DNA of 64,000 bases, from NCBI RefSeq assembly GCF_021044565.1, contig NZ_CP087997.1, forward strand, positions 248,001-312,000. Direction: 5' to 3'. Below, in pieces: positions 1 through 64,000 of this stretch. The notes under the pieces were generated by a model that was not told where the DNA came from, searched no databases, and worked only from the letters and a program-made list of their open reading frames with translations. The translations under genes were made by a program, and so were the position numbers. Every line of letters starts with the position of its first letter. The stretch's first letter is position 1. The DNA is from Subtercola endophyticus. GTDB lineage: Bacteria; Actinomycetota; Actinomycetes; Actinomycetales; Microbacteriaceae.

Positions 1-594
1 CTCCTCTTTCAGCTCCGTGATGAGGTCTTCGATCGCGAGCGTGGAGATGGGGTCGAGGGCCGAGCAGGGCTCGTCCATCAGCAGAACGTCGGGCGAGACC
101 GTGATGGCGCGCGCGATGCAGAGACGCTGCTGTTGTCCGCCCGAGAGGCCGCCGCCGGGCAGGTTGAGGCGGTCTTTCACCTCGTTCCACAGGTTCGCGC
201 CGCGCAGGCCCTTCTCGACCAGCTCGTCGGCGTCGCTCTTGGCCAGGCGGCGGTTGTTCAGCTTCAGACCGGCGAGCACGTTGTCGCGAATCGACATGGT
301 GGGAAACGGATTCGCGCGCTGAAACACCATGCCGACCTGGCGGCGAACAAGCACGGGGTCGACTCCGGGTGCGTAGAGGTTGTTACCGTCGATCAGCACC
401 TCGCCTTTGACGTGGGCACCGGGGATCACCTCGTGCATGCGGTTGAGCGTGCGCAAGAACGTGGACTTGCCGCATCCCGATGGCCCGATGAAGGCGGTGA
501 CGGTTCGGGGCTCGATGGTGATCGATACCCCTTCGACGGCGAGAAAGTCGCTGTAGTACACGTTGAGATCGTTGACTTCGATGCGCTTCGACAC
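1..594 (-). CDS. pstB: PstB phosphate ABC transporter ATPase (partial, runs off window)
   Basis: ATP-binding subunit of the PstSCAB phosphate importer, on the cytoplasmic face of the PstCA channel. Translating the minus strand from GTG 594 shows Walker A (GPSGCGKST, about residue 40), a Q-loop region (VGMVFQ), the ABC signature LSGGQQQR and Walker B (VLLMDEP). An AAAGGA ribosome site precedes the GTG. The reading frame is open to base 1, so the C-terminal quarter lies outside the window; this is an edge effect, not a truncation. It is the last gene of pstS-C-A-B. Confidence 0.95.
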
Positions 595-643
595 GGGTTT
601 CCTTTGTACGTTGGTTCGTGAAAGTCGGGGAACGGATGCGCGT

Positions 644-1744
644 TTAGCGCATGCCCTTCGGAGCGAAGATCTTCGCGCAGACCCGCGCGATGAGGTTGAA
701 GATAACCACGAGAATCACCAGCAGCAGAGCGGCACCCCACGCCGAAGCATTCGAGGCGGCGATGTCTTTGCCGGGAAAGGCGTAGCCGGTGTAGGCGAGC
801 ACAGGAAGGGTCTGCATGGGGCCCTCGAACGGATTCGCGTTGAAGTTGTCGGTGAAGCTCGCGGCGATGAAGATCGGCGCGGTCTCGCCGATGACGCGGG
901 CGACAGCAAGCATGATGCCCGTGATGAGCCCGGCAATGGCCGTCGGCAGCACGATCTTCACGATGGTCGAGAACTTCGACACCCCCAGCGCGAAAGACGC
1001 TTCGCGCAGGTCGTTCGGAACCAGCTTCAGCATTTCTTCACACGAGCGCACCACGGTCGGAATCATCAGCACACACAACGCGATCGAGGCCGAGAAGCCG
1101 CTGAACGCTTTCGGGCCGACGATGATCGAGAACAGCGAGAACGCGAACAGACCGGCGACAATCGAGGGGATGCCCGTCATGACGTCGACCAAGAACGTGA
1201 CGGCGCGAGCAAGCCCCTGTTTGGGCAGCGCGTATTCGACTAGATAGATCGAGGTCAGCAGCCCGATGGGAATCGAGATGAGGGCGGCGATACCCGTGAT
1301 GATCAGGGTGCCCACGATGGCCTGCAGAGCGCCGGGCGTCTGGGTGACGGTCAGTGTGTTGGGGTCGAACGACGAGCTACCCACCGACGTGATGTAGCTC
1401 CAGCTGATCTCTCCGGCACCCTGAGCGATCACGGTAGCCAGTGTGGATACCAGCGGAATCAGTGCGAGCAGGAAGGCTACCGTGACCAACCCGCGAACGA
1501 CGCGGTCGGTCGCCTTGCGACGGTTCTCGACGACGCTGGAAAGAATCGCCAGCGCGATGAGATAGATCACGGCCGTGAGTACGAGCCAGCCGACGATGCT
1601 GAAACCGACGAGCAGCAGCAGCAGGGCCGAGACGAGAAGCGAGCCGCCCAGAATGTAGAACTCGGCAAAACGGGGCAGCTGGCCGGTGGTCAGCGAGTTT
1701 GCGACGGGGCCGGTGGGCTTGGTGCGCGGGCTGAGAACGCTCAT
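644..1744 (-). CDS. pstA: PstA phosphate ABC transporter permease
   Basis: Inner-membrane channel subunit of the Pst importer, 366 residues. Two or three N-terminal hydrophobic segments (about residues 28-80) precede a classic MetI-like permease core. An EAA-type loop contact with PstB is visible near [16 protein letters not shown], followed by the VIGETAPI stretch typical of PstA. The ATG at 1744 overlaps the end of pstC by 4 bp, which indicates translational coupling. The extra N-terminal helices are common in actinobacterial PstA. Confidence 0.95.
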
Positions 1745-2952
1745 TTGCCTGCTCCTTCGACGTCGTCTTCAGAAATATGCGGTTCGGTGTCTACGTCGCT
1801 CGCGCGACCGTCGCGGTTGACATCATCGAGAGTGACAATCACAGCGGAATCGCCGGAAGGCAGCTGACTGAGCGGGCCGGGGCCGCTCGACTTGCTGCCG
1901 CCCTTCTTGCGTTTGCCCCTCTTGCCGCCGACGATCGCCCGGGCGATGGAGTTGACCGCGAGCGAGATCACGAACAGCATCAGACCGGTGCCGATGAGGG
2001 CGTCGCGCTGCAGTGTCGTGGCGATCGGAAAGTTCAGGGCGATGTTCGCGGCGATGGTCTGCGAGTTCTGGCCCTCGGTGATGAGCCGAACCGAAACCAG
2101 GATGGCCGGGGAGATGATCAGCGCAATGGCCATCGTCTCGCCGAGCGCTCGGCCCAGGCCGAGCAGAGTGGCGCTCACGATGCCCGACTTCGCGTAAGGA
2201 AAGACCGACAGGCGAATCATCTCCCAGCGCGTCGCTCCGAGAGCGAGTGCGGCCTCCTCGTGCAACCGAGGCGTCTGCAAGAAGATCTCGCGCGAGATCG
2301 AGGTGATGATCGGCAGAATCATGACCGCCAGCACCAGTGCGCCGGCGAGGATGGTCGAACCGGTCGTTGTGACGGGACCGCCGAACAGTGGAATCCAGCC
2401 CAGGTTCGCGCTCAGCCAGTCAGACAGCGGCAGCAGAAACGGGCGGATGACGATGATGCCCCAGAGACCGAACACGATCGAGGGCACCGCAGCCAGCAGG
2501 TCGACGAGGTAGCCCAGGAGGCTGGCCAGACGGCGCGGCGCGTAGTGCGAGATGAAGAGGGCGATGCCGATTCCCACCGGGGCCCCGAAGAGCAGCGCGA
2601 TGGCCGCGGCCCAGAGTGTTCCCCAGATGAGCGGGCCCACGTAGGCCCAGAAGTTGGGGAAGGCGGCTGTGGGGCCGGTGTTCAGATCGCTGTTCGTCGA
2701 CCAGTCGGCCGTGATCGCGGGGATAGCCGAGATGATGAGAAAGAGGGCGACACCGGCCAAGATGACCATGATGAGAATGGCCGAGCCGGTGCTGAGGCCC
2801 TTGAAGATGAAGTCGCCGAAGCGAAAGCTCCCGGTCGACCGGGTGGCGGAGCCGTCTTTCGGCGGCTCGCCACCCGGTCGGGTGGAACCAGGTGCTTTGG
2901 TCGACCCGGACGAGCTCGTGGGAGCAGATTGCACTGAAGTTTTGTCGCTCAC
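1741..2952 (-). CDS. pstC: PstC phosphate ABC transporter permease
   Basis: Partner of PstA in the phosphate channel, 403 residues. A hydrophilic Ser/Pro/Gly-rich N-terminus (about residues 1-50) leads into six hydrophobic segments of the permease fold, with the EAA-like loop at LHEEAALALGATRWEMIRLSV and the GRALGETMAIALI motif. A polar C-terminal tail of about 55 residues (Lys-rich, then acidic) is an actinobacterial extension of unknown role. About 110 bp separates it from pstS and contains a stem-loop. Confidence 0.95.
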   Translation of the reverse strand: MSDKTSVQSAPTSSSGSTKAPGSTRPGGEPPKDGSATRSTGSFRFGDFIFKGLSTGSAILIMVILAGVALFLIISAIPAITADWSTNSDLNTGPTAAFPNFWAYVGPLIWGTLWAAAIALLFGAPVGIGIALFISHYAPRRLASLLGYLVDLLAAVPSIVFGLWGIIVIRPFLLPLSDWLSANLGWIPLFGGPVTTTGSTILAGALVLAVMILPIITSISREIFLQTPRLHEEAALALGATRWEMIRLSVFPYAKSGIVSATLLGLGRALGETMAIALIISPAILVSVRLITEGQNSQTIAANIALNFPIATTLQRDALIGTGLMLFVISLAVNSIARAIVGGKRGKRKKGGSKSSGPGPLSQLPSGDSAVIVTLDDVNRDGRASDVDTEPHISEDDVEGAGK

Positions 2953-3025
2953 AGCGTTCTTTCTTGAGAGTTCGTGCGGGTCGGTGGAGCCTAGGATAGC
3001 GGCGAAAATTCGTGCCGCGCTAGGG

Positions 3026-3052
3026 GAGGGGCGCCCGTTCAGGACGCCCCTC
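3026..3052 (-). terminator. Stem-loop between pstS and pstC
   Basis: An 8-bp perfect stem GAGGGGCG/CGCCCCTC is extended by two more pairs after a C-A mismatch and closed by a 5-nt loop. No T-run follows on the minus strand, so it looks more like an mRNA-stabilising or partial attenuation element that keeps pstS message above pstCAB message than a full terminator. Confidence 0.55.
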
Positions 3053-3060
3053 GCGCTCGC

Positions 3061-4185
3061 TTATTTGACGTTCGCCAGCGATGCCTGAATCTGCGTCAGC
3101 ATCGAGTCGGGGATCGGAGCCGAGCCGGCGTTCTTCGCGGCGATCTGCTGGCCGATGGTCGACGCGACGTAGCCGACGTACGACTTGGTCAGCGAGGCCT
3201 GGGTGGCGTCTTTGAACGTGGAGCAGACGATCTGGTACGAGATCAGCGGGATCGGGTAGATGGTCGCGCCGGTCAGCTTGCTGTAGTCGAACTTCTGCGA
3301 CAGGTCACCCGTGGTGGTGGGAACCGTGGTGGCGCCCGCGGTGAAGGCTGCGGTTGCGGCATCCTGGCTGAAAGCGACCTTGTTGATCGTCGCGGCGGTC
3401 GCGTTGCCGATCGCGCTGTGGTCGGCGTAACCGATGGTTCCTACACCGGCGCCGACGGCCTGGACAACGCCCGAGCCACCCTTCTGCGCGCTGGTGCCGG
3501 CGACGGGCCAGGTGTTGGCGGCCGGGTACGGCCAGTCGGTCGGGTCGACAGCGCTGAGGAAGTTGGTGAAGTTCTGCGTCGTACCCGATCCGTCTGAACG
3601 GGTCACCGTGGTGATGGCCGTCGTGGGAAGAGTCACGCCGGGGTTGTCAGCAGCGATCGCCGGGTCGTTCCAGGTCGTGATCTTGAGGTTGAAGATCTGG
3701 GCGATCGTGGCGTTCGAGAGGTTCAGCGTGCTCACGCCGGGAAGGTTGTAGATGAGCGCGACCCCGTCGAGGTAGACCGGGAAGTTGAGCCCGCCACCCG
3801 TGCCGCAGATGGCCTGCGAGCTGGTCTGCTGGGCGGCTTTGAGGGGGGAGTCGGAGCCGGCGAAGTCGTAGCTGCCAGCGAGCCAGTTGGTGACGCCACC
3901 GCCCGAGCCCTGCGACTTGTCGTAGTTGATGGTCACACCGGCGACCTGAGCCGTGTAAGCGGTGCTCCAGGCGTTCTCGGCGTTGGCCTGTGCGCTCGAG
4001 CCACCTGCGGTGATGGTGCCTTTGAGTGTGGAGTCGAGCGTGGACGTGACCGCCGCGCTCGTCGAGGTTGCGGTCGATGCTGCGGTGCTCGATCCGGTGC
4101 TGCTGGTCGATGACGAGCAGGCGGAGAGCGCGAGGGCGGCCGCTACGAAGACGGCTCCCGTCGCAGCTACATTCTTGAACTTCAC
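3061..4185 (-). CDS. pstS: PstS phosphate-binding lipoprotein
   Basis: Extracellular substrate-binding component of the Pst importer, 374 residues. I chose GTG 4185 because a GAAGGGA ribosome site sits just upstream and it gives a clean signal peptide (VKFKNVAATGAVFVAAAL) ending in the lipobox LSAC. An open frame continues upstream to 4305 but carries no secretion signal. Phosphate-binding elements typical of PstS are visible (AGSDSPL, RSDGSGTTQNF). It is the first gene of the pst operon and has a PHO box upstream. The prophage begins about 130 bp upstream. Confidence 0.96.
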   Translation of the reverse strand: MKFKNVAATGAVFVAAALALSACSSSTSSTGSSTAASTATSTSAAVTSTLDSTLKGTITAGGSSAQANAENAWSTAYTAQVAGVTINYDKSQGSGGGVTNWLAGSYDFAGSDSPLKAAQQTSSQAICGTGGGLNFPVYLDGVALIYNLPGVSTLNLSNATIAQIFNLKITTWNDPAIAADNPGVTLPTTAITTVTRSDGSGTTQNFTNFLSAVDPTDWPYPAANTWPVAGTSAQKGGSGVVQAVGAGVGTIGYADHSAIGNATAATINKVAFSQDAATAAFTAGATTVPTTTGDLSQKFDYSKLTGATIYPIPLISYQIVCSTFKDATQASLTKSYVGYVASTIGQQIAAKNAGSAPIPDSMLTQIQASLANVK

Positions 4186-4268
4186 TGTGTTCCCTTCAAT
4201 TGGGTAGTCATCAGCACGCTGCTTGACGATTCGGGCGCAGGTGCTGGCAGGCCGGTGCAGGCCCTTGA

Positions 4269-4314
4269 CGAAGGTAAACGCCGACCGTGACCACGTTCCC
4301 CCCACATGGTGAAC
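4269..4314 (-). promoter_or_regulatory. PHO box (RegX3/PhoP-type operator) of pstS
   Basis: Read on the minus strand, GTTCACC (4314-4308) is followed two 11-bp turns later by GGTCACGGTCG (4292-4282), and then by GTTTACCTTCG (4279-4269). Actinobacterial phosphate-response regulators bind 11-bp direct repeats of GTTCACC/GTTAACC type. This is the expected control site for phosphate starvation acting through SenX3-RegX3, encoded at 56789-58643. Its distal end touches the proposed attL core. Confidence 0.6.
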
Positions 4315-4323
4315 AGGAGGTTA
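4314..4323 (+). other. attL core candidate
   Basis: CAGGAGGTTA here is identical to 45157-45166, at the other end of the phage-like gene block. The match continues if one base is skipped (ACGAG against AACGAG). It lies in the only plausible left boundary, between pstS and the integrase. A 10-bp match between two windows of about 300 bp is suggestive but not proof. Confidence 0.55.
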
Positions 4324-4484
4324 CGAGTCTGCGAACAAGCGGGGCGGCAGTATGGATAACGTAACGTCGCTCGCTTCCCGCCGAAAGGTGTCGTGAAAAG
4401 TGACGAAACCAGTCGCATTCTTGTTTCCCCAGGATTTAGCCGAGGTTCCTCCCACAGTAGAGACTCTTGGCCCTCTAGAACTAG

Positions 4485-4500
4485 CTCCCAGTACTGGGAG
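4485..4500. promoter_or_regulatory. 16-bp perfect palindrome upstream of integrase
   Basis: CTCCCAGTACTGGGAG is a perfect inverted repeat in the 250-bp non-coding stretch (4324-4576) between attL and the integrase start. CTCCCAC half-sites occur nearby at about 4449 and 4541. It could be a regulator site or an integrase/excisionase arm site; the sequence does not decide. I see no gene in 4324-4576. Confidence 0.4.
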
Positions 4501-4576
4501 TGTCCCCCAAACGCAGGACACAACAGACTCCGCATACGGCACTCCCACGAAGGGGAGCAATTTGCAGGGGGGAACA

Positions 4577-5401
4577 ATGGTGTTCACGTCTTATCAGAAT
4601 CACTTGATGGCAAAGAGGCAGTCGGAGCTCACAATCAAGCTGAGACTCTTCCACATGAGAGCGTTGGAACGGTCGCACAAGGATCTGTTCAAAGTCACCC
4701 CAGTGCAACTCGACCGGTACCTTGCTCAGCACCCGCAGTGGTCGGCTGAGTATTGCGGGTCGGTGATCGCGTCGTTCCGGTCGTTCTATCGGTGGGCGGT
4801 CATGGCGAAGAAGGTTCGAACGAATCCGGCCGAGTATCTGCAGAAGCCGCGCATCGACGAGAAAGAAGCCGTGGTCATTCCCGACGCGGTCATTGAGGCA
4901 GCGCTCGAGCGGTGCACCCTGGACGAGGCGGCCATGCTTTTGCTGGGTCGCCAGTGCGGGCTGCGGCGGTCGGAGATAGCTGGGCTCAAGCTCTCCGACC
5001 GGACGAGTCGTCAATTGATGGTGCTTGGCAAGGGAGGCAAGACGCGGTTCGTTTCCGTGGGTGGGGACCTCCTCGACTGCCTCGAAGCCATGGAGCGCCT
5101 TGACCCTGACCGGAAGTACTACTTTCCGGGCCGCTACGGCGGCCACGTGACCGGTGAGCACATCCGCCACCACGTGCTGACGCTCACTGGCTACAACCCG
5201 CACTCGCTCCGTCACGCGGCCGGCACGGCGTTCTACGAGCGTACGAAAGACCTCCGGCTGACGCAGGAATTCCTAGGACACTCATCGTCCCGGACGACGG
5301 AGAGGTACACGCACGTGAGTCGCGCCGCGCTCATCGAGGCCACCGAGATGGCCGGGGTGCGATCGATTGGAAGGTTCAAGCCCACCCAGCAAGCGGCGTA
5401 A
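4577..5401 (+). CDS. int: Tyrosine-family phage integrase
   Basis: Catalyses site-specific recombination between attP and attB, 274 residues. ATG 4577 is preceded by a strong AGGGGGG ribosome site; an upstream in-frame ATG at 4400 lacks one. An N-terminal SAM-like core-binding domain (about 1-90) precedes the catalytic domain, with Arg in GLRRSE (R130), Lys near 152-155, H209/R212 in HSLRH, H235 in LGHSS and the nucleophile Y244 in TERYTHV. All catalytic residues are present. It lies next to attL, pointing into the prophage. No obvious N-terminal arm-binding domain is seen. Confidence 0.93.
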   Translation: MVFTSYQNHLMAKRQSELTIKLRLFHMRALERSHKDLFKVTPVQLDRYLAQHPQWSAEYCGSVIASFRSFYRWAVMAKKVRTNPAEYLQKPRIDEKEAVVIPDAVIEAALERCTLDEAAMLLLGRQCGLRRSEIAGLKLSDRTSRQLMVLGKGGKTRFVSVGGDLLDCLEAMERLDPDRKYYFPGRYGGHVTGEHIRHHVLTLTGYNPHSLRHAAGTAFYERTKDLRLTQEFLGHSSSRTTERYTHVSRAALIEATEMAGVRSIGRFKPTQQAA

Positions 5402-5436
5402 GAGTATGCTTTCCCTCATTAATTCGAGGGGGAGTC

Positions 5437-5964
5437 ATGGCGTGGTCGGCGGGCTGGTATCCGGAAGAAGGCGGCGGCGAACGGTACTGGGACGGTAACG
5501 GGTGGACGCAAGCCACTCGCGGCCCGGGGGTGCCGCCAGCGCCGAAGCCGCGGTTCAAGTGGTGGTACGCCCCGATCATCATTTTCGGGTTGATCGGTTT
5601 GGCATTCGGGGCGGCATGGATTGTGGGACAGTCGCACCACACGACCGCCACTGCGCCTCTCGCGGCCGCCCCGAACATTCCGACGGGATTCACGGACATG
5701 GGCGGCGGTGTCGCGATCGAGTGGGACAACAACCCCGACTGCAGCTACTACACCGCGTGTGTCGAGTTGACCGCGTACGCGTACCAAGACTGCTCGAACG
5801 GTCTCTACATTGAGGCGAACGTGCTCGACTCCGACAAGACAATCGTCGACACCACAAACGACCTCGTCTCGTCAGTACCGGAAGGGCAGAAGGCGAAGTC
5901 TGTTCTGGGGTGGATGAACGCTGCAGGGACGGGCGTTCACGTGACGAAGATCAACTGCTACTGA
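5437..5964 (+). CDS. DUF2510-like membrane protein, accessory gene
   Basis: 175 residues. It starts with the short DUF2510-type motif (WSAGWYPEEGGGERYWDGNGW), found at the N-terminus of many actinobacterial membrane proteins, then a Pro-rich linker, one hydrophobic helix (about residues 47-66), and an extracellular domain with four Cys (DCSYYTAC, DCSNG, NCY). A GAGGGGGAG ribosome site precedes ATG 5437. It sits directly after int, where prophages often carry lysogen-expressed genes, so a surface or superinfection-exclusion role is possible but only inferred. Confidence 0.75.
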   Translation: MAWSAGWYPEEGGGERYWDGNGWTQATRGPGVPPAPKPRFKWWYAPIIIFGLIGLAFGAAWIVGQSHHTTATAPLAAAPNIPTGFTDMGGGVAIEWDNNPDCSYYTACVELTAYAYQDCSNGLYIEANVLDSDKTIVDTTNDLVSSVPEGQKAKSVLGWMNAAGTGVHVTKINCY

Positions 5965-5992
5965 CGCCCAGACGCCTGAAACGAACGAAACG

Positions 5993-6027
5993 AGCCCCTA
6001 CTCTGCCGATGATGGCGGGTAGGGGCT
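5993..6027. terminator. Bidirectional terminator between convergent genes
   Basis: The 9-bp arms AGCCCCTAC/GTAGGGGCT flank a 17-nt loop that can form an inner GCC/GGC stem. It is followed on the plus strand by TACTTGTATTTTT. It lies between the plus-strand DUF2510 gene and the minus-strand HTH gene and overlaps the end of the latter. Confidence 0.7.
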
Positions 6028-6256
6028 ACTTGTATTTTTCCCACGCGGACTGCTTGCTTGTGCCGAGCGCGGCACCGATGGACTCCCACGATTCGCCGAA
6101 TGAGCGGGCGGCTTCGACTTCGTTCTTGGTGAGCTTGTCGAGTTCGGTTCGAATGAGGGTGAGGTGCTCGAGGCGCGTGGTGGTGGAGGCGTCGTCGGGG
6201 GCGAGAGTTTCGCTGATGGTTCCGAGGAGGTTGCGGAGTGACTGGTTGATGTCCAT
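6026..6256 (-). CDS. Small helix-turn-helix DNA-binding protein
   Basis: 76 residues. The C-terminal half (about 45-74, FGESWESIGAALGTSKQSAWEKY) is a helix-turn-helix of the type seen in small actinobacterial regulators; the N-terminal half is helical. ATG 6256 lies only 6 nt after a good -10 box, so its message is probably leaderless. A palindrome sits between its -35 and -10 elements, which suggests autorepression. It is the only minus-strand gene in this left accessory block. Confidence 0.75.
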   Translation of the reverse strand: MDINQSLRNLLGTISETLAPDDASTTTRLEHLTLIRTELDKLTKNEVEAARSFGESWESIGAALGTSKQSAWEKYK

Positions 6257-6262
6257 GCACTA

Positions 6263-6291
6263 AGTATCGTCAGGATTGCCTGACGTGTCAA
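6263..6291 (-). promoter_or_regulatory. Promoter with operator in spacer, leaderless start
   Basis: On the minus strand: -35 TTGACA (6291-6286), a 17-bp spacer, -10 GATACT (6268-6263), then ATG 6 nt later. The spacer holds the inverted repeat CGTCAGG-ATTG-CCTGACG (6268-6285), with a further CCTGACG at 6297-6303. The -35 overlaps TGACGTGTCA (6281-6290), which matches 9 of 10 positions of the TGACATGTCA operators at 44621-44661. Confidence 0.65.
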
Positions 6292-6384
6292 GGTTTCCTG
6301 ACGAGCGGTTTTCGTGATGTCGCCGCCCACTTGTACCCTGGGACTCACGCGCAGGCCGGTGCGCTCCGAACGATGGGAGCGAGC

Positions 6385-6657
6385 ATGGCAGCAGAGAATG
6401 ACAGGGGCGGATACCCGGCAGGCACGAACTGGGATTCGACAGACGACTTGTGGTTGGAGACGGGTTCGATCCCGCCGAGGTTCCGGCACTACGACGACGG
6501 CGTGTGCGTCTGGCCCGGTGCTGACGGAAAGACCCCCGAAGGCTGGGACGGGGAAGTATCCGCCCATTCAGGCGTTCGTTGTGCGGACCCGCAGGAGTGG
6601 CCGGAGTCGACGGCCGGTAACGACGAAAAGCCCCGCCCCCCACCTCGTGAGAAGTGA
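6385..6657 (+). CDS. Small hypothetical phage protein
   Basis: 90 residues, not recognised. ATG 6385 follows a GGGAGCG ribosome site; the frame is open from 6331 without a better start. The protein is hydrophilic, rich in Gly, Pro, Trp and charged residues, with a Lys/Pro/Arg-rich C-terminus and no membrane segment. It lies divergent from the small HTH gene and shares its intergenic control region. Confidence 0.5.
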   Translation: MAAENDRGGYPAGTNWDSTDDLWLETGSIPPRFRHYDDGVCVWPGADGKTPEGWDGEVSAHSGVRCADPQEWPESTAGNDEKPRPPPREK

Positions 6658-6717
6658 AGAGCGGAGCTACGTTTCAACTTTGTACCCCTTTAGTGGGGGG
6701 TGGGCTTTGAGTTCGGT

Positions 6718-6731
6718 TCACATTAATGTGA
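6718..6731. promoter_or_regulatory. 14-bp perfect palindrome, possible operator
   Basis: TCACATTAATGTGA lies 24 bp upstream of the start codon at 6755, in a 97-bp gap. Its perfect symmetry and position suggest a regulator site for the two small genes that follow. I find no convincing -35/-10 pair around it. Confidence 0.35.
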
Positions 6732-6754
6732 GTGGCCTACCATGGGGGAAATAA

Positions 6755-6913
6755 TTGCTCACCACAACACGGCCCGAACCGAGCCACTACGAACAGGTCA
6801 CCGCGAAGATACGGGCGCTCAAAGTTGAGCGACGCGCATCCGCACAGCAGTACCGGGCTGAGCTGCGAGCATTGAAAGATGAACGCAAGGCCGGCCCCGG
6901 AATGGCGGAGTAA
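6755..6913 (+). CDS. Small charged hypothetical protein, TTG start
   Basis: 52 residues, not recognised. The TTG start has a GGGGGA ribosome site 5 nt upstream. The sequence is Arg/Lys/Glu/Ala-rich and probably one long helix (KIRALKVERRASAQQYR, then AELRALKDERK). Its stop overlaps the next start (TAATG), so both are translated as a pair. Confidence 0.55.
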   Translation: MLTTTRPEPSHYEQVTAKIRALKVERRASAQQYRAELRALKDERKAGPGMAE

Positions 6914-7125
6914 TGACTCTGGGGGCGTCTAGCACCACGCCGGCTAAGAAGTTGGTCGTGTGCTCGAAGTGCGGGCACGCCCCGACCGGACGAAAGACGA
7001 GCGGGCTGCGGGCATGGCTCACCCGCAGCCCGAGGTCGACGCGCTGCGATCATCTCGTGGTCGAACAGGATGCTCTCGCCGACCAGTGGGAGTACTGCGA
7101 CTGCACCGACAAGTCGCACCACTGA
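6913..7125 (+). CDS. Small Cys-rich (zinc-ribbon-like) protein
   Basis: 70 residues. CSKCGHAPTGRKTS and a C-terminal YCDCTDKSHH provide Cys/His pairs compatible with one structural zinc; there is an additional CDH in the middle. Coupled to the preceding gene and followed by a strong terminator. Function unknown. Confidence 0.6.
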   Translation: MTLGASSTTPAKKLVVCSKCGHAPTGRKTSGLRAWLTRSPRSTRCDHLVVEQDALADQWEYCDCTDKSHH

Positions 7126-7133
7126 TATAGACA

Positions 7134-7173
7134 AAGGAACGCCCCACCTTTTCGGATTGGTGGGGCGTTCCTT
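7134..7173. terminator. Strong bidirectional terminator
   Basis: A 15-bp perfect stem (AAGGAACGCCCCACC with its complement) closes a 10-nt loop. A-runs and T-runs at the base serve both strands. It separates the convergent plus-strand accessory genes from the end of the minus-strand late operon and overlaps the late operon's last stop codon. Confidence 0.85.
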
Positions 7174-7894
7174 AGAATCCGTACTCCGTTTTCAAGCTTG
7201 CTACCTGGGTTGTGCGGTCCGTGCTGGTCATCGCGAAGGGCCAGTAGATGACCTTCTTGATGTCGCAGTTCGAGAACGTGGTGCCGAATGCGCCCAGCGA
7301 CAGCACTGAACCGAGCCCTGACCCTGCGTCGCCTGTAACCTCGGTGAGGTTGTCGAGACGCGACACTGAGGACGTGCCGTTGAACACGGACAGGTAGACG
7401 TGCCACGGTGAACCGATCGTCGCCGCGACGGTCAATGCCGTACCCGAATACGTGCGCATTCCAGTGTTGGCCGAGTTGCCTTGCACGTTCACTGCGGGAA
7501 CACCTGAACCGGTCGCCGCCTCAAGCACGGTCGCGGATGCGGTGTGCCACCTGACGACGGTTGCGACCGTGTGGGGGGTGACGCGAGCGAGCGCGCCGCC
7601 TAACGAGTTCGAGTTCGCTTTCACGAAGTGGACGAAGAAGTTCACCCCATCATCTGACCCGAGGGTAGGCGCAGTCGCCCCGACAATCGTTGAACCGGAT
7701 GCGGTCAACGCCACACCCGAACCCGCCGCGTCCACCCACGATGTAACTGGGTCGAGTGCGTTCCCGATCGGATACCGGGAATCGTAAACACGGGTCGACC
7801 CTGGAATAGCTACGGTCGGAATCCCAACAGGCAGAAGGCTCAGGTTCGAACCGGTGAAGGCGAGTGGTGACTGTTGCGAAATGCCTGTTGCCAT
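7172..7894 (-). CDS. Tail appendage protein, lectin-like
   Basis: 240 residues, last gene of the late operon. Beta-rich, Ser/Thr/Gly/Val-rich sequence with the pattern of a concanavalin-like (LamG) jelly roll: WHVYLSVFNG, SVSRLDN, KVIYWPF. Its start overlaps the stop of the SGNH-hydrolase gene (TAATG). Context suggests a distal tail or receptor-binding component. The fold is inferred from pattern, not from an alignment. Confidence 0.55.
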   Translation of the reverse strand: MATGISQQSPLAFTGSNLSLLPVGIPTVAIPGSTRVYDSRYPIGNALDPVTSWVDAAGSGVALTASGSTIVGATAPTLGSDDGVNFFVHFVKANSNSLGGALARVTPHTVATVVRWHTASATVLEAATGSGVPAVNVQGNSANTGMRTYSGTALTVAATIGSPWHVYLSVFNGTSSVSRLDNLTEVTGDAGSGLGSVLSLGAFGTTFSNCDIKKVIYWPFAMTSTDRTTQVASLKTEYGF

Positions 7895-9930
7895 TAGATG
7901 ACCCTCGTTCCGAGATGGGCGGGAATGCCAAGCGCTTTGACGGCCTGACCCTTAGTGTTGAGGTGCACGTTGTTCGGGGTTTCGGTTGATGCGATGTAGC
8001 GGGTGTCGAGTGTTCCGCCCGCGGTGGCCTCTACTTGATGTCCTGTGTCGAACGCCTGCACGGCACCGCCTGCGAGGGCGCGGTTGGATTCGTTGAACGC
8101 CAACCTGACCGTTTCTCTGGCGCTGTCTGTTGCGGTGCCGTTCCGTGGGGAGACGGTGCCGTAGAAGATCGCGTTGGAGAAGTTCGCGCGGAGGATACCC
8201 ATGACGACGTTCTGTGATGCCTGCACGGTCGCGAGGGAGTTGCCGTTGAAGATGTCATTCGAGCCGAGATCCTCAAACACGGCGTCTGGCAGGCTGAGAC
8301 CGTAGTACTTGGCGTACTTCCACGCGGTCGAGTCGTTCCATGTCGCATACAGCGAGCCATGGTTGGCGAGGATCTGCGCGAAGCAGCCGTTGGCGAGTGC
8401 CCAACGGGTCGCATAGGAGTCGTATACCGGGATCGTGGACTCAGATGCTGCGGTGAGTGAATCGCCGTGGAACATGACGACATGCACCTTGGAGTCGATT
8501 TCGCATTCAATCCACACGTCGAGGGGTGTGTACTCCTGCAACGTCTGACCCGACACGGCACCGACCGTCGCAGCGTCAGTGGATGCGGCGGAAGTCCAAC
8601 CCCCGCCGACGCCTTTCTGGTTGTTCTGCGCCGCGCACGTATACCCGAGGGAGATCATGTGTTCGGCGTAGGGCACGAACTGCGAACCCGCCGCGGTGAC
8701 CCATCCTGAGACGTATTCGGCACCAGCGGCGTCAGTCGTGAATGCGCCTTGCACCTGGGTTGGTGCGGACGCCCACTGACCCGACAGCGACCCGTCAGAG
8801 TTCACAACTTGCGTACCGAACCAGATACCCGTCACGCTCAACGAACCCGTGTATGCGGTCGCTGCCCGGTCGCAGAAGTTCCGGATATGCACCCGCCACC
8901 GGTTCGTTTTGACCGCCAGCTTTTTCGGCCAACGGATCTGCACGTTCGTTTGCGTGTCGATAAACGGGGCGACGTTCGACGCGGAGCAGTTCAACGGTGT
9001 GCCTGCGAGACGGAAGGTTGAGCCGACGCTCGCCGGGTAGTAGCCGTTCGTGCCCGCGCGGGCGAACCACTCCTTCAGAACCTCGTTCGGGGTCATCCCG
9101 TCGACGCCAATTACATTCTGAGCCCACCGACGAGTTACGGGGTCGAATGTGCCGCCGAGGTACGGCGCATTGTTCGTGATCGGTGTGCCAGACCATGGCG
9201 CGATAAGCCCAGCCGGCGCGACGACTTCGCCTGTGATCAGGTCGTACAGGCTAATGCGTGCGCGAGCATCGGTCCACGAGTGCGGCGGCGTGCCGAGGTA
9301 GACGGGAACCCTCGGGTTCCCGTTGAGGCTGGTGTTGACTTGGCCGGGAATGTCCGCAGCAGTAACAGCTGCGGGGACTGCTGTGTTCACCGCGCTCGTG
9401 ACGGCGGCGGTTGCGCCCGCGGCCGATGTTGCTGCCGCCGAGGCAGACGTTGCCGCCTGCGCTGCGGACACTGCCGCTGCACCAGCTCCCACGACGCCCG
9501 CTTGAGCCTCCGCCGCCGCATCCTGCGCGACCTGCACGGCGATAGCAGCCTGAGCGACGAGCGTTGAGGCGTCGCCAGGGACGTTGAGCGTCAGCACGGG
9601 CACCATGCCACCGAAGTACGGCACAGGGGTGCCCGCAGCACCCGCGGGGAACGTCTTCACGGTCGAGACGGTGCCGGCGAACTGCCCGAACGTATCCATC
9701 ACGCCCATGGTCGTGACCCACTGCACTGGGTTGCCGGACGAGTCGGTGTCGTCCATGCCAGTGACGGTGAGGGTGCCGCCGTGGAACGTGTACGTCACGG
9801 GCAGGGGAAGGTGAATCTTCCCCGCCGAATCGACATACTCAGCCGCAGGCGCGATCGCCACGTTCGTGTTGTCGGCAATGGTCGACGACGGCCCGACGAG
9901 AGCAGAAATGGTCATGATACGAGCGGCCAT
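7894..9930 (-). CDS. Tail fibre protein with SGNH/GDSL hydrolase domain
   Basis: 678 residues. ATG 9930 has an AAAGGAG site upstream; an ATG 18 bp earlier does not. The N-terminal part is beta-rich and is followed by an Ala-rich helical stretch (about 130-200). The C-terminal part, from about residue 485, carries the SGNH blocks: GDSLT (nucleophile Ser), a Gly in block II, GSND (block III) and NNVHLN (catalytic His region). Such domains deacetylate or cleave surface polysaccharide. Probably a receptor-processing tail protein. Confidence 0.75.
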   Translation of the reverse strand: MAARIMTISALVGPSSTIADNTNVAIAPAAEYVDSAGKIHLPLPVTYTFHGGTLTVTGMDDTDSSGNPVQWVTTMGVMDTFGQFAGTVSTVKTFPAGAAGTPVPYFGGMVPVLTLNVPGDASTLVAQAAIAVQVAQDAAAEAQAGVVGAGAAAVSAAQAATSASAAATSAAGATAAVTSAVNTAVPAAVTAADIPGQVNTSLNGNPRVPVYLGTPPHSWTDARARISLYDLITGEVVAPAGLIAPWSGTPITNNAPYLGGTFDPVTRRWAQNVIGVDGMTPNEVLKEWFARAGTNGYYPASVGSTFRLAGTPLNCSASNVAPFIDTQTNVQIRWPKKLAVKTNRWRVHIRNFCDRAATAYTGSLSVTGIWFGTQVVNSDGSLSGQWASAPTQVQGAFTTDAAGAEYVSGWVTAAGSQFVPYAEHMISLGYTCAAQNNQKGVGGGWTSAASTDAATVGAVSGQTLQEYTPLDVWIECEIDSKVHVVMFHGDSLTAASESTIPVYDSYATRWALANGCFAQILANHGSLYATWNDSTAWKYAKYYGLSLPDAVFEDLGSNDIFNGNSLATVQASQNVVMGILRANFSNAIFYGTVSPRNGTATDSARETVRLAFNESNRALAGGAVQAFDTGHQVEATAGGTLDTRYIASTETPNNVHLNTKGQAVKALGIPAHLGTRVI

Positions 9931-9955
9931 CTTGACTCCTTTGGGCAAAGCGAAA

Positions 9956-9977
9956 CGCCGCCCAGAATTGGACGGCG
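9956..9977 (-). terminator. Hairpin between membrane-protein and tail-fibre genes
   Basis: Minus-strand CGCCG..CGGCG arms with an inner CCA/TGG stem, followed by TTTCGCTTT. It sits in the 65-bp gap inside the late operon. It may act as a weak terminator or mRNA-stability element. Confidence 0.45.
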
Positions 9978-9995
9978 CGAGGGTGAAGCGGGGTG

Positions 9996-10568
9996 TTACT
10001 GGACGTTCGCCGGGTCGGCGGGAACCGCAGGCACGGGGTCGCTGGTGACGATCGCTGTGAGGGGCGCTGACGGGTCGGCAGGAGACTCCTGGACAACCGG
10101 GGCGAGTTCGGGTTCCGGTGCAGCCACAGGCTCTACGACGGGCGGAGCCGGGGCAACCTCGGGGACGGTCACGGCGCTCACGGTGTCGGTCGGCGTCAGA
10201 TCAGCAGGCGGCGACGCAACGAGTGACTGTCCCACGGGATTCTCGACCGGCAGCGAGGTGATGACCGCGGGCGCGCTCGAGCTCGCAGTGCCCGCGTCGA
10301 CCGGGGCGGTGTACGCATCCGGCAGCCCGTGAATGAGGATGTCACCCGCCGACAGTGCGCCAGCCAGCACCGACATGATGACCACCGCGGCGACGGTCAG
10401 GAGCACGAGGAACCAGTCGACGGTCAGTAGCGAGCCTGCGGTGACGACGACACCGCCGGTGACGAACAGGGCGATGCTGGCGCGGGCGGTCTGCCATGCG
10501 GTGCGGAGAAACGCGGTGAGCGCGGCCTGCCGGTTCGCGGCAGGGAACAGCGTGGTAGCGAGGGACAT
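9996..10568 (-). CDS. Holin-like membrane protein with Pro/Ala-rich tail
   Basis: 190 residues. The N-terminal 70 residues contain two hydrophobic segments (ASIALFVTGGVVVTAGSL; WFLVLLTVAAVVIMSVLAGAL), preceded by a charged amphipathic helix with FLRTAWQTAR. This layout resembles the r1t-type holin family. An unusually long Pro/Val/Ala-rich acidic tail (about 95-190) follows, probably lying across the cell wall or in the cytoplasm. It is the third of three membrane-protein genes after the endolysin. Confidence 0.6.
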   Translation of the reverse strand: MSLATTLFPAANRQAALTAFLRTAWQTARASIALFVTGGVVVTAGSLLTVDWFLVLLTVAAVVIMSVLAGALSAGDILIHGLPDAYTAPVDAGTASSSAPAVITSLPVENPVGQSLVASPPADLTPTDTVSAVTVPEVAPAPPVVEPVAAPEPELAPVVQESPADPSAPLTAIVTSDPVPAVPADPANVQ

Positions 10569-10581
10569 GGGGGGATTCTCC

Positions 10582-10923
10582 TTAGTTGGGGTTCTGTTCC
10601 CGGAGCTTGCTGCTCGGGGATGGTTCTTTGCGCTGCGGCCACGGCATCAGGCTGTCGATGGGCACACCCAACGACACGAGTTGCACACGGAGCGCCTGCG
10701 CGTACTCCGTCATTTGGCCGCGGAAGTCAGCCTCTGAGTCTGCGCGGGCGAGCGCCTCATCGCGTTGCTGGATGATGTCGACTTTGCGTTTCGTTTCACG
10801 CGCACTCATGCCACCACGGAGTTTCAGGAGCCCGTCGACGATGTCGCGGATGAACGCACCGAAACCGCCGACACCGATGACAGCGACGACAAGGCCGATG
10901 AAGTTGGGGTCAGTGAAATTCAC
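10582..10923 (-). CDS. Small single-span membrane protein with coiled coil
   Basis: 113 residues. One N-terminal transmembrane helix (about residues 8-28, FIGLVVAVIGVGGFGAFI) is followed by a charged coiled-coil-like stretch (SARETKRKVDIIQQRDEALARADSE as segments) and a polar tail. Position beside the endolysin and holin-like genes suggests a lysis role (holin or antiholin); a structural role is also possible. Confidence 0.6.
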   Translation of the reverse strand: MNFTDPNFIGLVVAVIGVGGFGAFIRDIVDGLLKLRGGMSARETKRKVDIIQQRDEALARADSEADFRGQMTEYAQALRVQLVSLGVPIDSLMPWPQRKEPSPSSKLREQNPN

Positions 10924-10932
10924 GCCAGCCCC

Positions 10933-11424
10933 CTAGTGTTCGCGTGGGACGGCGTTCTCTGTCCTTCTCCGCAGTGCACTACGCACTCGGGTGAGGAAGG
11001 TGCCAGACCCGGGGTCGTATGTGAAAATTTGCAGTTCGATGTAACGGCGAACAAGGGTGAGTGTCGCGATGACCACGAGGATCACGGCAACGAAAATGGT
11101 GAAGTTGCTGAGCGCCACATAGCCGAGCACGAACGCGTAGATCAGACACCCGGAGATCGCAGCACCGGTGCCTGGCACTTCTATCGCCCACACCCGCGAC
11201 AGGCGGCCCACAAACCCCAGCAGGCCGCCCAGCAGCAGCAGGATGCCCCAGAGGACGATCAACCATTCCAGGCCCGCGAGAGCCTTGGAAACTGTCGCTG
11301 GGGTGGCGAGTACAGCGAAGCTCCCGGAGCAGAAAACGCCGAAGTAGATCACCAAGTCGATGACCCGGATTACGGCTTCTTTCGTTTTCCGGGATTCGTT
11401 CATTCGAGGGTCAGTTGCGACCAT
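10933..11424 (-). CDS. Four-helix membrane protein, lysis region
   Basis: 163 residues from ATG 11424, which follows GGAAGGGG. Four hydrophobic helices (LVIYFGVFCSGSFAVLA; LEWLIVLWGILLLLGGLLGFV; AAISGCLIYAFVLGYVAL; FTIFVAVILVVIATLTLV) are flanked by Arg-rich ends. It lies directly downstream of the endolysin. Holin or membrane-fusion function is possible; no family was recognised. Confidence 0.6.
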   Translation of the reverse strand: MVATDPRMNESRKTKEAVIRVIDLVIYFGVFCSGSFAVLATPATVSKALAGLEWLIVLWGILLLLGGLLGFVGRLSRVWAIEVPGTGAAISGCLIYAFVLGYVALSNFTIFVAVILVVIATLTLVRRYIELQIFTYDPGSGTFLTRVRSALRRRTENAVPREH

Positions 11425-11456
11425 CAGTGCGCCCCTTCCAAGGGATCGGAGAGGTG

Positions 11457-12257
11457 CTACTGCTTCGCGGCGAGTGCTTTGAGGATCTTGTTGATGTCGG
11501 CGCGCATGTCGTTCATGGCCCGCTGCATCTGCGCGAACACATCCGACGACCACGCAGGGGAGTCACCCGCGGGGGTGTTGTTCGGGTCACGCACGTACGC
11601 GGTCGTGCCGTGACCGACTGCGAGGGCTGCGACGCTGATCGCGAGGCGCTCCTGCAAGGAACTGAACCACTGCGCGGGGGTGCCTTCACCGTTCGCATTG
11701 TTGATCGGGGTGGTGAACACGGCTAGAGCGGCGGCGGCCGCGACCTTCTTCACGTCGTCATCTGAGAGTGGCATGTCGTCATCCGTTTCTTGATCGAGGT
11801 TCACTGAGGGGTTGCCGGTCACGGCTGCGTGCCACGACTCGGAAGAGATGGTGCGGGCGAGACCGACCTGCGCCATTACGGCGTCGCGGGCGGCCTCGTT
11901 GTTCGTGTTCGAGTCGATAGCGCCGATGTCCCACTCGCCGTGATTCGAGGTGCCGGGAGTCGCGGCCGATGGGGTCGAACCGTTGTCTTGGCGTCCGAGC
12001 TGGTACCACTGGTTGCCGTCGCCGGTCGAGGTGGTGTGCGCCAGAGCCTCATTCGTGGAGGTGTCCGCTTGACCAATCGCACGGTCTGCGGGAACGCCCA
12101 GGAACCGGTAGCCCTGGTTGATGGTGAACGCGACGCCCTGCGCGGCGAGAGTGTCGTCGACCCATTTCACGCGGGCGAACATGCTCGGCGAGAAGTACGA
12201 GCCCTTGTAGAACACCAGGGCCGATTTCGGTGCTAGACCGTTCGCGAACCAGACCAT
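11457..12257 (-). CDS. Endolysin, M15 (VanY/D,D- or L,D-) peptidase
   Basis: 266 residues. ATG 12257 follows a GGAAGGTG site. The N-terminal domain (about 20-150) shows the M15 zinc site: SNHGEWDIGAID (H106, Asp 110 or 115) and ESWH (E140, H143), with INQGYR as the substrate-side motif. It therefore cleaves peptidoglycan stem peptides. A linker leads to a helical C-terminal region (about 160-266, Ala-rich, ending MQRAMNDMRADINKILKAL) probably used for wall binding or oligomerisation. It is the only lysin seen. Confidence 0.85.
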   Translation of the reverse strand: MVWFANGLAPKSALVFYKGSYFSPSMFARVKWVDDTLAAQGVAFTINQGYRFLGVPADRAIGQADTSTNEALAHTTSTGDGNQWYQLGRQDNGSTPSAATPGTSNHGEWDIGAIDSNTNNEAARDAVMAQVGLARTISSESWHAAVTGNPSVNLDQETDDDMPLSDDDVKKVAAAAALAVFTTPINNANGEGTPAQWFSSLQERLAISVAALAVGHGTTAYVRDPNNTPAGDSPAWSSDVFAQMQRAMNDMRADINKILKALAAKQ

Positions 12258-12277
12258 GAGACACCTTCCGGATGCAC

Positions 12278-12301
12278 AAAAAAAGCCCGCACATGGCGAG
12301 C
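12278..12301 (-). terminator. Intrinsic terminator before the endolysin gene
   Basis: Minus-strand GCTCGC-CATGT-GCGGGC (6-bp stem with one G-U pair) is followed at once by seven T residues. It lies inside the late operon, 21 bp before the endolysin start, so it may attenuate lysis gene expression until antitermination or high late transcription. Confidence 0.65.
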
Positions 12302-12322
12302 AACAACGAGATGAGCGAGGGG

Positions 12323-12958
12323 TCAGTACTGGCCTGCGTAGTAGACGTTCCCGACCGCCGTCACCCGGAAGTAGGTCGGGTCGCCGCCGACCTGGACGGT
12401 GTTGATGGCGATGGATGCGTTCGCGCCGGCCGCGATCGACACAATGCGTTCGAGCGAGTAGGAGTACCATTTCGTCGCGTTGATGACGTCGATGGTTTCG
12501 TCGAAGCTGACACCGGTACGGGAGATGGTGCAGTTCGTCGGAGACATCGCAATGCCCGAGCCCTGTGTCGAATGCGCAGTCGCACCCGTGGTACCCATCA
12601 CCCGCAAGGTGATGAGGCGGGCGAGCGCAGACGTACCGAACGCCATCGTGATCAGGGTCGTGCCGTTCGCGGCGTTATCCTGCGACTTATCCGCGTAGAA
12701 CAGCTGCTTGTCGCCAGGAACGGACGTGAGCACCCATGAGGTGCCGATGTAGATGAACTTCGCACCGAGAGTGGTGTCGAACCACTCCAGGCCGGGCTTG
12801 GCGTACGCGAAAGCGTTGCGCTGCGTGGTCGTGCCGATGAGGGTGTTGCCGCGGGTGCCCGCGTACGCCGTAGCCTCGCTGAGGTCAGCACCCGACGCAG
12901 GCGCGCCCGTGCCCGAGTAGACCGGGTCGCCGTTGCTGTTGTAGCCGTTGTTCGCCAC
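12323..12958 (-). CDS. Minor tail protein
   Basis: 211 residues, beta-rich, with Gly/Ala/Thr/Ser composition. The N-terminus (MANNGYNSNGDPVYSGTGAP) resembles fibre-type tail proteins that start with a short collar segment. The middle has an FDTTLGAKFIYIGTSWVL segment typical of phage tail appendages. The C-terminal domain is probably a jelly-roll receptor-binding module. Function is inferred from its place between tail-tip genes and the endolysin. Confidence 0.6.
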   Translation of the reverse strand: MANNGYNSNGDPVYSGTGAPASGADLSEATAYAGTRGNTLIGTTTQRNAFAYAKPGLEWFDTTLGAKFIYIGTSWVLTSVPGDKQLFYADKSQDNAANGTTLITMAFGTSALARLITLRVMGTTGATAHSTQGSGIAMSPTNCTISRTGVSFDETIDVINATKWYSYSLERIVSIAAGANASIAINTVQVGGDPTYFRVTAVGNVYYAGQY

Positions 12959-12973
12959 GGGGGCTCCTTATTT

Positions 12974-13864
12974 TCAGTACGTGCTTGTGAGTCGGATGGC
13001 ACCCGATTGGCCGTCTTGAGCGAGAGAAGACAGCGTTGAGTAGCCGCCGTGGTTTACGCCGACACCGAACTGTCCGCCGCCTGCTTGCAGTGAGGAGGCC
13101 CACGAGAGCGGCAGTTCGACCCACCCACCAGCGAGGGGGATGGTTTGTGATGACCCGTACGACGGTGCGCCGCCCGGTTTGGTTTGGTAGGCGTGCAACG
13201 CGAACAGCGGGTCAGCGCCATCCACGGACTGGATCGACACGTACAGCTCGAGCTTCGACGGCACCGCGGACGCGGGTACCGTGTCGGGGACTTTCGACCC
13301 GTAGAACCAGCACCCCTGCCAGTGATCGGCGGCGAGCACCTGCGACTGATTCCAGCCGCCGAACGACGACGAGTACGACCCTGCGTCGAGTGCCGTGAAC
13401 ACGTCCACATGCTGCGTGACAGCCGGTGCGGGCGGGTCGGGTGGTGTTGGCGGGGTGGGTGCGTACGAGAGGGGTGTGACGGCGTAGGGGCCGCCCTGCC
13501 ACATGATCGCCCACACATCCCCGACCGTGGGGATGATGCCCGCCATGAACGGTGCCCGAACAGTACCGAACGTGGTCGTCAAATTCACGACGTTCCCGTC
13601 AACGGATGCGACGACACCTTGGCCTGCGTGTTGCTCGGCGGAGCCCCACATGAACGCGACCTCATCGATGAACAGAACATTCACCGACTCACCGATGATC
13701 GGCAAGTATCCGGTGCCTTTGCACGGCACACGCCCGGTGCCGTTGTTCGACACGTCGACCACGAAACCGGTGCCGTTGATGCCGACGACACGCCCCACCA
13801 TGGGGGTGACTTTCGATTTCGCCTGGACGAGTTTGAGGATGAGCTGTTCAGCCTGGTCATCCAT
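12974..13864 (-). CDS. Minor tail protein with Pro-rich linker
   Basis: 296 residues. The N-terminal part (about 1-125) has a beta-barrel pattern (VGRVVGINGTGFVVDVSNNG, VDGNVVNLTTTFG) as in phage tail-tip OB-like domains. A PTPPTPPDPPAPA linker (about 135-150) joins a C-terminal beta domain with several Trp (GGWNQSQ, HWQGCWFYG), suggesting carbohydrate binding. It overlaps the preceding tail gene by 8 bp. Confidence 0.6.
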   Translation of the reverse strand: MDDQAEQLILKLVQAKSKVTPMVGRVVGINGTGFVVDVSNNGTGRVPCKGTGYLPIIGESVNVLFIDEVAFMWGSAEQHAGQGVVASVDGNVVNLTTTFGTVRAPFMAGIIPTVGDVWAIMWQGGPYAVTPLSYAPTPPTPPDPPAPAVTQHVDVFTALDAGSYSSSFGGWNQSQVLAADHWQGCWFYGSKVPDTVPASAVPSKLELYVSIQSVDGADPLFALHAYQTKPGGAPSYGSSQTIPLAGGWVELPLSWASSLQAGGGQFGVGVNHGGYSTLSSLAQDGQSGAIRLTSTY

Positions 13865-14993
13865 TGCCGACCGCCAAAGTGGTTTGCTGTGTCGCCGCAG
13901 ATGTCCGGTTCAACGCCGTTACGCGCGCGGTCGCGGTGTCTTTCGTGCGCCCGTCAACCATCCGGTGAATCGTGAGGACATCCCCGACCATGCGGAGGGG
14001 GTTGAATATCTCGGTGACGGTGACTTTCACGGCTTTCATCTGCGACACCCGGGGGAGGTTCGTGGTCGCGTAGCGTTGCGCCTGCGCCGCCGTCGTGATG
14101 TATTGCGACGAGTAAAACAACGGCACCCTGCGGTAGGGACTGAGTGACCCGTCCGGGTTGGCTGCCCGCAACGGCCCGTCGGTGATCTCAGCGGACGCGA
14201 GCACGTTCTGGCTGCCCGTCGATGAGCGAACAACGATCTTGTTGTACACCTCGTCGTTGATCATCACACCCGCATACGACACGAGCGTTCCCTGGTCGCC
14301 GGACTGCAGAACATCCACCGGGTCAGGCCACGCGTTGGGGCGCATCGAGACAGTGCCGTCTGGGAGCATGCATGCGGTCGCATCGAGCACGGTGGCCAAA
14401 TCGTAGACGGCCTGCAACTTGTCCTGCTGGTATGCGACAGCCGCCGTGATAGCCCCGTCCGTGATCGTGCGGGTGACGGGCAGGCCGGTGAGGCGTTGCA
14501 CCTCCGCCCACACCGACACCAACGACGGGGGTGTGCCGGGAATGTCGAACCGGTCACGACTGACCCCGAAAAACAGGTCCTGCAAGTCCAGGTCGATGAG
14601 GTCACCGTTCGAGATGATCGTGTCGTCAAACAGAATCCAGCCCTGAGACAGAATCTTCGGCGTCTGAGTGATCTGGTACTTCCCCATCGGGATGCGTTCC
14701 ATGAACCCGGGGCCCGCCGAAACGATCACGTCGAGGTTGATTTGCGCGCCGAACGGCGAGAGGTAATCGCCTATGCGAGAGGGTGCCAACGACTCCGCGA
14801 AATCGCCCTGGTACGCGACCGTCAACGACGCGGTGCCCTGAATCAGCGAACCGCCATCATCACTGATCTGCACATTCGTGACGGGGCAGTCTTTGACAAC
14901 CCGGGTGCCGTCGTAGAACACGTCGATGACGTACCAGAAGTCGAACGACCCCAACCGGAGCACGTTCATGAGGTCTTCGGTGCCGTAGCGCAT
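13857..14993 (-). CDS. Tail-tip (DUF5047/Tal-like) protein
   Basis: 378 residues. Repeated beta segments (LRLGSFDFWYVIDVFYDG; IQGTASLTVAYQGDF; FMERIPMGKYQI) and the later NKIVVRSSTG and MVGDVLTIHRMVDG stretches match the actinophage DUF5047-type baseplate hub proteins that follow the distal tail protein. It starts at 14993 and is separated from the upstream tail gene by an unusual structured 160-bp gap. Confidence 0.65.
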   Translation of the reverse strand: MRYGTEDLMNVLRLGSFDFWYVIDVFYDGTRVVKDCPVTNVQISDDGGSLIQGTASLTVAYQGDFAESLAPSRIGDYLSPFGAQINLDVIVSAGPGFMERIPMGKYQITQTPKILSQGWILFDDTIISNGDLIDLDLQDLFFGVSRDRFDIPGTPPSLVSVWAEVQRLTGLPVTRTITDGAITAAVAYQQDKLQAVYDLATVLDATACMLPDGTVSMRPNAWPDPVDVLQSGDQGTLVSYAGVMINDEVYNKIVVRSSTGSQNVLASAEITDGPLRAANPDGSLSPYRRVPLFYSSQYITTAAQAQRYATTNLPRVSQMKAVKVTVTEIFNPLRMVGDVLTIHRMVDGRTKDTATARVTALNRTSAATQQTTLAVGNG

Positions 14994-15153
14994 GACACCG
15001 TCCTCGGGTAGAATTGATGAAGATCCAGGGCGCGCAAGCGAGTCGTCGAGCTGTGCACGGCGGAACGGCTAGCTCGTCACATATCAAGGCAGGGAACCGA
15101 CTAATTACCGGCTATCTGTTGGCCGATGTGACGAGCGGCCCTGGTGACTAACC
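14994..15153 (-). other. Structured 160-bp non-coding gap in tail operon
   Basis: No open frame of note, in a region where other late genes overlap or nearly touch. It contains an 11-bp perfect inverted repeat GCTCGTCACAT/ATGTGACGAGC (about 15070-15136) enclosing some 43 nt, with a smaller CCGGC/GGCC-type stem inside. A 6-bp CGAGCT/AGCTCG repeat lies just to its left. It could be a structured leader RNA of the downstream tail gene, a processing site or the remains of an inserted element. Confidence 0.5.
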
Positions 15154-15984
15154 TCATGAGGCCAGACCCGCCTTGCTGTAGTCCGAGTCCTGCTGGATGC
15201 GGGTGCTGTACGCCGCATCCATGGCCGCCCGGGTGGCGTAGGCGGCGTCGAGGTCATCCCGTGTCAGCGCGGGGATCACGAGCCCTGGTGCGGGCGGTAG
15301 GACCTCTGTGACGGTCATCTTGTAGACGAGCATCACGTTCACCCCGGAGATGACCTCGTGAGGGTCAAGAGTCGACGCGAACAACAGGCGCGGCAGCCTG
15401 AGCGGTGGTGGGGTGCGGATGCACAACACTGCTGGGTAGTCCTGCTGGTAGTCGCCGAGCATCTGCCGGAACGTATCCGCGTCGTCCGTCGAATACAGCC
15501 TGACGTTCAACTGCAGGCCGACGAGCCCCTGCCGTCGGCCGCCGATGACACGACCCACGGTCGCACCCTCGGTGAACACCACAGTGCCGGGGTTGGGGCG
15601 GGCGAAGTCGTTCGCGGAATCCATCATCACCCGACACCGCACACCCAAAGTCGGGTTCAACGGTTGCGTGATCCACGAGTCGGTGACGTACAGGCTCACC
15701 GATGTTGTGTCCGTGAAACCCAATGACACGTCGGACGAGTTGAACTGCTCCGCCTGATACGTGGCCGTGACACCAAAAGGGGCTTCGGAGTCCATCACGA
15801 ACGCCCCACCGACCGCGAAGAGCTTCACACCGCCGCGGACCTGAAACTGGCGCCCCTCAGACACCCGATACACGTTGATGTACTGGGTGCCCGACGCGAC
15901 AGTCGCAAACTGCACCAGCACGCGCGGGGCGAGATGGTTCGACGAGTCGATGAACGGGGTGAGGGTAGGGGCGAACGCCATCAC
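15154..15984 (-). CDS. Distal tail protein-like
   Basis: 276 residues, start GTG 15984 or the adjacent ATG 15981, overlapping the end of the tape-measure gene by 1-4 bp. Immediately following the tape measure is the usual position of the distal tail protein. The sequence is beta-rich (VLVQFATVASG, VYRVSEGRQFQV, VNVMLVYKMTVTEV), with a helical C-terminus (DDLDAAYATRAAMDAAYSTR) containing a short internal repeat. Confidence 0.65.
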   Translation of the reverse strand: MMAFAPTLTPFIDSSNHLAPRVLVQFATVASGTQYINVYRVSEGRQFQVRGGVKLFAVGGAFVMDSEAPFGVTATYQAEQFNSSDVSLGFTDTTSVSLYVTDSWITQPLNPTLGVRCRVMMDSANDFARPNPGTVVFTEGATVGRVIGGRRQGLVGLQLNVRLYSTDDADTFRQMLGDYQQDYPAVLCIRTPPPLRLPRLLFASTLDPHEVISGVNVMLVYKMTVTEVLPPAPGLVIPALTRDDLDAAYATRAAMDAAYSTRIQQDSDYSKAGLAS

Positions 15985-18383
15985 GCACCTATTTTCTGGC
16001 TACCCGTCGACACTGAGGTCGCACGCGATCTTGCCGACTGGTTCACGACGAGCTGAGCTTGCCCGTTCGCGATTTCCTGCACCCACCCGAACAGCGTGCC
16101 GTCCTGCATCAGGATCGGGCGCGCTGACTGTGCAGCTTGTGGTGCCACGGCGGCTTGCGCGACCGCGTACGGGTCGATACCCGCGTTCATCATCTTCAAC
16201 TGGGGCCGGAACTTCTGCGCGTACGGCTGCTGAATGACCTCTTCACCCACCGACAGCATCGCGGGCACCGAGTCGGACTTCGACGAGCCTTTGCCCCACA
16301 CCGTGCCAGCCTCACCACCACCAGCGAAGTGCGATGCGATCGTGCCACCGTACGCGTCGTTCGCACGCGCGGCCGGAGCGCCTACCTCGTTCGTTTCGAC
16401 GTAGTGGTACTCGGTCATGACAGTAGAGATGCTGCGCGGGACACTCGCGTACTGGCTGATCAGTTTCTGCACGTCAGCCTGCGCCGCGGCCGTGGTCGCA
16501 TGGAATACCGTCGACACCTCAGGTTGCACCTGATCGTTGGTCTCGATGTACGCCTGCACCGCCGGGGTAAGAAGCCCCTGAGCCTGCAACGTCTGCTCGA
16601 GCGCGATACGTGACTGCGCGAGAGCTTCCGTGCCCGCCTGCGTTGACCCGGTCGCCTTCGCGGTCGCCTCAGCGGCAGCCTGGTCGGCCTGAATCTTCGC
16701 CTGAATAGCCTGTTGGTTCGCGACGGCCGCTTTCGAGTTCCCGTCGATCTCGGTACCGTTCTTCGCGAACGAATCCGAGAGCGAGTTCATCGCCGCAGCC
16801 TGCCCCGTCTGCGCCTGCGCGAGCGACAACGTCCCACCATTCAACAGCGTGAGTGCGTTGGTGAGCAGCCCAGCCGCGTCACCCTCGGCTTGCATTTGCG
16901 CTGTCGCCGCCTGAGATGAGGTCAGTTGAGCGACACCCGCATCAGCGGTCGCAGACACCGCACTCGCGAGCCCAGTTTGGGCGGCGGTGGCACCGTTCGT
17001 CGTGTCAGCCGTTGATGCTGTCGTGATACCGAGGGTGCCGAGAATACCGTTGAGTCCGCCGAATACCGACAAAAGATTCTGGATCGGGTTCAGAGCATTC
17101 TCGATGGGGGTGAGGATGTCGTTGATCCACTGGTTGCTGCTTTTCAGTCCAGTTTCGGCATCCTCAATCGAGTTCAGCCCTTTCGCGAGCAGGGCAGCGT
17201 CGTCTACGAGTTTCAACATGCTGTCGCCGGTAGGCGCAAGAGACTCGCCAAGCCCAACCGCGGCGTCTGTCAGGTCTCCGAGGGTCTGAACAACGACCGG
17301 CAGTTCTGCCTGGGCGTAAGACACGAACGACTGCAAGCCACCGTTATGCGTCCATTCGTCGAAAGATGACGCCATGTTGTCGACAACACCAGCGCCCTCC
17401 ACGAACAAGGGGTTCAACACCTGCAGACCGGTGACTGCACCATCGACTACAGAGTTCAGGCCATCACCCAGCAGACCGGTGAATTCGGCGACCTCGGAGT
17501 TTAGAGCGGGCAGGCTCGCAGTGATGGTCTCCTCTGCCTTCGCGAAGCTGCCCAGGAATTCGGTAGCTGCTGTGCCCGAGAGTTCGTCGAGATCGTTCTT
17601 TAGATCGTGAAGCTCTGCCGTGTATTGCAGGCCGGTGGCAGAGCCCTCATCCATTGCGTTCTTGATGCCTACGACAGCGAGAATACCGGCCGCGCCCATT
17701 CCCGCCAGGCCACCACCGAGACCGACAGCCGCGGCGGTCAATGGCCCGATAGTTGATGCGAGTGCGACGACTCCGCCAGCCATACCCAGAATTTTGCCGT
17801 TGGTGATGTCAGCAGCTGCGCCTGCGGCGATAGTCGAAACCGAGTCCGCGTCGTGAGCGGCAGCCTCTTCCGCCGCGGTAGCTGCTGCCTGCTTCTGGGC
17901 CTCAGACAGCGCCTCAGATGCGGCGGTAGCTTTCACGGCTGCTGCTGCCGCACGGTTCGTGCTCTCCGTGACCGCGAGTTCTGCGGCCGCCAAACGCGAA
18001 CCTGAACTCGCCCCGGATGAACGGACTTCATCGAGCCGCATTTGTGCGATGCTGGCGCGCGACGCCGCCGTCTCCGCAACGGTCAGTGCCGCGGCGAGAC
18101 GCGCCTCGGCCGCGGTCTCGGCGTCCGTTTTAGACGTGTCCCCGCCCGACGTGACCGTGTTCACCCGAACCGTGGTGGTAGTTTCGCCGCCGAGCGACTT
18201 CTCAGCCGCCTTCACCGTCTCGATAGCCGCAATCGCCTCAGAAACGCCCGCGGTGTCCACCTTCACGGTGGGGTTGGTGGCGGCGAGTTCCTTCGCTTTC
18301 GCTTCGGCCTTGTCTAGTTCCGCGTTCCAATCAGACGGGTCGGCCTTGATGCGCGCGACAATGGAACCCTCTTCGACGGCCAC
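15981..18383 (-). CDS. Tail tape-measure protein
   Basis: 800 residues. GTG 18383 has a GGAGTAAC site upstream. It sets tail length and is carried inside the tail tube. Long Ala/Glu/Lys-rich coiled-coil stretches (about 10-190, 540-640), a central Gly/Ala hydrophobic region (about 200-265) of membrane-insertion type, and the position right after the G/GT chaperone genes all fit. At about 1.5 A per residue it predicts a tail of roughly 110-120 nm. Confidence 0.9.
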   Translation of the reverse strand: MAVEEGSIVARIKADPSDWNAELDKAEAKAKELAATNPTVKVDTAGVSEAIAAIETVKAAEKSLGGETTTTVRVNTVTSGGDTSKTDAETAAEARLAAALTVAETAASRASIAQMRLDEVRSSGASSGSRLAAAELAVTESTNRAAAAAVKATAASEALSEAQKQAAATAAEEAAAHDADSVSTIAAGAAADITNGKILGMAGGVVALASTIGPLTAAAVGLGGGLAGMGAAGILAVVGIKNAMDEGSATGLQYTAELHDLKNDLDELSGTAATEFLGSFAKAEETITASLPALNSEVAEFTGLLGDGLNSVVDGAVTGLQVLNPLFVEGAGVVDNMASSFDEWTHNGGLQSFVSYAQAELPVVVQTLGDLTDAAVGLGESLAPTGDSMLKLVDDAALLAKGLNSIEDAETGLKSSNQWINDILTPIENALNPIQNLLSVFGGLNGILGTLGITTASTADTTNGATAAQTGLASAVSATADAGVAQLTSSQAATAQMQAEGDAAGLLTNALTLLNGGTLSLAQAQTGQAAAMNSLSDSFAKNGTEIDGNSKAAVANQQAIQAKIQADQAAAEATAKATGSTQAGTEALAQSRIALEQTLQAQGLLTPAVQAYIETNDQVQPEVSTVFHATTAAAQADVQKLISQYASVPRSISTVMTEYHYVETNEVGAPAARANDAYGGTIASHFAGGGEAGTVWGKGSSKSDSVPAMLSVGEEVIQQPYAQKFRPQLKMMNAGIDPYAVAQAAVAPQAAQSARPILMQDGTLFGWVQEIANGQAQLVVNQSARSRATSVSTGSQKIGA

Positions 18384-18385
18384 AG

Positions 18386-18999
18386 TTACTCCGTCCGGGT
18401 TTTCGCGAAATGTCTAGCGAGTCGGGTGTTGGCGGTCAGCAGACCTGTGATGCGGGTATCGAACCAACGCCACGACTGTGTCGCCGTGATCGGTTCGAGC
18501 TCGACGCCGTACTCCGAATGAAAGTCGGACACAATCAGCGGCCACTGCTCAAGGATGTCGGGCCACTCAAGCGGTTCGCCCGGCGTTTCTACTTCTTCTG
18601 GGAGCTCGTACCACTCGTACCGGCCCGTCGCCTCGTTGAAGTCGCCTTGCCCGTACTGGGCGATGGCGTCGAAGCCGGTGAGGGTTCGGGTGCTTTTGGG
18701 CGGCCACCCTCATCCCACAGCAGTTCGGCTGCTGCACGGTTGGATCGGAAGTCGAGCATGGATGCCTGCGCGGCGAGAACGATCGCACCCTTCGGCACAC
18801 CATCCTCGAGCATTTCGGCATATGCCGTACCGAGCATGAGCGTGAAGAACTCGTCATCCGACATGGGGTCGTCTTTGAGTTCACCGGCGAGCAACGCCGT
18901 GACCGTCTTACCGCCGTCGATGGACAGGCCCGGGATCGTGTATGTTCGATCGCCGACGGGGAGGCGGAGGAGGTCGGCGACTTCGTAGTAGTTCTTCAA
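18386..18999 (-). CDS. Tail assembly chaperone G-T fusion (by -1 frameshift)
   Basis: The product of slippage at 18700-18694 is 102 residues of G followed by about 102 from the -1 frame, ending at TAA 18388-18386. The T extension reads TGFDAIAQYGQGDFNEATG and later EWPDILEQWPLIVSDF, a proper protein sequence. It ends 3 bp before the tape-measure start. Such G/GT pairs guide tail-tube polymerisation on the tape measure in most siphoviruses. Confidence 0.85.
18589..18999 (-). CDS. Tail assembly chaperone G
   Basis: 136 residues when the ribosome does not slip. TTG 18999 follows AGGAGA. The helical N-terminal 100 residues (VADLLRLPVGDRTYTIPGLSID, then AQASMLDFRSNRAAAELLW as segments) match actinophage chaperones. 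After the slippery site, the zero-frame tail is a low-complexity Ser/Thr/Pro/Lys stretch, as usual for G. Confidence 0.85.
   Translation of the reverse strand: MKNYYEVADLLRLPVGDRTYTIPGLSIDGGKTVTALLAGELKDDPMSDDEFFTLMLGTAYAEMLEDGVPKGAIVLAAQASMLDFRSNRAAAELLWDEGGRPKAPEPSPASTPSPSTGKATSTRRRAGTSGTSSQKK
18694..18700 (-). promoter_or_regulatory. Programmed -1 frameshift site CCCAAAA
   Basis: On the minus strand the zero frame reads CGC CCA AAA GCA, so C-CCA-AAA forms a canonical X-XXY-YYZ heptamer. A shift of -1 opens a 102-codon frame that ends exactly before the tape-measure gene. The position within the chaperone gene and the quality of the -1 translation support real use. Confidence 0.88.
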
Positions 19000-19077
19000 C
19001 TGGGGATTCTCCTACTGGGGATGTTGGGGATGAGCCTGGCCGCGCCGAATCCCCACTCGTACGCGGCCAGGGGTCTA

Positions 19078-19782
19078 TCAGGTGCGGTTGTAGCCGAGCG
19101 AGTTCGAGGCACCAGCCGCCGTGGTGACGAGGATCGGGGCCGAACCGGCGGAGCCGGCAGGCACCTGGAAGGTGATCGCGTTATCGGAGACGACGTTCCA
19201 TGACGTCGCATTCACGCCTCCGATCTTCACACCCGTCGTCACGACGGGGCCCGTCAGGTACTGGCCGATGACAGTGACGAGACCGTTGAGACCAGCGCCC
19301 GAGGGCGACGCCGAGACCAGCACCGGGAGGGGCTGCGCGGGGACGGTGATATTCGCGAGGTTCGTGAGCGCACCGTCCCCGGTGAACGTGATCGCGACGG
19401 AGTTCAGGTCGGGCACGCCCGTCTTGTCTTCGTTCCACTCGACGATCGCGCGACCCGACTGCGCCTCAGCGCCCGTGAACTTGTCGTAGGTGCGCACGTA
19501 GAGACGGATGTTGTCGCCGAACGTGCCCTGAGTGAGGCGGCACAGTTCCTGAGCGGGATCGAAGACGCCCGCGGTGGGCTGCCGCAGAACCTTCGTGACC
19601 AGCGACCATGACTGCAGGGTGACTTCGGTGTTCGTCCACCCGTTCGAGTCGAACGTGGTCGAGTCGATCTTGTTCGGGCTGACCTGCTTGTTGCGGTCGG
19701 TGACGGCTGCGAGACGCAACCATGTGGTGTTGTCGGACGAAACATCGACCGCGTAACGGCGGGCAAGAGCGGTGCTGGGCAT
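19078..19782 (-). CDS. Major tail protein with C-terminal Ig-like domain
   Basis: 234 residues. The N-terminal 150 residues are the tube domain (MPSTALARRYAVDVSS, then VDTRNK-like strands, and STTFDSNGWTNTEVTLQSW), typical of actinophage major tail proteins. The C-terminal 80 residues (LPVLVSASPSGAGLNGLVTV, FQVPAGSAGSAPILVTT) form an IPT/Ig-like decoration domain. Located directly before the chaperone genes, as expected. Confidence 0.85.
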   Translation of the reverse strand: MPSTALARRYAVDVSSDNTTWLRLAAVTDRNKQVSPNKIDSTTFDSNGWTNTEVTLQSWSLVTKVLRQPTAGVFDPAQELCRLTQGTFGDNIRLYVRTYDKFTGAEAQSGRAIVEWNEDKTGVPDLNSVAITFTGDGALTNLANITVPAQPLPVLVSASPSGAGLNGLVTVIGQYLTGPVVTTGVKIGGVNATSWNVVSDNAITFQVPAGSAGSAPILVTTAAGASNSLGYNRT

Positions 19783-19879
19783 GCGTGCCTCCTAAGGCAT
19801 CAGGGCATAGAGAAAAGCCCCAAGACGGACGCCGAGGGGTTGAGATGCCACGGATGTGGCGACCTGTGGGGGAGGTGGT

Positions 19880-20323
19880 CTAAGAGGGCCGGTACACCGT
19901 CGCTGGGTAGTCGACGTCGAGCCAGTACTTGTCGGCGCGTTCGTTGCGGATGTTCTCGTCTTGACCCATCGGGACAGCGGAGTCGCGGTTCATCTGGATC
20001 ACGTGCGCGGTACCAAAGGTGAGATCGGTGCGACCGTGGAGTACACCGAACACGGCGTCCATGAGGCTGTCGACGTCGAGCGCGTTGTTGCGCAGCCCGC
20101 GGCCGGCGACTTGCAGCAACACACGCCCAACAGCGACAGTGATGTAGTCCGACATCGGGATGATGTTCAACACCAGCAGCCGGTCGGGGGCGGCAGGCAT
20201 CGTGAGGAAGAACACGCCCGTCTCGCCCGCTGTGTAGGGCGCGTTCGCCCGATAGGTGACGCCGATACCCGCGTTGTCGAGCAGACCTGCGATGCCGGTC
20301 AGGAGGTCGGTTGTGACGCTCAC
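19880..20323 (-). CDS. Tail terminator-like protein
   Basis: 147 residues, GTG start at 20323 overlapping the previous stop. MSVTTDLLTGIAGLLDNAGIGVTY and the following strand-rich region resemble minor capsid or tail-terminator proteins that cap the tail tube. Position between the gp10-like connector and the major tail protein supports this. The 97-bp gap downstream contains only a weak CCCC/GGGG hairpin and no gene. Confidence 0.65.
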   Translation of the reverse strand: MSVTTDLLTGIAGLLDNAGIGVTYRANAPYTAGETGVFFLTMPAAPDRLLVLNIIPMSDYITVAVGRVLLQVAGRGLRNNALDVDSLMDAVFGVLHGRTDLTFGTAHVIQMNRDSAVPMGQDENIRNERADKYWLDVDYPATVYRPS

Positions 20324-20685
20324 AATGCCTCATTCACGGTGTCGGCGATGATCTGGATCACCGCGTCTTTCTCGGTGACCATCGGCTGCTGCAGGAAGAA
20401 CGATTGCCCGTGTGTGTGACGCAGCGGCGCACCAGTGCGCCCGTGCCGGTAGTAGACGCCTTCGTGCTGGTACAGGGCGTAAGGGCCCGGATATGTGATC
20501 GTGCCGTCTTCACCGTTGACGACGATGGACGCTGAACCCACTAGATGCCCGGACTCGACGGGCACCAGAGGCGCGGACACTGCGCGGATGTGCTCGAGCG
20601 CACGCCCTACCGCGATGGGTAGCGCGTCAGCCATGGCTTTGCGGGCGCCGTCGAAGTCGACGTTGATCTCCCACTCGATCGACAT
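20320..20685 (-). CDS. HK97 gp10-like tail-completion/neck protein
   Basis: 121 residues. An N-terminal helix (GARKAMADALPIAVGRALEHIRAVSAPLV in segments) with PVESGHLVGSASI, then YPGPYALYQHEGVYYRH and a C-terminal helix, match the HK97 gp10 pattern (P.ESGHL...Y..YQHE). It joins head connector and tail. Flanked by the head-closure and tail-terminator genes. Confidence 0.75.
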   Translation of the reverse strand: MSIEWEINVDFDGARKAMADALPIAVGRALEHIRAVSAPLVPVESGHLVGSASIVVNGEDGTITYPGPYALYQHEGVYYRHGRTGAPLRHTHGQSFFLQQPMVTEKDAVIQIIADTVNEAL

Positions 20686-20694
20686 CAGAGCCTC

Positions 20695-21018
20695 CTACGT
20701 GAGTGCCACAGCCAAATGATCGGGGAGCCCGAGACCACCGGAGTCGTTGAGGTTCGCTTTGATCACCGTGGAAACCGACCCGTCAGGGCATGTGACCAAC
20801 GAATCCGGGAGAAACAAGGCCGCGTTCGCGGGCGGGCAGTAGAACGTCGACTCCGACACCACCTGCTCACCCGTCGCCGAGCGCACCAGTTTGCGGGACC
20901 CGTCGAGGAACCCGAGCACGGGCACAGGGTCGGCCTTGACTGCACCGTTCGCGCCGTTGCCCTGCAGCGTTGCGACCGTCACGGTGTGCTGCCAGAAGTC
21001 TTCGAGTTCGTCGGTCAT
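20695..21018 (-). CDS. Head-closure (stopper) protein
   Basis: 107 residues from ATG 21018, which overlaps the preceding stop by 4 bp. The small beta-barrel pattern (FYCPPANAALFLPDSLVTCPDGSVSTV in parts) and gene order (adaptor, stopper, gp10-like) fit a head-closure protein of the SPP1 gp16 class. No single decisive motif. Confidence 0.6.
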   Translation of the reverse strand: MTDELEDFWQHTVTVATLQGNGANGAVKADPVPVLGFLDGSRKLVRSATGEQVVSESTFYCPPANAALFLPDSLVTCPDGSVSTVIKANLNDSGGLGLPDHLAVALT

Positions 21019-21467
21019 CCGAACATCCACACCGATGTGCCGAGCAGGTTATTCGCTTGCAGGATGCGGATAGCCGAGGGGACGAGCTCGTTGGCCGCGG
21101 CAGCTTTCGACGCCGCAACATCCGCGGTGCCCACATACGTGATGCGGGCTGTCGCGATGCCTTTCGACTCGACCTCTTTCGCGGTCACGACACCGCCGGA
21201 CAGCGGGTCGTAGCCGATGATGTTCCACGCGGCGGCCTGCGCGCACGTGGCGTCAGCGAGAGCCTTCGCGGCCTGCGTATCAGTCGCGAGCCCCGTTGCA
21301 GTGTCGACGTCGTAGTAGGCGCCCTCCGAGGCTTCAAGAACAAGCCGTGTCGCCTCGCGGAGGAGCACGTCAGCATTCGTCGGCAGCGTTGCGCTTTCAC
21401 CGAGGAACGTCTGGAACTGGGCAGAGGTCGCGAGTGTCGACGGGACAACGAAGTCGGGGAAGTACAC
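21015..21467 (-). CDS. Head-tail adaptor protein
   Basis: 150 residues from GTG 21467 after TTGGAGG. Mostly alpha-helical (DVLLREATRLVLEASEGAYY; ADATCAQAAAWNIIGYD), the pattern of gp6/Ad1-type adaptors that dock beneath the portal. Followed by the stopper gene with ATGA overlap. Confidence 0.65.
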   Translation of the reverse strand: MYFPDFVVPSTLATSAQFQTFLGESATLPTNADVLLREATRLVLEASEGAYYDVDTATGLATDTQAAKALADATCAQAAAWNIIGYDPLSGGVVTAKEVESKGIATARITYVGTADVAASKAAAANELVPSAIRILQANNLLGTSVWMFG

Positions 21468-21530
21468 GACGCCTCCAAGGTGTTGGGCTGGTGGGGTGCG
21501 TGAGCGGGTGTCTGCGCACCCCACCGGGTC

Positions 21531-21950
21531 TTACTGTGCGGTGCCAGCCTCAACCGACTGGATAGCCAGATCGGGGGCAGCATCGATGGCGACCTGCGCC
21601 TCAGCCTCAGGCTGCGACAGGGTCTCGGATGCCTGATCGACACCGAACTTCTCGATGAGATCCTGCTTCGTAGCCGCCTCAGCGAGATCGGGGGTCATGC
21701 CGTTCACGACAGCCCAGCCCACCCATGTCGCCTTGTCGGCGTTCAGTGGCGGGCGTTTCGTCGGCGGCCCGGGGATCACACCGTCATCAGCGGTCTCGAC
21801 GGCGATGGGGCTGCCGTCTTCCTCAACACGGGTGAGGTAGCCCTTGCGGAGCCGGTCTTCGATGCTTTCGTGGAGGGGGAGGTCCAGCTTGAACACTGAA
21901 CCTCCCTCGCCACGCACGAAGACGTGTGGGGCGTCTTCGGTGTCGGTCAT
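21531..21950 (-). CDS. Head-region hypothetical protein
   Basis: 139 residues, function unknown. The N-terminal part is beta-rich with FVRGEGGSVFKLDLP. The middle contains a short helical motif (ATWVGWAVVNGMTPDLAEAATKQDLIEKFG in parts), similar in pattern to HeH/Rho-N-type binding modules. The C-terminus is acidic and Ala-rich. It lies between a decoration-like gene and the adaptor. Confidence 0.5.
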   Translation of the reverse strand: MTDTEDAPHVFVRGEGGSVFKLDLPLHESIEDRLRKGYLTRVEEDGSPIAVETADDGVIPGPPTKRPPLNADKATWVGWAVVNGMTPDLAEAATKQDLIEKFGVDQASETLSQPEAEAQVAIDAAPDLAIQSVEAGTAQ

Positions 21951-22315
21951 GCGGAGCGGCGTCCGTCGATGATGAACGCGGTGACCGTCATGATCACCGA
22001 CGTTTCGATCGCGTACGAACCGTCAGCCTGGGCGTGACGGGCGGACTCGAACGGGCCGACCCACTGGGTGCCCGAGTTCGCGACCGTGATCAGGATCGGG
22101 CCCTGGCCTGCCGAGATAGCCGCGGTACCTGCGCCGGCGAGCAGCGACACGGTGCCGGAGCCGCCCGACGCGTTCGCGACGCGGAGGAACACGACAGAGG
22201 AGCCCTGCGACGGCAACGTGAAGCCGTTGCCCGCGCCAGCGACCGATGCGGTACCAGCCGGGTCGGCGATACCAGCCGCCGTGAGGGCGGTGGGGGTGAG
22301 TGTTACACGAGCCAT
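21947..22315 (-). CDS. Possible head decoration protein
   Basis: 122 residues, Ala/Gly/Ser/Thr/Val-rich and beta-patterned (FLRVANASGGSGTVSLLAG; AIETSVIMTVTAFIID). Directly downstream of the major capsid gene, where small decoration proteins are usually found. Overlaps the following gene by 4 bp. Identity inferred from context. Confidence 0.5.
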   Translation of the reverse strand: MARVTLTPTALTAAGIADPAGTASVAGAGNGFTLPSQGSSVVFLRVANASGGSGTVSLLAGAGTAAISAGQGPILITVANSGTQWVGPFESARHAQADGSYAIETSVIMTVTAFIIDGRRSA

Positions 22316-22335
22316 GAGGGTTACCTCTTCCTGGC

Positions 22336-23184
22336 TTAGGAGACGGTGACGAGAGCACTCGCCAGCGAGTCGGGGCGGACGTTCTTCGCTCCGTACAGGA
22401 GCAGACCCTTCACGGCGTCAGAGAAGCTCGACTGCGGCCGGTAGGCCTCGGTCTTGCTGATCTGCTCCGCGAAGGTGATCGCACGGTCGTTGCCCGCGAT
22501 GGTGGCGAACTCGTTGCCGGTCGTGTTCGGGGCGTTGTTGCTGAGCAGGATGTCGAACCCTGCCGCGCGCCCAACCATGCCGTTGCGGAGACCGTCCGAC
22601 GTGCCGGACTCGTTGACCTTCACGAAGCGTGCGTCGCGGAGGAGGCAGCCGTGGAGGTCGGGGGTGATGACCACCGAACGGGACGGGGTTGCCACGTTGG
22701 CCTTGTCGAGCTTCACCTTGAGCGGCACGAGCACCTTGTCGTACGCGTCCGTCGGGGTCGTGGCCGAGTTGACCGTGATCGAACCGAGCTGGTTCGCGGC
22801 CTGGATCGACGTGTAGAACGACGAAATGTACTGGTCGACGACGTCGGCGAGACCGAACGCGGCCTCATCCTTCAGCTGATCCATGATCCCGCCGAGCGCC
22901 TGACGCTTGTCGACGTCATCGACCTGCACAGCGAAGTACTTCGCCTGGTCGACGACGAGGGTGCGCTGCGTGTCCGCGACGGTTTCCGGCGAGATGGTGG
23001 TGACGCCGGGAACGTAGTTCGCGATCGTGGGGCGACCAACGGAGGTGATGCGAACGGTGTCGCCTGCCTCCGCGATCTCGCCCTCGTAGTCACGGTTCGT
23101 GAAAGCCGTGTACACGAGAGCTTTGCGCAGGGCGACCAGGAGCAGAGGGCTCCAGATCTCCGGCTTGAACTTTTGGAAGGCCAT
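22336..23184 (-). CDS. Major capsid protein
   Basis: 282 residues. MAFQKFKPEIWSPLLLVALR, VYTAFTNRDYEGEI and GDTVRITSVGRPTI are typical of the P22-like branch of HK97-fold capsid proteins in actinophages, with the long spine helix around DQLKDEAAFGLADVVDQYI. No N-terminal cleaved delta domain is evident, which fits the separate scaffold gene upstream. Confidence 0.88.
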   Translation of the reverse strand: MAFQKFKPEIWSPLLLVALRKALVYTAFTNRDYEGEIAEAGDTVRITSVGRPTIANYVPGVTTISPETVADTQRTLVVDQAKYFAVQVDDVDKRQALGGIMDQLKDEAAFGLADVVDQYISSFYTSIQAANQLGSITVNSATTPTDAYDKVLVPLKVKLDKANVATPSRSVVITPDLHGCLLRDARFVKVNESGTSDGLRNGMVGRAAGFDILLSNNAPNTTGNEFATIAGNDRAITFAEQISKTEAYRPQSSFSDAVKGLLLYGAKNVRPDSLASALVTVS

Positions 23185-23202
23185 GATGGCTTCTCCTTTG
23201 GG

Positions 23203-23865
23203 TTAGGAGAGCAGGTTCTTCAGAAGCCCCTTGTCGTAGGCTTCGGAGATCTGCTCGGGTGTCATTTGCGCGAGCTGCGCTTCGGTGATTTGGCCGACTT
23301 CTCCGCTCCCGGCGGGGGTGTCGATCGCACTCGCGCCAGCCGCCCGGGCTGCCTTGAGAGTTGAGTCAGCGTTCACGGCGGCCTCGATGGCGGTCTTGAG
23401 CGCTGCCCCATCAGACGGGTCGATCCCGTTGATGGAAGTCAGGAACGAAGCCCGGTCGAGGAGCTTCGTGGGGTCCGCGCCAATAGCGGCGGCGGATTTG
23501 AACACGGCGAGTTCGCGGCGCGCGGCGGCGGCCTCCGCCTTCGAGGTCTTCGCGACCTCTACCGGGTCTGCCTCATCTGCCTTGATGCCGGCGGCGACGA
23601 GAATGGCCTGCTTCTGCTGTTCGAGCGTGGTTGCTTTCGTGCGGTGTGAGGCGGCTTCGGCGCGTGTGTCGGTGATGATCTTCTGTGCCCACACGGGGAG
23701 GTCTTCGACCTTCTCCACCACCGGCGCGGTCTGCGTGGCCGCCTGTGAGCCGTTCGCGGCGTCACCTGTGGCGGTCGTGGCTACCTGCTGCTGATCGGCG
23801 GTCTGTGCGGCCGTGGTTGCTTCTGTGGTTGTCGTACCGGTCGCGGTGTCTGCTTCGGGGGGCAT
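23203..23865 (-). CDS. Scaffolding protein
   Basis: 220 residues. A disordered Thr/Ala/Gln-rich N-terminus (1-45), a long helical Ala/Lys/Glu-rich middle (about 60-130: DTRAEAASHRTKATTLEQQ), and a C-terminal helical segment (EVGQITEAQLAQMTPEQISEAYDKGLL in parts) make it a typical scaffold. It directly precedes the capsid gene. Confidence 0.75.
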   Translation of the reverse strand: MPPEADTATGTTTTEATTAAQTADQQQVATTATGDAANGSQAATQTAPVVEKVEDLPVWAQKIITDTRAEAASHRTKATTLEQQKQAILVAAGIKADEADPVEVAKTSKAEAAAARRELAVFKSAAAIGADPTKLLDRASFLTSINGIDPSDGAALKTAIEAAVNADSTLKAARAAGASAIDTPAGSGEVGQITEAQLAQMTPEQISEAYDKGLLKNLLS

Positions 23866-23940
23866 GATGTTGTTCTCCTTTGAGCGCCTGGCTCAGTCGG
23901 GGGATGGGGATTAGATCGTCAACGGAAAGCGACGAGATGG

Positions 23941-23951
23941 TACAATTTGGT
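23941..23951 (+). promoter_or_regulatory. -10 box for leaderless plus-strand cassette
   Basis: TACAAT at 23941-23946 matches 5 of 6 positions of the -10 consensus. It is followed 5 nt later by ATG 23952, the spacing of a leaderless actinobacterial message. No good -35 is visible. It points against the surrounding late operon. Confidence 0.45.
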
Positions 23952-24740
23952 ATGGAATCACACGGAATTCAGAAGGCATGGCGTGATGATGAGTACGGCT
24001 TCATGGAGGAACATCCGACGTGGACGGCGCAACAAATTGCCGAAGAACTCGGGCGGTCTCTCTCGTCCGTGAACTCGAAACGGGCCCAACTACGCAAGGG
24101 ATGGGTGCCTGTCGTGGAGAAAGGCGACACGTGGTCATCATGGGAGGATGAACAGATATTGGCTGATCCGACCGCTACGGCTGGCGAGATCGGCGCGCGT
24201 ATCGACCGGTCTGCGAAGGCAGTCGCGCGTAGGCGTTTCCGTCTAAGGCACGATTCGGGGATTCATGTGGTTTTCTCGGCCGGTTTGAACCGAGACCCTA
24301 ACTCGCTTGGGAGTCGCCCGCTGATCGCGAAGACCTGCCGAAAGTGTGGCCTGCTGCTGCAAGCGGGATGGTTTCGTCTGAACACCAAGTCCGGAAGTTG
24401 GACGGCTGTTTGCGGTCGCTGTCGGGATAGAACCCACGACCGGCAAAATAACAGCGACCGAAGCAAGACCATGCGGAGAAAGAGTGTCGAGAAATTTCAG
24501 TCGCTCACTCTGCCCGGGGCGACGAATGCCGGACAGCCATGGTCTGAGTCCGAGATGCTGGTACTCGCAGACCCAGACCTTACCGTGCTCCAGAAGGCAC
24601 TCAAATGCCACCGTTCATACAAGGCCACGCTCGTGGCCTGCTCCCGATTCGATTTCCGCTCTAAGGTGGGGCTCGGTGATCCTGAACGCGACCAGTGGCA
24701 TATCGACAACCCGAACGCACCGGAAATGCTGGCAAGCTGA
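23952..24740 (+). CDS. Multi-repeat Myb/SANT-like DNA-binding protein with zinc knuckle
   Basis: 262 residues if started at ATG 23952; ATG 23937 is an alternative. Three Trp-led helix-turn-helix units recur: WRDDEYGFMEEHPTWTAQQI (about 9-45), WSSWEDEQILADPTATAGEI (about 60-98) and WSESEMLVLADPDLTVLQKA (about 198-235). Between them lies a Cys4 element (CRKCG...CGRCR), as found beside HNH nucleases, but I see no HNH catalytic residues. It is on the opposite strand to the head genes around it, typical of a moron expressed in the lysogen. Role unknown. Confidence 0.65.
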   Translation: MESHGIQKAWRDDEYGFMEEHPTWTAQQIAEELGRSLSSVNSKRAQLRKGWVPVVEKGDTWSSWEDEQILADPTATAGEIGARIDRSAKAVARRRFRLRHDSGIHVVFSAGLNRDPNSLGSRPLIAKTCRKCGLLLQAGWFRLNTKSGSWTAVCGRCRDRTHDRQNNSDRSKTMRRKSVEKFQSLTLPGATNAGQPWSESEMLVLADPDLTVLQKALKCHRSYKATLVACSRFDFRSKVGLGDPERDQWHIDNPNAPEMLAS

Positions 24741-24952
24741 TGAATGTGAACTTGCCACCCGAATTAGAAGGCCGCTTGACCATCAGCGTTACAGAGGCCG
24801 CGAAGGTGCTCGGCGTCAGCCGTGATCAGGCGTACCTCGGTGTGCGAACAGGCGAGATACCCAGCCTGAAGATCGGGGCCCGAATCGTTGTGCCGGTCGC
24901 TCCGCTCTTACGCCTGCTCGGCGTTGAACCGCCGGAGCAGGGCGCGGAATGA
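24740..24952 (+). CDS. Excisionase/MerR-type HTH protein
   Basis: 70 residues. The core ISVTEAAKVLGVSRDQAYLG and GEIPSLKIGARIVVPVAPLLRLLG is the winged-helix pattern of excisionases and MerR-like binders. ATG 24740 shares its A with the stop of the preceding gene (TGATG), so the two are co-translated. It could be the excisionase (far from int) or a partner of the Myb-like protein. Its 3' end overlaps the convergent head gene by 45 bp. Confidence 0.65.
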   Translation: MNVNLPPELEGRLTISVTEAAKVLGVSRDQAYLGVRTGEIPSLKIGARIVVPVAPLLRLLGVEPPEQGAE

Positions 24953-25123
24953 CCCTTTGGCTCTCAGCGGCATAACAGTCTCTCCTTGCGTGAGAACTGT
25001 TTGACGCGATTGGGCCATCCGAATGATGTAGTCGGCCTCAGCCTGGCTCAACTCGGCGCCGCGCAGACTGTCGCCGATGGCCTTGTACTGCGGTCGAATG
25101 TCGTTGCGGTCGTTCACGATCAT
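24908..25123 (-). CDS. Small head-region protein
   Basis: 71 residues, helical and charged (AELSQAEADYIIRMAQSRQ), ending Arg-rich. ATG 25123 follows ATAGGAG. It continues the minus-strand late operon between the MuF-like gene and the scaffold gene; function not recognised. Confidence 0.5.
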   Translation of the reverse strand: MIVNDRNDIRPQYKAIGDSLRGAELSQAEADYIIRMAQSRQTVLTQGETVMPLRAKGSFRALLRRFNAEQA

Positions 25124-25134
25124 GGCGGGGACTC

Positions 25135-26301
25135 CTATCGGATCGGGGTGGGGAGTTTGATGCTGTGGTCGGTCATGTTCAGCTGTTCTCGCCGTGACTG
25201 GCGCAGTAGACCGTTCGCGGCGACGAACTCGCGCACCTTCGCCTGAGCGAGACGCACGTCGGCCTGGGCTTTCCGCTGCGAGTCTGGGTCGATGGCGTAC
25301 TCGAGCGCCCGCTTCGCCTTCCGAACCTGCAACTCAAGGTGTCGCTGCCTCTGTGTGAGCGCATACCCGGCCTGCAACTCCGGTGTCCACTCGCGCGGCT
25401 CCGGCAGCACCGTCACGCCAGGGAACACGGGGATGAGAACATGCCGACACTGGGGGTGAAAAAGTCCCGCAGCGGTCGCCTCAGCGATCGTGCCGTCAAC
25501 AGGCATCTCCGGATCAGCGACAACCCCATCCGTGAGCACCTTGCCCTGCCACGGGAAACACAGCGGGCACGGGTGGCCATCGTCAGGCACCGAGAAGTAG
25601 TCGACGTTGAGCGCGTGCATGCGCTGCAGGTGACTGTCGTTGTACGCCCGCGTTGATGCGGTGCGAACAGCCATCTCCACGTAGGACGAGAGCGCCCAGT
25701 CCCGGCCACTTCGGTCGGTGAACCCGGTGATACCCTGCGACGTGAACACCCGCCACGCCATCGCCTGCGCCTGAGCGGGTGTCACATCGTTCGCGAGCAC
25801 CTGCCGGATCGCACCATGCGGGGCAATCCACTTGTAGATGTCGTCCGGTAGGCGGGTGATGCGGAACCGCACATCTTCGAGCTCGGACGTGATGTCGTCT
25901 CGGATGGCTTGCGCGGCACGCTCACCGTGAGGCATCGACAGATCGAACGGCTCATCAGGCAACGCCAGCCCAGTGCCAGGCGGCATCCGGTCACCACCAC
26001 GCCCGCCGAGCGCGCGTTCGACAGACTTCTCAGCGTCGTTCGCACCCTCAGTGACAGCGGCGGTGATCATCCGGTCAGCGAGCGGATTCGACTGATACGC
26101 CAACCGTGCAGCGACCTGACGAGCCAGACGGCGCAGCTTCGGCACCATGGCCTGCTGCCCATCCAACGTCGCCTGTGTGCGACGCAGAATCGACGACGCC
26201 CCCGACAACAGCTGCTGCTCAGCGAGCACATACAGTGCCGCCAGCTGGGCTGCGAGTGAGTCGCTAGACGGATGCTCCTGCGAGGGTTGCGTGTCCGACA
26301 C
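25135..26301 (-). CDS. MuF-like minor head (head morphogenesis) protein
   Basis: 388 residues from GTG 26301. The central region shows the MuF-type signature: a helix with RTASTRAYNDSHLQRM, then DDGHPCPLCFPWQGKVL and GLFHPQCRHVLIPVFPG (Cys/His cluster). The N-terminal third is helical. A C-terminal charged coiled coil (LTQRQRHLELQVRKAKR) follows. Located between the portal and scaffold genes, as usual. Its 5' end overlaps the 3' end of an inserted HNH gene. Confidence 0.82.
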   Translation of the reverse strand: MSDTQPSQEHPSSDSLAAQLAALYVLAEQQLLSGASSILRRTQATLDGQQAMVPKLRRLARQVAARLAYQSNPLADRMITAAVTEGANDAEKSVERALGGRGGDRMPPGTGLALPDEPFDLSMPHGERAAQAIRDDITSELEDVRFRITRLPDDIYKWIAPHGAIRQVLANDVTPAQAQAMAWRVFTSQGITGFTDRSGRDWALSSYVEMAVRTASTRAYNDSHLQRMHALNVDYFSVPDDGHPCPLCFPWQGKVLTDGVVADPEMPVDGTIAEATAAGLFHPQCRHVLIPVFPGVTVLPEPREWTPELQAGYALTQRQRHLELQVRKAKRALEYAIDPDSQRKAQADVRLAQAKVREFVAANGLLRQSRREQLNMTDHSIKLPTPIR

Positions 26302-26737
26302 GGTCCCTCGCTCTCTGCTCCTTGAGTCGGCTGCATTCGCGGCAGAACCGCGCACCCCGCCAGACATAAGTGTTCGCGTCGGTGTATTCGTGACCGCGTG
26401 GGCAATGAGTAATAAGCGCCGTGCGACGCTGATTGTTCTCGGCGTTCGTGACTGGTTCGAGGTGCGCCGGGTTCACGCACGACCGAACGCGACATAAATG
26501 ATCGATCTGCAGGCCATCGGGGATCGGGCCGATGTTGATCTCGTACGAGACACGGTGTGCGTAGTACTGAAACGACGCGACCGCAGGGCCGATGCCGAAC
26601 GTGCCGTAACCGTTCTCTTTGATGGCCGCCGACCAGAGCCAGCATCCCGACTCATCGACACGGTATTTCGTGGAGAATCGGGCAATCACGCGCTCATCGA
26701 TAGGCGGGTGACTTGGACGAGTTCGGGTACCATTCAC
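26264..26737 (-). CDS. HNH homing endonuclease
   Basis: 157 residues from GTG 26737 (GGAGGG upstream). HNH core: YYAHRVSYEINIGPIPDGLQIDHLCRVRSCVNPAHLE (segments), with His-Asn-His residues in QIDHLC, CVNPAHLE and ENNQRR. A C-terminal zinc motif CPRGHEYTDANTY...CRECS follows. It sits between portal and MuF genes, overlapping the latter by 38 bp, the usual pattern of a free-standing homing endonuclease in phage structural genes. Confidence 0.85.
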   Translation of the reverse strand: MNGTRTRPSHPPIDERVIARFSTKYRVDESGCWLWSAAIKENGYGTFGIGPAVASFQYYAHRVSYEINIGPIPDGLQIDHLCRVRSCVNPAHLEPVTNAENNQRRTALITHCPRGHEYTDANTYVWRGARFCRECSRLKEQRARDRVGHATLAGASV

Positions 26738-26817
26738 GGTAACCCTCCAATCAACTTCTACTTGATTCAGGGCGAGGCCTCGGGAGTGTTCCACCACTCT
26801 TTGAGGCCGTCTTCATT

Positions 26818-28401
26818 CTACTCCGCAGGGTCAGGATCGAACGGCGACATCTGGGGGCTCGGCATCGGATGCCCGAACTCTTCTTTGATGCGCGCAACCT
26901 CAGTGGCGACATCATCCTCGTCGAAGTCGGGGTGGAGGATCGTGACACGCTCATGCACCGACGCGGACTCTGCCGTGTACAGCGCCTGCACGGTCTGCGC
27001 GAGTGCGAGCTGAGTTTCCTGCACCCCATCGGTGAACTCGACAGCGAGATCAGTCGTCACGTTGTGGGCGCTGAACAGGGCGTTATCGACGTCGAGAAGT
27101 TTCGTGAGCAGAACCTCCAACTGGGGGCGCCACTCACGGATCTTCCGCGATCTGGTCATGAGCGAGCGGCGTTCTTTCGACTCGATCTCCGTAGCGGTAC
27201 GCACCGTGCCCGTGTCGCCGACACCGAACGTCTGCATCGAGTAGCCGGCCATCTGCAGGATCTGCTCAATGAGGGTCTCCGCGGTGGCCTGGTACTGCTC
27301 GTACTCGACCTTCGCCTGCACGTATTCGATGCTGTCCGACATGGGAGTGTCTTTGCCAGCGAGCGAACCGGGGAGTGCTGTGTACGCTTCCTGCTCGAGG
27401 TTCCCGATGACACCCTGCCCGGGGCCCGCAGTGTTGAGCAGGCTCTTCGCGATGAAGATGCGGGCCTTCGCGAGCCGGATGGCGCGCACCCACGCGGTCA
27501 TGACCTCGGCGAGCTGATCCATGAGGTGCTCGACACCGTCAAGGTCGGAGCGGCCCAGGTTGCGGCCGATGGGGTCGGTGCGCCATGACCGGTTCGGGGT
27601 CTGGTTCGGGACGTACACGACAGCGAGTCCCGGTGAGAGCGTCGAGATGGTGCCCTCGTCGTTCAGGTCGATGCTCGCGGCGAGCGGCGCTGTTTCCGGC
27701 AGAGTGGTGAGGCTCACCCGAATGCCGAGGGTGTCGTTCGTGCCCTCGTACAGGCCGTGACGGATCACACCAACACCGGTGCCGTCGAGTTCGTGACGTT
27801 CCAGATGCCGGTACGTCAGCTTCCCGACCGTCGACACGACCGACCAGAACGTCACCGCAACGAGACGACCCCACTTGAACTCGGGGATCGCAGTGTCAGC
27901 GTCGATCGAGGTGAGGAACGGGCCATCCGGCATGACCGAGGTGTCCCACGTGACCCGCAGATACACGCCACCAAGCGCAGCGCACACCTCAGCAGCCTCA
28001 GCGAGAGTCGCATGCAGGTTGTCGTCCGCGAGCTCGTTCACACGCTCCTGCGTGTCGTCGTCATCGATGATGATCGTCACCGGGTCAGCGAACAGCAGAT
28101 CAGCGGACACCTGGCACATCTCCGACGCGATCGGCACCGGCAGTTTCGTGTTCCGTTCCGGGCCGACAGTCGGCTGACCAACGAAGAAGCGTTGCAGAGT
28201 GCGCCCAACGGTCGCACGAATACCGCCCTTGTCGGATGCGAAGAACCCGGTACTGTCAGCGGTCGTCCCGCCGCCGTACGCGGCCTGCAGTTTCTCCAGG
28301 TCACCGGAGTACCACGCCGACCACTGCCCCATCTTCGCGAGGATCGGGGTGAGATTCGCGGGCGGCCATACAGCTTTCGGGTCTGATTGGGGCAAAGGCA
28401 C
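26818..28401 (-). CDS. Portal protein
   Basis: 527 residues, the head vertex ring that passes DNA. The SPP1 gp6-like pattern is clear: FVGQPTVGPERNTKLPVPIASEMCQVSADLLF, VYLRVTWDTSVMPDGPFLT, SPGLAVVYVPN and the ATEIESKERRSLMTRSRKI helix (segments). Placed between TerL and the MuF-like gene. Length normal for the family. Confidence 0.9.
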   Translation of the reverse strand: MPLPQSDPKAVWPPANLTPILAKMGQWSAWYSGDLEKLQAAYGGGTTADSTGFFASDKGGIRATVGRTLQRFFVGQPTVGPERNTKLPVPIASEMCQVSADLLFADPVTIIIDDDDTQERVNELADDNLHATLAEAAEVCAALGGVYLRVTWDTSVMPDGPFLTSIDADTAIPEFKWGRLVAVTFWSVVSTVGKLTYRHLERHELDGTGVGVIRHGLYEGTNDTLGIRVSLTTLPETAPLAASIDLNDEGTISTLSPGLAVVYVPNQTPNRSWRTDPIGRNLGRSDLDGVEHLMDQLAEVMTAWVRAIRLAKARIFIAKSLLNTAGPGQGVIGNLEQEAYTALPGSLAGKDTPMSDSIEYVQAKVEYEQYQATAETLIEQILQMAGYSMQTFGVGDTGTVRTATEIESKERRSLMTRSRKIREWRPQLEVLLTKLLDVDNALFSAHNVTTDLAVEFTDGVQETQLALAQTVQALYTAESASVHERVTILHPDFDEDDVATEVARIKEEFGHPMPSPQMSPFDPDPAE

Positions 28402-28417
28402 GTTTGCCCCTTTCGGT

Positions 28418-29689
28418 TTAGAAGCTGACTGCTGTGGGGGCGAGTTCTTCGCGCCAGAGTGATTCGGTCGTGCAGATGGCGTAACGCATGGCGTCGAGGC
28501 TGTCGTCGTTCGACTTGACCGGTTCGTCTTTGCCGAGGAGCGCTTTCTTGTCGTCCCATGAGTACCCGGGCGCCTCAGCGATAACGCCTTGACAGTGGTC
28601 GGAGACCAGTAGTTGACCGGAGCCGAGGAGTGAGGCGATGAGGCTGATGCCGTACTTCACGTCTTTGTCGGCACCCATCGTGTTGATGCCGTCTTCGAGG
28701 AGCTGCGACCGGAGAGACGCGCCGGCCTGGTCTGCGATGACGTACTCGGGTCGCATGCCCGTCGCTTCGGGTGCGTGCTGTTGCGGCAACCATTCCTTGA
28801 TGCGAGCAGATTGCTTCGCGTCGGTGAGGCGTTCCTTCATGACCTTCGGGTCAAGCCTTAGCTCGTCGACCAGATACAGCTTCCGGTCATACCCGAGGCA
28901 TAACGCGACCGCCGACGTCGCATGCTGTGTGCCGTAGTCGATCGCGATCGCAAGCATGCGACGCATCGGCGGCAGATCATCCCACTTGACCACGTGGCGG
29001 GCTGGGTCCCACATGTCGTACACGGCGCCCTCAGCAGCGACCCACTCGCCGAGCACGTTGCGGCGGTAGTACAGGCCCGTGTTCTCACGCCGGATGCCCT
29101 CTTTACGAGCCTCTGACAGTGCCGGGTTGTCGTCGAGGAAGAACTTCCAGACCTTCCAGTCGGGGAGTTCGCCGCTGTTCCACCGGTCGATGAACTTGAC
29201 CTTGAGCCAGTGCGCCGGGTTGTCGGGGTTGGTGGTTGCGAATATCTTCGCGCCTTCCCAACGACGGTTCAGGAGTTGGGTGAAGAAGTCCTCTTGCAGC
29301 AGCGTCGCTTCATCGACATACGCGCCAGCACAGGTGAGGCCCCGGAGCGTGTTCTCCGACCGAACATCCGATGAGCCGAGAACCCACACCTTGCGGCCGA
29401 GGATTGTCGCAGCCTCGGCCCCCGGGGTGTAGGAGACGTACTGTGACCACTCACCGAACATCGTCGGGTCCATCAGTGGGGCGAACACATTCCGGGCCGC
29501 TGAGCCACGTGTGCGGCTGATGACGACCAGTTCACCGCGCACCGTCGAATTCGCGATGTACAGCAGGAACCGCATCAGCGACGCGATCGTCTTACCCGAC
29601 CTGACCGAGCCTTCCCACAGGTTGATCGATGCCGTGGAATCCTTGATCGAATGGAGCTGCTTCGGAGACGGCTCGAGACCGTCACTCAT
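28418..29689 (-). CDS. terL: Terminase large subunit
   Basis: 423 residues. ATPase: Walker A GSVRSGKT (about 28-35), Walker B AYVDEATL (about 127-134), and TTNP coupling motif. Nuclease domain: IAIDYGTQHATS (about 252), VIADQAGAS and DDSLDAMRYAI supply the acidic metal ligands. It packages DNA into the prohead together with TerS and the portal. Overlaps terS by 8 bp. Confidence 0.93.
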   Translation of the reverse strand: MSDGLEPSPKQLHSIKDSTASINLWEGSVRSGKTIASLMRFLLYIANSTVRGELVVISRTRGSAARNVFAPLMDPTMFGEWSQYVSYTPGAEAATILGRKVWVLGSSDVRSENTLRGLTCAGAYVDEATLLQEDFFTQLLNRRWEGAKIFATTNPDNPAHWLKVKFIDRWNSGELPDWKVWKFFLDDNPALSEARKEGIRRENTGLYYRRNVLGEWVAAEGAVYDMWDPARHVVKWDDLPPMRRMLAIAIDYGTQHATSAVALCLGYDRKLYLVDELRLDPKVMKERLTDAKQSARIKEWLPQQHAPEATGMRPEYVIADQAGASLRSQLLEDGINTMGADKDVKYGISLIASLLGSGQLLVSDHCQGVIAEAPGYSWDDKKALLGKDEPVKSNDDSLDAMRYAICTTESLWREELAPTAVSF

Positions 29690-30161
29690 CAGCGAGGCCC
29701 AACGCCTCAGCCATCTTCTCCATCATCGACCGCACTTTCGCCAAGCCAGGGTCAGCGAACTGAGACTCGATCTTCTGAGCCGACACCAGATACGTACTGA
29801 TCGACGACGACAGGTTTCGTTCAGCGTCCGCTGGCGGATCGTCATCGTGCACCAACTCGGAACCGAACTCAGTCGGCATCCGGTAGGTGTACGTGTCCGC
29901 CTCAAGCCGATCGAGGATCTTCTCCGACCGTGCATACAACCGCTCGACGATAGCGAGCTTCCGTGCCTTCAGATCAGTGACGCGCGCCGACGTCGCAGCC
30001 TTCGTAGCCGAACGATCGAACGACAACCCCATGTCGACACACAGCTTGGTTACCGTGCCAGCAGAAACACCAACAGCGGCCGCGATCTGATTCCGGCCCA
30101 GACCCTCACCGAACAGTCGTTTCACGTGCGCGCGTTGCTCGTCGCTGACCGGTCGTGTCAT
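29682..30161 (-). CDS. terS: Terminase small subunit
   Basis: 159 residues. An N-terminal HTH (VKRLFGEGLGRNQIAAAVGVSAGTVTKLC in parts, about 13-42) binds DNA, followed by a helical oligomerisation region (ARKLAIVERLYARSEKILDRLEAD in parts). Immediately upstream of terL with an 8-bp overlap. Confidence 0.85.
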   Translation of the reverse strand: MTRPVSDEQRAHVKRLFGEGLGRNQIAAAVGVSAGTVTKLCVDMGLSFDRSATKAATSARVTDLKARKLAIVERLYARSEKILDRLEADTYTYRMPTEFGSELVHDDDPPADAERNLSSSISTYLVSAQKIESQFADPGLAKVRSMMEKMAEALGLADE

Positions 30162-30195
30162 TGGTCATTCACCTCATCGGCAGCGCCTGGCTGCG

Positions 30196-30699
30196 TTAGG
30201 GGGAGACTGTGGGTGTCTCGGGTGGGTTCGGGAAGTAGTTGGGCTCGTTCAGCCGTCTGAGGTGCTCTCGGTGAATGTTGGCGGCTGCTTTAGGGATGAT
30301 GTAGCCGTTGTCCAGCGGTGCGGGGATCATCGAACCGTTGCCTGTGTTCACGACCAGACCGCCGCTGGCGACACTGGGAATGGTGACAGTCAACTCGGCT
30401 GGTTTGTAGTCCGGGTCATAGTCGGGGTTCTCTTGGCGGACGTATGTGTGGTCGGCGGTGTTTACTCCGAGGCATCCGTCTTCGTCGTATTCGAGGAACC
30501 CTGCGCCGATGAGCTTGTCTGTGAGTTCCTGCCACTCGGCTGTGTAGAGATCTCGTGATGCGATCCATTCGGGCGAACGGGGCACCTTGACGTTGATGGT
30601 CTTCGGGTTCGGGTCTTTCAGGAATGGCGCCATGACCGTGCTGCTGCGGATCGAGTCGAGGGCGCCTTCTGACCATATTTCGGGGATGAACGGTTGCAC
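30196..30699 (-). CDS. Phage hypothetical protein upstream of terminase
   Basis: 167 residues. MQPFIPEIWSEGALDSIRSS resembles the N-terminus of coat-type proteins, but the rest (KVPRSPEWIASRDLYTAEWQELTDKLIG in parts, acidic middle, Pro-rich end) is not recognised. It lies at the head of the terminase group. Confidence 0.55.
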   Translation of the reverse strand: MQPFIPEIWSEGALDSIRSSTVMAPFLKDPNPKTINVKVPRSPEWIASRDLYTAEWQELTDKLIGAGFLEYDEDGCLGVNTADHTYVRQENPDYDPDYKPAELTVTIPSVASGGLVVNTGNGSMIPAPLDNGYIIPKAAANIHREHLRRLNEPNYFPNPPETPTVSP

Positions 30700-30732
30700 G
30701 GTGGTGTTGCCTCCAGTGGGGATGGAAGAGGT

Positions 30733-30903
30733 TCAGCGTGGGCCGTCTGGGCCTGTGGTGGTCACGATCAACTCGTCGTCGATGATGCGGCATTCGTGGC
30801 CGAGGGCTTCGTACTGGTCGCGGGCCTGCTCGAGGCGGGCTAGCGAGGTTGCCCGGATGGTGATCATCACGGCTTCGGGCGGTGTTGGCCCTGGGTGGGG
30901 CAT
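30733..30903 (-). CDS. Small hypothetical protein, start uncertain
   Basis: The 44 residues from ATG 30867 (MITIRATSLARLEQARDQ..., ending GPDGPR) look like real protein; ATG 30903 in the same frame adds 12 residues. A GGAGG site precedes a different ATG that opens a 17-codon leader ending in TGATG at this gene, so translation may be coupled. A second frame upstream (about 31040-30950) also looks protein-like (VNDAPLHVEGFVFEDPH), so 30700-31044 may hold one gene with a frameshift, perhaps damaged when the HNH gene arrived. Confidence 0.4.
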   Translation of the reverse strand: MPHPGPTPPEAVMITIRATSLARLEQARDQYEALGHECRIIDDELIVTTTGPDGPR

Positions 30904-31044
30904 CCGGGGTGGTTCGGCATCGTTGCCTCCGGGGGTGTCTGGCAGGGTGCGCAGGGGTGCTCTCGCCGGAAAGGTGCGGGTCTTCGAACACGAACCCTTC
31001 GACGTGCAGTGGGGCGTCGTTGACGCACCCTGCCAAGATGTGGG

Positions 31045-31554
31045 TCAGGCGGCCAGTGCTCGCCTGCGCAGATACGCTTCGTGTCGAGATATCTTCAAGC
31101 ACGCCTTGCATCGGCGGTGATCTTTGCCGTCTACGATCTGGGTCTGCGTATTCTCAGGCGTGTACTCGTGACCGTGTGGGCAATGAGTTTTGGCGCCATT
31201 CACACCGCGACGAATGTTTTCTTCGCGCGTGACGGGTTCCATGTGCGTTGGGTTCATACAAGCCGTGGTTCGGCATAGATGGTCGATTTGGAGCCCGTCA
31301 GGGATGATGAGGCCGAAGTCTCGGTACGCGACGCGGTGAGCCGGGTATTGCGTGCCGCCGACCTTGAATGTCGCGTAGCCATCCACGAAATCGCCTGACC
31401 CGTATATCCAACACTCCTCATCGTCGGTTATGAGGCGAGACAGCGGATCGTTGAGGTATGGTCGGCCACCATGACGATTGACTCGGCCCCAGAAGCGTTC
31501 GGCGTCGAACTCGTCTAGCAGCCATTGGGCGTCGTCGGGAATAGTATTGGTCAT
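31045..31554 (-). CDS. HNH homing endonuclease
   Basis: 169 residues from ATG 31554. The HNH core AHRVAYRDFGLIIPDGLQID then HLCRTTACMNPTHMEPVTREEN is closely similar to the copy at 26264-26737, and the same C-terminal zinc tail follows (CPHGHEYTPENTQ...CKACLK). It is the first late-region gene, just downstream of a terminator and before the terminase group. Confidence 0.85.
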   Translation of the reverse strand: MTNTIPDDAQWLLDEFDAERFWGRVNRHGGRPYLNDPLSRLITDDEECWIYGSGDFVDGYATFKVGGTQYPAHRVAYRDFGLIIPDGLQIDHLCRTTACMNPTHMEPVTREENIRRGVNGAKTHCPHGHEYTPENTQTQIVDGKDHRRCKACLKISRHEAYLRRRALAA

Positions 31555-31616
31555 ATCAGCACTCCAATGCTGGTCACGCCCGGGCTGTTGGTAGCAGCGC
31601 CGGGACTTTTTGGCAC

Positions 31617-31650
31617 AAAAAAAGGCCGCCCCTGTGGAGGAGACGGCCTT
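31617..31650 (-). terminator. Terminator between early and late regions
   Basis: Minus strand: AAGGCCG and CGGCCTT arms around a loop, then TTTTTTT. The 7-bp stem plus T-run forms a standard intrinsic terminator ending early transcription, unless antiterminated, just before the late genes. Confidence 0.75.
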
Positions 31651-31700
31651 TCTTGAAATCAAGAAGCCCCGGAAATTGACATGAATCACCGAGGCACTTC

Positions 31701-31730
31701 AAGATACCACGTTTTGAACTACACGCGTGT
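31701..31730 (-). promoter_or_regulatory. Extended -10 promoter with palindrome, candidate late promoter
   Basis: Minus strand TGGTATCTT (about 31709-31701) is an extended -10 box. The palindrome ACACGCGTGT (31721-31730) lies where a -35 or activator site would be. The site is in the 50-bp gap after the last early gene. It reads into the terminator at 31650 and then the late genes, so an antitermination-type control is possible. Confidence 0.4.
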
Positions 31731-31738
31731 AATTCGTT

Positions 31739-32395
31739 CTATCCGTGCGCGTCGGCGTGTTGCTTCAACTCCTCTGCGAGCTCGGCGACCGCGTCGTACC
31801 CTTTCCACACGGTCTGGCATGCCCTGCACAGCGCTTGCGGGGCGATCGCGTCGCCTTCGTCTTTCGGCGCCCGGTACTCGACGATGACGGGGAACAGGAG
31901 TTCGTTGCCGTCCTGGTCGGTGTACGCGCGTTTCCCGCACACCGGGCAGGGTTCGGTGATCTCGATTCTCTTGGGGGGTTCGAGAATGTTGCGGATGAGG
32001 GTCGCCCAATGCCGGAGTTCGTCGATGTACCACTGGGGTTCGTTGTCGTACTGCTGGAACGCGACATACCAGCGCCGCAAATCGGTGATGGGGTTCCGGG
32101 TGCGGTCGGCTTTGAACGCGTTGCACCATGAACCGATCGCGGATGCCATTTTCGAGTACTCGTACAGGGCGTCGGAGTCGATGAGGTTCCGGGTGGAGGC
32201 GAGTGCGGAAGAGCCGGCGGCGGTATTTTTCGACGGATTCACGGCCTCACGGAGGCGTTCGAGGAGGGGCGGGTGGGTGACGGTGTGTGTTCGGACGTAG
32301 ATCGGCGCCCGGTAGACGCCGTAGTCGGACATGATGACGTGATGCTCGGACTCCGGTTTCGTCAGCGCGTCAACGGCGGAAAGCAGGTCGGTCAC
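31739..32395 (-). CDS. Phage protein with zinc-ribbon Cys pairs (DUF7341-like)
   Basis: 218 residues, GTG start at 32395 overlapping the previous stop. The helical N-terminal two thirds (LASTRNLIDSDALYEYSKMASAIG, then WYVAFQQYDNEPQWYIDELRHWA) precede a Cys4 zinc site (CPVCGK about 150, CRACQTVW about 190). The family is frequent in actinophages near replication genes; function unknown. It is the last gene of the early operon. Confidence 0.6.
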   Translation of the reverse strand: MTDLLSAVDALTKPESEHHVIMSDYGVYRAPIYVRTHTVTHPPLLERLREAVNPSKNTAAGSSALASTRNLIDSDALYEYSKMASAIGSWCNAFKADRTRNPITDLRRWYVAFQQYDNEPQWYIDELRHWATLIRNILEPPKRIEITEPCPVCGKRAYTDQDGNELLFPVIVEYRAPKDEGDAIAPQALCRACQTVWKGYDAVAELAEELKQHADAHG

Positions 32396-32841
32396 GGGTG
32401 ATCTCCGTTCACTGGCGATACTGAGATTTTAACAGAGACACCCGATACGGGGCTCATTAGTTGTTTCTCCTTCACACGCTCAACAAGGGGTGACGGGTTC
32501 GCGAGTTCGAGCAGCACGTCGGCATGGCACGGCTGATCGGCTGGGCACCAGCAGCAGAGATCTCGACCGCGAATGAGTGGCAGATAGGGTCGCGGCCAGT
32601 CGTCCACGTCGACAACGCCATTCATCCAGTCGCGGAAGTATGCGACGGCCTGTTCGTTAGTTTCCGTTTCGATATTCCCGCGCTGGATGCGATCTCGGCC
32701 TCTCCACCACACGGGCACACGCACCCCGATCGCAAACGGGTTACCGAACTGGCCGGGTCGGGAGACCGAAATTGCGCCCTCTGGCTTCCGCCAGCCCTTC
32801 TTGCGGCTCAACTGAATTCGTTTCGGTGTCTCGTCAGTCAT
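32392..32841 (-). CDS. DUF4326 protein
   Basis: 149 residues. It has the DUF4326 pattern: IQLSRKKGWRKPEGAISVSRPGQFGNPF (segments), a central acidic region and GRDLCCWCPADQPCHADVLLEL. The Cys/His residues in CWCP..PCHAD are the family hallmark. Role in phage biology unknown. Confidence 0.82.
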   Translation of the reverse strand: MTDETPKRIQLSRKKGWRKPEGAISVSRPGQFGNPFAIGVRVPVWWRGRDRIQRGNIETETNEQAVAYFRDWMNGVVDVDDWPRPYLPLIRGRDLCCWCPADQPCHADVLLELANPSPLVERVKEKQLMSPVSGVSVKISVSPVNGDHP

Positions 32842-33017
32842 GAGGGGTCACCGCTGGGCGAATGCCAAGGCCAGACAAGTTGCCGTACTTCCCAGTGAGG
32901 GTCGCGTGAGGGTCGATTCAGTTCGACATACTTCTCTGCGTCGGTCTGCGACGGAAATGGGCCGATGATCCCGAACGGCGAGATGATGACGCACTCTGCG
33001 GGGAACGGTTCGCTCAT
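32838..33017 (-). CDS. Small phage protein
   Basis: 59 residues from ATG 33017 in an ATGA overlap. Short beta/alpha pattern (ECVIISPFGIIGPFPSQTDAEKYVEL) followed by an aromatic C-terminus (WEVRQLVWPWHSP). Not recognised beyond similarity in layout to small phage proteins with one alpha-beta unit. Confidence 0.5.
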   Translation of the reverse strand: MSEPFPAECVIISPFGIIGPFPSQTDAEKYVELNRPSRDPHWEVRQLVWPWHSPSGDPS

Positions 33018-33172
33018 TTGTTCTGCTCTCCCGGTAACTGAGATGAAGGGGTGGAAGCGGTCACCTGATAGCGAATGTTGATCGAAAAACAGTTGGGGCA
33101 CACTTCCGATTTCGAAGACCTACCCGTCGCCCAGCCCTCACCGCAATCGCGGCACTCGAACTCGTAGATCAT
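33014..33172 (-). CDS. Small zinc-ribbon protein
   Basis: 52 residues. YEFECRDCGEGW and VCPNCFSIN give a CxxC...CxxC zinc ribbon. ATG 33172 and the stop both sit in 4-bp overlaps with the neighbours, which supports translation. Likely an RNA/DNA- or protein-binding accessory factor. Confidence 0.6.
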   Translation of the reverse strand: MIYEFECRDCGEGWATGRSSKSEVCPNCFSINIRYQVTASTPSSQLPGEQNK

Positions 33173-33339
33173 TGCTCTGTCCTTTGTTCGTCGGTCTTAC
33201 CCGGTAACCCGATACGAGAAGGCGGAGCGGGGATGTGTGTGTCCATGTCTTCCTGGCTGTTCGGACGAAAGCCGCACTCGCATTCGATGTAGCTGGCGAA
33301 GCTGAAGCCCACCTCGAACCATTTATGCATCCCGCTCAT
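33169..33339 (-). CDS. Small Cys-containing phage protein
   Basis: 56 residues, MSGMHKWFEVGFSFASYIEC then ECGFRPNSQEDMDTH. The CxC pair and downstream His resemble half a zinc ribbon. Overlaps both neighbours by 4 bp, so it is part of the translated chain. Confidence 0.55.
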   Translation of the reverse strand: MSGMHKWFEVGFSFASYIECECGFRPNSQEDMDTHIPAPPSRIGLPGKTDEQRTEQ

Positions 33340-33992
33340 GCTGCGACCGCCAATTGAGTGATCAGCGCCGAGCCGATGTGTTGCGTGTACGCCGGCGGTA
33401 TCGATTCTGCGAGTTCGTGCCGGTCAGATGTCCAGTCGATCCCCAACGCGTCCTGCCACTGCTTCACGCTGCCCTTACCGCCACCGTTCCCGTACGGGGC
33501 GACATATGGGCCGTCGAAGTACTCTCCATGCCGCCAGCCAGCCACACGGCCCCGATGAGGCACATGTGCCGGTGCGGGCATCGACCAGTTGCCCAGCTCG
33601 AAGTACCGGTGACGGATCACACCAAGCCCGAACATCTCCCCACACAACGTCAGGTCACGTCGGACAGGTGAACCCTGCACATTCTCAATGACATACGGGC
33701 CGCCCCACGCGTCGAGAGCTTCGCGTACCGGCTCGATCAGCTTCGGCCATTCGTTGCCGTGCACAGCCGCCAGAGCCGTATAACCCTGGCATGGTGGTGA
33801 AGCATGGATCGCATCAAACTTGTCGAGATAGTACAAGTCCTTCAGAACCATCATCGCGTTCGCCTCAAAGAACGAGAACGGGTAGTTCGGTTGCGGCTCA
33901 ATGTCGACTCCGACAACCTCGAACCCCGCCCGCGCATACCCTGTACCGGCACCGCCGGCGCAGCAGAACAGATCCAGAATTCGCGGCTTCAC
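33336..33992 (-). CDS. DNA cytosine-C5 methyltransferase (short phage form)
   Basis: 218 residues from GTG 33992. Motif I LDLFCCAGGAGTGYARAGF binds SAM, motif IV SPPCQGYT carries the catalytic Cys, motif VI is ENVQGSPV, and motif VIII is RHRYFE. The end has QWQDALGIDW and IPPAYTQHIG. The target-recognition region is very short compared with full-length enzymes. No restriction endonuclease lies nearby, so it probably protects phage DNA from host restriction or marks it. Confidence 0.85.
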   Translation of the reverse strand: MKPRILDLFCCAGGAGTGYARAGFEVVGVDIEPQPNYPFSFFEANAMMVLKDLYYLDKFDAIHASPPCQGYTALAAVHGNEWPKLIEPVREALDAWGGPYVIENVQGSPVRRDLTLCGEMFGLGVIRHRYFELGNWSMPAPAHVPHRGRVAGWRHGEYFDGPYVAPYGNGGGKGSVKQWQDALGIDWTSDRHELAESIPPAYTQHIGSALITQLAVAA

Positions 33993-34399
33993 GACTCGTC
34001 TCCTTGTTCTTCCCCACCAGGGGTGACAGAAGGGGCAAAGAGGAGCGTCACGGGTAGATACGCCCACACGTCGGAATCGTTACACCCGACCATCGTCCAT
34101 TCATCCTCGAACTTGACCCACACCTCGCGATCGCGGTCTCGCACGACGCTACCCACGGGCAGCGCATCCAACTCTTCGACCGTTGTCACTCCCCTTGGGA
34201 GTGCGGCCTCCAACTCGGCAATGACGGCGTTTTTCTCCGCGACGATTCGTTGCATGTACGCCGATGATGCGATCCGTCCATGCTCGGCCTCAAGGGCGTC
34301 AGCGAGACGCTCAATCAGGTATGCCGTCGAGTAGCCGTACTTCGGCAGCGCCTTTCGGGCTTCGGCGATCAGTTTCGTTGTGTCGTACTCAGTAGTCAT
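33989..34399 (-). CDS. Phage hypothetical protein
   Basis: 136 residues from ATG 34399. A helical N-terminal half (TTKLIAEARKALPKYGYSTAYL; AEKNAVIAELEAAL) leads to a C-terminal small beta module (LPVGSVVRDRDREVWVKFED, VGCNDSDVWAYLPVTLLF), seen in many actinophage early proteins. Function unknown. Confidence 0.55.
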   Translation of the reverse strand: MTTEYDTTKLIAEARKALPKYGYSTAYLIERLADALEAEHGRIASSAYMQRIVAEKNAVIAELEAALPRGVTTVEELDALPVGSVVRDRDREVWVKFEDEWTMVGCNDSDVWAYLPVTLLFAPSVTPGGEEQGDES

Positions 34400-34659
34400 C
34401 AGGAGGTCTCCGGCGTTTTTTCGATTGTGGCGGCGCGTTCCCACAGCCACCTGTTTATGTTGTGGCGACCGGGCATCCAGTTCGGCAGATCGTTCGCGGC
34501 CGATTTCAGAGTCTCGGCTTTGATACGCCGGTCATGGTCAGCAAGAAAAGTGGATTCGAGAATCGCCTGCGCCATCCAGACGTCCTGAATTTTCGGGATG
34601 CCATCACGCCCGGGTAGGCGGTCAGCGATGATCTTCGTCAGTTCTTCGCTCTCGGTCAT
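34399..34659 (-). CDS. Small helical phage protein
   Basis: 86 residues, mostly helical and charged (LTKIIADRLPGRDG; ILESTFLADHDRRIKAETLK), ending with WLWERAATIEK. Start and stop overlap both neighbours. Not recognised. Confidence 0.5.
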   Translation of the reverse strand: MTESEELTKIIADRLPGRDGIPKIQDVWMAQAILESTFLADHDRRIKAETLKSAANDLPNWMPGRHNINRWLWERAATIEKTPETS

Positions 34660-35042
34660 TTCGTTTCTTCTTTCGTTTGGTCATACCCCGGGACAGCAGG
34701 GCCGGAGACGTATGGGTTCTTGAACCAACGCGGGTTCTCGTACGAGTGTCGAGATGCTTGAATGGCCGCTTCCCACCCCTCGGCCTTGTCCGCCTCAGCT
34801 TTCGCATCGGTTCGGTCGGCGATCGACAGAGCTACCCAGTTTTCCCGCAGGCCGTTGTAGGCCAGTACGTGAGTGACGACCCGTCGCAGTTCTTCACCTG
34901 TGTAGATGCCGTCCTCTGTCTCCTTGAGCAGGAGAACGTCGCCCACCTGGTAGTCGCGGTCGTTGAACCTGATTTCGACCGTCTTGCGGCCTTCTGCGAC
35001 CGCTGGGAACCATTCACGGTCGAGCTTCAATTCGTGAACCAT
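34656..35042 (-). CDS. DUF3850 (ASCH/PUA-like) protein
   Basis: 128 residues from ATG 35042. MVHELKLDREWFPAVAEGRK then TVEIRFNDRDYQVGDVLLLKE and VTHVLAYNGLRENWVALSI match the DUF3850 family, a small PUA/ASCH-like fold proposed to bind RNA or modified nucleotides. A C-terminal extension contains a WEAAIQASRHSYENPRW segment. Confidence 0.8.
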   Translation of the reverse strand: MVHELKLDREWFPAVAEGRKTVEIRFNDRDYQVGDVLLLKETEDGIYTGEELRRVVTHVLAYNGLRENWVALSIADRTDAKAEADKAEGWEAAIQASRHSYENPRWFKNPYVSGPAVPGYDQTKEETK

Positions 35043-35251
35043 CACGGTTTGTTCTCCTGTTCGGGCTCTAGTTCCGCCTCTTCGCGCGTACGTTGCAGAA
35101 GCGCCTGCCAAAAGTTGGCCTCTGCCCGCAATTCCACGAGGCTCATCGAATCGGGGACGAACAGCCGCCCGTCGCAATGCCAGACGCCACCGTCGAGCGT
35201 GACCGCCGGCAGATCGGCGACTGGTGTGACCACGAACTGTGCAGATTTCAC
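35042..35251 (-). CDS. Small phage protein
   Basis: 69 residues, GTG 35251 after GAGGAG. A short beta hairpin region (VTLDGGVWHCDGRLFV) precedes a helical, acidic C-terminus (LRAEANFWQALLQRTREEAE). Not recognised. Confidence 0.5.
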   Translation of the reverse strand: MKSAQFVVTPVADLPAVTLDGGVWHCDGRLFVPDSMSLVELRAEANFWQALLQRTREEAELEPEQENKP

Positions 35252-35532
35252 GGTGTTGTCTCCTCAGTAGGGGTGGGGGTGGGAATTGATGCACCCTCTA
35301 AAATCCGTACAAGAATCAAGACTTCCGGGGCCGTTATTGACCAACCGATCTTGAGCGACCTCTCGATGTAGTCCGAGTCGAGGACCCGCCTGATCCGATC
35401 GGCCAACAACTCTGCCTCATGAACCAACCGCCATACCATCGATAGTTCGGTGACGCCGGTCTCCCGGGCGAACCGTTCGAGGGTTTTCTTCTGCTCCGGG
35501 GTGAAGTCCTCGAGCGGGTAGATCTGGGTCAT
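35248..35532 (-). CDS. Small helical phage protein
   Basis: 94 residues. It begins with a helix of FTPEQKKTLERFARETGVTE, continues VHEAELLADRIRRVLDSDYI, and ends in a low-complexity Pro/Thr/Glu tail. Coupled to both neighbours by overlaps. No function recognised. Confidence 0.5.
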   Translation of the reverse strand: MTQIYPLEDFTPEQKKTLERFARETGVTELSMVWRLVHEAELLADRIRRVLDSDYIERSLKIGWSITAPEVLILVRILEGASIPTPTPTEETTP

Positions 35533-35714
35533 GCTGATTTCCTTTCGTGGTTCGCTGCCCGCATCTGTGCACGCAGCATTTCGGTTTCTTCGTCGTAGAT
35601 CTGTTGGCCGAGGTAGGGGCTCACGATGAACCTTTCGTGAATGACGGCACGGGTGCGGGTGCGGAGGAACTCTTCGAACTCGATATCGACCGACAAGACC
35701 CGTTCACCACCCAT
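35529..35714 (-). CDS. Small phage protein
   Basis: 61 residues. Charged helical sequence (VDIEFEEFLRTRTRAVIHER; DEETEMLRAQMRAANHERK). It overlaps the preceding and following genes. Not recognised. Confidence 0.45.
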   Translation of the reverse strand: MGGERVLSVDIEFEEFLRTRTRAVIHERFIVSPYLGQQIYDEETEMLRAQMRAANHERKSA

Positions 35715-35898
35715 CGCCGTGGAAGGTGTGAGTAACTAATTTGGGGTTATCCACAGGGGTCGGTGCATCAGAGTTCAAAGCGGGGTGTGAATAACTTTGA
35801 ATCTCGACAACCGCATCTTCTTTAGAAGATGGTGTTAGGTGTCTGGTGTTAGGTGTTAGGTGCAAGGTGTTTGCGACCCCTAAAGTGACCTCGTTCAT
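35704..35898 (-). CDS. Short ORF over the candidate origin
   Basis: 64 residues starting at ATG 35898, directly after the replication-gene stop. It contains an internal peptide repeat (LHLTPNTRHLTPSS) produced by DNA repeats, so its coding status is doubtful; it may be open only because of the repeated DNA. It overlaps the next gene by 11 bp. Confidence 0.35.
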   Translation of the reverse strand: MNEVTLGVANTLHLTPNTRHLTPSSKEDAVVEIQSYSHPALNSDAPTPVDNPKLVTHTFHGDGW

Positions 35899-35969
35899 CT
35901 ACCTGTTTGCTACCTCTCTAGGCACCCCTAAAGGCACCCCTAAAGTGACGGGTAACTCGACCCCTAAAG
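35814..35969. other. Candidate phage replication origin (iterons in replication gene)
   Basis: Four copies of CCCCTAAAG lie at about 35877, 35925, 35937 and 35960, and two are part of the longer ACCCCTAAAGTGAC. Next to them is a run of GGTGTTAG/GGTGTTAGGTG repeats (35831-35869) and an inverted repeat CATCTTCT-TT-AGAAGATG (35814-35831). In lambda, iterons inside the O gene are the origin; here they lie at the 3' end of an O-like gene. Confidence 0.45.
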
Positions 35970-36468
35970 GCCATTCGAGTTCGGTGTCGATCTCTTTCGC
36001 GTTGACCGGGTTCTGTCGGAGAACGGTCTTCATTTGCGGTGAATCCCATGCCGTCAAATCGGGCTGTTCCGAACGGAGCTTCATCAGTTCGTGAACGAGC
36101 ACGCCGCGGAGTTTGTTCGACCCGATCGAACCGAATGCGTTAGCTACAGCGACTCCCATACGGGGCTGTTTCAGGATGCCGTCGTGTCTGACGAATGACC
36201 GCACCAGCACCTCCTCCGTGTCTTGATCGAACACGAGGAAGAACTTGTCTGAGCACTCACCCGCCGCGATCATCACATCGGTGAACGTCCACTCGGCGGC
36301 GAACTCTTTGATGCGACCAGGCCGCCAGTCCAGCAGGCCGGCGAGCGACCTTTCCGGGTGAGTCAAAACGAGCAGGTAGAGGTGTTGCCCTGCGACGGTC
36401 ATGCGTCGCCACTCGTCGTCCAGCCACATCTCGGAACGGATCTGAGAGAACCGTTTCTTCGCCGTCAC
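35899..36468 (-). CDS. Replication initiator-like (O/DnaD-type) protein
   Basis: 189 residues from GTG 36468 (GTGA overlap). The N-terminal winged-helix region (RFSQIRSEMWLDDEWRRMTV; GQHLYLLVLTHP; GLLDWRPGRIKEFAAEW) is typical of phage replication initiators, with RSFVRHDGILKQPRMGVAVA after it. A short C-terminal tail with LPVTLGVPLGVP is encoded by the iteron-like repeats. Probably binds the adjacent repeats and recruits the host helicase; no ATPase or primase motif is seen. Confidence 0.65.
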   Translation of the reverse strand: MTAKKRFSQIRSEMWLDDEWRRMTVAGQHLYLLVLTHPERSLAGLLDWRPGRIKEFAAEWTFTDVMIAAGECSDKFFLVFDQDTEEVLVRSFVRHDGILKQPRMGVAVANAFGSIGSNKLRGVLVHELMKLRSEQPDLTAWDSPQMKTVLRQNPVNAKEIDTELEWPLGVELPVTLGVPLGVPREVANR

Positions 36469-36707
36469 CGAGCGCCCCCTAGACGCGCTCGGATGATCGC
36501 GTCGGCGCGGCCCGTGCACTTTCGGCGAGGAATCGACTTATCGGCCAACGCCTCAAGGTACGCGGCCTTCCACTGCTCAACAGTGCAGCCAAGTTCGTAG
36601 AGATCCCACGTGGCGGGAGGAAAGCTGCTCTTCAGTGTGTACGAGGGTGCGACCTGATGCCACGCGGTAATGATGGCCTCAGAATATTCGGGGTATGAGA
36701 TGTCCAT
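36465..36707 (-). CDS. Small phage replication-region protein
   Basis: 80 residues. Aromatic-rich helical sequence (MDISYPEYSEAIITAWHQVA; LGCTVEQWKAAYLEALADK) followed by a basic end (RADAIIRARLGGAR). Actinophages often carry such a gene directly before the O-like protein; function unknown. Confidence 0.5.
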   Translation of the reverse strand: MDISYPEYSEAIITAWHQVAPSYTLKSSFPPATWDLYELGCTVEQWKAAYLEALADKSIPRRKCTGRADAIIRARLGGAR

Positions 36708-36841
36708 TACTCATCCTCTCTCTTGTCGAATTCGCCGTTTTGGATGCGGCTGATGAGCCCGCCCGCCAACGATGCGATGAGTAGGTTCCGGTGTGACGAC
36801 CACCCTTTGAGGTAGGCGACGAGGAGTTTCTTATCGATCAC
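36707..36841 (-). CDS. Small basic phage protein
   Basis: 44 residues, GTG start in an overlap with the RusA stop and a TAATG junction downstream. IDKKLLVAYLKGWSSHRNLL then IASLAGGLISRIQNGEF is helical. The gene is supported by its fit between two coupled neighbours; function unknown. Confidence 0.5.
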   Translation of the reverse strand: MIDKKLLVAYLKGWSSHRNLLIASLAGGLISRIQNGEFDKREDE

Positions 36842-37350
36842 GAGCCACCACCCGCAGACATCAGCGCCTCGGCCCGATCCTCAGAGATCTCCTTGAAGTC
36901 GCCGTCGTTGTCGTACAGCACCCACGCCGCCCTCACAGTACCGATACGGGTCGAGATGTACCGGCGCGTGATCGTGACCCGGAAGTACGGTGTGGTGAGT
37001 TTGTCGTACCGGATCGTCGCCCCGGGCTTCTCCATGTGTGCTGGGTCGTCGTCGGGTACGACGTGGGCGCTGATGCCGCGGTCTGAGCCGACAGCGTCGT
37101 ATATGACCTTGAGCATGGGAGCAAGGTTGTCGAGGTCGCGTTTCGCCCGGGTTTTGACGACCCATTCGACGTCGACGCGGCACCGGTACATGGTCGGGAC
37201 TTTCGCCGACATGACCTTGTAGTAGACGAGCGACCGCAGTTCTTTGGTGGCGCGGGCTTTCGACCAATGGCTCGGGCGGTCGTTCGCGTGCAACCCCTTC
37301 GGAGGGCGCGGCATGTCGAGTGTTATGACCCATCGTTCGCCGTCAGGCAT
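36838..37350 (-). CDS. RusA-like Holliday junction resolvase
   Basis: 170 residues. PPKGLHANDRPSHWSKARAT, VEWVVKTRAKRDLDNLAPML then KVIYDAVGSD and DDDPAHMEKPG reproduce the RusA fold, including the conserved Asp residues (RDLDN, the later GSDRG, and DDD) that bind metal. It processes recombination intermediates before packaging. Length is normal for phage RusA proteins. Confidence 0.85.
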   Translation of the reverse strand: MPDGERWVITLDMPRPPKGLHANDRPSHWSKARATKELRSLVYYKVMSAKVPTMYRCRVDVEWVVKTRAKRDLDNLAPMLKVIYDAVGSDRGISAHVVPDDDPAHMEKPGATIRYDKLTTPYFRVTITRRYISTRIGTVRAAWVLYDNDGDFKEISEDRAEALMSAGGGS

Positions 37351-38209
37351 CAGGGGTCACCTCCCCGCGTTCTACGGCCGCCTTGTACTCGGCGTCCGCG
37401 ATCAGGTCGTAGTCGTCGGCAGGCGGTGGTACGGCCTTCGTGCTCGGCGGGATGACAACCGTCTGATCGGGGAAGAACTCTGTCGCTGGGATGCCGTCTT
37501 GCGAGATGGATGTGTAGATGCGTGCGAGCTCGGCGAGTTCGGCGGGCTGCAACCTGGATTGCGGTTTCCCGAACTTCGTCTCGATCTGCGTGGGTGTCAC
37601 GCCGAGGCGCGTGAAAGCCCCCACAGCCTCTTTCTGTCGCACGTCGAGGGGTTTGCCATCGCCCTGCTCGAGCGTACGTCTGAGGACCGCCTCAGCCTCT
37701 GCGAGGAACCATCCGGGGAGGACAGTGAAGATGACTTCACGGACTGCCCGTGCGCCGGTGTTCTGGTTGTTGAGGTAGATGTCGGAGAGGTCGGTGAGCG
37801 CCTGCCGTTTGCCTGCCTTCATGCGTTCGTGAGGCTGGATGAACGACCGGACGGAACGAACATTGGATTCGACATCCCAGCACCAGACGGTCATCTCAGA
37901 TGTTCCGAGAGCGTCATCGCGAGCTAATTCGCGGACACCGTAGTCGATGTTTTGCCAAATCCGGGCGAGTTCACGCGCGATGTGCACGCTCATTCCAGCG
38001 CCGCGATTCGGCACCGCGTAGAAGGCGCGTTGCGCGACCGCGAGACGACTGCATAGCTCACGCATCGCGTCGGTCGCTTCTACCTGGCTTCGGGGGAATT
38101 GCCTAGCGACAGAGACCGCCGCAGCCACCTCAGCAGCGGCTCGCGTTTGCTCTACAACTGTGCCTTGCGATGCAGGTACCGGCTGATTCGGTAGCGCGAT
38201 GTCACTCAT
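37343..38209 (-). CDS. Probable RecT-type single-strand annealing protein
   Basis: 288 residues from ATG 38209 (AAAGGA site). ELARIWQNIDYGVRELARDD, EMTVWCWDVESNVRSVRSF and RMKAGKRQALTDLSDIYLNN are a widespread actinophage pattern found beside RecE-like nucleases. Residue pattern and pairing with the PD-(D/E)XK nuclease suggest annealing or recombinase function. I cannot show RecT homology directly. Confidence 0.6.
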   Translation of the reverse strand: MSDIALPNQPVPASQGTVVEQTRAAAEVAAAVSVARQFPRSQVEATDAMRELCSRLAVAQRAFYAVPNRGAGMSVHIARELARIWQNIDYGVRELARDDALGTSEMTVWCWDVESNVRSVRSFIQPHERMKAGKRQALTDLSDIYLNNQNTGARAVREVIFTVLPGWFLAEAEAVLRRTLEQGDGKPLDVRQKEAVGAFTRLGVTPTQIETKFGKPQSRLQPAELAELARIYTSISQDGIPATEFFPDQTVVIPPSTKAVPPPADDYDLIADAEYKAAVERGEVTPDA

Positions 38210-38685
38210 ATTGATTCCTTTGTTCGTGCTCGGTTCGCTCGAACTGCTGATAGTCGGCAAGCCCGGCATCCGCGATTTCCGCGCGGAGTAATGTAGGTGT
38301 TCGCTTCGTCGTACGCGTGACCACGCGGACACGCCGTCTTCCGAGCGTTCTCGTGGGTGCCGTGGCGTCGGATATCGCGCATATTTTCGAGGCGCGTGTC
38401 CCATCTGAGGTTGTTCAACCGATTGTCGAGACGATCACCGTTGTTGTGACATGCTTCCGCGCCATCGATGGGTTCGCCTTGAAATGCCCTCAGCACGAGC
38501 CTGTTCACTCGATGCGTTGTCGGGCGATTACCAGACCACAGATCAACGATGAGGTAGCCCTGGCTATTGGGCGTGAGACTCCGAACGCGGCCAGACTTGC
38601 TCTTTGCGAATGATCGGATACGCCCAAGGTCGGAGACTTCGTAGCGACCCATGAACCCGGGAACTGCCTTCCATATTTCGGTCAT
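38206..38685 (-). CDS. NUMOD4-HNH homing endonuclease
   Basis: 159 residues from ATG 38685. It begins with the NUMOD4 motif (EIWKAVPGFMGRYEVSDLGR), followed by the HNH core VNRLVLRAFQGEP, ACHNNGDRLDNRLNNLRWDT and ENMRD. The C-terminal zinc tail CPRGHAYDEANTY...CRACR is the same as in the other two HNH genes. It overlaps both recombination genes by exactly 4 bp, so it is fully integrated into the operon. Confidence 0.9.
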   Translation of the reverse strand: MTEIWKAVPGFMGRYEVSDLGRIRSFAKSKSGRVRSLTPNSQGYLIVDLWSGNRPTTHRVNRLVLRAFQGEPIDGAEACHNNGDRLDNRLNNLRWDTRLENMRDIRRHGTHENARKTACPRGHAYDEANTYITPRGNRGCRACRLSAVRANRARTKESI

Positions 38686-39491
38686 TCGTATTTCTCCGCG
38701 TCTTGGTACACAAGCCAGGTTGGGGGGATGACGAGTTGAACCTCGTCGGGGTAGCCGGGCCACACGCCCGACTCGGTGCACTCCGCGTAAATCTCTCGGG
38801 CACGGCGGGCTTTCAGGTGCCCCATGTCGGCGAAGATGCGGTCGAGTTGATGCACGGCCACAAGGTGAGGCGGGTTGGTTTCGACGACGACGAACACGAG
38901 TTCCCGGGTTTCACCGGTCGCGAACCGCAGCGTGTCGAGGTAATGCCCGCGCTGCGTGTCGTACCCGAACGACGCAACGGTCTTCGCGAACGTGTCTTTC
39001 GACGCATCCTTAGCCGTCGTTTTCAGGTCAGCGCACACTGGAGCGAACCAGTCGAACCGGGCCCGCAGCGGAACGCCCGTGGTCGGGTCGGTGGCGAACA
39101 CGGATGCTTCCGCAATGCCGTCTTGCTCGAAGATCTGCCGCGCCGTCTTGTGGCTCAGGATAGCCTCAGACATTTCGTCGACCGGGCCGAGCTCGTGCGG
39201 GAGCATCGGAATCAGCCCCGCCGCATACGTTTCGTCTCGGGCGATCTGTGCGTCTTTCGACCGCCACGACTCGAAGTTCAGAACCTCAATCCCGTACCCG
39301 ACACCGAGCACTTTCGAGTGCACGGCCGAACCGAGATCGAACGCTTTCTTCGGTGCTTGGGGGTGTGTCCTGGCGTACTCGAACCGTGCCGGCGAGTCGA
39401 GGATCTGGCGGGCTTGCGTTGAACTGAGTTCGGGTCGGGCGTGGTAGGTGGCCTCGTTCATGTCGGTCACGAGGGCGAGAGTGTCGCTCAT
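38682..39491 (-). CDS. RecE-like PD-(D/E)XK exonuclease
   Basis: 269 residues. YHARPELSSTQARQILDSPA then FDLGSAVHSKVLG is the N-terminal signature of the RecE/DUF3799 nuclease family. RARFDWFAPVCADLKTTAKD holds the catalytic Asp...(Asp)xLys; QRGHYLDTLRF is the QxxxY motif. Processes double-strand ends for the annealing protein encoded two genes downstream. Confidence 0.85.
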   Translation of the reverse strand: MSDTLALVTDMNEATYHARPELSSTQARQILDSPARFEYARTHPQAPKKAFDLGSAVHSKVLGVGYGIEVLNFESWRSKDAQIARDETYAAGLIPMLPHELGPVDEMSEAILSHKTARQIFEQDGIAEASVFATDPTTGVPLRARFDWFAPVCADLKTTAKDASKDTFAKTVASFGYDTQRGHYLDTLRFATGETRELVFVVVETNPPHLVAVHQLDRIFADMGHLKARRAREIYAECTESGVWPGYPDEVQLVIPPTWLVYQDAEKYE

Positions 39492-39607
39492 GCTTCAGCA
39501 CACTCCCCGCGGTGCATCCCGTACGAACCGCCGCAGCTCACACATACGAGGGGTTCGCGGTAGTTCACGAATTTCGGGCCGTAGTCGTAGGCGTCGTCGT
39601 CACTCAT
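39488..39607 (-). CDS. Tiny Cys-rich phage protein
   Basis: 39 residues. PLVCVSCGGSYGMHRGECAE has a CxxC-x9-HxxxC layout like a zinc knuckle. Its start overlaps the repeat-protein stop and its stop overlaps the nuclease start (both ATGA), strong support for a real gene. Confidence 0.55.
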   Translation of the reverse strand: MSDDDAYDYGPKFVNYREPLVCVSCGGSYGMHRGECAEA

Positions 39608-40569
39608 GCCTCGACGACCTTGCGCCCGCGGAGGGCGTAGAACGTGTCGGCTTTGATCGCCTCACCGTCAACCTTGCGGGACTGGATATCGAGAATGTTC
39701 CAGTCCGAGTCGCGCTCGGTCAGAACAATCCAGTTGCCGAGAGTTCCCTTCGCCCGGCCTCCGCGGCCAGTAACCACAGCCACCGTCTTTCGCCCAGACG
39801 CGGTGGCCGCACCATAGTCCCCAGACGCGGTGGCCGCACCAGAGTCCCCAGACGCGGTGGCCGCACCAGAGTCCCCAGACGCGGTGGCCGCACCATAGTC
39901 CCCAGACGCGGTGGCCGCACCATAGTCCCCAGACGCGGTGGCCGCACCAGAGTCCCCAGACGCGGTGGCCGCACCATAGCGCCCAGACGCGGTGGCCGCA
40001 CCATAGTCCCCAGACGCGGTGGCCGCACCAGAGTCCCCAGACGCGGTGGCCGCACCATAGTCCCCAGACGCGGTGGCCGCACCATAGTCCCCAGACGCGG
40101 TGGCCGCACCAGAGTCCCCAGACGCGGTGGCCGCACCATAGCGCCCAGACGCGGTGGCCGCACCGTTCGCCTCACCAGTACCGGCCTGCCCGTTCGCCGC
40201 CTTGGTCGTCGCACCCTTCACTGGCTTCGAATTCGCGAACACGAACTCCACCTGTGCTTTGATCAGTGCGGGGAGGCTGATCTTCGCACCGATCTTGATC
40301 ACACGGCCCGATACCTTTGAGTCATCATCAGCGCGCGGGCCGTCGACCTCCGCAACTTCAACCTGGTGATAAACGGATGTCGCGGGCGGGTAGTAGCGGA
40401 GAACGTCAATCGGCTGGATAACAGCATGGAACCCGGTGCCACACAGCACGGCGGGCTGATCCTGCGTGTACGTCTCGCCTTCGACGTACTGAAAGCCGCG
40501 GCATTGCAGGTTCTGGTCGAACCCTTTGAACGCGGAGATCGTCTTCGATGGCGTCTTTTCGGTGGTCAT
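39604..40569 (-). CDS. DUF7666-like protein with 14 nine-residue repeats
   Basis: 321 residues from ATG 40569. The N-terminal domain (about 1-125: ISAFKGFDQNLQCRGFQYVEG, CGTGFHAVIQPIDVLRYYPP, DDDSKVSGRVIKIGAKISL) matches the phage family now called DUF7666. Then come 14 copies of GAATASG plus a two-residue linker (DY, DS or RY), and a C-terminal domain (VAVVTGRGGRAKGTLGNWIV, ILDIQSRKVDGEAIKADTFY). The 9-residue period with regular Gly, Ala and Ser suggests a beta-solenoid. Function of the family is not known to me. Confidence 0.8.
   Translation of the reverse strand: MTTEKTPSKTISAFKGFDQNLQCRGFQYVEGETYTQDQPAVLCGTGFHAVIQPIDVLRYYPPATSVYHQVEVAEVDGPRADDDSKVSGRVIKIGAKISLPALIKAQVEFVFANSKPVKGATTKAANGQAGTGEANGAATASGRYGAATASGDSGAATASGDYGAATASGDYGAATASGDSGAATASGDYGAATASGRYGAATASGDSGAATASGDYGAATASGDYGAATASGDSGAATASGDSGAATASGDYGAATASGRKTVAVVTGRGGRAKGTLGNWIVLTERDSDWNILDIQSRKVDGEAIKADTFYALRGRKVVEA
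39795..40172. repeat. 14 x 27-bp tandem repeat
   Basis: CAGACGCGGTGGCCGCACC recurs exactly every 27 bp from 39795 to 40146. Copies are identical except at two codons of the linker (GAC/CGC and TAT/TCT on the minus strand). In protein order the linkers read RY DS DY DY DS DY, then RY DS DY DY DS DS DY, then RK: a 6-unit block duplicated with one unit added. This indicates recent unequal recombination or slippage. Confidence 0.97.
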
Positions 40570-40715
40570 TTCAAGCCTTTCGGTGCCCATAGGGCGATAA
40601 CAAAACAGGGAACAGAGAGCACCCAGCAGTCGAATGCGATGCCAGAGGGGAGCGGCGAGAAGATGAGCGCCGCGAGGATGAACAGGCCACCGAGAGCCGC
40701 AGCGATACGCTTCAT
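40566..40715 (-). CDS. Small membrane protein
   Basis: 49 residues from ATG 40715. Basic start (MKRIAAALG) and two hydrophobic segments (GLFILAALIFSPLP, WVLSVPCFVIALWA). Overlaps the repeat-protein gene by 4 bp. Function unknown. Confidence 0.6.
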   Translation of the reverse strand: MKRIAAALGGLFILAALIFSPLPSGIAFDCWVLSVPCFVIALWAPKGLK

Positions 40716-40876
40716 GGGCCGACCTCGACCACGTGGTAAATCTCGGCACCCTCTTTGAGGCACCCGATGTCAGCGGCCCGGTCGGCGGCTTCGAACGTGT
40801 CGTGCTCCGATATGAGGTCGTTCTCACGCGGCCAACCGTCAACGTCCTCGACAGTGCGCCACACCTCGAACGTCAT
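40712..40876 (-). CDS. Small phage protein
   Basis: 54 residues from ATG 40876. FEVWRTVEDVDGWPRENDLI then SEHDTFEAADRAADIGC and EIYHVVEV form a short beta-alpha-beta pattern with internal EAADRAAD helix. ATGA overlaps at both ends. Function unknown. Confidence 0.55.
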   Translation of the reverse strand: MTFEVWRTVEDVDGWPRENDLISEHDTFEAADRAADIGCLKEGAEIYHVVEVGP

Positions 40877-41244
40877 GAGGTGCCGCCGTTGATCGCGCGG
40901 GCCAAATCGGCATGCGTTCCGATGTCTGCGATTTTCTCGGGCATAACGTCGGGCTCGTCGTCGTTGAGGCCGGAGTTGACCATGGCGCAAGCTCGCACTG
41001 CCGCGTTCCACCGCTTGACGCCATCCAGCAGGATCGCGAGTTGAGCGTCGATTGTGCGGTGCAGGGTGACGATCAGCTCATCGTTCGTGAGCGGCGACAC
41101 GGACTGATCTGGCTCCAAATAGCTCCGCGCCGTATCGCCGGGCGACTCTTCGCAGAGGTAGCCATTGAGCTCGAAATAACCGCGCTCGGATTGCATGGCC
41201 GTCAACTTCTCGATCGCCTTCGCGATCTCTTCGAGCGCACTCAC
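40873..41244 (-). CDS. Phage hypothetical protein
   Basis: 123 residues, GTG start at 41244. Helical (SALEEIAKAIEKLTAMQSER; TLHRTIDAQLAILLDGVKRW), with an acidic loop and YLCEESPGDTARSYLEPDQS. Coupled to both neighbours. Not recognised. Confidence 0.55.
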   Translation of the reverse strand: MSALEEIAKAIEKLTAMQSERGYFELNGYLCEESPGDTARSYLEPDQSVSPLTNDELIVTLHRTIDAQLAILLDGVKRWNAAVRACAMVNSGLNDDEPDVMPEKIADIGTHADLARAINGGTS

Positions 41245-41345
41245 GGCATCCCACCAATCCTCGAAAGTCCGACCAGTGACAGCCCCGACATGATCACCGC
41301 GACAACCACAGCGGCCACGGCGAGACGAACCATTGCGTGCATCAT
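41241..41345 (-). CDS. Tiny single-span membrane protein
   Basis: 34 residues: MMHAMVRLAVAAVVVAVIMS then a short polar end. One transmembrane helix. Start and stop both lie in 4-bp overlaps with adjacent genes, which is why I accept so short a frame. Confidence 0.5.
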   Translation of the reverse strand: MMHAMVRLAVAAVVVAVIMSGLSLVGLSRIGGMP

Positions 41346-41545
41346 GAGGCCACCGCGTTATCTGCCCGATATGCGGCGAGACAATCAGCGCACGTCACGC
41401 CGTTGATGAAGTTGACGCCCGACACTCGACGCCTGCCGCAATACGCTGCGCCCCGAACGAAATAGTGAATCGTGTTCGCTGTGGTTTTCGCGGGCGCTTC
41501 GGCCTTCATGCCGTCGCGCCATCTCTGAATCGGCCCTGCGCTCAT
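41342..41545 (-). CDS. Small Cys-containing phage protein
   Basis: 67 residues from ATG 41545. The sequence IHYFVRGAAYCGRRRVSG and GVTCADCLAAYRA contains a Cys and a CxxC that could bind zinc. Overlaps neighbours at both ends. Confidence 0.55.
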   Translation of the reverse strand: MSAGPIQRWRDGMKAEAPAKTTANTIHYFVRGAAYCGRRRVSGVNFINGVTCADCLAAYRADNAVAS

Positions 41546-41736
41546 GCGAGTTCTAACCCTTCGTTGATGAGTCCGGCAAGTTCGGTCTCGTGATCGGGCA
41601 TGTCGCCCTGAGCCGCGACGAACGAATGCCACCGAATTAGGTTCGAGATACGCAGTTGTTCGGCGATCTCGGTGAGCATGAAAAGCTCGCACCGGGAGTG
41701 CTGCAGTTCCCACGGGTCCAGCTGCGGGCGTGTCAT
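41542..41736 (-). CDS. Small helical phage protein
   Basis: 64 residues from ATG 41736. LDPWELQHSRCELFMLTEIA then EQLRISNLIRWHSF is helical, ending acidic. ATGA overlaps at both ends. Not recognised. Confidence 0.5.
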   Translation of the reverse strand: MTRPQLDPWELQHSRCELFMLTEIAEQLRISNLIRWHSFVAAQGDMPDHETELAGLINEGLELA

Positions 41737-41975
41737 GAGATGCCCTTCGATTTGGCAATTGCCAGAAGCTTGTCGATGATGCGTTTCTCGCCAGCGTTGA
41801 ACCCGTCGAGCACCATCAGAGGCACACACAGACCAAGCATCACCGCGAAAACACCCAGCCAGAACTCGCCGTCCACAAAGAACTCGACACCCGCCTGCAC
41901 GAACAAGGCGGCGAAGACCAACGGCAGAAACATGAACGACCACCGACGCGCGAACCTCGCCACGCGCCTCATCAC
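41733..41975 (-). CDS. Small membrane protein
   Basis: 80 residues, GTG-ATG start. Arg-rich N-terminus, two hydrophobic helices (WSFMFLPLVFAALFVQAGV; EFWLGVFAVMLGLCVPLMVL), then a charged tail (EKRIIDKLLAIAKSK). Function unknown; the early operon contains several such proteins. Confidence 0.6.
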   Translation of the reverse strand: MMRRVARFARRWSFMFLPLVFAALFVQAGVEFFVDGEFWLGVFAVMLGLCVPLMVLDGFNAGEKRIIDKLLAIAKSKGIS

Positions 41976-42091
41976 GACACCCCCAAAACGATGAGGACCA
42001 CAGCAGCCACGGCCATGCCTGCCGCCAACGTGATCAGCAAGCCGATAGCGATACCCCGGAACAGGGAAACCGCTTCTTCACGCTCGCTCAT
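41972..42091 (-). CDS. Tiny membrane protein
   Basis: 39 residues: an acidic start (MSEREEAVSLF) and one long hydrophobic helix (IAIGLLITLAAGMAVAAVVL). Overlaps the neighbours by 4 bp at each end. Possibly a membrane anchor or regulator. Confidence 0.5.
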   Translation of the reverse strand: MSEREEAVSLFRGIAIGLLITLAAGMAVAAVVLIVLGVS

Positions 42092-42402
42092 GAGTTCGCC
42101 GCCTTAGCCCGGCACTTCGCGTTGCTCACACGCGAACACTCACGACACCGCTTGTGCGGGCCCTGCCATGTTGTGTTCTCCGGTGTACGGTCGTGCCCAT
42201 TCCGGCACTTCTCTACCACCGGCGCCGGGGCTACCAAACTGAGCGCGTCCAGCAGGTCATCGAACCCGCGACGCAGCAGCATGCCCGCGACCTTCGACCG
42301 TTCGAAATCACGCTGCTCCTGCTCAGACAGGCGCGGGCGCGGGTCATCAACACGCAAATCCATGTCCTGACGACTGCGGGTCGCCATACTCCCCGCGCTC
42401 AT
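42088..42402 (-). CDS. Zinc-tail protein related to HNH C-termini
   Basis: 104 residues. Its C-terminal 35 residues (CRNGHDRTPENT...GPHKRCRECS) are the same zinc motif as the tails of the three HNH endonucleases here, but the HNH core is absent. The N-terminal part is charged and helical (RLSEQEQRDFERSKVAG). It may be a domain that escaped from an HNH gene and was reused. Confidence 0.6.
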   Translation of the reverse strand: MSAGSMATRSRQDMDLRVDDPRPRLSEQEQRDFERSKVAGMLLRRGFDDLLDALSLVAPAPVVEKCRNGHDRTPENTTWQGPHKRCRECSRVSNAKCRAKAANS

Positions 42403-42674
42403 GACTGCACCACTTTCAAAAGCGAAGCCGAGAGGTCGGCTACCCGCGCTCGAAACAGTGCTTCGGGGCTAAGCCCGCCACTCGACAAGAATTCGTCGAT
42501 GGAGAAGCACAGATGCTGGGACAGCAGCAGCAGCTCGTCTACCGCGAGACTCCTTTTGCCGGTTTCGAGCTTGTGCACCGACTGCTGCGCAAGTCCGATG
42601 AGAGCACCGAAAGCCTCTTGGCTGAGGCCTGCGCCGTTTCGCAAAGCGATGATCTTTTCAGGCATGTCGTTCAC
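42399..42674 (-). CDS. XRE-family HTH regulator
   Basis: 91 residues. ALRNGAGLSQEAFGALIGLA then QQSVHKLETGKRSL is a standard XRE helix-turn-helix, and a C-terminal helical region follows. One of three XRE proteins in the early operon; probably tunes early or late expression. Confidence 0.8.
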   Translation of the reverse strand: MNDMPEKIIALRNGAGLSQEAFGALIGLAQQSVHKLETGKRSLAVDELLLLSQHLCFSIDEFLSSGGLSPEALFRARVADLSASLLKVVQS

Positions 42675-42955
42675 GATGTCGCTGCCTGAAGCTCAGCTAC
42701 CAGCGCGTTATGGCCCGAGAGCGCTTCCGCCTCCGTGTGATAGCGCCAACCTTCTTGATCGCGCGGGCCTCCGAAGATCATCGACTCGAACAACACGGGC
42801 TCACCACGCCCAAAGCCGTGATCGATGACCAGGAACACGGTCGAAACCTCGGCTTCACCGACCTTGGTCAGGGCGACGGTTCGATCCTTCGAGAACTCTT
42901 TGACGTAGCCGTCGAAGCCGATCTTTTCACCCGCCCGGTTGTAGTAGTCGCTCAT
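42671..42955 (-). CDS. Phage hypothetical protein
   Basis: 94 residues from ATG 42955. Beta-rich: YYNRAGEKIGFDGYVKEFSK, AEVSTVFLVIDHGFGRGEPV and LFESMIFGG, ending in a helix with HTEAEALSGHNALV. The family is common in actinophages; function unknown. Confidence 0.55.
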   Translation of the reverse strand: MSDYYNRAGEKIGFDGYVKEFSKDRTVALTKVGEAEVSTVFLVIDHGFGRGEPVLFESMIFGGPRDQEGWRYHTEAEALSGHNALVAELQAATS

Positions 42956-43146
42956 GACCGTCCCCCTGTCAGGCGTGCCCACAACGACCGCACCAACGGG
43001 TCGTCCGACAGCGCCGGGTCAGCGACAGGGTCAAGATCAGGCGACGGCAGAAGGGTGTCGAGTTCCTCGTTCATCCGCGCCATGGAATGTGTGAACACCA
43101 ACTCCGAGAAAATCGGGGAATCATCTGGCCATAAAGGCGAACACAT
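42952..43146 (-). CDS. Small acidic phage protein
   Basis: 64 residues, MCSPLWPDDSPIFSELVFTH then an acidic Pro/Asp-rich stretch and an SLWARLTGGRS end. Overlaps both neighbours. Not recognised. Confidence 0.45.
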   Translation of the reverse strand: MCSPLWPDDSPIFSELVFTHSMARMNEELDTLLPSPDLDPVADPALSDDPLVRSLWARLTGGRS

Positions 43147-43460
43147 CAGGCGACCTCGCTTTCGGATCGGAAACCGAATACTGCAATGTCCCCAATTGCC
43201 GACAATCGACTCATGAGATCTCGAACGTCCCTCCCATGGGGCACAACTGGATCAAGTTCCGGAGCGAGATAGAGGGCAGAGCATTCCAGCGCAATCGCGA
43301 ATCGCACGAGTTCGGAGACAGTGATTTCTGACTTCCGGCCGTTCTCGATGTTCGCGATGACTGACCTCGAGCTACCGGTCTTGTCGGCCAGTGCCTCGGC
43401 CGACATTCCGAGCACCTTCCGGGCCTCTTTGATGCGTGCGCCGACGTTTGGAGTAGGCAT
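43146..43460 (-). CDS. XRE-family HTH regulator
   Basis: 104 residues. RIKEARKVLGMSAEALADKT then GSSRSVIANIENGRKSEITV is a clear XRE domain (about 8-62), with a short C-terminal part. Shares its first base with the antirepressor stop. Likely a second regulator of the lysis-lysogeny decision. Confidence 0.8.
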   Translation of the reverse strand: MPTPNVGARIKEARKVLGMSAEALADKTGSSRSVIANIENGRKSEITVSELVRFAIALECSALYLAPELDPVVPHGRDVRDLMSRLSAIGDIAVFGFRSESEVA

Positions 43461-44251
43461 CAGGCACTCACCACCGCTTCGAGATGACGGCCCGCGAGAC
43501 GCTGCGAGAGACGGTTCACGCCCTTCGCGGTCACACGGATCTGCGGCACATCCACCACACGCTCACCCGTCGCCGGGTGGTAGTGAAACTGCAGCTTCGT
43601 CGCGATGTAGCCCTTGTCCACGGCGTGCTGGTAGCAACGCCACTTCGTGTCAGCACCACGGAACACCCAGTTGATCTGGTGCATGAACTCGAACAGCCGT
43701 TGCGAACCGATCGCGTGCCCGTTCCGGCTGATCGTCTTCGCCGCATCCGCCACCGAGAAGTCACCCTCAGCAGACGCCAACGCATCCCATGCGGTCGCAC
43801 GCGGCGCCAACTCCTGGTTCTCAAGGGTGAGCGCCACATTCGCGCGCTCCCGCTCGATAAGCGCCTCGAGAGCCGAGAGGTAGTCGTGGGGGAGCGCGAG
43901 GTCAGGTTCGGCGGCCGCCGCCGCGTATGTACCTGTCTTGCGGATGGAGGGGAGAACGTCACGCGTGACCCAGCGGCGAAACTCCTTGGCGTCCGGCTTG
44001 TCTGATCGGATGATCAGTTCATACAGAGCCGATTCATCAAGGATCGTCGCCGACTGGGTGCGGCCCATGGTGTCGATGACGTCAGCCAGGCTGACCCCAT
44101 CCTGATCGAGGCGGGAGATCGCCATCCGACCGTTCACGAACCCGAGGGCTTTCGTGACGTCGGCGGCTACCCACCATGGCTCTCCGTCGACGAGCACGAC
44201 GCGAATATCTGCGCCATCTCGTCGGAAGATGCTAATGTTTGCGGTAGACAT
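43460..44251 (-). CDS. Antirepressor (BRO-N plus KilA-C domains)
   Basis: 263 residues from ATG 44251. The N-terminal BRO domain (about 1-110: IRVVLVDGEPWWVAADVTKA, LDESALYELIIRSDKPDAKE, RRWVTRDVLPSIRKTGTYA) and C-terminal KilAC region (about 150-255: DFSVADAAKTISRNGHAIGS, RLFEFMHQINWVFRG, QIRVTAKGVNRLSQRL) are both complete. Such proteins counteract the repressor or drive lytic growth. Second gene of the early operon. Confidence 0.85.
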   Translation of the reverse strand: MSTANISIFRRDGADIRVVLVDGEPWWVAADVTKALGFVNGRMAISRLDQDGVSLADVIDTMGRTQSATILDESALYELIIRSDKPDAKEFRRWVTRDVLPSIRKTGTYAAAAAEPDLALPHDYLSALEALIERERANVALTLENQELAPRATAWDALASAEGDFSVADAAKTISRNGHAIGSQRLFEFMHQINWVFRGADTKWRCYQHAVDKGYIATKLQFHYHPATGERVVDVPQIRVTAKGVNRLSQRLAGRHLEAVVSA

Positions 44252-44276
44252 ACTTTCTGATTCCTTTCGGATCGTC

Positions 44277-44303
44277 GCCCCCGCTGTTCGAGCAGACGGG
44301 GGC
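44277..44303. terminator. Stem-loop between Cro-like and antirepressor genes
   Basis: GCCCCCG/CGGGGGC with a 13-nt loop. On the plus strand it is followed by ATTTTCTTT, as in a terminator of antisense reads. On the minus strand no T-run follows, so it may only attenuate or stabilise early message. Confidence 0.5.
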
Positions 44304-44314
44304 ATTTTCTTTGG

Positions 44315-44596
44315 CTAAGCGGCGTCCGAGGACACGAAAGAAACCCCCGACGTCAGACCGCTGGGGGAAGCGGCCACGTTGGGGGTCGTTGGGAGGATCG
44401 TGTCCGCAGAGAGTCCGAGAACTGCTGCGATGCGCACGAGGGTGGTTCCGTTGGGGACGTGCCCGTTGAGTTCCATGCGTGCGATGGTGCTGGTGGAGGT
44501 TTTGGCTTGGCGCGCGAGTTCTTCGCGAGTCAGTCCGATTTGCTCCCGTGCAGATCTGAGACTGGCACCTGTTTTGTCATTTGTCAGAATTGCCAT
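44315..44596 (-). CDS. Cro-like XRE repressor, first early gene
   Basis: 93 residues. LRSAREQIGLTREELARQAK then TSTSTIARMELNGHVPNGT is an XRE HTH (about 12-65). It is divergent from the plus-strand gene at 44724, with palindromic operators between, which is the Cro position of a genetic switch. ATG 44596 has no evident ribosome site; the message may be leaderless. Confidence 0.8.
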   Translation of the reverse strand: MAILTNDKTGASLRSAREQIGLTREELARQAKTSTSTIARMELNGHVPNGTTLVRIAAVLGLSADTILPTTPNVAASPSGLTSGVSFVSSDAA

Positions 44597-44619
44597 GTGT
44601 CAACCATGCGGGTTCCGCT

Positions 44620-44661
44620 TTGACATGTCAAGCTTGATCGCATAGCATTTCTGACATGTCA
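44620..44661. promoter_or_regulatory. Switch region: two identical operators and repressor promoter
   Basis: TTGACATGTCAA (44620-44631) and TGACATGTCA (44652-44661) are perfect palindromes with centres 31 bp apart (three helical turns). The first contains a plus-strand -35 TTGACA (44620-44625), spaced 17 bp from -10 TAGCAT (44643-44648), giving a promoter for the gene at 44724. The opposite strand also has TTGACA here, for the early operon. Confidence 0.75.
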
Positions 44662-44723
44662 CAGATGACTAGCTCGAAGTCATCTGGCGGCGAGCACCCC
44701 CAGACCCCAGAAAGGGCCCACGA

Positions 44724-45167
44724 ATGTCCGCCTCCTCGAAACGCGTCGTAGAACTCCTCCCACGCATCAAGCCACGCGTGCTCACGCTGGGGGAGTCGTT
44801 CATTCTGGCCCTAGACAAGGTCCCGCGCGGCCGGGGGCTGACGCGCGCGTACGAGCACATAGAAACCGTCGTCGGAAACCTCTACGGCACCCGCAACACC
44901 TTCGGGAAACTGACAAGCGCTGAGAGCTTCGGTGACCTCAACACCAAAGACCGCACACGGGCATGGATACTCATGGCAACCCTCGGTGTGAACCCCGCCG
45001 AGTTCGGCGCCAATGACGATGTCCCGCTCGAGAACATCGACTCGCTACGTCGCCGGCTTCTGCTTCCCGAGCTCGCGCCGGTTCGCGAAGGCGAAATGCC
45101 CGCCGAATGGAGTGCTACGGCCCGCGATGCCAATGCTGGCGCGGTAGATGCCCAACCAGGAGGTTAA
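44724..45167 (+). CDS. Probable immunity repressor whose 3' end is at attR
   Basis: 147 residues in the integrated state. ATG 44724 follows GAAAGGG. Helical, with GNLYGTRNTFGKLTSAESFG then LNTKDRTRAWILMATLGVNP, a pattern I associate with actinophage repressors, but no standard HTH profile is evident. It is divergent from a Cro-like gene, next to att and, in the circular phage, directly upstream of int. Its TAA stop (45165-45167) lies in the att sequence; the circular form would read 24 codons further. Confidence 0.55.
   Translation: MSASSKRVVELLPRIKPRVLTLGESFILALDKVPRGRGLTRAYEHIETVVGNLYGTRNTFGKLTSAESFGDLNTKDRTRAWILMATLGVNPAEFGANDDVPLENIDSLRRRLLLPELAPVREGEMPAEWSATARDANAGAVDAQPGG
45157..45166 (+). 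other. attR core candidate
   Basis: CAGGAGGTTA, identical to 4314-4323. The next base (A) completes the repressor stop TAA and host sequence begins about here, some 20 bp before the end of the convergent NUDIX gene. The host-side sequence GGTTAAC is the distal half of the reconstructed PHO box. Confidence 0.55.
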
Positions 45168-45187
45168 CGAGAAGCGTCGGTTGAGGG

Positions 45188-46123
45188 TCAGCCTGCGAGT
45201 TGCGGCACGTGCGTCTCGATCGCGATGATGCCGGAGCCCGGCTGATCGAGCGAGAGGTGCAGCACCGAGAAACCGGCGACGGGAAGGTCGCCCGCGCGGC
45301 TCAGCGATGCCTGGCGGGTGCCCCCGGCGGCGAGACCGACCTCGCGCACGATCTCGGGCAGTACGGGCCCATGGGCGCAGAGAATCGCGCTCTTCAGTTT
45401 GCGCACTCGCTTGGCGACGACGTGCCGCACGTCGCTGCTGCCGTCTTCGAAGGCGTCTTGACTGATCAGCGGGGTCTTGCGGATGCGCGTCTCCGTCGCC
45501 TCCGCGAACGGGGTCAGAGTCTCGATACACCGCCGCGCGGTGCTCGATACGAGAACGTGCGGGCCGAAGGCACGCAGGGCCGGAACGATGACGTTCGCCT
45601 CGGTACGCCCGCGGTGCGTGAGCGGCCGCAGAGCATCCGGCCCGTCGAATTCACTGCCGGGAATGGTCTTGGCGTGCCGGAGGGCGATGATCGAGAAGGT
45701 GCGAAGAACGCCTTGGTCGACGAGCAACTGAAAGCGTTCGAGCACCTCGACGTCGCGAACGTAGCTGAGCGCCTTCTTGGCTCGCCGCAGCGACATCCAC
45801 TCGCAGCCGGCGACCTCCTCATTCGGTTCGAACTCCGAGGTTCCGAAGGCGCCGTCGGTCACTTCGGCGGCCCAGTAGTACACGACCTTGTCGCGGTTGT
45901 TCGGCATCGTATAACTCGTGACGCCGAGCGGCACTCCCAGGTCGACCGCGAGCCCCGTCTCTTCGAGCACCTCGCGAACGGCCGTTTCGGGCAGGGTTTC
46001 GCCCGGCTCGACCTTGCCCTTGGGTAGCGACACATCGTTGCGCTGGGCGCGATGGATGATCAGAACCCGAACCTTACCGCCGACCATCCGCCAGCAGACC
46101 GCCCCCGCCGCATAGATGGTCAA
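45188..46123 (-). CDS. NUDIX hydrolase fused to histidine phosphatase (MutT1-like)
   Basis: 311 residues. TTG 46123 overlaps the ppk stop by 4 bp (TTGA). The N-terminal NUDIX box reads [20 protein letters not shown] then TGL (about 35-60). The C-terminal SixA-like domain has the catalytic LRHAKTI (about 150) and a later [11 protein letters not shown]. The mycobacterial relative MutT1 hydrolyses oxidised nucleotides and diadenosine polyphosphates. It follows ppk and would precede pstS but for the prophage. Confidence 0.9.
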
Positions 46124-48300
46124 CGAAGAATTCCCGGGCGCTTTCGGCGAGACGTGAGGTACATCAAGCGGTCTTGCAGGTCGATGAGCTTCTCTCCCGC
46201 TTCGTTCTCGGTGTGCCGGGTCCACTCGCCGTCGCTGTCGAGCCACCAGGAGGTGACCGCGTCTGACATGGCGAGGTCGAACAGGGTGCTGATCTCCCGC
46301 AGGTGTTCGGGACTCGTCAAACGCACCAAGGCCTCGACGCGACGGTCGAGGTTGCGGTGCATCATGTCGGAGCTGCCGATGAAGATCTGCGGGTCGCCGT
46401 CGTTCGCAAACGAGAAGATGCGCGAGTGCTCGAGGTACCGGCCGAGAATCGAGCGCACTCGAATCGTTTCGCTGACGCCGGGCACGCCCGGCTTGATGCC
46501 GCAGATGCCGCGCACCCAGATGTCGATCGGCACGCCGGCCTGGCTGGCCCGGTAGAGGCCGTCGATGATGGCCTCGTCGACGATGGAGTTCAGCTTGATC
46601 TTGATGCCAGAGGGCAGCCCGGCCTCGGCGTTCGCCGCCTCTTGCGCGATGCGCTTGAGCAGGCCCTTGCGCAAGTGCAGCGGGGCCACGAGAAGACGCT
46701 TGAACTTCTTCTCGATGGCGTATCCCGAGAGCTCGTTGAAGAGCCGGGTGAGGTCTTTGCCCACCTGGTCGTCGGCCGTGAACAGGCCGAAGTCTTCGTA
46801 GATGCGCGAGGTCTTCGGGTTGTAGTTGCCCGTTCCGATGTGGCTGTAGTGCTTGAGCTTGCCCTTTTCGCGGCGAACCACGAGGGCGAGCTTGCAGTGG
46901 GTCTTCAGCCCGACGAGCCCGTACACGACGTGCACGCCGGCCTTCTCGAGCTTGCGCGCCCAGGTGATGTTGGCCTGCTCGTCGAAGCGCGCCTTGATCT
47001 CCACCAGGGCCAGCACCTGCTTGCCCGATTCGGCGGCCGCGATGAGCGCCTCGACGATGGGGCTGTCACCGCTGGTGCGGTAGAGCGTCTGCTTGATGGC
47101 CAGCACGTCGGGGTCTGCGGCGGCCTGCTCCAGAAACGCCTGCACGCTGGTGGCGAAGCTCTCGTAGGGGTGGTGCACGAGAATGTCTTGCCGGGCGATC
47201 GCCTTGAAGATGTCCGGCCGCGCATTGGGCTCGGGCGGAAGCAGGTAGACGTTCGTGGTCGGCACGTGCTTGGGGTACTTCAGGTCGGGCCGGTCGATCT
47301 TGCTCAGTTCGAACAGGCCGCCGAGGTCGAGCGGGGCCGGCAGCCGGTACACCTCTTGTTCGGTGACATCGAGTTCACGAACGATGAGGCCCAGGGTGAC
47401 ATCATCCATGTCTTCGGTGATCTCGAGACGGATGGGCGGGCCGAACCGGCGCTTCAGCAGTTCTTTTTCGAGCGCTTGAATGAGATTCTCGGTCTCGTCT
47501 TCTTCGATCTCGACGTCTTCGTTGCGCGTGACGCGAAAGACGTGGTGTTCGAGCACCTCCATACCCGGAAAAAGGTGCAGCAGGTGGTTCGCAATGAGGT
47601 CTTCGAGGCTGATGAAGCGCACGTCTTTGCTGCGCTCTTTCGGGTTCACCCGAACGAAGCGGGGGAGCACCTGCGGCACCTTGAGGCGCGCGAACTCCTG
47701 CCTGTCTGACTTCGGGTTGCGTACGCGCACCGAGAGGTTCAGCGACAGGCCCGAGATATACGGGAACGGATGCGCGGGGTCGACCGCGAGCGGCATGAGC
47801 ACCGGAAAGATCTCGTCGCTGAACACCTCGGTGAGGTGGTCTTGCTCGGTCTGGTCGAGCGAGTCCCAGGTGACGATGTGGATGCCCGCCTCATCGAGCG
47901 CCGGCTTCACGAGGTCTTGGTAGGCCGCCGCGTGCCGCGCCTGCAGTTCGTGCACCACGAGCGAGATGTCGTCGAGCACCTCCTGCGGCCCACGACCCAC
48001 GTTGGTGGGAACGGCGAGCCCGGTGAGAATGCGACGCTTCAGGCCGGCGACTCGAACCATGAAGAACTCGTCGAGGTTGCTCGAGAAGATGGCGAGAAAG
48101 TTGGCGCGTTCCAGCGCGGGAATCGAGGGGTCTTCGGCGAGTTCGAGCACCCGCCGGTTGAAGGCGAGCCAGCTCAGCTCGCGGTCGAGGTAACGGCCTT
48201 CGGGCAGAGCTGGGTCGTTGGGGTCTTCGATGATCTCGAAGTCGTCGTCGAGATAGTCGCTACCCACGCCAGCGTCGAGGGTGATGTTGTCGCCGTCCAT
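46120..48300 (-). CDS. ppk: Polyphosphate kinase 1
   Basis: 726 residues, full length. It makes polyphosphate from ATP. Visible features are the N-domain [20 protein letters not shown], the head region, [31 protein letters not shown] (catalytic His region) and the second phospholipase-D-like half with [10 protein letters not shown]. The acidic N-terminal 30 residues are extra. It belongs functionally with the pst and senX3-regX3 phosphate genes. Confidence 0.95.
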
Positions 48301-48368
48301 CTGATCATCATGTCACTCACGGAGCACCGGTGAGAGTAAACGCCAGGTGAACGGGGCGCCGAGGCTGC

Positions 48369-49364
48369 TCAGCGCGCTTTGTACTGAACGTCGACCGTGT
48401 AATCGGTGAAGCCCAGGCTGCGGTAGAGCGCGACGGCCGACGCATTGTCGTCGTCGGTGTAGAGAGCTGCGACCGTGCATCCGCGGGCCGCCAGGCGGTT
48501 CAGGCCGGCGTGCATGAGGGCTCGGCCGAGCCCCGCTCCGGCCGCCTCGGGGGCGACACCGATCACGTAGATCTCGCCTGGCTCCTGCGCTGCCTCGGTC
48601 GTTTCTTCGCTCGTGGGCGATGTTTCGATCTTCAGCCAGTTGTACCCGACGAGCGCGCCGCTGTCGTCGCGGGCGACGAGAAAGTCGGAGGCGTCGAACC
48701 ACGGCTCTGCCATGCGCGCGTGCAGGTCGTCGAGGGTGATCTTGCCCTGCTCCGGATGCCCGGCGAACACCCGGGCGTTCAGAGCGATCCACGCCTCGTC
48801 GTCGTGGCCGGGAACGAAGCCGTCGATCGTGTACCGGCCGGGCGTCTCGGGGTAGGGAGCGGCGAGGGGCGTGCGCAGCTGCAAAAGCGTGCGCACGGGC
48901 TCGAAGTGGTACTTCTGGGCGAGAACGGCGGCGGCGGGGTGATTGCCGTGCGACCAGGCCAGGGTCGGAATGGCTATCGGCACGTCGTACTGAAACGGCT
49001 CGAGCAGCCGCGACAGATACGACACGTGCGGCCGGCGGCGCCGCGCCAGCACGGAATCCTCATCGAGCATGTGCGCGGTGAGGGCCGCACCGAGCTCACG
49101 GCCGCGCAGGGCGGGAGCGATGACGAGTTCGAGTGTGTCGCCGTTCACGACCGCAGCACCGGCGAGAGTGTCGCCGAGGTAGGCGAGGGTGAACACACAA
49201 CGGCCGGCACGGGCATCCACCAGCGTCTGGTCGTTGAACGGAGGCTGGCCATCTGCGGCGACGGCCTCGGCGCCGAGTTGTACGAGGTCGAGGTACCCGT
49301 GCGACGCCAGCAGGGCCTCTCGGTCGCCGGCCCTAAGCGTTTCGAGCTTGAGCGAGTCGCTCAT
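48369..49364 (-). CDS. mshD: Mycothiol synthase
   Basis: 331 residues from ATG 49364 (ATG 49370 also possible). Two GNAT domains in tandem: a degenerate N-terminal one (about 1-150) and an active C-terminal one with [20 protein letters not shown] (acetyl-CoA loop) and [20 protein letters not shown] near the end. It acetylates Cys-GlcN-Ins in the last step of mycothiol synthesis. Overlaps glnR by about 30 bp, the same gene pair as in mycobacteria. Confidence 0.9.
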
Positions 49365-50025
49365 TCTCATCCTCGAAGAAGTTGAAGCGGTAACCGACGT
49401 TGCGCACCGTGCCGATGAGCGACTCGAGGTCGCCGAGCTTGGCGCGCAGGCGTCGCACGTGCACGTCGACGGTGCGGGTGCCGCCGAAGTAGTCGTAGCC
49501 CCATACTTCGCTGAGCAGTTGCTCGCGGGTGAAGACCCGTGACGGGTTGAGCGCGAAGAAGCGCAGCAACTCGAACTCTTTGAACGTGAGGTCGAGCGGG
49601 CGGCCGTGCACTCGAGCTGAATAGCTCGCTTCGTCGATGACGACCCCCGACGCCTGGATCTTCGACGACGACTGCTCTTGCACCTGCCGGCCGATGGCCA
49701 AACGGATGCGCGTGTCGACCTCGGCGGGCCCGGCGCTTTCGAGCACGACGTCGGCTGCGCCCCACTCCGCGCTGACGGCGGTGAGGCCGCCCTCGGTGAG
49801 CACCAGCACGATAGGAACACCGATTCCCGTGGTCTTCAAGATCTTGCAGAGCGACCGGGCGCTCGCGAGGTCACGCCGGGCGTCGATGAAGATCAGGTCG
49901 CAGTTGGGCGTGTTCACCAATTGCGAGGCCTCGGCAGGGATGTGCCGCGTGCGGTGACTGAGCAGAGAGAGCGCGGGAAGGACTTCTTTGTCGACCGCAG
50001 AGGTCAGGATCAACAACTGCGCCAC
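49333..50025 (-). CDS. glnR: GlnR-like winged-helix response regulator
   Basis: 230 residues, GTG 50025 after GGAGG. The receiver-like domain (about 1-115: [60 protein letters not shown]) lacks the full phosphorylation pocket, as in orphan GlnR. An OmpR-type DNA-binding domain follows ([38 protein letters not shown]). Nitrogen-response regulator by similarity and by its place before mshD. Confidence 0.88.
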
Positions 50026-50101
50026 AGAGATCCTCCAGATAATGCCTGTCGTAATACTAGCGGCTTGACCCAGACGACGTACGACAGGGCAGAATGGCAC
50101 T

Positions 50102-50350
50102 GTGAACCTACTGGTCAAGAGCGTGACACCCGTCTGGCTGCTGGCGCTGATCGGCGCGGTGCTGGTGGGGGTGCTGTCGCATCCGGGCCAGTATTTTGTG
50201 ATGCTGCCCGTCGTGCTGGGCGTCATCGTTATTCTCACCTTCGTTGTGCAGTTGCTGATGGTGCAGCCATCGGGGTTCGTCGACCGAGTCGCCGCCAGCA
50301 TCGCCGGGTCCATGGTGATTCTGGCCATCGCGTCGCTTGTTCTTCTTTAG
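50102..50350 (+). CDS. Small membrane protein
   Basis: 82 residues from GTG 50102. Three hydrophobic segments ([50 protein letters not shown]). Divergent from glnR. Function unknown; small membrane proteins of this size are common at this position in actinobacteria. Confidence 0.75.
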
Positions 50351-50375
50351 CGCGAGGCTCCTCTAGAATTGGCGC

Positions 50376-50489
50376 ATGTCATATGTGCCTCTTGAACTGT
50401 TCTATCTCGGGCTGCTCGGTCTCGCGGGTATCGGCATCGCCTTCACCTCGGTGGTCGTCATCTTGAGGCTGTTCCGCGGCCAGCGCTGA
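50376..50489 (+). CDS. Tiny membrane protein
   Basis: 37 residues: MSYVPLELFYLGLLGLAGIG then IAFTSVVVILRLFRGQR. One or two transmembrane helices with a basic end. Lies 25 bp after the preceding small membrane gene in the same direction. Confidence 0.55.
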   Translation: MSYVPLELFYLGLLGLAGIGIAFTSVVVILRLFRGQR

Positions 50490-50514
50490 ACGCTCTACGA
50501 CGAAGCCAGTCGCT

Positions 50515-51111
50515 GTGATCGAGATCCCCACCGGGTTGCCGCCCGAGATCGTTCCCCTGTCGTGGTTGCTCGGCGTCTGGGAGGGCACGGGCGTCATCGA
50601 TTACACGATCGGCGACGAGAAGGTCAGCCACGAATTCGGCCAGCGGGTCAGCTTCAGCCACGACGGTCTGCCATATCTGAACTACAGCTCGTACGCCTGG
50701 CTGCTCGACGAGAAGCAGACTCCGCTCGTCACCGAGATGGGGTATTGGCGGCTCAGCCGGCCTTCGGTCGAGGGTGACCCGGGGCCGGGCATGCTCCCGG
50801 GCGCCGACCCGCGTCCGTTCGCCTCCACCGAAGCCGTCGAAGGTCTGCGCAACGCCGACGAGGGCTTCGACATCGAGGTGTCGCTGCTTCACCCCGGCGG
50901 CGTCGACGAGCTCTACATCGGGCAGGTCAAGGCCGCTCGCATCGACCTCGCGACCGACGCGGTGATGCGCTCGCACTCGGCGAAGGAATATTCGGCGGCG
51001 ACTCGCATTTATGGATTGGTACAGGGCCACCTTCTGTGGGCCTGGGACATCGCCGCTCTCGGACAAGACCTGCGCACGCACGCGTCGGCCCGGCTCGCCC
51101 GCGTCGACTGA
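50515..51111 (+). CDS. Nitrobindin/FABP-family heme-binding protein
   Basis: 198 residues, GTG start. LSWLLGVWEGTGVIDYTIGD carries the GxWxGxG motif of nitrobindins. YEFGQRVSF-like strands and the C-terminal RIYGLVQGHLLWAWDIAAL complete the ten-strand barrel; the His ligand region is near the end. Related to mycobacterial Rv2717c/Rv0813c-type proteins, which bind heme and isomerise peroxynitrite. Followed by ygfZ. Confidence 0.82.
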   Translation: MIEIPTGLPPEIVPLSWLLGVWEGTGVIDYTIGDEKVSHEFGQRVSFSHDGLPYLNYSSYAWLLDEKQTPLVTEMGYWRLSRPSVEGDPGPGMLPGADPRPFASTEAVEGLRNADEGFDIEVSLLHPGGVDELYIGQVKAARIDLATDAVMRSHSAKEYSAATRIYGLVQGHLLWAWDIAALGQDLRTHASARLARVD

Positions 51112-51164
51112 CACGCTCGCCGCACTCGGCGGGTTCGCTCGTTTCACCTGCAGAAAGCCGCACC

Positions 51165-52442
51165 ATGACCGCCTCACCGTTTCTCGCCCTTCCCGGGGCC
51201 GTTGCCGGCAGCGGTGTCGACTCCTCGGTCGCGGCGCACTACGGCAACCCTCTGCGCGAGCAGCGTCTGCTGCTGGGCGGCGGCATCGTCGACCTGTCGA
51301 ATCGCGGAGTACTCTCGGTGACCGGACCCGACCGGCTCAGCTGGCTCGACTCGGTGACCAGCCAGAGCCTCAAGGGCCTGCCCGTCGGCGGCTCGGCCGA
51401 GACGCTGCTGCTCGACCCGAGTGGGCGCATCGAGCACGCCATCCGGGTCTTCGACGACGGCGTGACGGCGTGGCTGCTGGTCGACCAGGCCGAAACGCAA
51501 TCGCTGTACACCTGGCTCGACCGCATGCGCTTCATGCTGCGTGTTGAGGTCGCCGATCGCAGCGAAGAGTTCGCGACGGTGGGGTGGATGCCCGCGGGTG
51601 ACTCCTCGCTAGAGAGTACTTCTGGCGCGGGCGTCGCCGGCAGCGCTGCCGCCGTCGAGGCTTTCACAGCGGCCCCGAACGGTGTGCCGCTGGTGTGGCG
51701 CGACCCGTGGAGTGCGGTCGTCGCAGGGGGTCATCAGTATGCCGAGATCGACGAGCATCCGGGAGCATCATACGGGTGGTGCGAGGTGCTGGTCGAGCGA
51801 GACGTTCTGCCGGCGCTCGCGGCCGCGGTTTCGCGCGGAGACGTCGAGGTCGCCGGAACGCTGGCCGCCGAAGCGCTGCGCATCGCGGCGTGGCGACCGC
51901 GGCTGGCGACGGAATCCGACGAGAGGCTGATTCCGCACGAGGTCGACTGGATCCGTTCGGCGGTGCACCTGAACAAGGGCTGCTACCGCGGGCAGGAGAC
52001 CGTTGCCAAGGTGCACAACCTCGGGCATCCGCCGCGCCGGCTCGTGCTGCTGCACCTCGACGGTTCGGACTCGGTGCTGCCGGCCCCGGGTGACGAGGTG
52101 TTCGTGGGCGGGGAGCTCGGCGGTGCGGAGGCCATCGCGGCGCCGGGTGGTGCGGGCGCGGATGGTGCGGGCGCGGATGGCGTCGCGGGCGCCCCGGCTC
52201 CGGCTGGAGCGGCTGCGGTGCCGCAGTCGGTCGGCGTCGTGACCGCGAGTGCGCAGCACTTCGAACTCGGGCCGATTGCGCTCGCGATCGTGAAGCGCAC
52301 GACGCCCGTCGACGCCGAACTGGCGGTGGCGAGCGACGGCATTCTCGTGGCGGCCGCGCAAGAGGTCATCGTGCCGCCAGAGGCGGGTGCCGCTGTCGGC
52401 CGCATCCCGCGCCTGCCGCGATTGGGTGCGCAGCGCCGCTGA
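51165..52442 (+). CDS. ygfZ: YgfZ-type folate-binding protein
   Basis: 425 residues from ATG 51165. The conserved KGCYRGQETVAKVHNLGHPP motif (about 273-292) defines the family, which supports Fe-S cluster enzymes in a folate-dependent way. The N-terminal GcvT-like fold (LSNRGVLSVTGPDRLSWLDS) is intact. A Gly/Ala/Pro-rich insertion (about 325-350) is unusual and probably a loop. Confidence 0.9.
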   Translation: MTASPFLALPGAVAGSGVDSSVAAHYGNPLREQRLLLGGGIVDLSNRGVLSVTGPDRLSWLDSVTSQSLKGLPVGGSAETLLLDPSGRIEHAIRVFDDGVTAWLLVDQAETQSLYTWLDRMRFMLRVEVADRSEEFATVGWMPAGDSSLESTSGAGVAGSAAAVEAFTAAPNGVPLVWRDPWSAVVAGGHQYAEIDEHPGASYGWCEVLVERDVLPALAAAVSRGDVEVAGTLAAEALRIAAWRPRLATESDERLIPHEVDWIRSAVHLNKGCYRGQETVAKVHNLGHPPRRLVLLHLDGSDSVLPAPGDEVFVGGELGGAEAIAAPGGAGADGAGADGVAGAPAPAGAAAVPQSVGVVTASAQHFELGPIALAIVKRTTPVDAELAVASDGILVAAAQEVIVPPEAGAAVGRIPRLPRLGAQRR

Positions 52443-52467
52443 CGCGGCGGGCGACGGATGGTCCGCC

Positions 52468-53919
52468 GTGACCACAGAACCGCCCGCGGAGCCTAGCGAG
52501 CCGCCCTCACGAGACCCGGGCTCGCCAGACCCAGGCTCCGCAGACCCGGGCTCCGCACGGCCCGGTGTGCCGCTTTCGCGCCAGCCTGCGGCTCCACCGC
52601 CACAGCGCCCGGACCCGCTCCGATCCGACTCTGCCGCGAGAGATGCCGAATCGGACGAGGGGGACAGGTGGGGCGGTCGCTCTCGTCCGACATCGCCGCT
52701 CTCGCCGCCGCTCACCCCCGCGTCGAAGACCGCGGCCGACGCGCCGGGTACCCGCGGTGGGCAGGCGGCGCCCGCGGGCCATGCGGCGGCCCCGCGACCA
52801 CGGGTCGACCGGGCGATGAGGTCGACACGCGCCAGCACGCGCGCGGGGTCGCGCTGGTTGCGGTTCGCCACGCGCGCGGGGGTTCGGCGGTCGGCGGCGT
52901 CGGCCCCGGCCATCCTGCAGCTGACGATTGCCGTGGTTGCTGCGTATTCGGTGGCGCACTATGCACTCGGGCATTCCGCCCCCATCACCGCCGTCACCGT
53001 GACGCTGTCGAGCCTCGGCTTCGTTCGTGATGCGCGGCCGGTGCGCGTGCTCGAGACGGCACTGGGCGTCACGCTCGGCATCGCGCTCAGCGAGGTGATT
53101 CTGCTGTTCTTCGGGCAGGGCATCTGGCAGCTCGCCCTCAGCCTCGTCGTGACGTTGTTCGCCGCACGACTCATCTCGCCCTCGCCGGGGTTCGCGATTG
53201 TCGCGGGAGTGCAGTCGGTGCTGGTCGCAATGCTGCCGATCGTGCCGACGAGCCCCTTCTCTCGTACGCTCGACGGCCTCATCGGCGGTGCCATCGCGCT
53301 GATCGTGACCGCCCTGGTGCCGCGCGATGCGAGCAAGGCGGCGCTGAAGGATGCCCGCAGAGTGCTCCGCACGGTCTCGCGCATCGTCGATGATCTCGTG
53401 ATCGAGCTGCGTCGCGGAACCGAGAACGACGTCGGGCGTGTACTCGAAGCCGCGCGCTCCACCCAGCCGATGATGGACCAGTGGCGCACCTCACTCGAAT
53501 CCGCCATCGGAATCGCCACGATCTCACCCTGGCTGCGGCGGCGCCTGCCCGACCTCACCCGGCAACGCGGGCTGTTTCGGGGTATGGATCTCGCCGTGCG
53601 CGACCTGCGCGTCGTAACCCGGCGGCTCATGGTGCTGATGCGCGACGGCAAGCCGCGCCCGGAGTTCGCCGACCTCTTCTCGGGGGTCGTCACCGCGGTC
53701 AACCTGCTCGGTCAGAGCCTCGACGACCCGATGGTGCGCCCGCTGGTACGGCAGAACCTCATTCTCGTCGCCGTGAAACTCAACCCCGACGAGTCGTTTC
53801 CCGACGGCACCCTGCTCGAAGATTCCGTCGTGATGGACCTGCGCCCCCTCGTCATGGATCTCCTCACCGCCACCGGCCTCACTGAAACCCAGGCCCGCGC
53901 CGCCCTCCCGCCTGTCTGA
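52468..53919 (+). CDS. FUSC-like aromatic acid exporter/membrane protein
   Basis: 483 residues from GTG 52468; ATG 52816 is an alternative. The first 115 residues are disordered, with DPGSPDPGSADPGS-type repeats. Then come about six hydrophobic segments (ILQLTIAVVAAYSVAHYALG; LETALGVTLGIALSEVILLF; GFAIVAGVQSVLVAMLPIV) and a cytoplasmic helical domain from about residue 290. Matches the FUSC family fold in outline. Confidence 0.7.
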   Translation: MTTEPPAEPSEPPSRDPGSPDPGSADPGSARPGVPLSRQPAAPPPQRPDPLRSDSAARDAESDEGDRWGGRSRPTSPLSPPLTPASKTAADAPGTRGGQAAPAGHAAAPRPRVDRAMRSTRASTRAGSRWLRFATRAGVRRSAASAPAILQLTIAVVAAYSVAHYALGHSAPITAVTVTLSSLGFVRDARPVRVLETALGVTLGIALSEVILLFFGQGIWQLALSLVVTLFAARLISPSPGFAIVAGVQSVLVAMLPIVPTSPFSRTLDGLIGGAIALIVTALVPRDASKAALKDARRVLRTVSRIVDDLVIELRRGTENDVGRVLEAARSTQPMMDQWRTSLESAIGIATISPWLRRRLPDLTRQRGLFRGMDLAVRDLRVVTRRLMVLMRDGKPRPEFADLFSGVVTAVNLLGQSLDDPMVRPLVRQNLILVAVKLNPDESFPDGTLLEDSVVMDLRPLVMDLLTATGLTETQARAALPPV

Positions 53920-53923
53920 CGAG

Positions 53924-53985
53924 CATCGACTTTGCGAAAAAGCCCCCAAGAGGCGAGTTTTGGGGGCTTTTTCGCAAAGTCGATG
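53924..53985. terminator. 26-bp perfect hairpin, bidirectional terminator
   Basis: Left arm 53924-53949 and right arm 53960-53985 are exact complements, with a 10-nt loop. The stem holds GCGAAAAAGCCCCCAA and its complement, so a GC stem plus T-run is present on both strands. It separates the convergent FUSC and methyltransferase genes. Far longer than a normal terminator. Confidence 0.85.
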
Positions 53986-54043
53986 GTGGGGTGGGGGTGA
54001 GGGGTGCGCGCGGGGGTGAGGGGCGGGGGCGCCGGGGGTCGGG

Positions 54044-55000
54044 TCAGGGGTAGGCGAAGCCGAGGGGGGAGACGGATGCCCAGGGCAGGGTGAGCTCGCC
54101 GAGGCGCCAGCGCGCGGCGGGGCCGAGCACCGGCCAGCCGGCGGCCGCCAGCGCGTGGATGCTCGCCACCCAGCGCTGCCGTGGCCCGTACACCGACAGC
54201 GGCGCATGACGCTGCCACGCCTCATCGAGCTCGGTGAGCAGCGAGTGGATGCGCTCACCCTCCACATTGCGATGAATGAGTACCTTCGGCAGCCGTTCCG
54301 CCACGATCGACGGCTTCTCAAGCCCGGCGAGCCGCAGCGAGAGGGTGAAGGTCTGCGGCCCCGCGGGCGAGAGCGCGACCCAGCTCGACACGCGGCCGAT
54401 CTCGTCGCAGGTACCTTCCACGAGCATCCCGCCCGCCGCGGTACCGCCAGCCGAGATACTCCCAGCCGCGCCGCGCCGGGTTGCGCCGCCGCCCGCAGAA
54501 GCGTTGCTGGCCGAAACGCCGCCGGAGGGTTGGCCACCGCGCGGGGCCCCGCCGGGTATCCCGCCGCCCTGCAGTCGGCCTGCCATGCGCTGCCACGCCG
54601 CGACGACCTCGCCCTCGTCGTACTGTCGCAGCACGTTGAACGCCCGGATGACCGCTGCCCGCCGGCCCCGCGGCAGGGGCGTCTCGAACCCGCCGAGAGC
54701 AAAGCTCACCCGCGCGTCGGGCGCGAACGGGGTGGCGCCCGCGCGCACGGACTCGAGTTGGCGGTTCGCCGTGGCGACCCGCTCGGGCGAGATCTCGAGG
54801 CCGATCACCTCGACGTCGGCTCGCGACTTCGCGAGCCGCTGCTGCAGTTCGAGTGCCGTTACGCCGCTGGCGCCGTATCCCAGGTCGACCACGAGTGGGT
54901 CGTCGGTGCGGCGCAGCACGGGCTGGGCGGCGATCCAGCGGTCGACGCGGCGCAGGCGGTTCGTGTTGGTGGTTCCGCGCGTGATGGCACCGATCGGCAT
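54044..55000 (-). CDS. Class I SAM-dependent methyltransferase
   Basis: 318 residues. The SAM-binding motif PLVVDLGYGASGVTALELQQ (about 35-55) and the acidic IGLEISPERV form motifs I and II. PRGRRAAVIRAFNVLRQY follows. A Gly/Ala/Ser-rich, low-complexity insertion (about 145-195) interrupts the fold and is probably a disordered loop. Target unknown. Confidence 0.75.
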   Translation of the reverse strand: MPIGAITRGTTNTNRLRRVDRWIAAQPVLRRTDDPLVVDLGYGASGVTALELQQRLAKSRADVEVIGLEISPERVATANRQLESVRAGATPFAPDARVSFALGGFETPLPRGRRAAVIRAFNVLRQYDEGEVVAAWQRMAGRLQGGGIPGGAPRGGQPSGGVSASNASAGGGATRRGAAGSISAGGTAAGGMLVEGTCDEIGRVSSWVALSPAGPQTFTLSLRLAGLEKPSIVAERLPKVLIHRNVEGERIHSLLTELDEAWQRHAPLSVYGPRQRWVASIHALAAAGWPVLGPAARWRLGELTLPWASVSPLGFAYP

Positions 55001-55081
55001 AGCGCGATTCTACGGTCGGATGCTCGGCTAGAGCCCTCGCGCGGCCCGGAACGGGCATCCGCTGCTCGCTAGACTGGAGCC

Positions 55082-55834
55082 ATGACTGAGCCCTACACCT
55101 TGATCTTGCTTCGCCACGGCAACTCCGAATGGAACCAGAAGAACCTGTTCACGGGGTGGGTCGACGTGGGGCTGAGCGAGCAGGGTGTCGGCGAGGCGAA
55201 GCGTGCGGGGGAGCTGCTGGCGCAGTCGGGCCTCACGCCCGACATCTTGTACACGTCGCTGCTGGTGCGTGCCATCAACACCGCGAACCTCGCCCTGGCC
55301 GAGTCCGGTCGCCTCTGGATCGACGTCAAGCGCTCCTGGCGCCTCAACGAGCGCCACTACGGTGCCCTGCAAGGCAAAGACAAGGCGCAGACGCTCGCCG
55401 AGTACGGGCCCGAGCAGTTTCAGATCTGGCGTCGGTCGTACGACGTTCCGCCGCCCCCCTTGGCCGACGACGACGAGTTCTCGCAGGTGCACGACCCGCG
55501 CTATGCCGATCTCGGTGACGCCGTGCCGCGCACCGAGTGCCTGAAAGACGTCGTCGAGCGCATGCTGCCCTACTGGCACAGCGACATCACGGTCGACCTG
55601 GCTGCCGGAAAGACCGTGCTCGTCACGGCTCACGGCAACTCGCTGCGTGCCCTTGTGAAGCACCTCGACAACATCTCGGACGACGACATCGCCGAGCTGA
55701 ACATTCCCACGGGCATCCCGCTCGTGTACAAGCTCGACGAGTCGTTCACCCCGCTCGAGCCCGCGGCCTACCTCGACCCCGAAGCTGCCGCCGCCGGTGC
55801 CGCCGCAGTTGCGGCCCAAGGCAAGAAGTCCTAA
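55082..55834 (+). CDS. gpmA: 2,3-bisphosphoglycerate-dependent phosphoglycerate mutase
   Basis: 250 residues. [20 protein letters not shown] has the phosphorylated His of the RHG motif, [20 protein letters not shown] carries the Glu and active-site loop, and [17 protein letters not shown] provides the second His. Interconverts 3- and 2-phosphoglycerate in glycolysis. Divergent from the methyltransferase. Confidence 0.95.
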
Positions 55835-55841
55835 TCGCCGG

Positions 55842-55889
55842 TTTGCGCAGAAGCACCTAAAACGCTTGGGTTAGGTGCTTCTGCGCAAA
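55842..55889. terminator. 19-bp perfect hairpin, bidirectional terminator
   Basis: TTTGCGCAGAAGCACCTAA and its exact complement flank a 10-nt loop between the convergent gpmA and phoU genes. Like the hairpin at 53924 it is unusually long and lies 3' of two genes. Confidence 0.8.
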
Positions 55890-55919
55890 ACGGAGGGGCG
55901 TGGATGCCCGGGGGAGCGC

Positions 55920-56576
55920 CTAGCGCTGGCCGGAACCCGTCCACTCGCCAGTGGCGAGGTACTTGACCTTCTTGGCGATGGAGACCGCGTGGTCGGCGAA
56001 ACGCTCGTGGTACCGCGACGCGAGGGTGACGTCGACGGTGTTGACAGAGGTGCCGGCCCACGTCTCGCTGAGCACGGTCTCGAACACGCTGAGGTGCAGG
56101 TCGTCGATGCGGTCGTCGATGTCGCGCATCTCGTCGGCGAGGGCGAGGTCTTCGGTCTCGATGAGCCGGCTGAGCTTCTCGGCGACCTCGACGTCGAGGC
56201 GGCCCATCTCGTTGAACGTGCCGAGGAGGCGCTCGCCGGCCACCTTCTCGGGGTAGCGGTAACGCGCGAGCTGCGCGATGTGCTGGGCGATGTCGCCCAT
56301 GCGCTCGAGCGACGCGCTCATGCGCAGGGCGCTGACGACGATGCGCAGGTCTCGAGCGACCGGCGACTGCAGTGCCATGATGCTGATCGCGAGCTCGTCG
56401 AGGTCTGAGGCCAGCGCGTCGATCTTGGGGTCGTCGGCGATGACCTGTTCGGCCAGCGACACGTTCGACTCGTTGAATGCTGTGGTCGCGTTCGTGATGG
56501 CGACGACGACGAGCTTGCTGATCTCGACGAGTCGCTCTTGAACCTCGCGCAGCTCTTGCTGGAATACCTCGCGCAT
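55920..56576 (-). CDS. phoU: PhoU phosphate signalling regulator
   Basis: 218 residues from ATG 56576. Two repeats of a three-helix PhoU bundle; conserved metal-cluster residues lie in DDPKIDALASDLDELAISIM and EMRDIDDRIDDLHLSVFETV. It links Pst transport to the SenX3 kinase so that RegX3 is inactive when phosphate is plentiful. Divergent from senX3, sharing a 212-bp control region. Confidence 0.93.
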   Translation of the reverse strand: MREVFQQELREVQERLVEISKLVVVAITNATTAFNESNVSLAEQVIADDPKIDALASDLDELAISIMALQSPVARDLRIVVSALRMSASLERMGDIAQHIAQLARYRYPEKVAGERLLGTFNEMGRLDVEVAEKLSRLIETEDLALADEMRDIDDRIDDLHLSVFETVLSETWAGTSVNTVDVTLASRYHERFADHAVSIAKKVKYLATGEWTGSGQR

Positions 56577-56688
56577 GTGACTGATGAATCCTCTCTGCGG
56601 TGCTTTTCGTGCAGCTGTGGCGCGGTCGCACCGAACCGATGTCGGCGCGACAGGCGCCGGACACACGTCGCCATCCTGCCCGCCTGAG

Positions 56689-56721
56689 GTTAACAACAGG
56701 TGCAGAACTCGTGAACATGAT
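56689..56721 (+). promoter_or_regulatory. Candidate PHO box between phoU and senX3
   Basis: Three 11-bp steps: GTTAACAACAG, GTGCAGAACTC, GTGAACATGAT. The first and third keep the GTTAAC/GTGAAC element of phosphate-regulator boxes in the same phase. The position, about 70 bp upstream of senX3, suits RegX3 autoregulation. The match is weaker than the pstS box. Confidence 0.4.
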
Positions 56722-56788
56722 GCTGCCGGGCCGGGCCGCACCAACAAAGAAGTCAGGCGGCACACCGCGAGTCATTAGTGTAGTCGCT

Positions 56789-57940
56789 ATGGATTCAGGC
56801 TCGACGGTGCTGCTCTCTGTGGCCCTCGGTCTGGCCATAGGATCGGGCTTCGTGTTCATTCTCTTCGCGGCGTCACGCCGGAGTGAACGCGCGGCCACCA
56901 TCGTCGATCCCTCCGTTCCCGACGGCGTCGACCAGGTGATCGACGCGCTCGACTCCGCCGGAATCGTGCTCGACCCCTCGAACAACGTGGTGAAGGCGTC
57001 GCCCGCCGCGCTGTCGTTCGGCCTGGTCTGGAACCAGGGTCTCGTGCATCCGGAGCTCGTCTCGATGGCAGACTCTGTCAGACGCACGGGCGTGCCCGTC
57101 TCGGCCGACGTCAGCCTGCCTCGCGGGCCGTTCGGTGACGCGACCATCCACTTGTCGGTGCGTGTCGCCCGGCTCGGCAGCCGTTACCTGCTGCTGCTGG
57201 CCGACGACCGCACCGAGGCGCACCGACTCGAAGAGGTGCGCCGCGACTTCATCGCGAACATCAGTCACGAGCTGAAGACTCCGATCGGTGCCATCTCCCT
57301 GTTGGCCGAGGCGCTCGAGCCGGCCTCAGACGACCCGCCCCAGGTGCGCAAGTTCGCCAAGCGCCTCGAGACCGAGGCCCTGCGCCTCGGCCGCATCACC
57401 CGTGAGATCATCGAGCTCAGCAGGTTGCAGGCCTCTGACGTGCTCACCGGGGCCGCGCTGGTCGACGTCGACACGGTGGTCGCCAACGCCATCGACCAGA
57501 ACCACGTGCAAGTGGATGCCCGTATGGTCACTGTCGTCAGCGGCGGCGACGCGGGTGCCGAAGTGTTCGGCGACGAGGGCCTGCTGGTGCTGGCGCTGCA
57601 CAACCTCATCGCGAACGCGGTGCAGTATTCGGGGGAGGGAACCCGCATCGGCGTGGGGGTGCGCGTACACGACGGCATCGTCGAGATCGCTGTCACCGAC
57701 CAGGGCATCGGAATTCCCGAAGAAGATCTGAGCCGGGTGTTCGAGCGCTTCTTTCGCGTCGACCAGGCTCGCTCGCGTAACACCGGCGGCACCGGCCTCG
57801 GCCTCAGCATCGTCAAACACATCATCGAGAACCACGGCGGCGACATTCGTGTCTGGTCGCAACCGGCGCACGGCTCGACGTTCACCATCCGGCTTCCGGC
57901 AGCCTCGCACGCCGCGACTGCCGCCCTCCCAGCCTCATAG
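56789..57940 (+). CDS. senX3: SenX3 sensor histidine kinase
   Basis: 383 residues from ATG 56789. One N-terminal membrane helix (VLLSVALGLAIGSGFVFILF), a PAS-like domain (about 45-140), the HisKA site FIANISHELKTPIGAISLLA (His about 163), and a HATPase with LHNLIANAVQYSGEG (N box), DQGIGIPEEDLSRVFERFFR and GGTGLGLSIVKHI. Senses low phosphate through PhoU-Pst and phosphorylates RegX3. Confidence 0.95.
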   Translation: MDSGSTVLLSVALGLAIGSGFVFILFAASRRSERAATIVDPSVPDGVDQVIDALDSAGIVLDPSNNVVKASPAALSFGLVWNQGLVHPELVSMADSVRRTGVPVSADVSLPRGPFGDATIHLSVRVARLGSRYLLLLADDRTEAHRLEEVRRDFIANISHELKTPIGAISLLAEALEPASDDPPQVRKFAKRLETEALRLGRITREIIELSRLQASDVLTGAALVDVDTVVANAIDQNHVQVDARMVTVVSGGDAGAEVFGDEGLLVLALHNLIANAVQYSGEGTRIGVGVRVHDGIVEIAVTDQGIGIPEEDLSRVFERFFRVDQARSRNTGGTGLGLSIVKHIIENHGGDIRVWSQPAHGSTFTIRLPAASHAATAALPAS

Positions 57941-57962
57941 CACCACTTAGGAGCAATAAACA

Positions 57963-58643
57963 GTGATCCACATTCTGCTGGTCGAAGACGAAGCTTCGCT
58001 GAGCGAGCCGCTGGCCTACCTGCTCAGCCGCGAAGGGTACGAGGTCACCGTGGCGCCCGACGGGCCGAGCGCGCTGACCGAGTTCGATCGCGGCGGCGTC
58101 GATCTCATTCTGCTCGACCTCATGATTCCGGGTATTCCGGGCACCGAGGTGTGCCGTCAGATCCGCACGCGGTCGCAGGTGCCCATCATCATGCTCACGG
58201 CGAAAGACTCCGAGGTCGACGTCGTGGTGGGGCTCGAACTCGGCGCCGACGACTACGTCACGAAGCCGTACTCGTCACGCGAGCTGCTGGCGCGCATCCG
58301 GGCCGTCATGCGACGGCGCACCGAAGCGGATGATCTGGGTGAACCCGTGCTCGAGGCCGGCCCCGTGCGCATGGATGTCGAGCGCCACACCGTTGCGGTC
58401 GGCGGCGTCGAGACGGCCATGCCCTTGAAGGAGTTCGAGCTGCTCGAGCTTCTGCTGCGCAACGCGGGCCGGGTGCTCACCCGCGGTCAGCTCATCGACC
58501 GCGTCTGGGGATCCGACTACTTCGGCGACACCAAGACGCTCGATGTTCACATCAAGCGCATCCGCTCGAAGATCGAGAAGGCGCCCTCAGACCCGGTGCT
58601 GCTGGTAACAGTACGCGGCCTCGGCTATCGCTTCGAGGCCTGA
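57963..58643 (+). CDS. regX3: RegX3 response regulator
   Basis: 226 residues, 22 bp after senX3. Receiver: EDE near the N-terminus, LILLDLMIPGIPG (phosphorylated Asp about 52), MLTAKDSEVD and YVTKPYSSRELLARIRAVMR (Lys). OmpR-type winged helix: LKEFELLELLLRNAGRVLTR and TKTLDVHIKRIRSKIE. Binds PHO boxes such as the one before pstS. Confidence 0.95.
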   Translation: MIHILLVEDEASLSEPLAYLLSREGYEVTVAPDGPSALTEFDRGGVDLILLDLMIPGIPGTEVCRQIRTRSQVPIIMLTAKDSEVDVVVGLELGADDYVTKPYSSRELLARIRAVMRRRTEADDLGEPVLEAGPVRMDVERHTVAVGGVETAMPLKEFELLELLLRNAGRVLTRGQLIDRVWGSDYFGDTKTLDVHIKRIRSKIEKAPSDPVLLVTVRGLGYRFEA

Positions 58644-58682
58644 GCTGAGCTGAGCTGAGCTGAGCGTGAGCCTCAGCTGAGC
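58641..58682. repeat. Short CTGAG pentanucleotide repeat
   Basis: Five CTGAG units follow and include the regX3 stop, then an imperfect inverted stretch (GTGAGCCTCAGCTGAGCCTCAG). The inverted arms (GAGGCTCAGCTGAGGCTCA-like pairs) may terminate the convergent regX3 and lipoprotein transcripts. Confidence 0.6.
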
Positions 58683-58683
58683 C

Positions 58684-59217
58684 TCAGCCGCCGATGGCAG
58701 CGTCAGCCGGTGCGAGACCCTTGAACTGCGGCCAGTCGGAGGTCAGCACCGGAACGAGCAGCTTGGTGCCGGTCTCGTTGCCGTACTGGAAGTAGACGGG
58801 AAACAGTGTTCCGGCTTTCACATCGAGACCGGTGAAGATGATCTTCGAGTCGGTGACGCCGCCGATGGTGACCGTGTTCGAGATCTTCCCAGGGGCCCCG
58901 CTCTCGTTCGCCTTGTTCACGTAGGCGTTCTCGGTGACTGTCGTTCCGGCGGCATTCACATACTGGATGTTGACCAAGATGCCGGTCGTCGTGTCGGTGT
59001 TCACGAGAGTGGCGATGAGACTGGCGGTCTTGCCGTCGTCACTGATCAGCGTCACGTTCCTCATCGACAGGTTCGGATCGACGTTGCCCTCGACGCCGTC
59101 GGCCGCTTCTTTGATGCTCGTCGTCGCCTGGGGCGTAATGAAGGCGCAGCCCGAGGCCCCGACGCTGAGCGCCAGTGCAACCACAATGGATGCCGCAAAC
59201 CGTGACCGTGCTCTCAC
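58684..59217 (-). CDS. Lipoprotein, DNA/metal role unknown
   Basis: 177 residues from GTG 59217 (GGAGGG upstream). The signal peptide VRARSRFAASIVVALALSVG ends in the lipobox GASGC. The mature part is beta-rich (NVTLISDDGKTASLIATLVN; GILVNIQYVNAAG), similar in pattern to immunoglobulin-like copper-chaperone or unknown actinobacterial lipoproteins. It lies between regX3 and carD. Confidence 0.7.
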   Translation of the reverse strand: MRARSRFAASIVVALALSVGASGCAFITPQATTSIKEAADGVEGNVDPNLSMRNVTLISDDGKTASLIATLVNTDTTTGILVNIQYVNAAGTTVTENAYVNKANESGAPGKISNTVTIGGVTDSKIIFTGLDVKAGTLFPVYFQYGNETGTKLLVPVLTSDWPQFKGLAPADAAIGG

Positions 59218-59359
59218 AAAACCCTCCAGAAGTGGATGCCGCTGCCGCGTCACCGGCCTCGCAGAGAGGCAAGTTACACAGGCGGTAAAACGCTTTGAGT
59301 TTAGCCTATAGGCACGACGACCTCGAGACGGTTAGGCGAACCTTACTACAAGTCGCCTG

Positions 59360-59368
59360 TGGTAAACT
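59360..59368 (+). promoter_or_regulatory. Extended -10 promoter of carD
   Basis: TGGTAAACT is an extended -10 element (TGn plus TAAACT) 26 bp upstream of ATG 59395, giving a short leader that contains the ribosome site AGAAGGG. No strong -35 is needed for this class. Confidence 0.5.
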
Positions 59369-59394
59369 TGACAGTCTAGAAGGGACATCACTAC

Positions 59395-59877
59395 ATGCTT
59401 TTTGAGGTTGGCGAAACTGTCGTTTACCCGCACCACGGTGCGGCGACGATTTCAGAGGTGAAGACCCGCATCATCAAGGGTGAGGAGAAAATCTACCTCA
59501 AACTGCGCGTGACGCAGGGCGACCTCACCATCGAAGTTCCCGCAGACAACGTCGATCTGGTCGGCGTTCGCGACGTCATCGGCAAAGAAGGCCTCGACAA
59601 GGTCTTCGAAGTTCTGCGTGCACCGTTCACCGAAGAACCCACGAACTGGTCGCGCCGATACAAGGCGAACCTCGAGAAACTCGCCTCTGGCGACGTCATC
59701 AAGGTGAGCGAGGTCGTTCGCGACCTGTGGCGCCGTGATCAAGACCGCGGTCTGTCTGCCGGTGAGAAGCGCATGCTCGCGAAGGCGCGGCAGATCTTGA
59801 TCTCCGAGCTCGCGCTCGCTGAGAAGACCGACGAAGAGAAGGCCTCGCTCGTTCTCGACGAGGTTCTGGCCTCGTAG
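59395..59877 (+). CDS. carD: CarD-family RNA polymerase-binding regulator
   Basis: 160 residues. The N-terminal RNA-polymerase interaction domain ([28 protein letters not shown] strands, about 1-60) is followed by the helical DNA-binding domain (about 65-160) with the conserved [15 protein letters not shown], where the Trp stabilises open promoter complexes. Essential in relatives. Starts the carD-ispDF-cysS-rlmB block. Confidence 0.95.
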
Positions 59878-59948
59878 TCGTTCCACGACACGGCGCCGCG
59901 ACACACTCCATTCCGACCGACTCCACTACTCGAAGCCGCGCCGATCAC

Positions 59949-61145
59949 GTGACCGTCTCTGTTGCCGTCATCGTGGTCGCCGCGGGCAGTGGATCACGTC
60001 TCGGGTACTCGTTGCCCAAAGCGCTGGTCGGTCTGGTGCAGCGCCCCATTCTGTCGCGCTCGCTCGATCCCATTTTCGCGCTCGAGCGCGAGGTGCAACT
60101 CGTGGTCGTCGTGCCGCGACAGCACTCGGCACTGGCCGAGCAGATCGTTCGTGACACGGCCGGCCGGGCATCCACGTCGTGCACCGTCGTCGTGGGTGGT
60201 TCTAGCCGGCAGGAGTCTGTGGCAGCGGGCCTCGCGGCCCTCACGCCGGGCATCGAGGTTGTTCTCGTGCACGACGCGGCACGGGCGCTCACCCCTGTGG
60301 CGCAGTTCGAGGCGATCATCGACGCGGTCGAGACCACGGGTCTGGCGGCGATTCCGGGCCTGCCGGTGAGCGACACCATCAAGCGAACCGATGGATTCGG
60401 CAAGGCCGTGGCCACGGTCGACCGCTCGGAGCTCTCTGCCGTGCAGACGCCGCAGGGGTTTCCGCGGGCGCAGCTCGAGGCGGCCTATTCCGGCGCCTCG
60501 GGCGACTTCACCGACGACGCTGCGCTGGTGGCGGCCGCCGGGCACGACGTGACCATCATTCACGGCGACCCGCTCGCCTTCAAGATCACGACTCCGTGGG
60601 ACTTGCGGCGTGCCGAGCAGCTGCTCGCCGCCACAGTGCCGGTCGCGCTGCCGCGCACGGGGCTCGGGGTGGATGCCCACGCCTTCGTGGCGGTCGACGC
60701 AGCCGCTGCAGCCGCTGGCGGTGCGAAGGTGCTCTGGCTGGCCGGCCTGCCGTGGCCGGACGAAACCGCTCTCGAAGGTCACAGTGACGGCGACGCCGTC
60801 GCCCACGCGATCTGTGATGCGCTGCTCTCTGCCGGCGGGCTGGGCGACATCGGCAGCGTGTTCGGCACGAGCGACCCGCGGTTCGATGGCGCGCACGGCG
60901 ACGTGTTTCTCACCGAAACCGTTCGGCTCGTCACCGAGGCGGGCTTTCGCATCGGCAACGTGTCGGTGCAACTGATCGCCGCGCGACCACGGTTCTCGCC
61001 ACGGCGGGCTGAAGCCGAGGCGGTGCTGTCGGGCATCCTGGGTGCCCCGGTGAGCGTCTCGGCGACGACGACCGACGGGCTCGGGTTCACCGGGCGCGCG
61101 GAGGGTGTGATGGCGATCGCGACAGCGCTGGTCTACCCGCGCTGA
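59949..61145 (+). CDS. ispDF: Bifunctional IspD-IspF isoprenoid enzyme
   Basis: 398 residues from GTG 59949. IspD half (about 1-235): [20 protein letters not shown] (CTP loop), [15 protein letters not shown] and [10 protein letters not shown]. IspF half (about 238-398): [27 protein letters not shown] and [19 protein letters not shown]. Catalyses two steps of the MEP pathway. Fusion of ispD and ispF is known in several bacterial groups. Confidence 0.93.
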
Positions 61146-61188
61146 CGCTTGAACGTCATGAAGGGCATCCCTCTCCTAAACTGAGCGG

Positions 61189-62607
61189 GTGACTCTACGC
61201 CTTTATGACTCCAAGCAGCGCGCGCTGGTTGACTTCGTTCCCCTCGTTGCCGGCAAGGTGGGAGTCTACGTCTGCGGCCCGACGGTGCAGTCGGCCCCGC
61301 ACATCGGCCACCTGCGCTCGGCGCTCGCCTACGACCAGCTGCGCCGCTGGTTCAGCTACAGCGGCTACGACGTCACCTTCGTGCGAAACGTCACCGACAT
61401 CGACGACAAGATTCTGATCAACGCCGCCGCGTCGGGTGAGGAGTGGTGGGCGCTCGCGTACCGCACCGAGCTCGAGTTCACGGCCGCGTACAACGCCATC
61501 GGCGTCTTGCCGCCCACCTACGAGCCGAGGGCGACCGCGAGCATCCCCGAGATGATCGCGATCATCGAACGGCTCGTGGATGCTGGGCACGCCTATGCCG
61601 CAGAAGACGGTTCGGGCGATGTCTACTTCGATACCGTCTCGTGGCCGCAGTACGGCGAGCTCACCCACCAGAAGCTCGACGATATGGCTTCGGCCGCCGA
61701 CTCCGAAGAGCGCGGAAAGCACGACGTGCGCGACTTCGCGCTCTGGAAGGGGCACAAAGAGGGCGAGCCGCTCACCGCCGCCTGGCAGAGCCCGTGGGGC
61801 GCCGGCCGGCCGGGCTGGCACATCGAATGCTCGGCGATGTCGACGAAGTACCTCGGCACCCAGTTCGACATTCACGGCGGCGGGCTCGACCTGCGGTTTC
61901 CGCATCACGAGAACGAGCTGGCGCAGTCGCACGCGGCGGGCGATCCGTTCGCGAACTACTGGCTGCACAACGGGCTCGTCTCGGTGGTCGGCCAGAAGAT
62001 GAGCAAGTCGCTCGGCAACTCGGTGTTCGCCTCCGAGCTCATCGCCAGCGCTCGGCCGCTCGTGCTGCGCTACTACCTCGGCGCCAACCACTACCGGTCC
62101 ACGCTGGAGTTCCACGATGGAGCTCTGGCCGAGGCCGAAGCCGCTCTCGGGCGCATCGAAGGGTTCGTCGAACGGGCCGTCAGAAGGCTCGAGGGCACGC
62201 GTTTCGCCTCAGAGACCGTAGAATTGGTTCCCGACGAGTTTCGCGAGGCCATGAACGACGACCTCAGCGTTCCCCAGGCGCTCGGAGTGCTGCACGAAAC
62301 GGTGCGCTCCGGCAACGCCGCGCTCGACTCTGAAGACTTCGCCGAAGCGGCAAGACTTCTCGGCCAGGTGTACGCCATGACCAGCATTCTGGGCATCAAC
62401 CCGCTCGACACACAGTGGTCGGCGGGCGAGGCGAGTTCGATGGCCAGCGCGCTGTCGAGTCTGGTCGAGCGGCTTCTCGAAGACCGCGAGATCGCACGCA
62501 AAGCACGCGACTTCGCCACAGCAGATCGCATTCGCGAGGAGCTGGCGCAGGTCGGTATCACGATTGAAGACACCTCAACGGGTGCACATTGGAGTTTTGA
62601 TGGCTAG
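61189..62607 (+). CDS. cysS: Cysteinyl-tRNA synthetase
   Basis: 472 residues from GTG 61189. HIGH motif in [20 protein letters not shown] (with zinc-binding Cys), the second zinc region WHIECSAMS and [15 protein letters not shown], and [11 protein letters not shown] for the KMSKS loop. The C-terminal anticodon domain is intact. Full length for the family. Overlaps rlmB by 8 bp. Confidence 0.96.
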
Positions 62608-63688
62608 TTCAGGCAAGAAGCCCGGCCGCCCCGGCGCGGTCCGCCGCACCAGCAAGGGCCCCGCCGTGGGTTCGGGCGGGCAGGGCCGCCAGGCCCTCGA
62701 GGGCAAGAAGCCCACGCCCAAGGCCGAAGACCGGCCGTACCACCCCGCGGGCAAGGCGAAGGCCGCCAAAGAGCGCTACGCCGCCGCGGGTGGCAAGGGC
62801 AAGCCCGGCCAGCCCGAGAAGCGTCAGCGCATCGCGGGCGAGGGTCGCGCCGGTGCCGGTCGTCCTGGTGGGCGCGGCACGGGCCCGCAAGACCCCTCAC
62901 GCCAACAGCGCCGCCCGGCCGCCAAGGGGGAGGAGAGCGAAGTCGTAACGGGCCGCAACTCCGTCGTCGAGGCGTTGCGCGCCAAGATCCCCGCGACCGC
63001 GCTCTACATCGGCACTCGCGTGGAGTACGACGAGCGCGTGAAAGAGATTTTGTCGCTCGCCAACAACCGGGGCATCCCGGTGCTCGAGGTCATGAAGCCC
63101 GAGCTCGACCGCCTCGCCGGGTTCGACTCGGTGCACCAGGGTGTCGCGTTGAAGGTTCCGCCGTACGAGTACGCCCACCCCGTCGACCTCTACGACGAGG
63201 TGCTCGCACGCCGCGAGGTGCCATTACTGGTGGCACTCGACGGCATCACCGACCCGCGCAACCTGGGTGCGATCATCCGTTCGACCGCCGCGTTCGGCGG
63301 CCAGGGCGTCATCGTGCCCGCGCGCCGCTCGGTAGGGCTCACCGCTTCGGCCTGGAAGACGTCTGCCGGCGCCGCCGCACGCACGCCTGTGGCCATGGCC
63401 GCGAACCTCACGCAGACGCTCAAGGCGCTGAAGCAGAAGGGTGCATTCGTGCTCGGCCTCGACGGCGACGGCGACGTGCAGCTGCCAGAACTCGCTCTCG
63501 CGAACAGCCCTGTGATCATCGTGGTCGGCAGCGAAGGCAAGGGCCTCTCGCGGCTCGTCACCGAAACGTGCGATGCCATCGTGTCGATTCCCATCAGCGC
63601 CACTACGGAATCGCTCAACGCCGGTATCGCCGCCAGCGTCACCCTCTACGAGATCTCGCGCCTGCGCACCCTCGCCGCCAAGCGCTGA
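62600..63688 (+). CDS. rlmB: 23S rRNA 2'-O-methyltransferase RlmB (SpoU family)
   Basis: 362 residues from ATG 62600. An N-terminal basic, disordered extension (about 1-115; Lys/Gly/Pro/Arg-rich) precedes the substrate-binding domain starting [20 protein letters not shown]. The SPOUT core shows [40 protein letters not shown] and [20 protein letters not shown], the three knot motifs. Modifies the ribosomal peptidyl-transferase region (G2251 in E. coli). Confidence 0.93.
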
Positions 63689-63710
63689 CGCCTCGACCTC
63701 GCCTCCTTCA

Positions 63711-63760
63711 GATCACGAAAAACGCCCCAAAACACTGGTTTTAGGGCGTTTTTTGTGATC
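63711..63760. terminator. Long hairpin, bidirectional terminator
   Basis: GATCAC-G-AAAAACGCCC pairs with GGGCGTTTTTTGTGATC (one G-U pair); four further A-T pairs follow after a mismatch, with a 6-nt loop. It lies between the convergent rlmB and osmC genes. It is the third such long hairpin in this window. Confidence 0.8.
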
Positions 63761-63771
63761 CGAGCTACGGG

Positions 63772-64000
63772 TTACTGCTCGAGAGTGGCGTCGAGGGTGA
63801 TGTCAACGCCGGTGAGAGCCTTGGAGACGGGGCATCCGGCCTTGGCGTCGAGCGCGGCGGCCTGGAAGGCGGCGTCGTCGATGCCGGTGACCTCGCCCGA
63901 CACGGTGAGGTGGATGCCCGAAAGCTTGAACCCGCCCGCAGAGTCCGGCCCGAGCGTGACGTCGGCCTTCACATCGAGAGCCTCGACCGTTCCGCCGGCG
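63772..64000 (-). CDS. OsmC-family peroxide reductase (partial, runs off window)
   Basis: The C-terminal 75 residues are visible. DVTLGPDSAGGFKLSGIHLT and AALDAKAGCPVSKALTGVDI contain the resolving Cys (KAGCPVSK) of the OsmC/Ohr family, which reduces organic hydroperoxides. The frame is open to base 64000, so the N-terminus with the other Cys lies outside. Confidence 0.8.
   Translation of the reverse strand, partial: AGGTVEALDVKADVTLGPDSAGGFKLSGIHLTVSGEVTGIDDAAFQAAALDAKAGCPVSKALTGVDITLDATLEQ

Follow-up and report, generated by a model that had tools for sequence, protein, structure and literature searches.

The question raised by this locus is whether a prophage of Subtercola endophyticus makes an effective repressor only once its DNA has been joined to that of the host. 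The gene concerned lies on the plus strand at positions 44,724 to 45,167 of the window, by which we mean the whole 64-kb stretch of DNA analyzed, and as the first-pass annotation had it, the gene encodes 147 residues and ends in a TAA stop (45,165 to 45,167). We think it likely that this gene specifies the lysogeny repressor, that attP lies in its 3′ end, and that immunity follows only integration. The junctions, the reading frame, the protein family, the pattern of stop positions, the operator block and the order of the genes are observed directly. The protein family is an unannotated one; the strategy is known from other phages.

Prophage junctions and a stop codon completed by host DNA

The prophage, of approximately 41 kb, occupies positions 4,314 to 45,166 of the window within a single 4.32 Mb contig, and eight of ten long prophage ORFs submitted have PHROGs matches, which include terminase, portal, head and tail proteins as well as an exonuclease VIII. 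To its left lies a gene for a PBP-like protein (PF12849), which is pstS-like, a name given from its position, and to its right lie a NUDIX/histidine-phosphatase gene and a polyphosphate kinase gene. In all 11 same-genus genomes compared (L003 to L013) the NUDIX gene adjoins the pstS-like gene and the prophage is absent. The window contains exactly two copies of CAGGAGGTTA, both on the plus strand, one at the left end between the pstS-like gene of the host and the int side of the phage (4,314 to 4,323) and one at the right end within the 3′ end of the 147-residue gene (45,157 to 45,166); shuffled windows contained a mean of 0.01 matches, and none of 100 contained two copies. L003, the closest relative with an empty site, is homologous to the right flank down to window position 45,157 and to the left flank as far as 4,327, the two matches overlapping by 15 bases, which mark the crossover zone. 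The empty site reads GGTGAACAGAAGGTTAACGAGAAGCG and the window junctions read GGTGAACAGGAGGTTACGAGTC on the left and CCCAACCAGGAGGTTAACGAGAAGCG on the right; because the empty site accounts for both junctions, the 10-bp core is the crossover region. The earlier claim that the gene ends in a shared att core therefore holds, the pair being unique and placed at both breaks of host homology. It might be argued that the real attP lies elsewhere and that the repeat is fortuitous, given that the core is just 10 bp long and lies outside any tRNA gene (none was found in the 64-kb window). We regard this as very improbable, since the two copies fall exactly at both breaks where 0.01 would be expected in the window, and since non-tRNA integrations with cores of 3-25 bp have been published (PMC8092301).

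The prophage-free genomes place the insertion at the core, upstream of the pstS-like gene, and the last base of the TAA stop is therefore host DNA; the stop consists of the last two core bases and the first host base. When the prophage ends are joined in silico, giving GGTTACGAGTCTGCG as the predicted attP junction, TAA becomes TAC and the frame gains 24 codons (YESANKRGGSMDNVTSLASRRKVS) before a TGA at 4,394 to 4,396, so that the protein has 171 residues as against 147 in the prophage. This reproduces what had been reported at first pass. In the joined molecule the attP core thus lies inside the frame of the putative repressor, and at the right junction host DNA truncates that frame by turning TAC into TAA. 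The remainder of the 24-residue tail and its TGA survive in the prophage as a 3′ remnant of the viral form (4,324 to 4,396, plus strand). Openness of the 24 codons alone is weak evidence because frames of that length are often open by chance, as happened in 16% of shuffles of the bases in the tail stretch and at 56% (plus strand) and 65% (minus strand) of prophage positions. The remaining two frames past the join close after 13 and 11 codons, and third-position GC is 0.75 in the tail frame (0.72 in the repressor gene and 0.80 in int) versus 0.52 and 0.57 for the other two.

The tail was said to end directly upstream of int. This is correct for the tyrosine integrase ORF (4,400 to 5,401, plus strand; PF00589 at 2.3e-19 and a PHROG integrase match), which opens at GTG 4,400, but probably not for the integrase itself, whose true start is likely to be ATG 4,577, judging from an RBS-like GGGGGG. 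The integrase ends in KPTQQAA, an ssrA-like C-terminus of the kind that is common, though not universal, in the class of integration-dependent systems; the tmRNA tag of the host ends in SFALAA. The 171-residue form ends in KVS and has no ssrA-like AA. We note that the Cro-like protein described below (ending SSDAA) and the integrase (QQAA) are both AA-ended, and that the long repressor form is not. When the joined tail was compared with those of three close relatives, 66 (P0002), 570 (P0003) and 1018 (P0005) of 2000 shuffles scored as high; the summed likeness was reached by 135 of 2000 shuffles and was not significant, and for this reason we do not claim VTx(I/L) as a motif shared by the tails.

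Upstream of the pstS-like gene, attB consists of a direct repeat that reads GTTAACCTTCTGTTCACC on the complement strand (window 4,299 to 4,330). A GGTGAAC-type repeat is conserved in 11 of 11 empty sites and resembles the PHO box unit of Streptomyces coelicolor, given as GTTCACC (PMC4415409). After integration GTAACCTCCTGTTCACC remains beside the pstS-like gene, and thus the distal repeat is altered rather than lost. Integration may affect phosphate control of the pstS-like gene.

The control region and the candidate repressor

The first-pass annotation placed two palindromic operators between the gene and a divergent Cro-like HTH gene. Both elements are present: the Cro-like gene, of the Xre type, lies on the minus strand at 44,315 to 44,596 and matches PF01381 at 2e-12, and perfect copies of TGACATGTCA lie at 44,621 to 44,630 and 44,652 to 44,661. 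The first palindrome overlaps a promoter-like TTGACA-17-TAGCAT for the repressor gene (44,620 to 44,648, plus strand; one found versus 0.1 in shuffles), and the second lies 31 bp further on. A third operator-like site, TTGCCATGTGTCA, covers the start codon of the Cro-like gene (44,590 to 44,602); a similar site occurs in seven of the eight aligned sequences, the one from which it is absent being L032. The control block is clearly conserved in this alignment, which comprises the window and seven of the ten other loci of the family described below (L032, L033, L034, L035, L037, L045 and L046) and leaves out L036, L044 and L053. With one mismatch allowed, the spacing of the palindromes is 31 bp in the window, L032, L035, L037 and L045 and 32 bp in L034, while a single near copy is present in L033 and in L046; no palindrome with at most one mismatch is present in L036 or L044, and exact TGACATGTC is absent from L053. 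In the window, and likewise in L035, int lies downstream of the repressor gene and the operators lie between that gene and the divergent Cro-like gene. Behind the latter, on the same strand, is a gene for an antirepressor-like Bro-N/KilAC protein (43,460 to 44,305, minus strand; PF03374 and PF02498).

A structure model of the 147-residue protein is confidently helical over residues 21-112, with weak likeness to HTH proteins. Such proteins occupy most of the top structural rows, at Z < 8, a level the tool calls common; Foldseek by itself had no match with E below 1, and Pfam, NCBIfam and PHROGs yielded no DNA-binding family. The protein is a putative DNA binder, and the operators might instead serve the Cro-like protein. 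One might accordingly suppose that the Xre protein is the true repressor binding the palindromes and that the 147-residue protein is some other integration-sensitive regulator, such as a co-repressor or a directionality factor. In favor of this, the HTH of the Xre protein is clear, the 147-residue protein has no family match and only weak structural ones, and in five relatives (L032, L033, L034, L037 and L046) the operators are separated from the family gene by a small ORF with a conserved CxxC-type motif. L044 too has such a small ORF, 5′ of the family gene; in the window no ORF separates operators and gene. We nevertheless consider such a regulator unlikely, because the gene order equals that of known repressors as they are described in PMC4557955 and PMC9262239, because the best structural matches are mostly to HTH proteins, and because it is the Cro-like protein that holds the Xre position in known systems. 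We therefore continue to treat the 147-residue protein as the probable repressor.

Tails of an unannotated protein family

A single-sequence search with the window protein returned three relatives besides itself. One has 127 residues, is encoded on a 145-kb contig and ends in DSNQEPAG; the other two have 167 residues each and read past DSNQEPAG or DSNHQPAG. A single-sequence scan of viral contigs gave no relative, and of two scans of genome contigs the first gave none and the second three. Since single-sequence searches gave little, profiles were needed, and these widened the family to 10 and then to 125 proteins. The sources are mostly metagenomes; named sources, among the matches listed, include uncultured Mycobacterium and Cryobacterium luteum, and further family loci come from a Jatrophihabitans MAG and Rhodococcoides fascians. 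In whole-genome samples drawn at the level of family, class and phylum (1 of 398, 1 of 394 and 1 of 396 positive) only the window's own genome was positive, at most 10 first-look candidates having been scored per listed genome, so that members may have been missed. None of 104 aligned family proteins matched Pfam or NCBIfam at 0.01, and the best PHROGs E-value among nine was 0.0085. Searches with tblastn of 50,697 phage records found no convincing relative with six family members, five of which, the window protein included, had no match and the sixth just two, to DNA polymerases at E 0.1 and 0.5. The family is not described in the literature we found on integration-dependent immunity and related terms.

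Tails were counted in 122 of the 125 proteins, the window's own included, clustered at 90% identity; the clusters are related, and the counts are therefore not independent. A peptide resembling a translated tRNA 3′ end is present in the C-terminal part of 62 of 122 proteins (mean 2.9 and maximum 9 in 300 tail shuffles) and absent from the other 60; examples such as GLEPRTR, NQRPSD and NPEPAD correspond to the translated other strand of the 3′ half of a tRNA gene. The tail motif patterns were written after the tails had been seen, and the shuffles control for composition only. In 14 of the 62 the stop comes immediately after the peptide. Among the 48 that read on, the next residue is in 28 cases Y, W or C, whose codons differ from a stop by one base, against a background of 4.9%, and at the five positions after it Y, W or C occurs in 3 of 48, 3 of 47, 1 of 47, 4 of 47 and 3 of 46. 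An AA C-terminus is found in 54 of 122 proteins (1.5 expected), VA in 11 and AS in 7. By a slightly different cut, of 15 short and 47 long forms, AA ends occur in 25 of the long and in none of the short.

Where a whole tRNA gene is present the DNA bears this out, the family gene ending inside tRNA-Lys in L034 and L046 and inside tRNA-Asn in L045. The contig ends right after the gene in L032, L033, L037 and L053. In L035, L036 and L044 the gene is followed by an integrase gene, and the long form can be read with no in silico join. L034 has GLEPRTR and then TGA, within tRNA-Lys, and L035 has GLEPRTR, then TGG, and runs on to LMASAA, with an integrase ORF starting 24 bases on; these look like two states at one kind of site, in different phages, L035 having no whole tRNA. 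The L036 protein has no tRNA-like peptide and ends in GEVAA, the integrase ORF overlapping its gene, and that of L044 ends in SVPA with the integrase 265 bases on. Compared across relatives, then, the probable repressor occurs both in short forms that end in tRNA-like sequence and in long ones, which together with the junctions supports the initial proposal that attP lies within a gene truncated on integration. As read from the DNA, the GG-TAA/GG-TAC switch of the window obeys the same stop rule, at a non-tRNA site. The short forms do not lie on significantly longer contigs (Mann-Whitney p 0.11 for 15 short and 45 of 47 long forms, P0076 and P0089 having been dropped), but contigs above 40 kb carry 6 of the 15 short and 2 of the 45 long forms (Fisher 0.002). 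One of those two, P0043, is in a prophage, its stop lying further on inside the tRNA gene. In four virus records the second att end was not found, each pattern matching once, at the gene end of the record.

These tails bear on whether the overlap of attP and gene is merely passive, the att site lying in a tolerant, non-essential tail, both the 147- and the 171-residue form repressing, and integration regulating nothing. The long form in the window has no AA tag, 24-codon open frames are common by chance, and published members without recognizable tags are described (PMC8092301). Against this stand the AA ends in 25 of 47 long versus 0 of 15 short forms, the 28 of 48 long forms with a codon one base from a stop at the stop position, and the QQAA end of the integrase; we judge passive overlap distinctly unlikely. 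We prefer to regard the position of attP as regulatory, and we lean towards a broader reading in which these proteins form an unrecognized family of actinobacterial phage repressors (more than 120 clusters at 90% identity, absent from the phage records and libraries tested) with the att site in the last codons and the host, usually through a tRNA gene, writing the stop. In the window the site would have exchanged a tRNA gene for the PHO-box-like promoter of the pstS-like gene, the one-base switch would have been kept, and the viral tail would inactivate by a signal other than an ssrA-like AA.

Relation to known integration-dependent systems

We propose that in the phage state the repressor gene, attP and int would stand in one row behind the promoter covered by the operator palindromes, and that the 171-residue protein made from it would probably be inactive or short-lived. 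The integrase would recombine attP with the 10-bp core that lies upstream of the pstS-like gene, the Tyr codon TAC would become the stop TAA through the host base that follows the core, and the lysogen would make a stable, active 147-residue repressor. As that form would be found only in the lysogen, immunity in the window prophage is expected to come only from integration.

Published accounts describe systems in which attP lies inside the repressor gene, repressor gene and int share an operon, the stop arises from the host base that follows the core, and the viral form is inactive and degraded (PMC4557955, PMC9262239). As described there, BPs (gp33, 136/103 residues), Charlie and Brujita share with the window attP within the repressor gene, a divergent Cro-like gene, int downstream, a stop made by the host base beside the core, a shorter prophage form and a tag-like integrase end. 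In BPs the host base turns a cysteine codon into a stop (PMC9262239), a change that follows the same rule as the Y, W and C excess in the family. The first-pass annotation had named BPs, Charlie and Giles as models; BPs and Charlie fit, and Giles is not among the integration-dependent phages that PMC4557955 names, which belong to Clusters G, I, N and P. Its remark that the gene order (Cro-like gene, divergent repressor gene, att, int) is that of known phages was borne out, as was its view that the protein is no obvious homolog: the window protein is unlike Charlie gp35 and Brujita gp34 in sequence, and BPs gp33 is likened to it by architecture alone. The family profile gave hhalign probabilities of at most 2% in four comparisons with Charlie gp35 and Brujita gp34, and when a 104-row profile was set against these two repressors the tRNA-coded stretch alone aligned. 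The viral forms of Charlie and Brujita contain tRNA-like SNQRPADY and SNPRPIHY and end in SAA and HAA, in the manner of the family and unlike the long form in the window. A tRNA-derived peptide followed by Y is thus present in both repressors (L048, 1416-1787, minus strand; L049, 3083-3469, minus strand), and because they share it with no detectable homology, the stop-position rule recurs beyond the family.

The window differs from these phages in its attB, upstream of the pstS-like gene, whereas all such phages use tRNA genes according to PMC9262239. Prophages of M. abscessus are described with non-tRNA sites and short cores (attB-8, -12, -13 and -14; PMC8092301), and MabB, MabC, MabH, MabK, MabN and MabO resemble the window by the description of their repressors alone. 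The first host base forms the stop in MabC, MabK, MabN and MabO, and 20-35 residues are lost in the Mab systems (PMC8092301). The lack of an LAA end had been raised as a doubt at first pass; it is indeed absent here, but MabC, MabN, MabO and MabH are described as lacking an ssrA-like tag too (PMC8092301). Because its architecture matches published systems, including these non-tRNA, tagless members, the window appears to work like the integration-dependent class. Gordonia phages (PMC5559632) and the Bifidobacterium prophages Bb423phi2 and 689b-1 (PMC6109161) are reported to have attP within the repressor gene and ssrA-like viral tails, with att sites in tRNA genes in most Gordonia cases and in tRNA-Met in Bifidobacterium; we liken their repressors to the window system by description alone.

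The logic of immunity by integration would thereby extend to a large, mostly metagenomic family absent from the libraries and phage records searched, and with the stop-position pattern the mechanism can be tested across many phages at once. The C-terminus of such a protein may reveal both the attachment site and whether a contig is integrated or free. The window itself, as a case outside tRNA genes and lacking the usual tag, is useful for asking what disables the viral form.

Lastly, we note a 27-bp tandem repeat of about 15 steps (39,683 to 40,245) inside an ORF on the minus strand (39,604 to 40,842) that matches phrog_4433 and, more weakly, tail-fiber profiles, yet lies close to the RecE-like and antirepressor genes.
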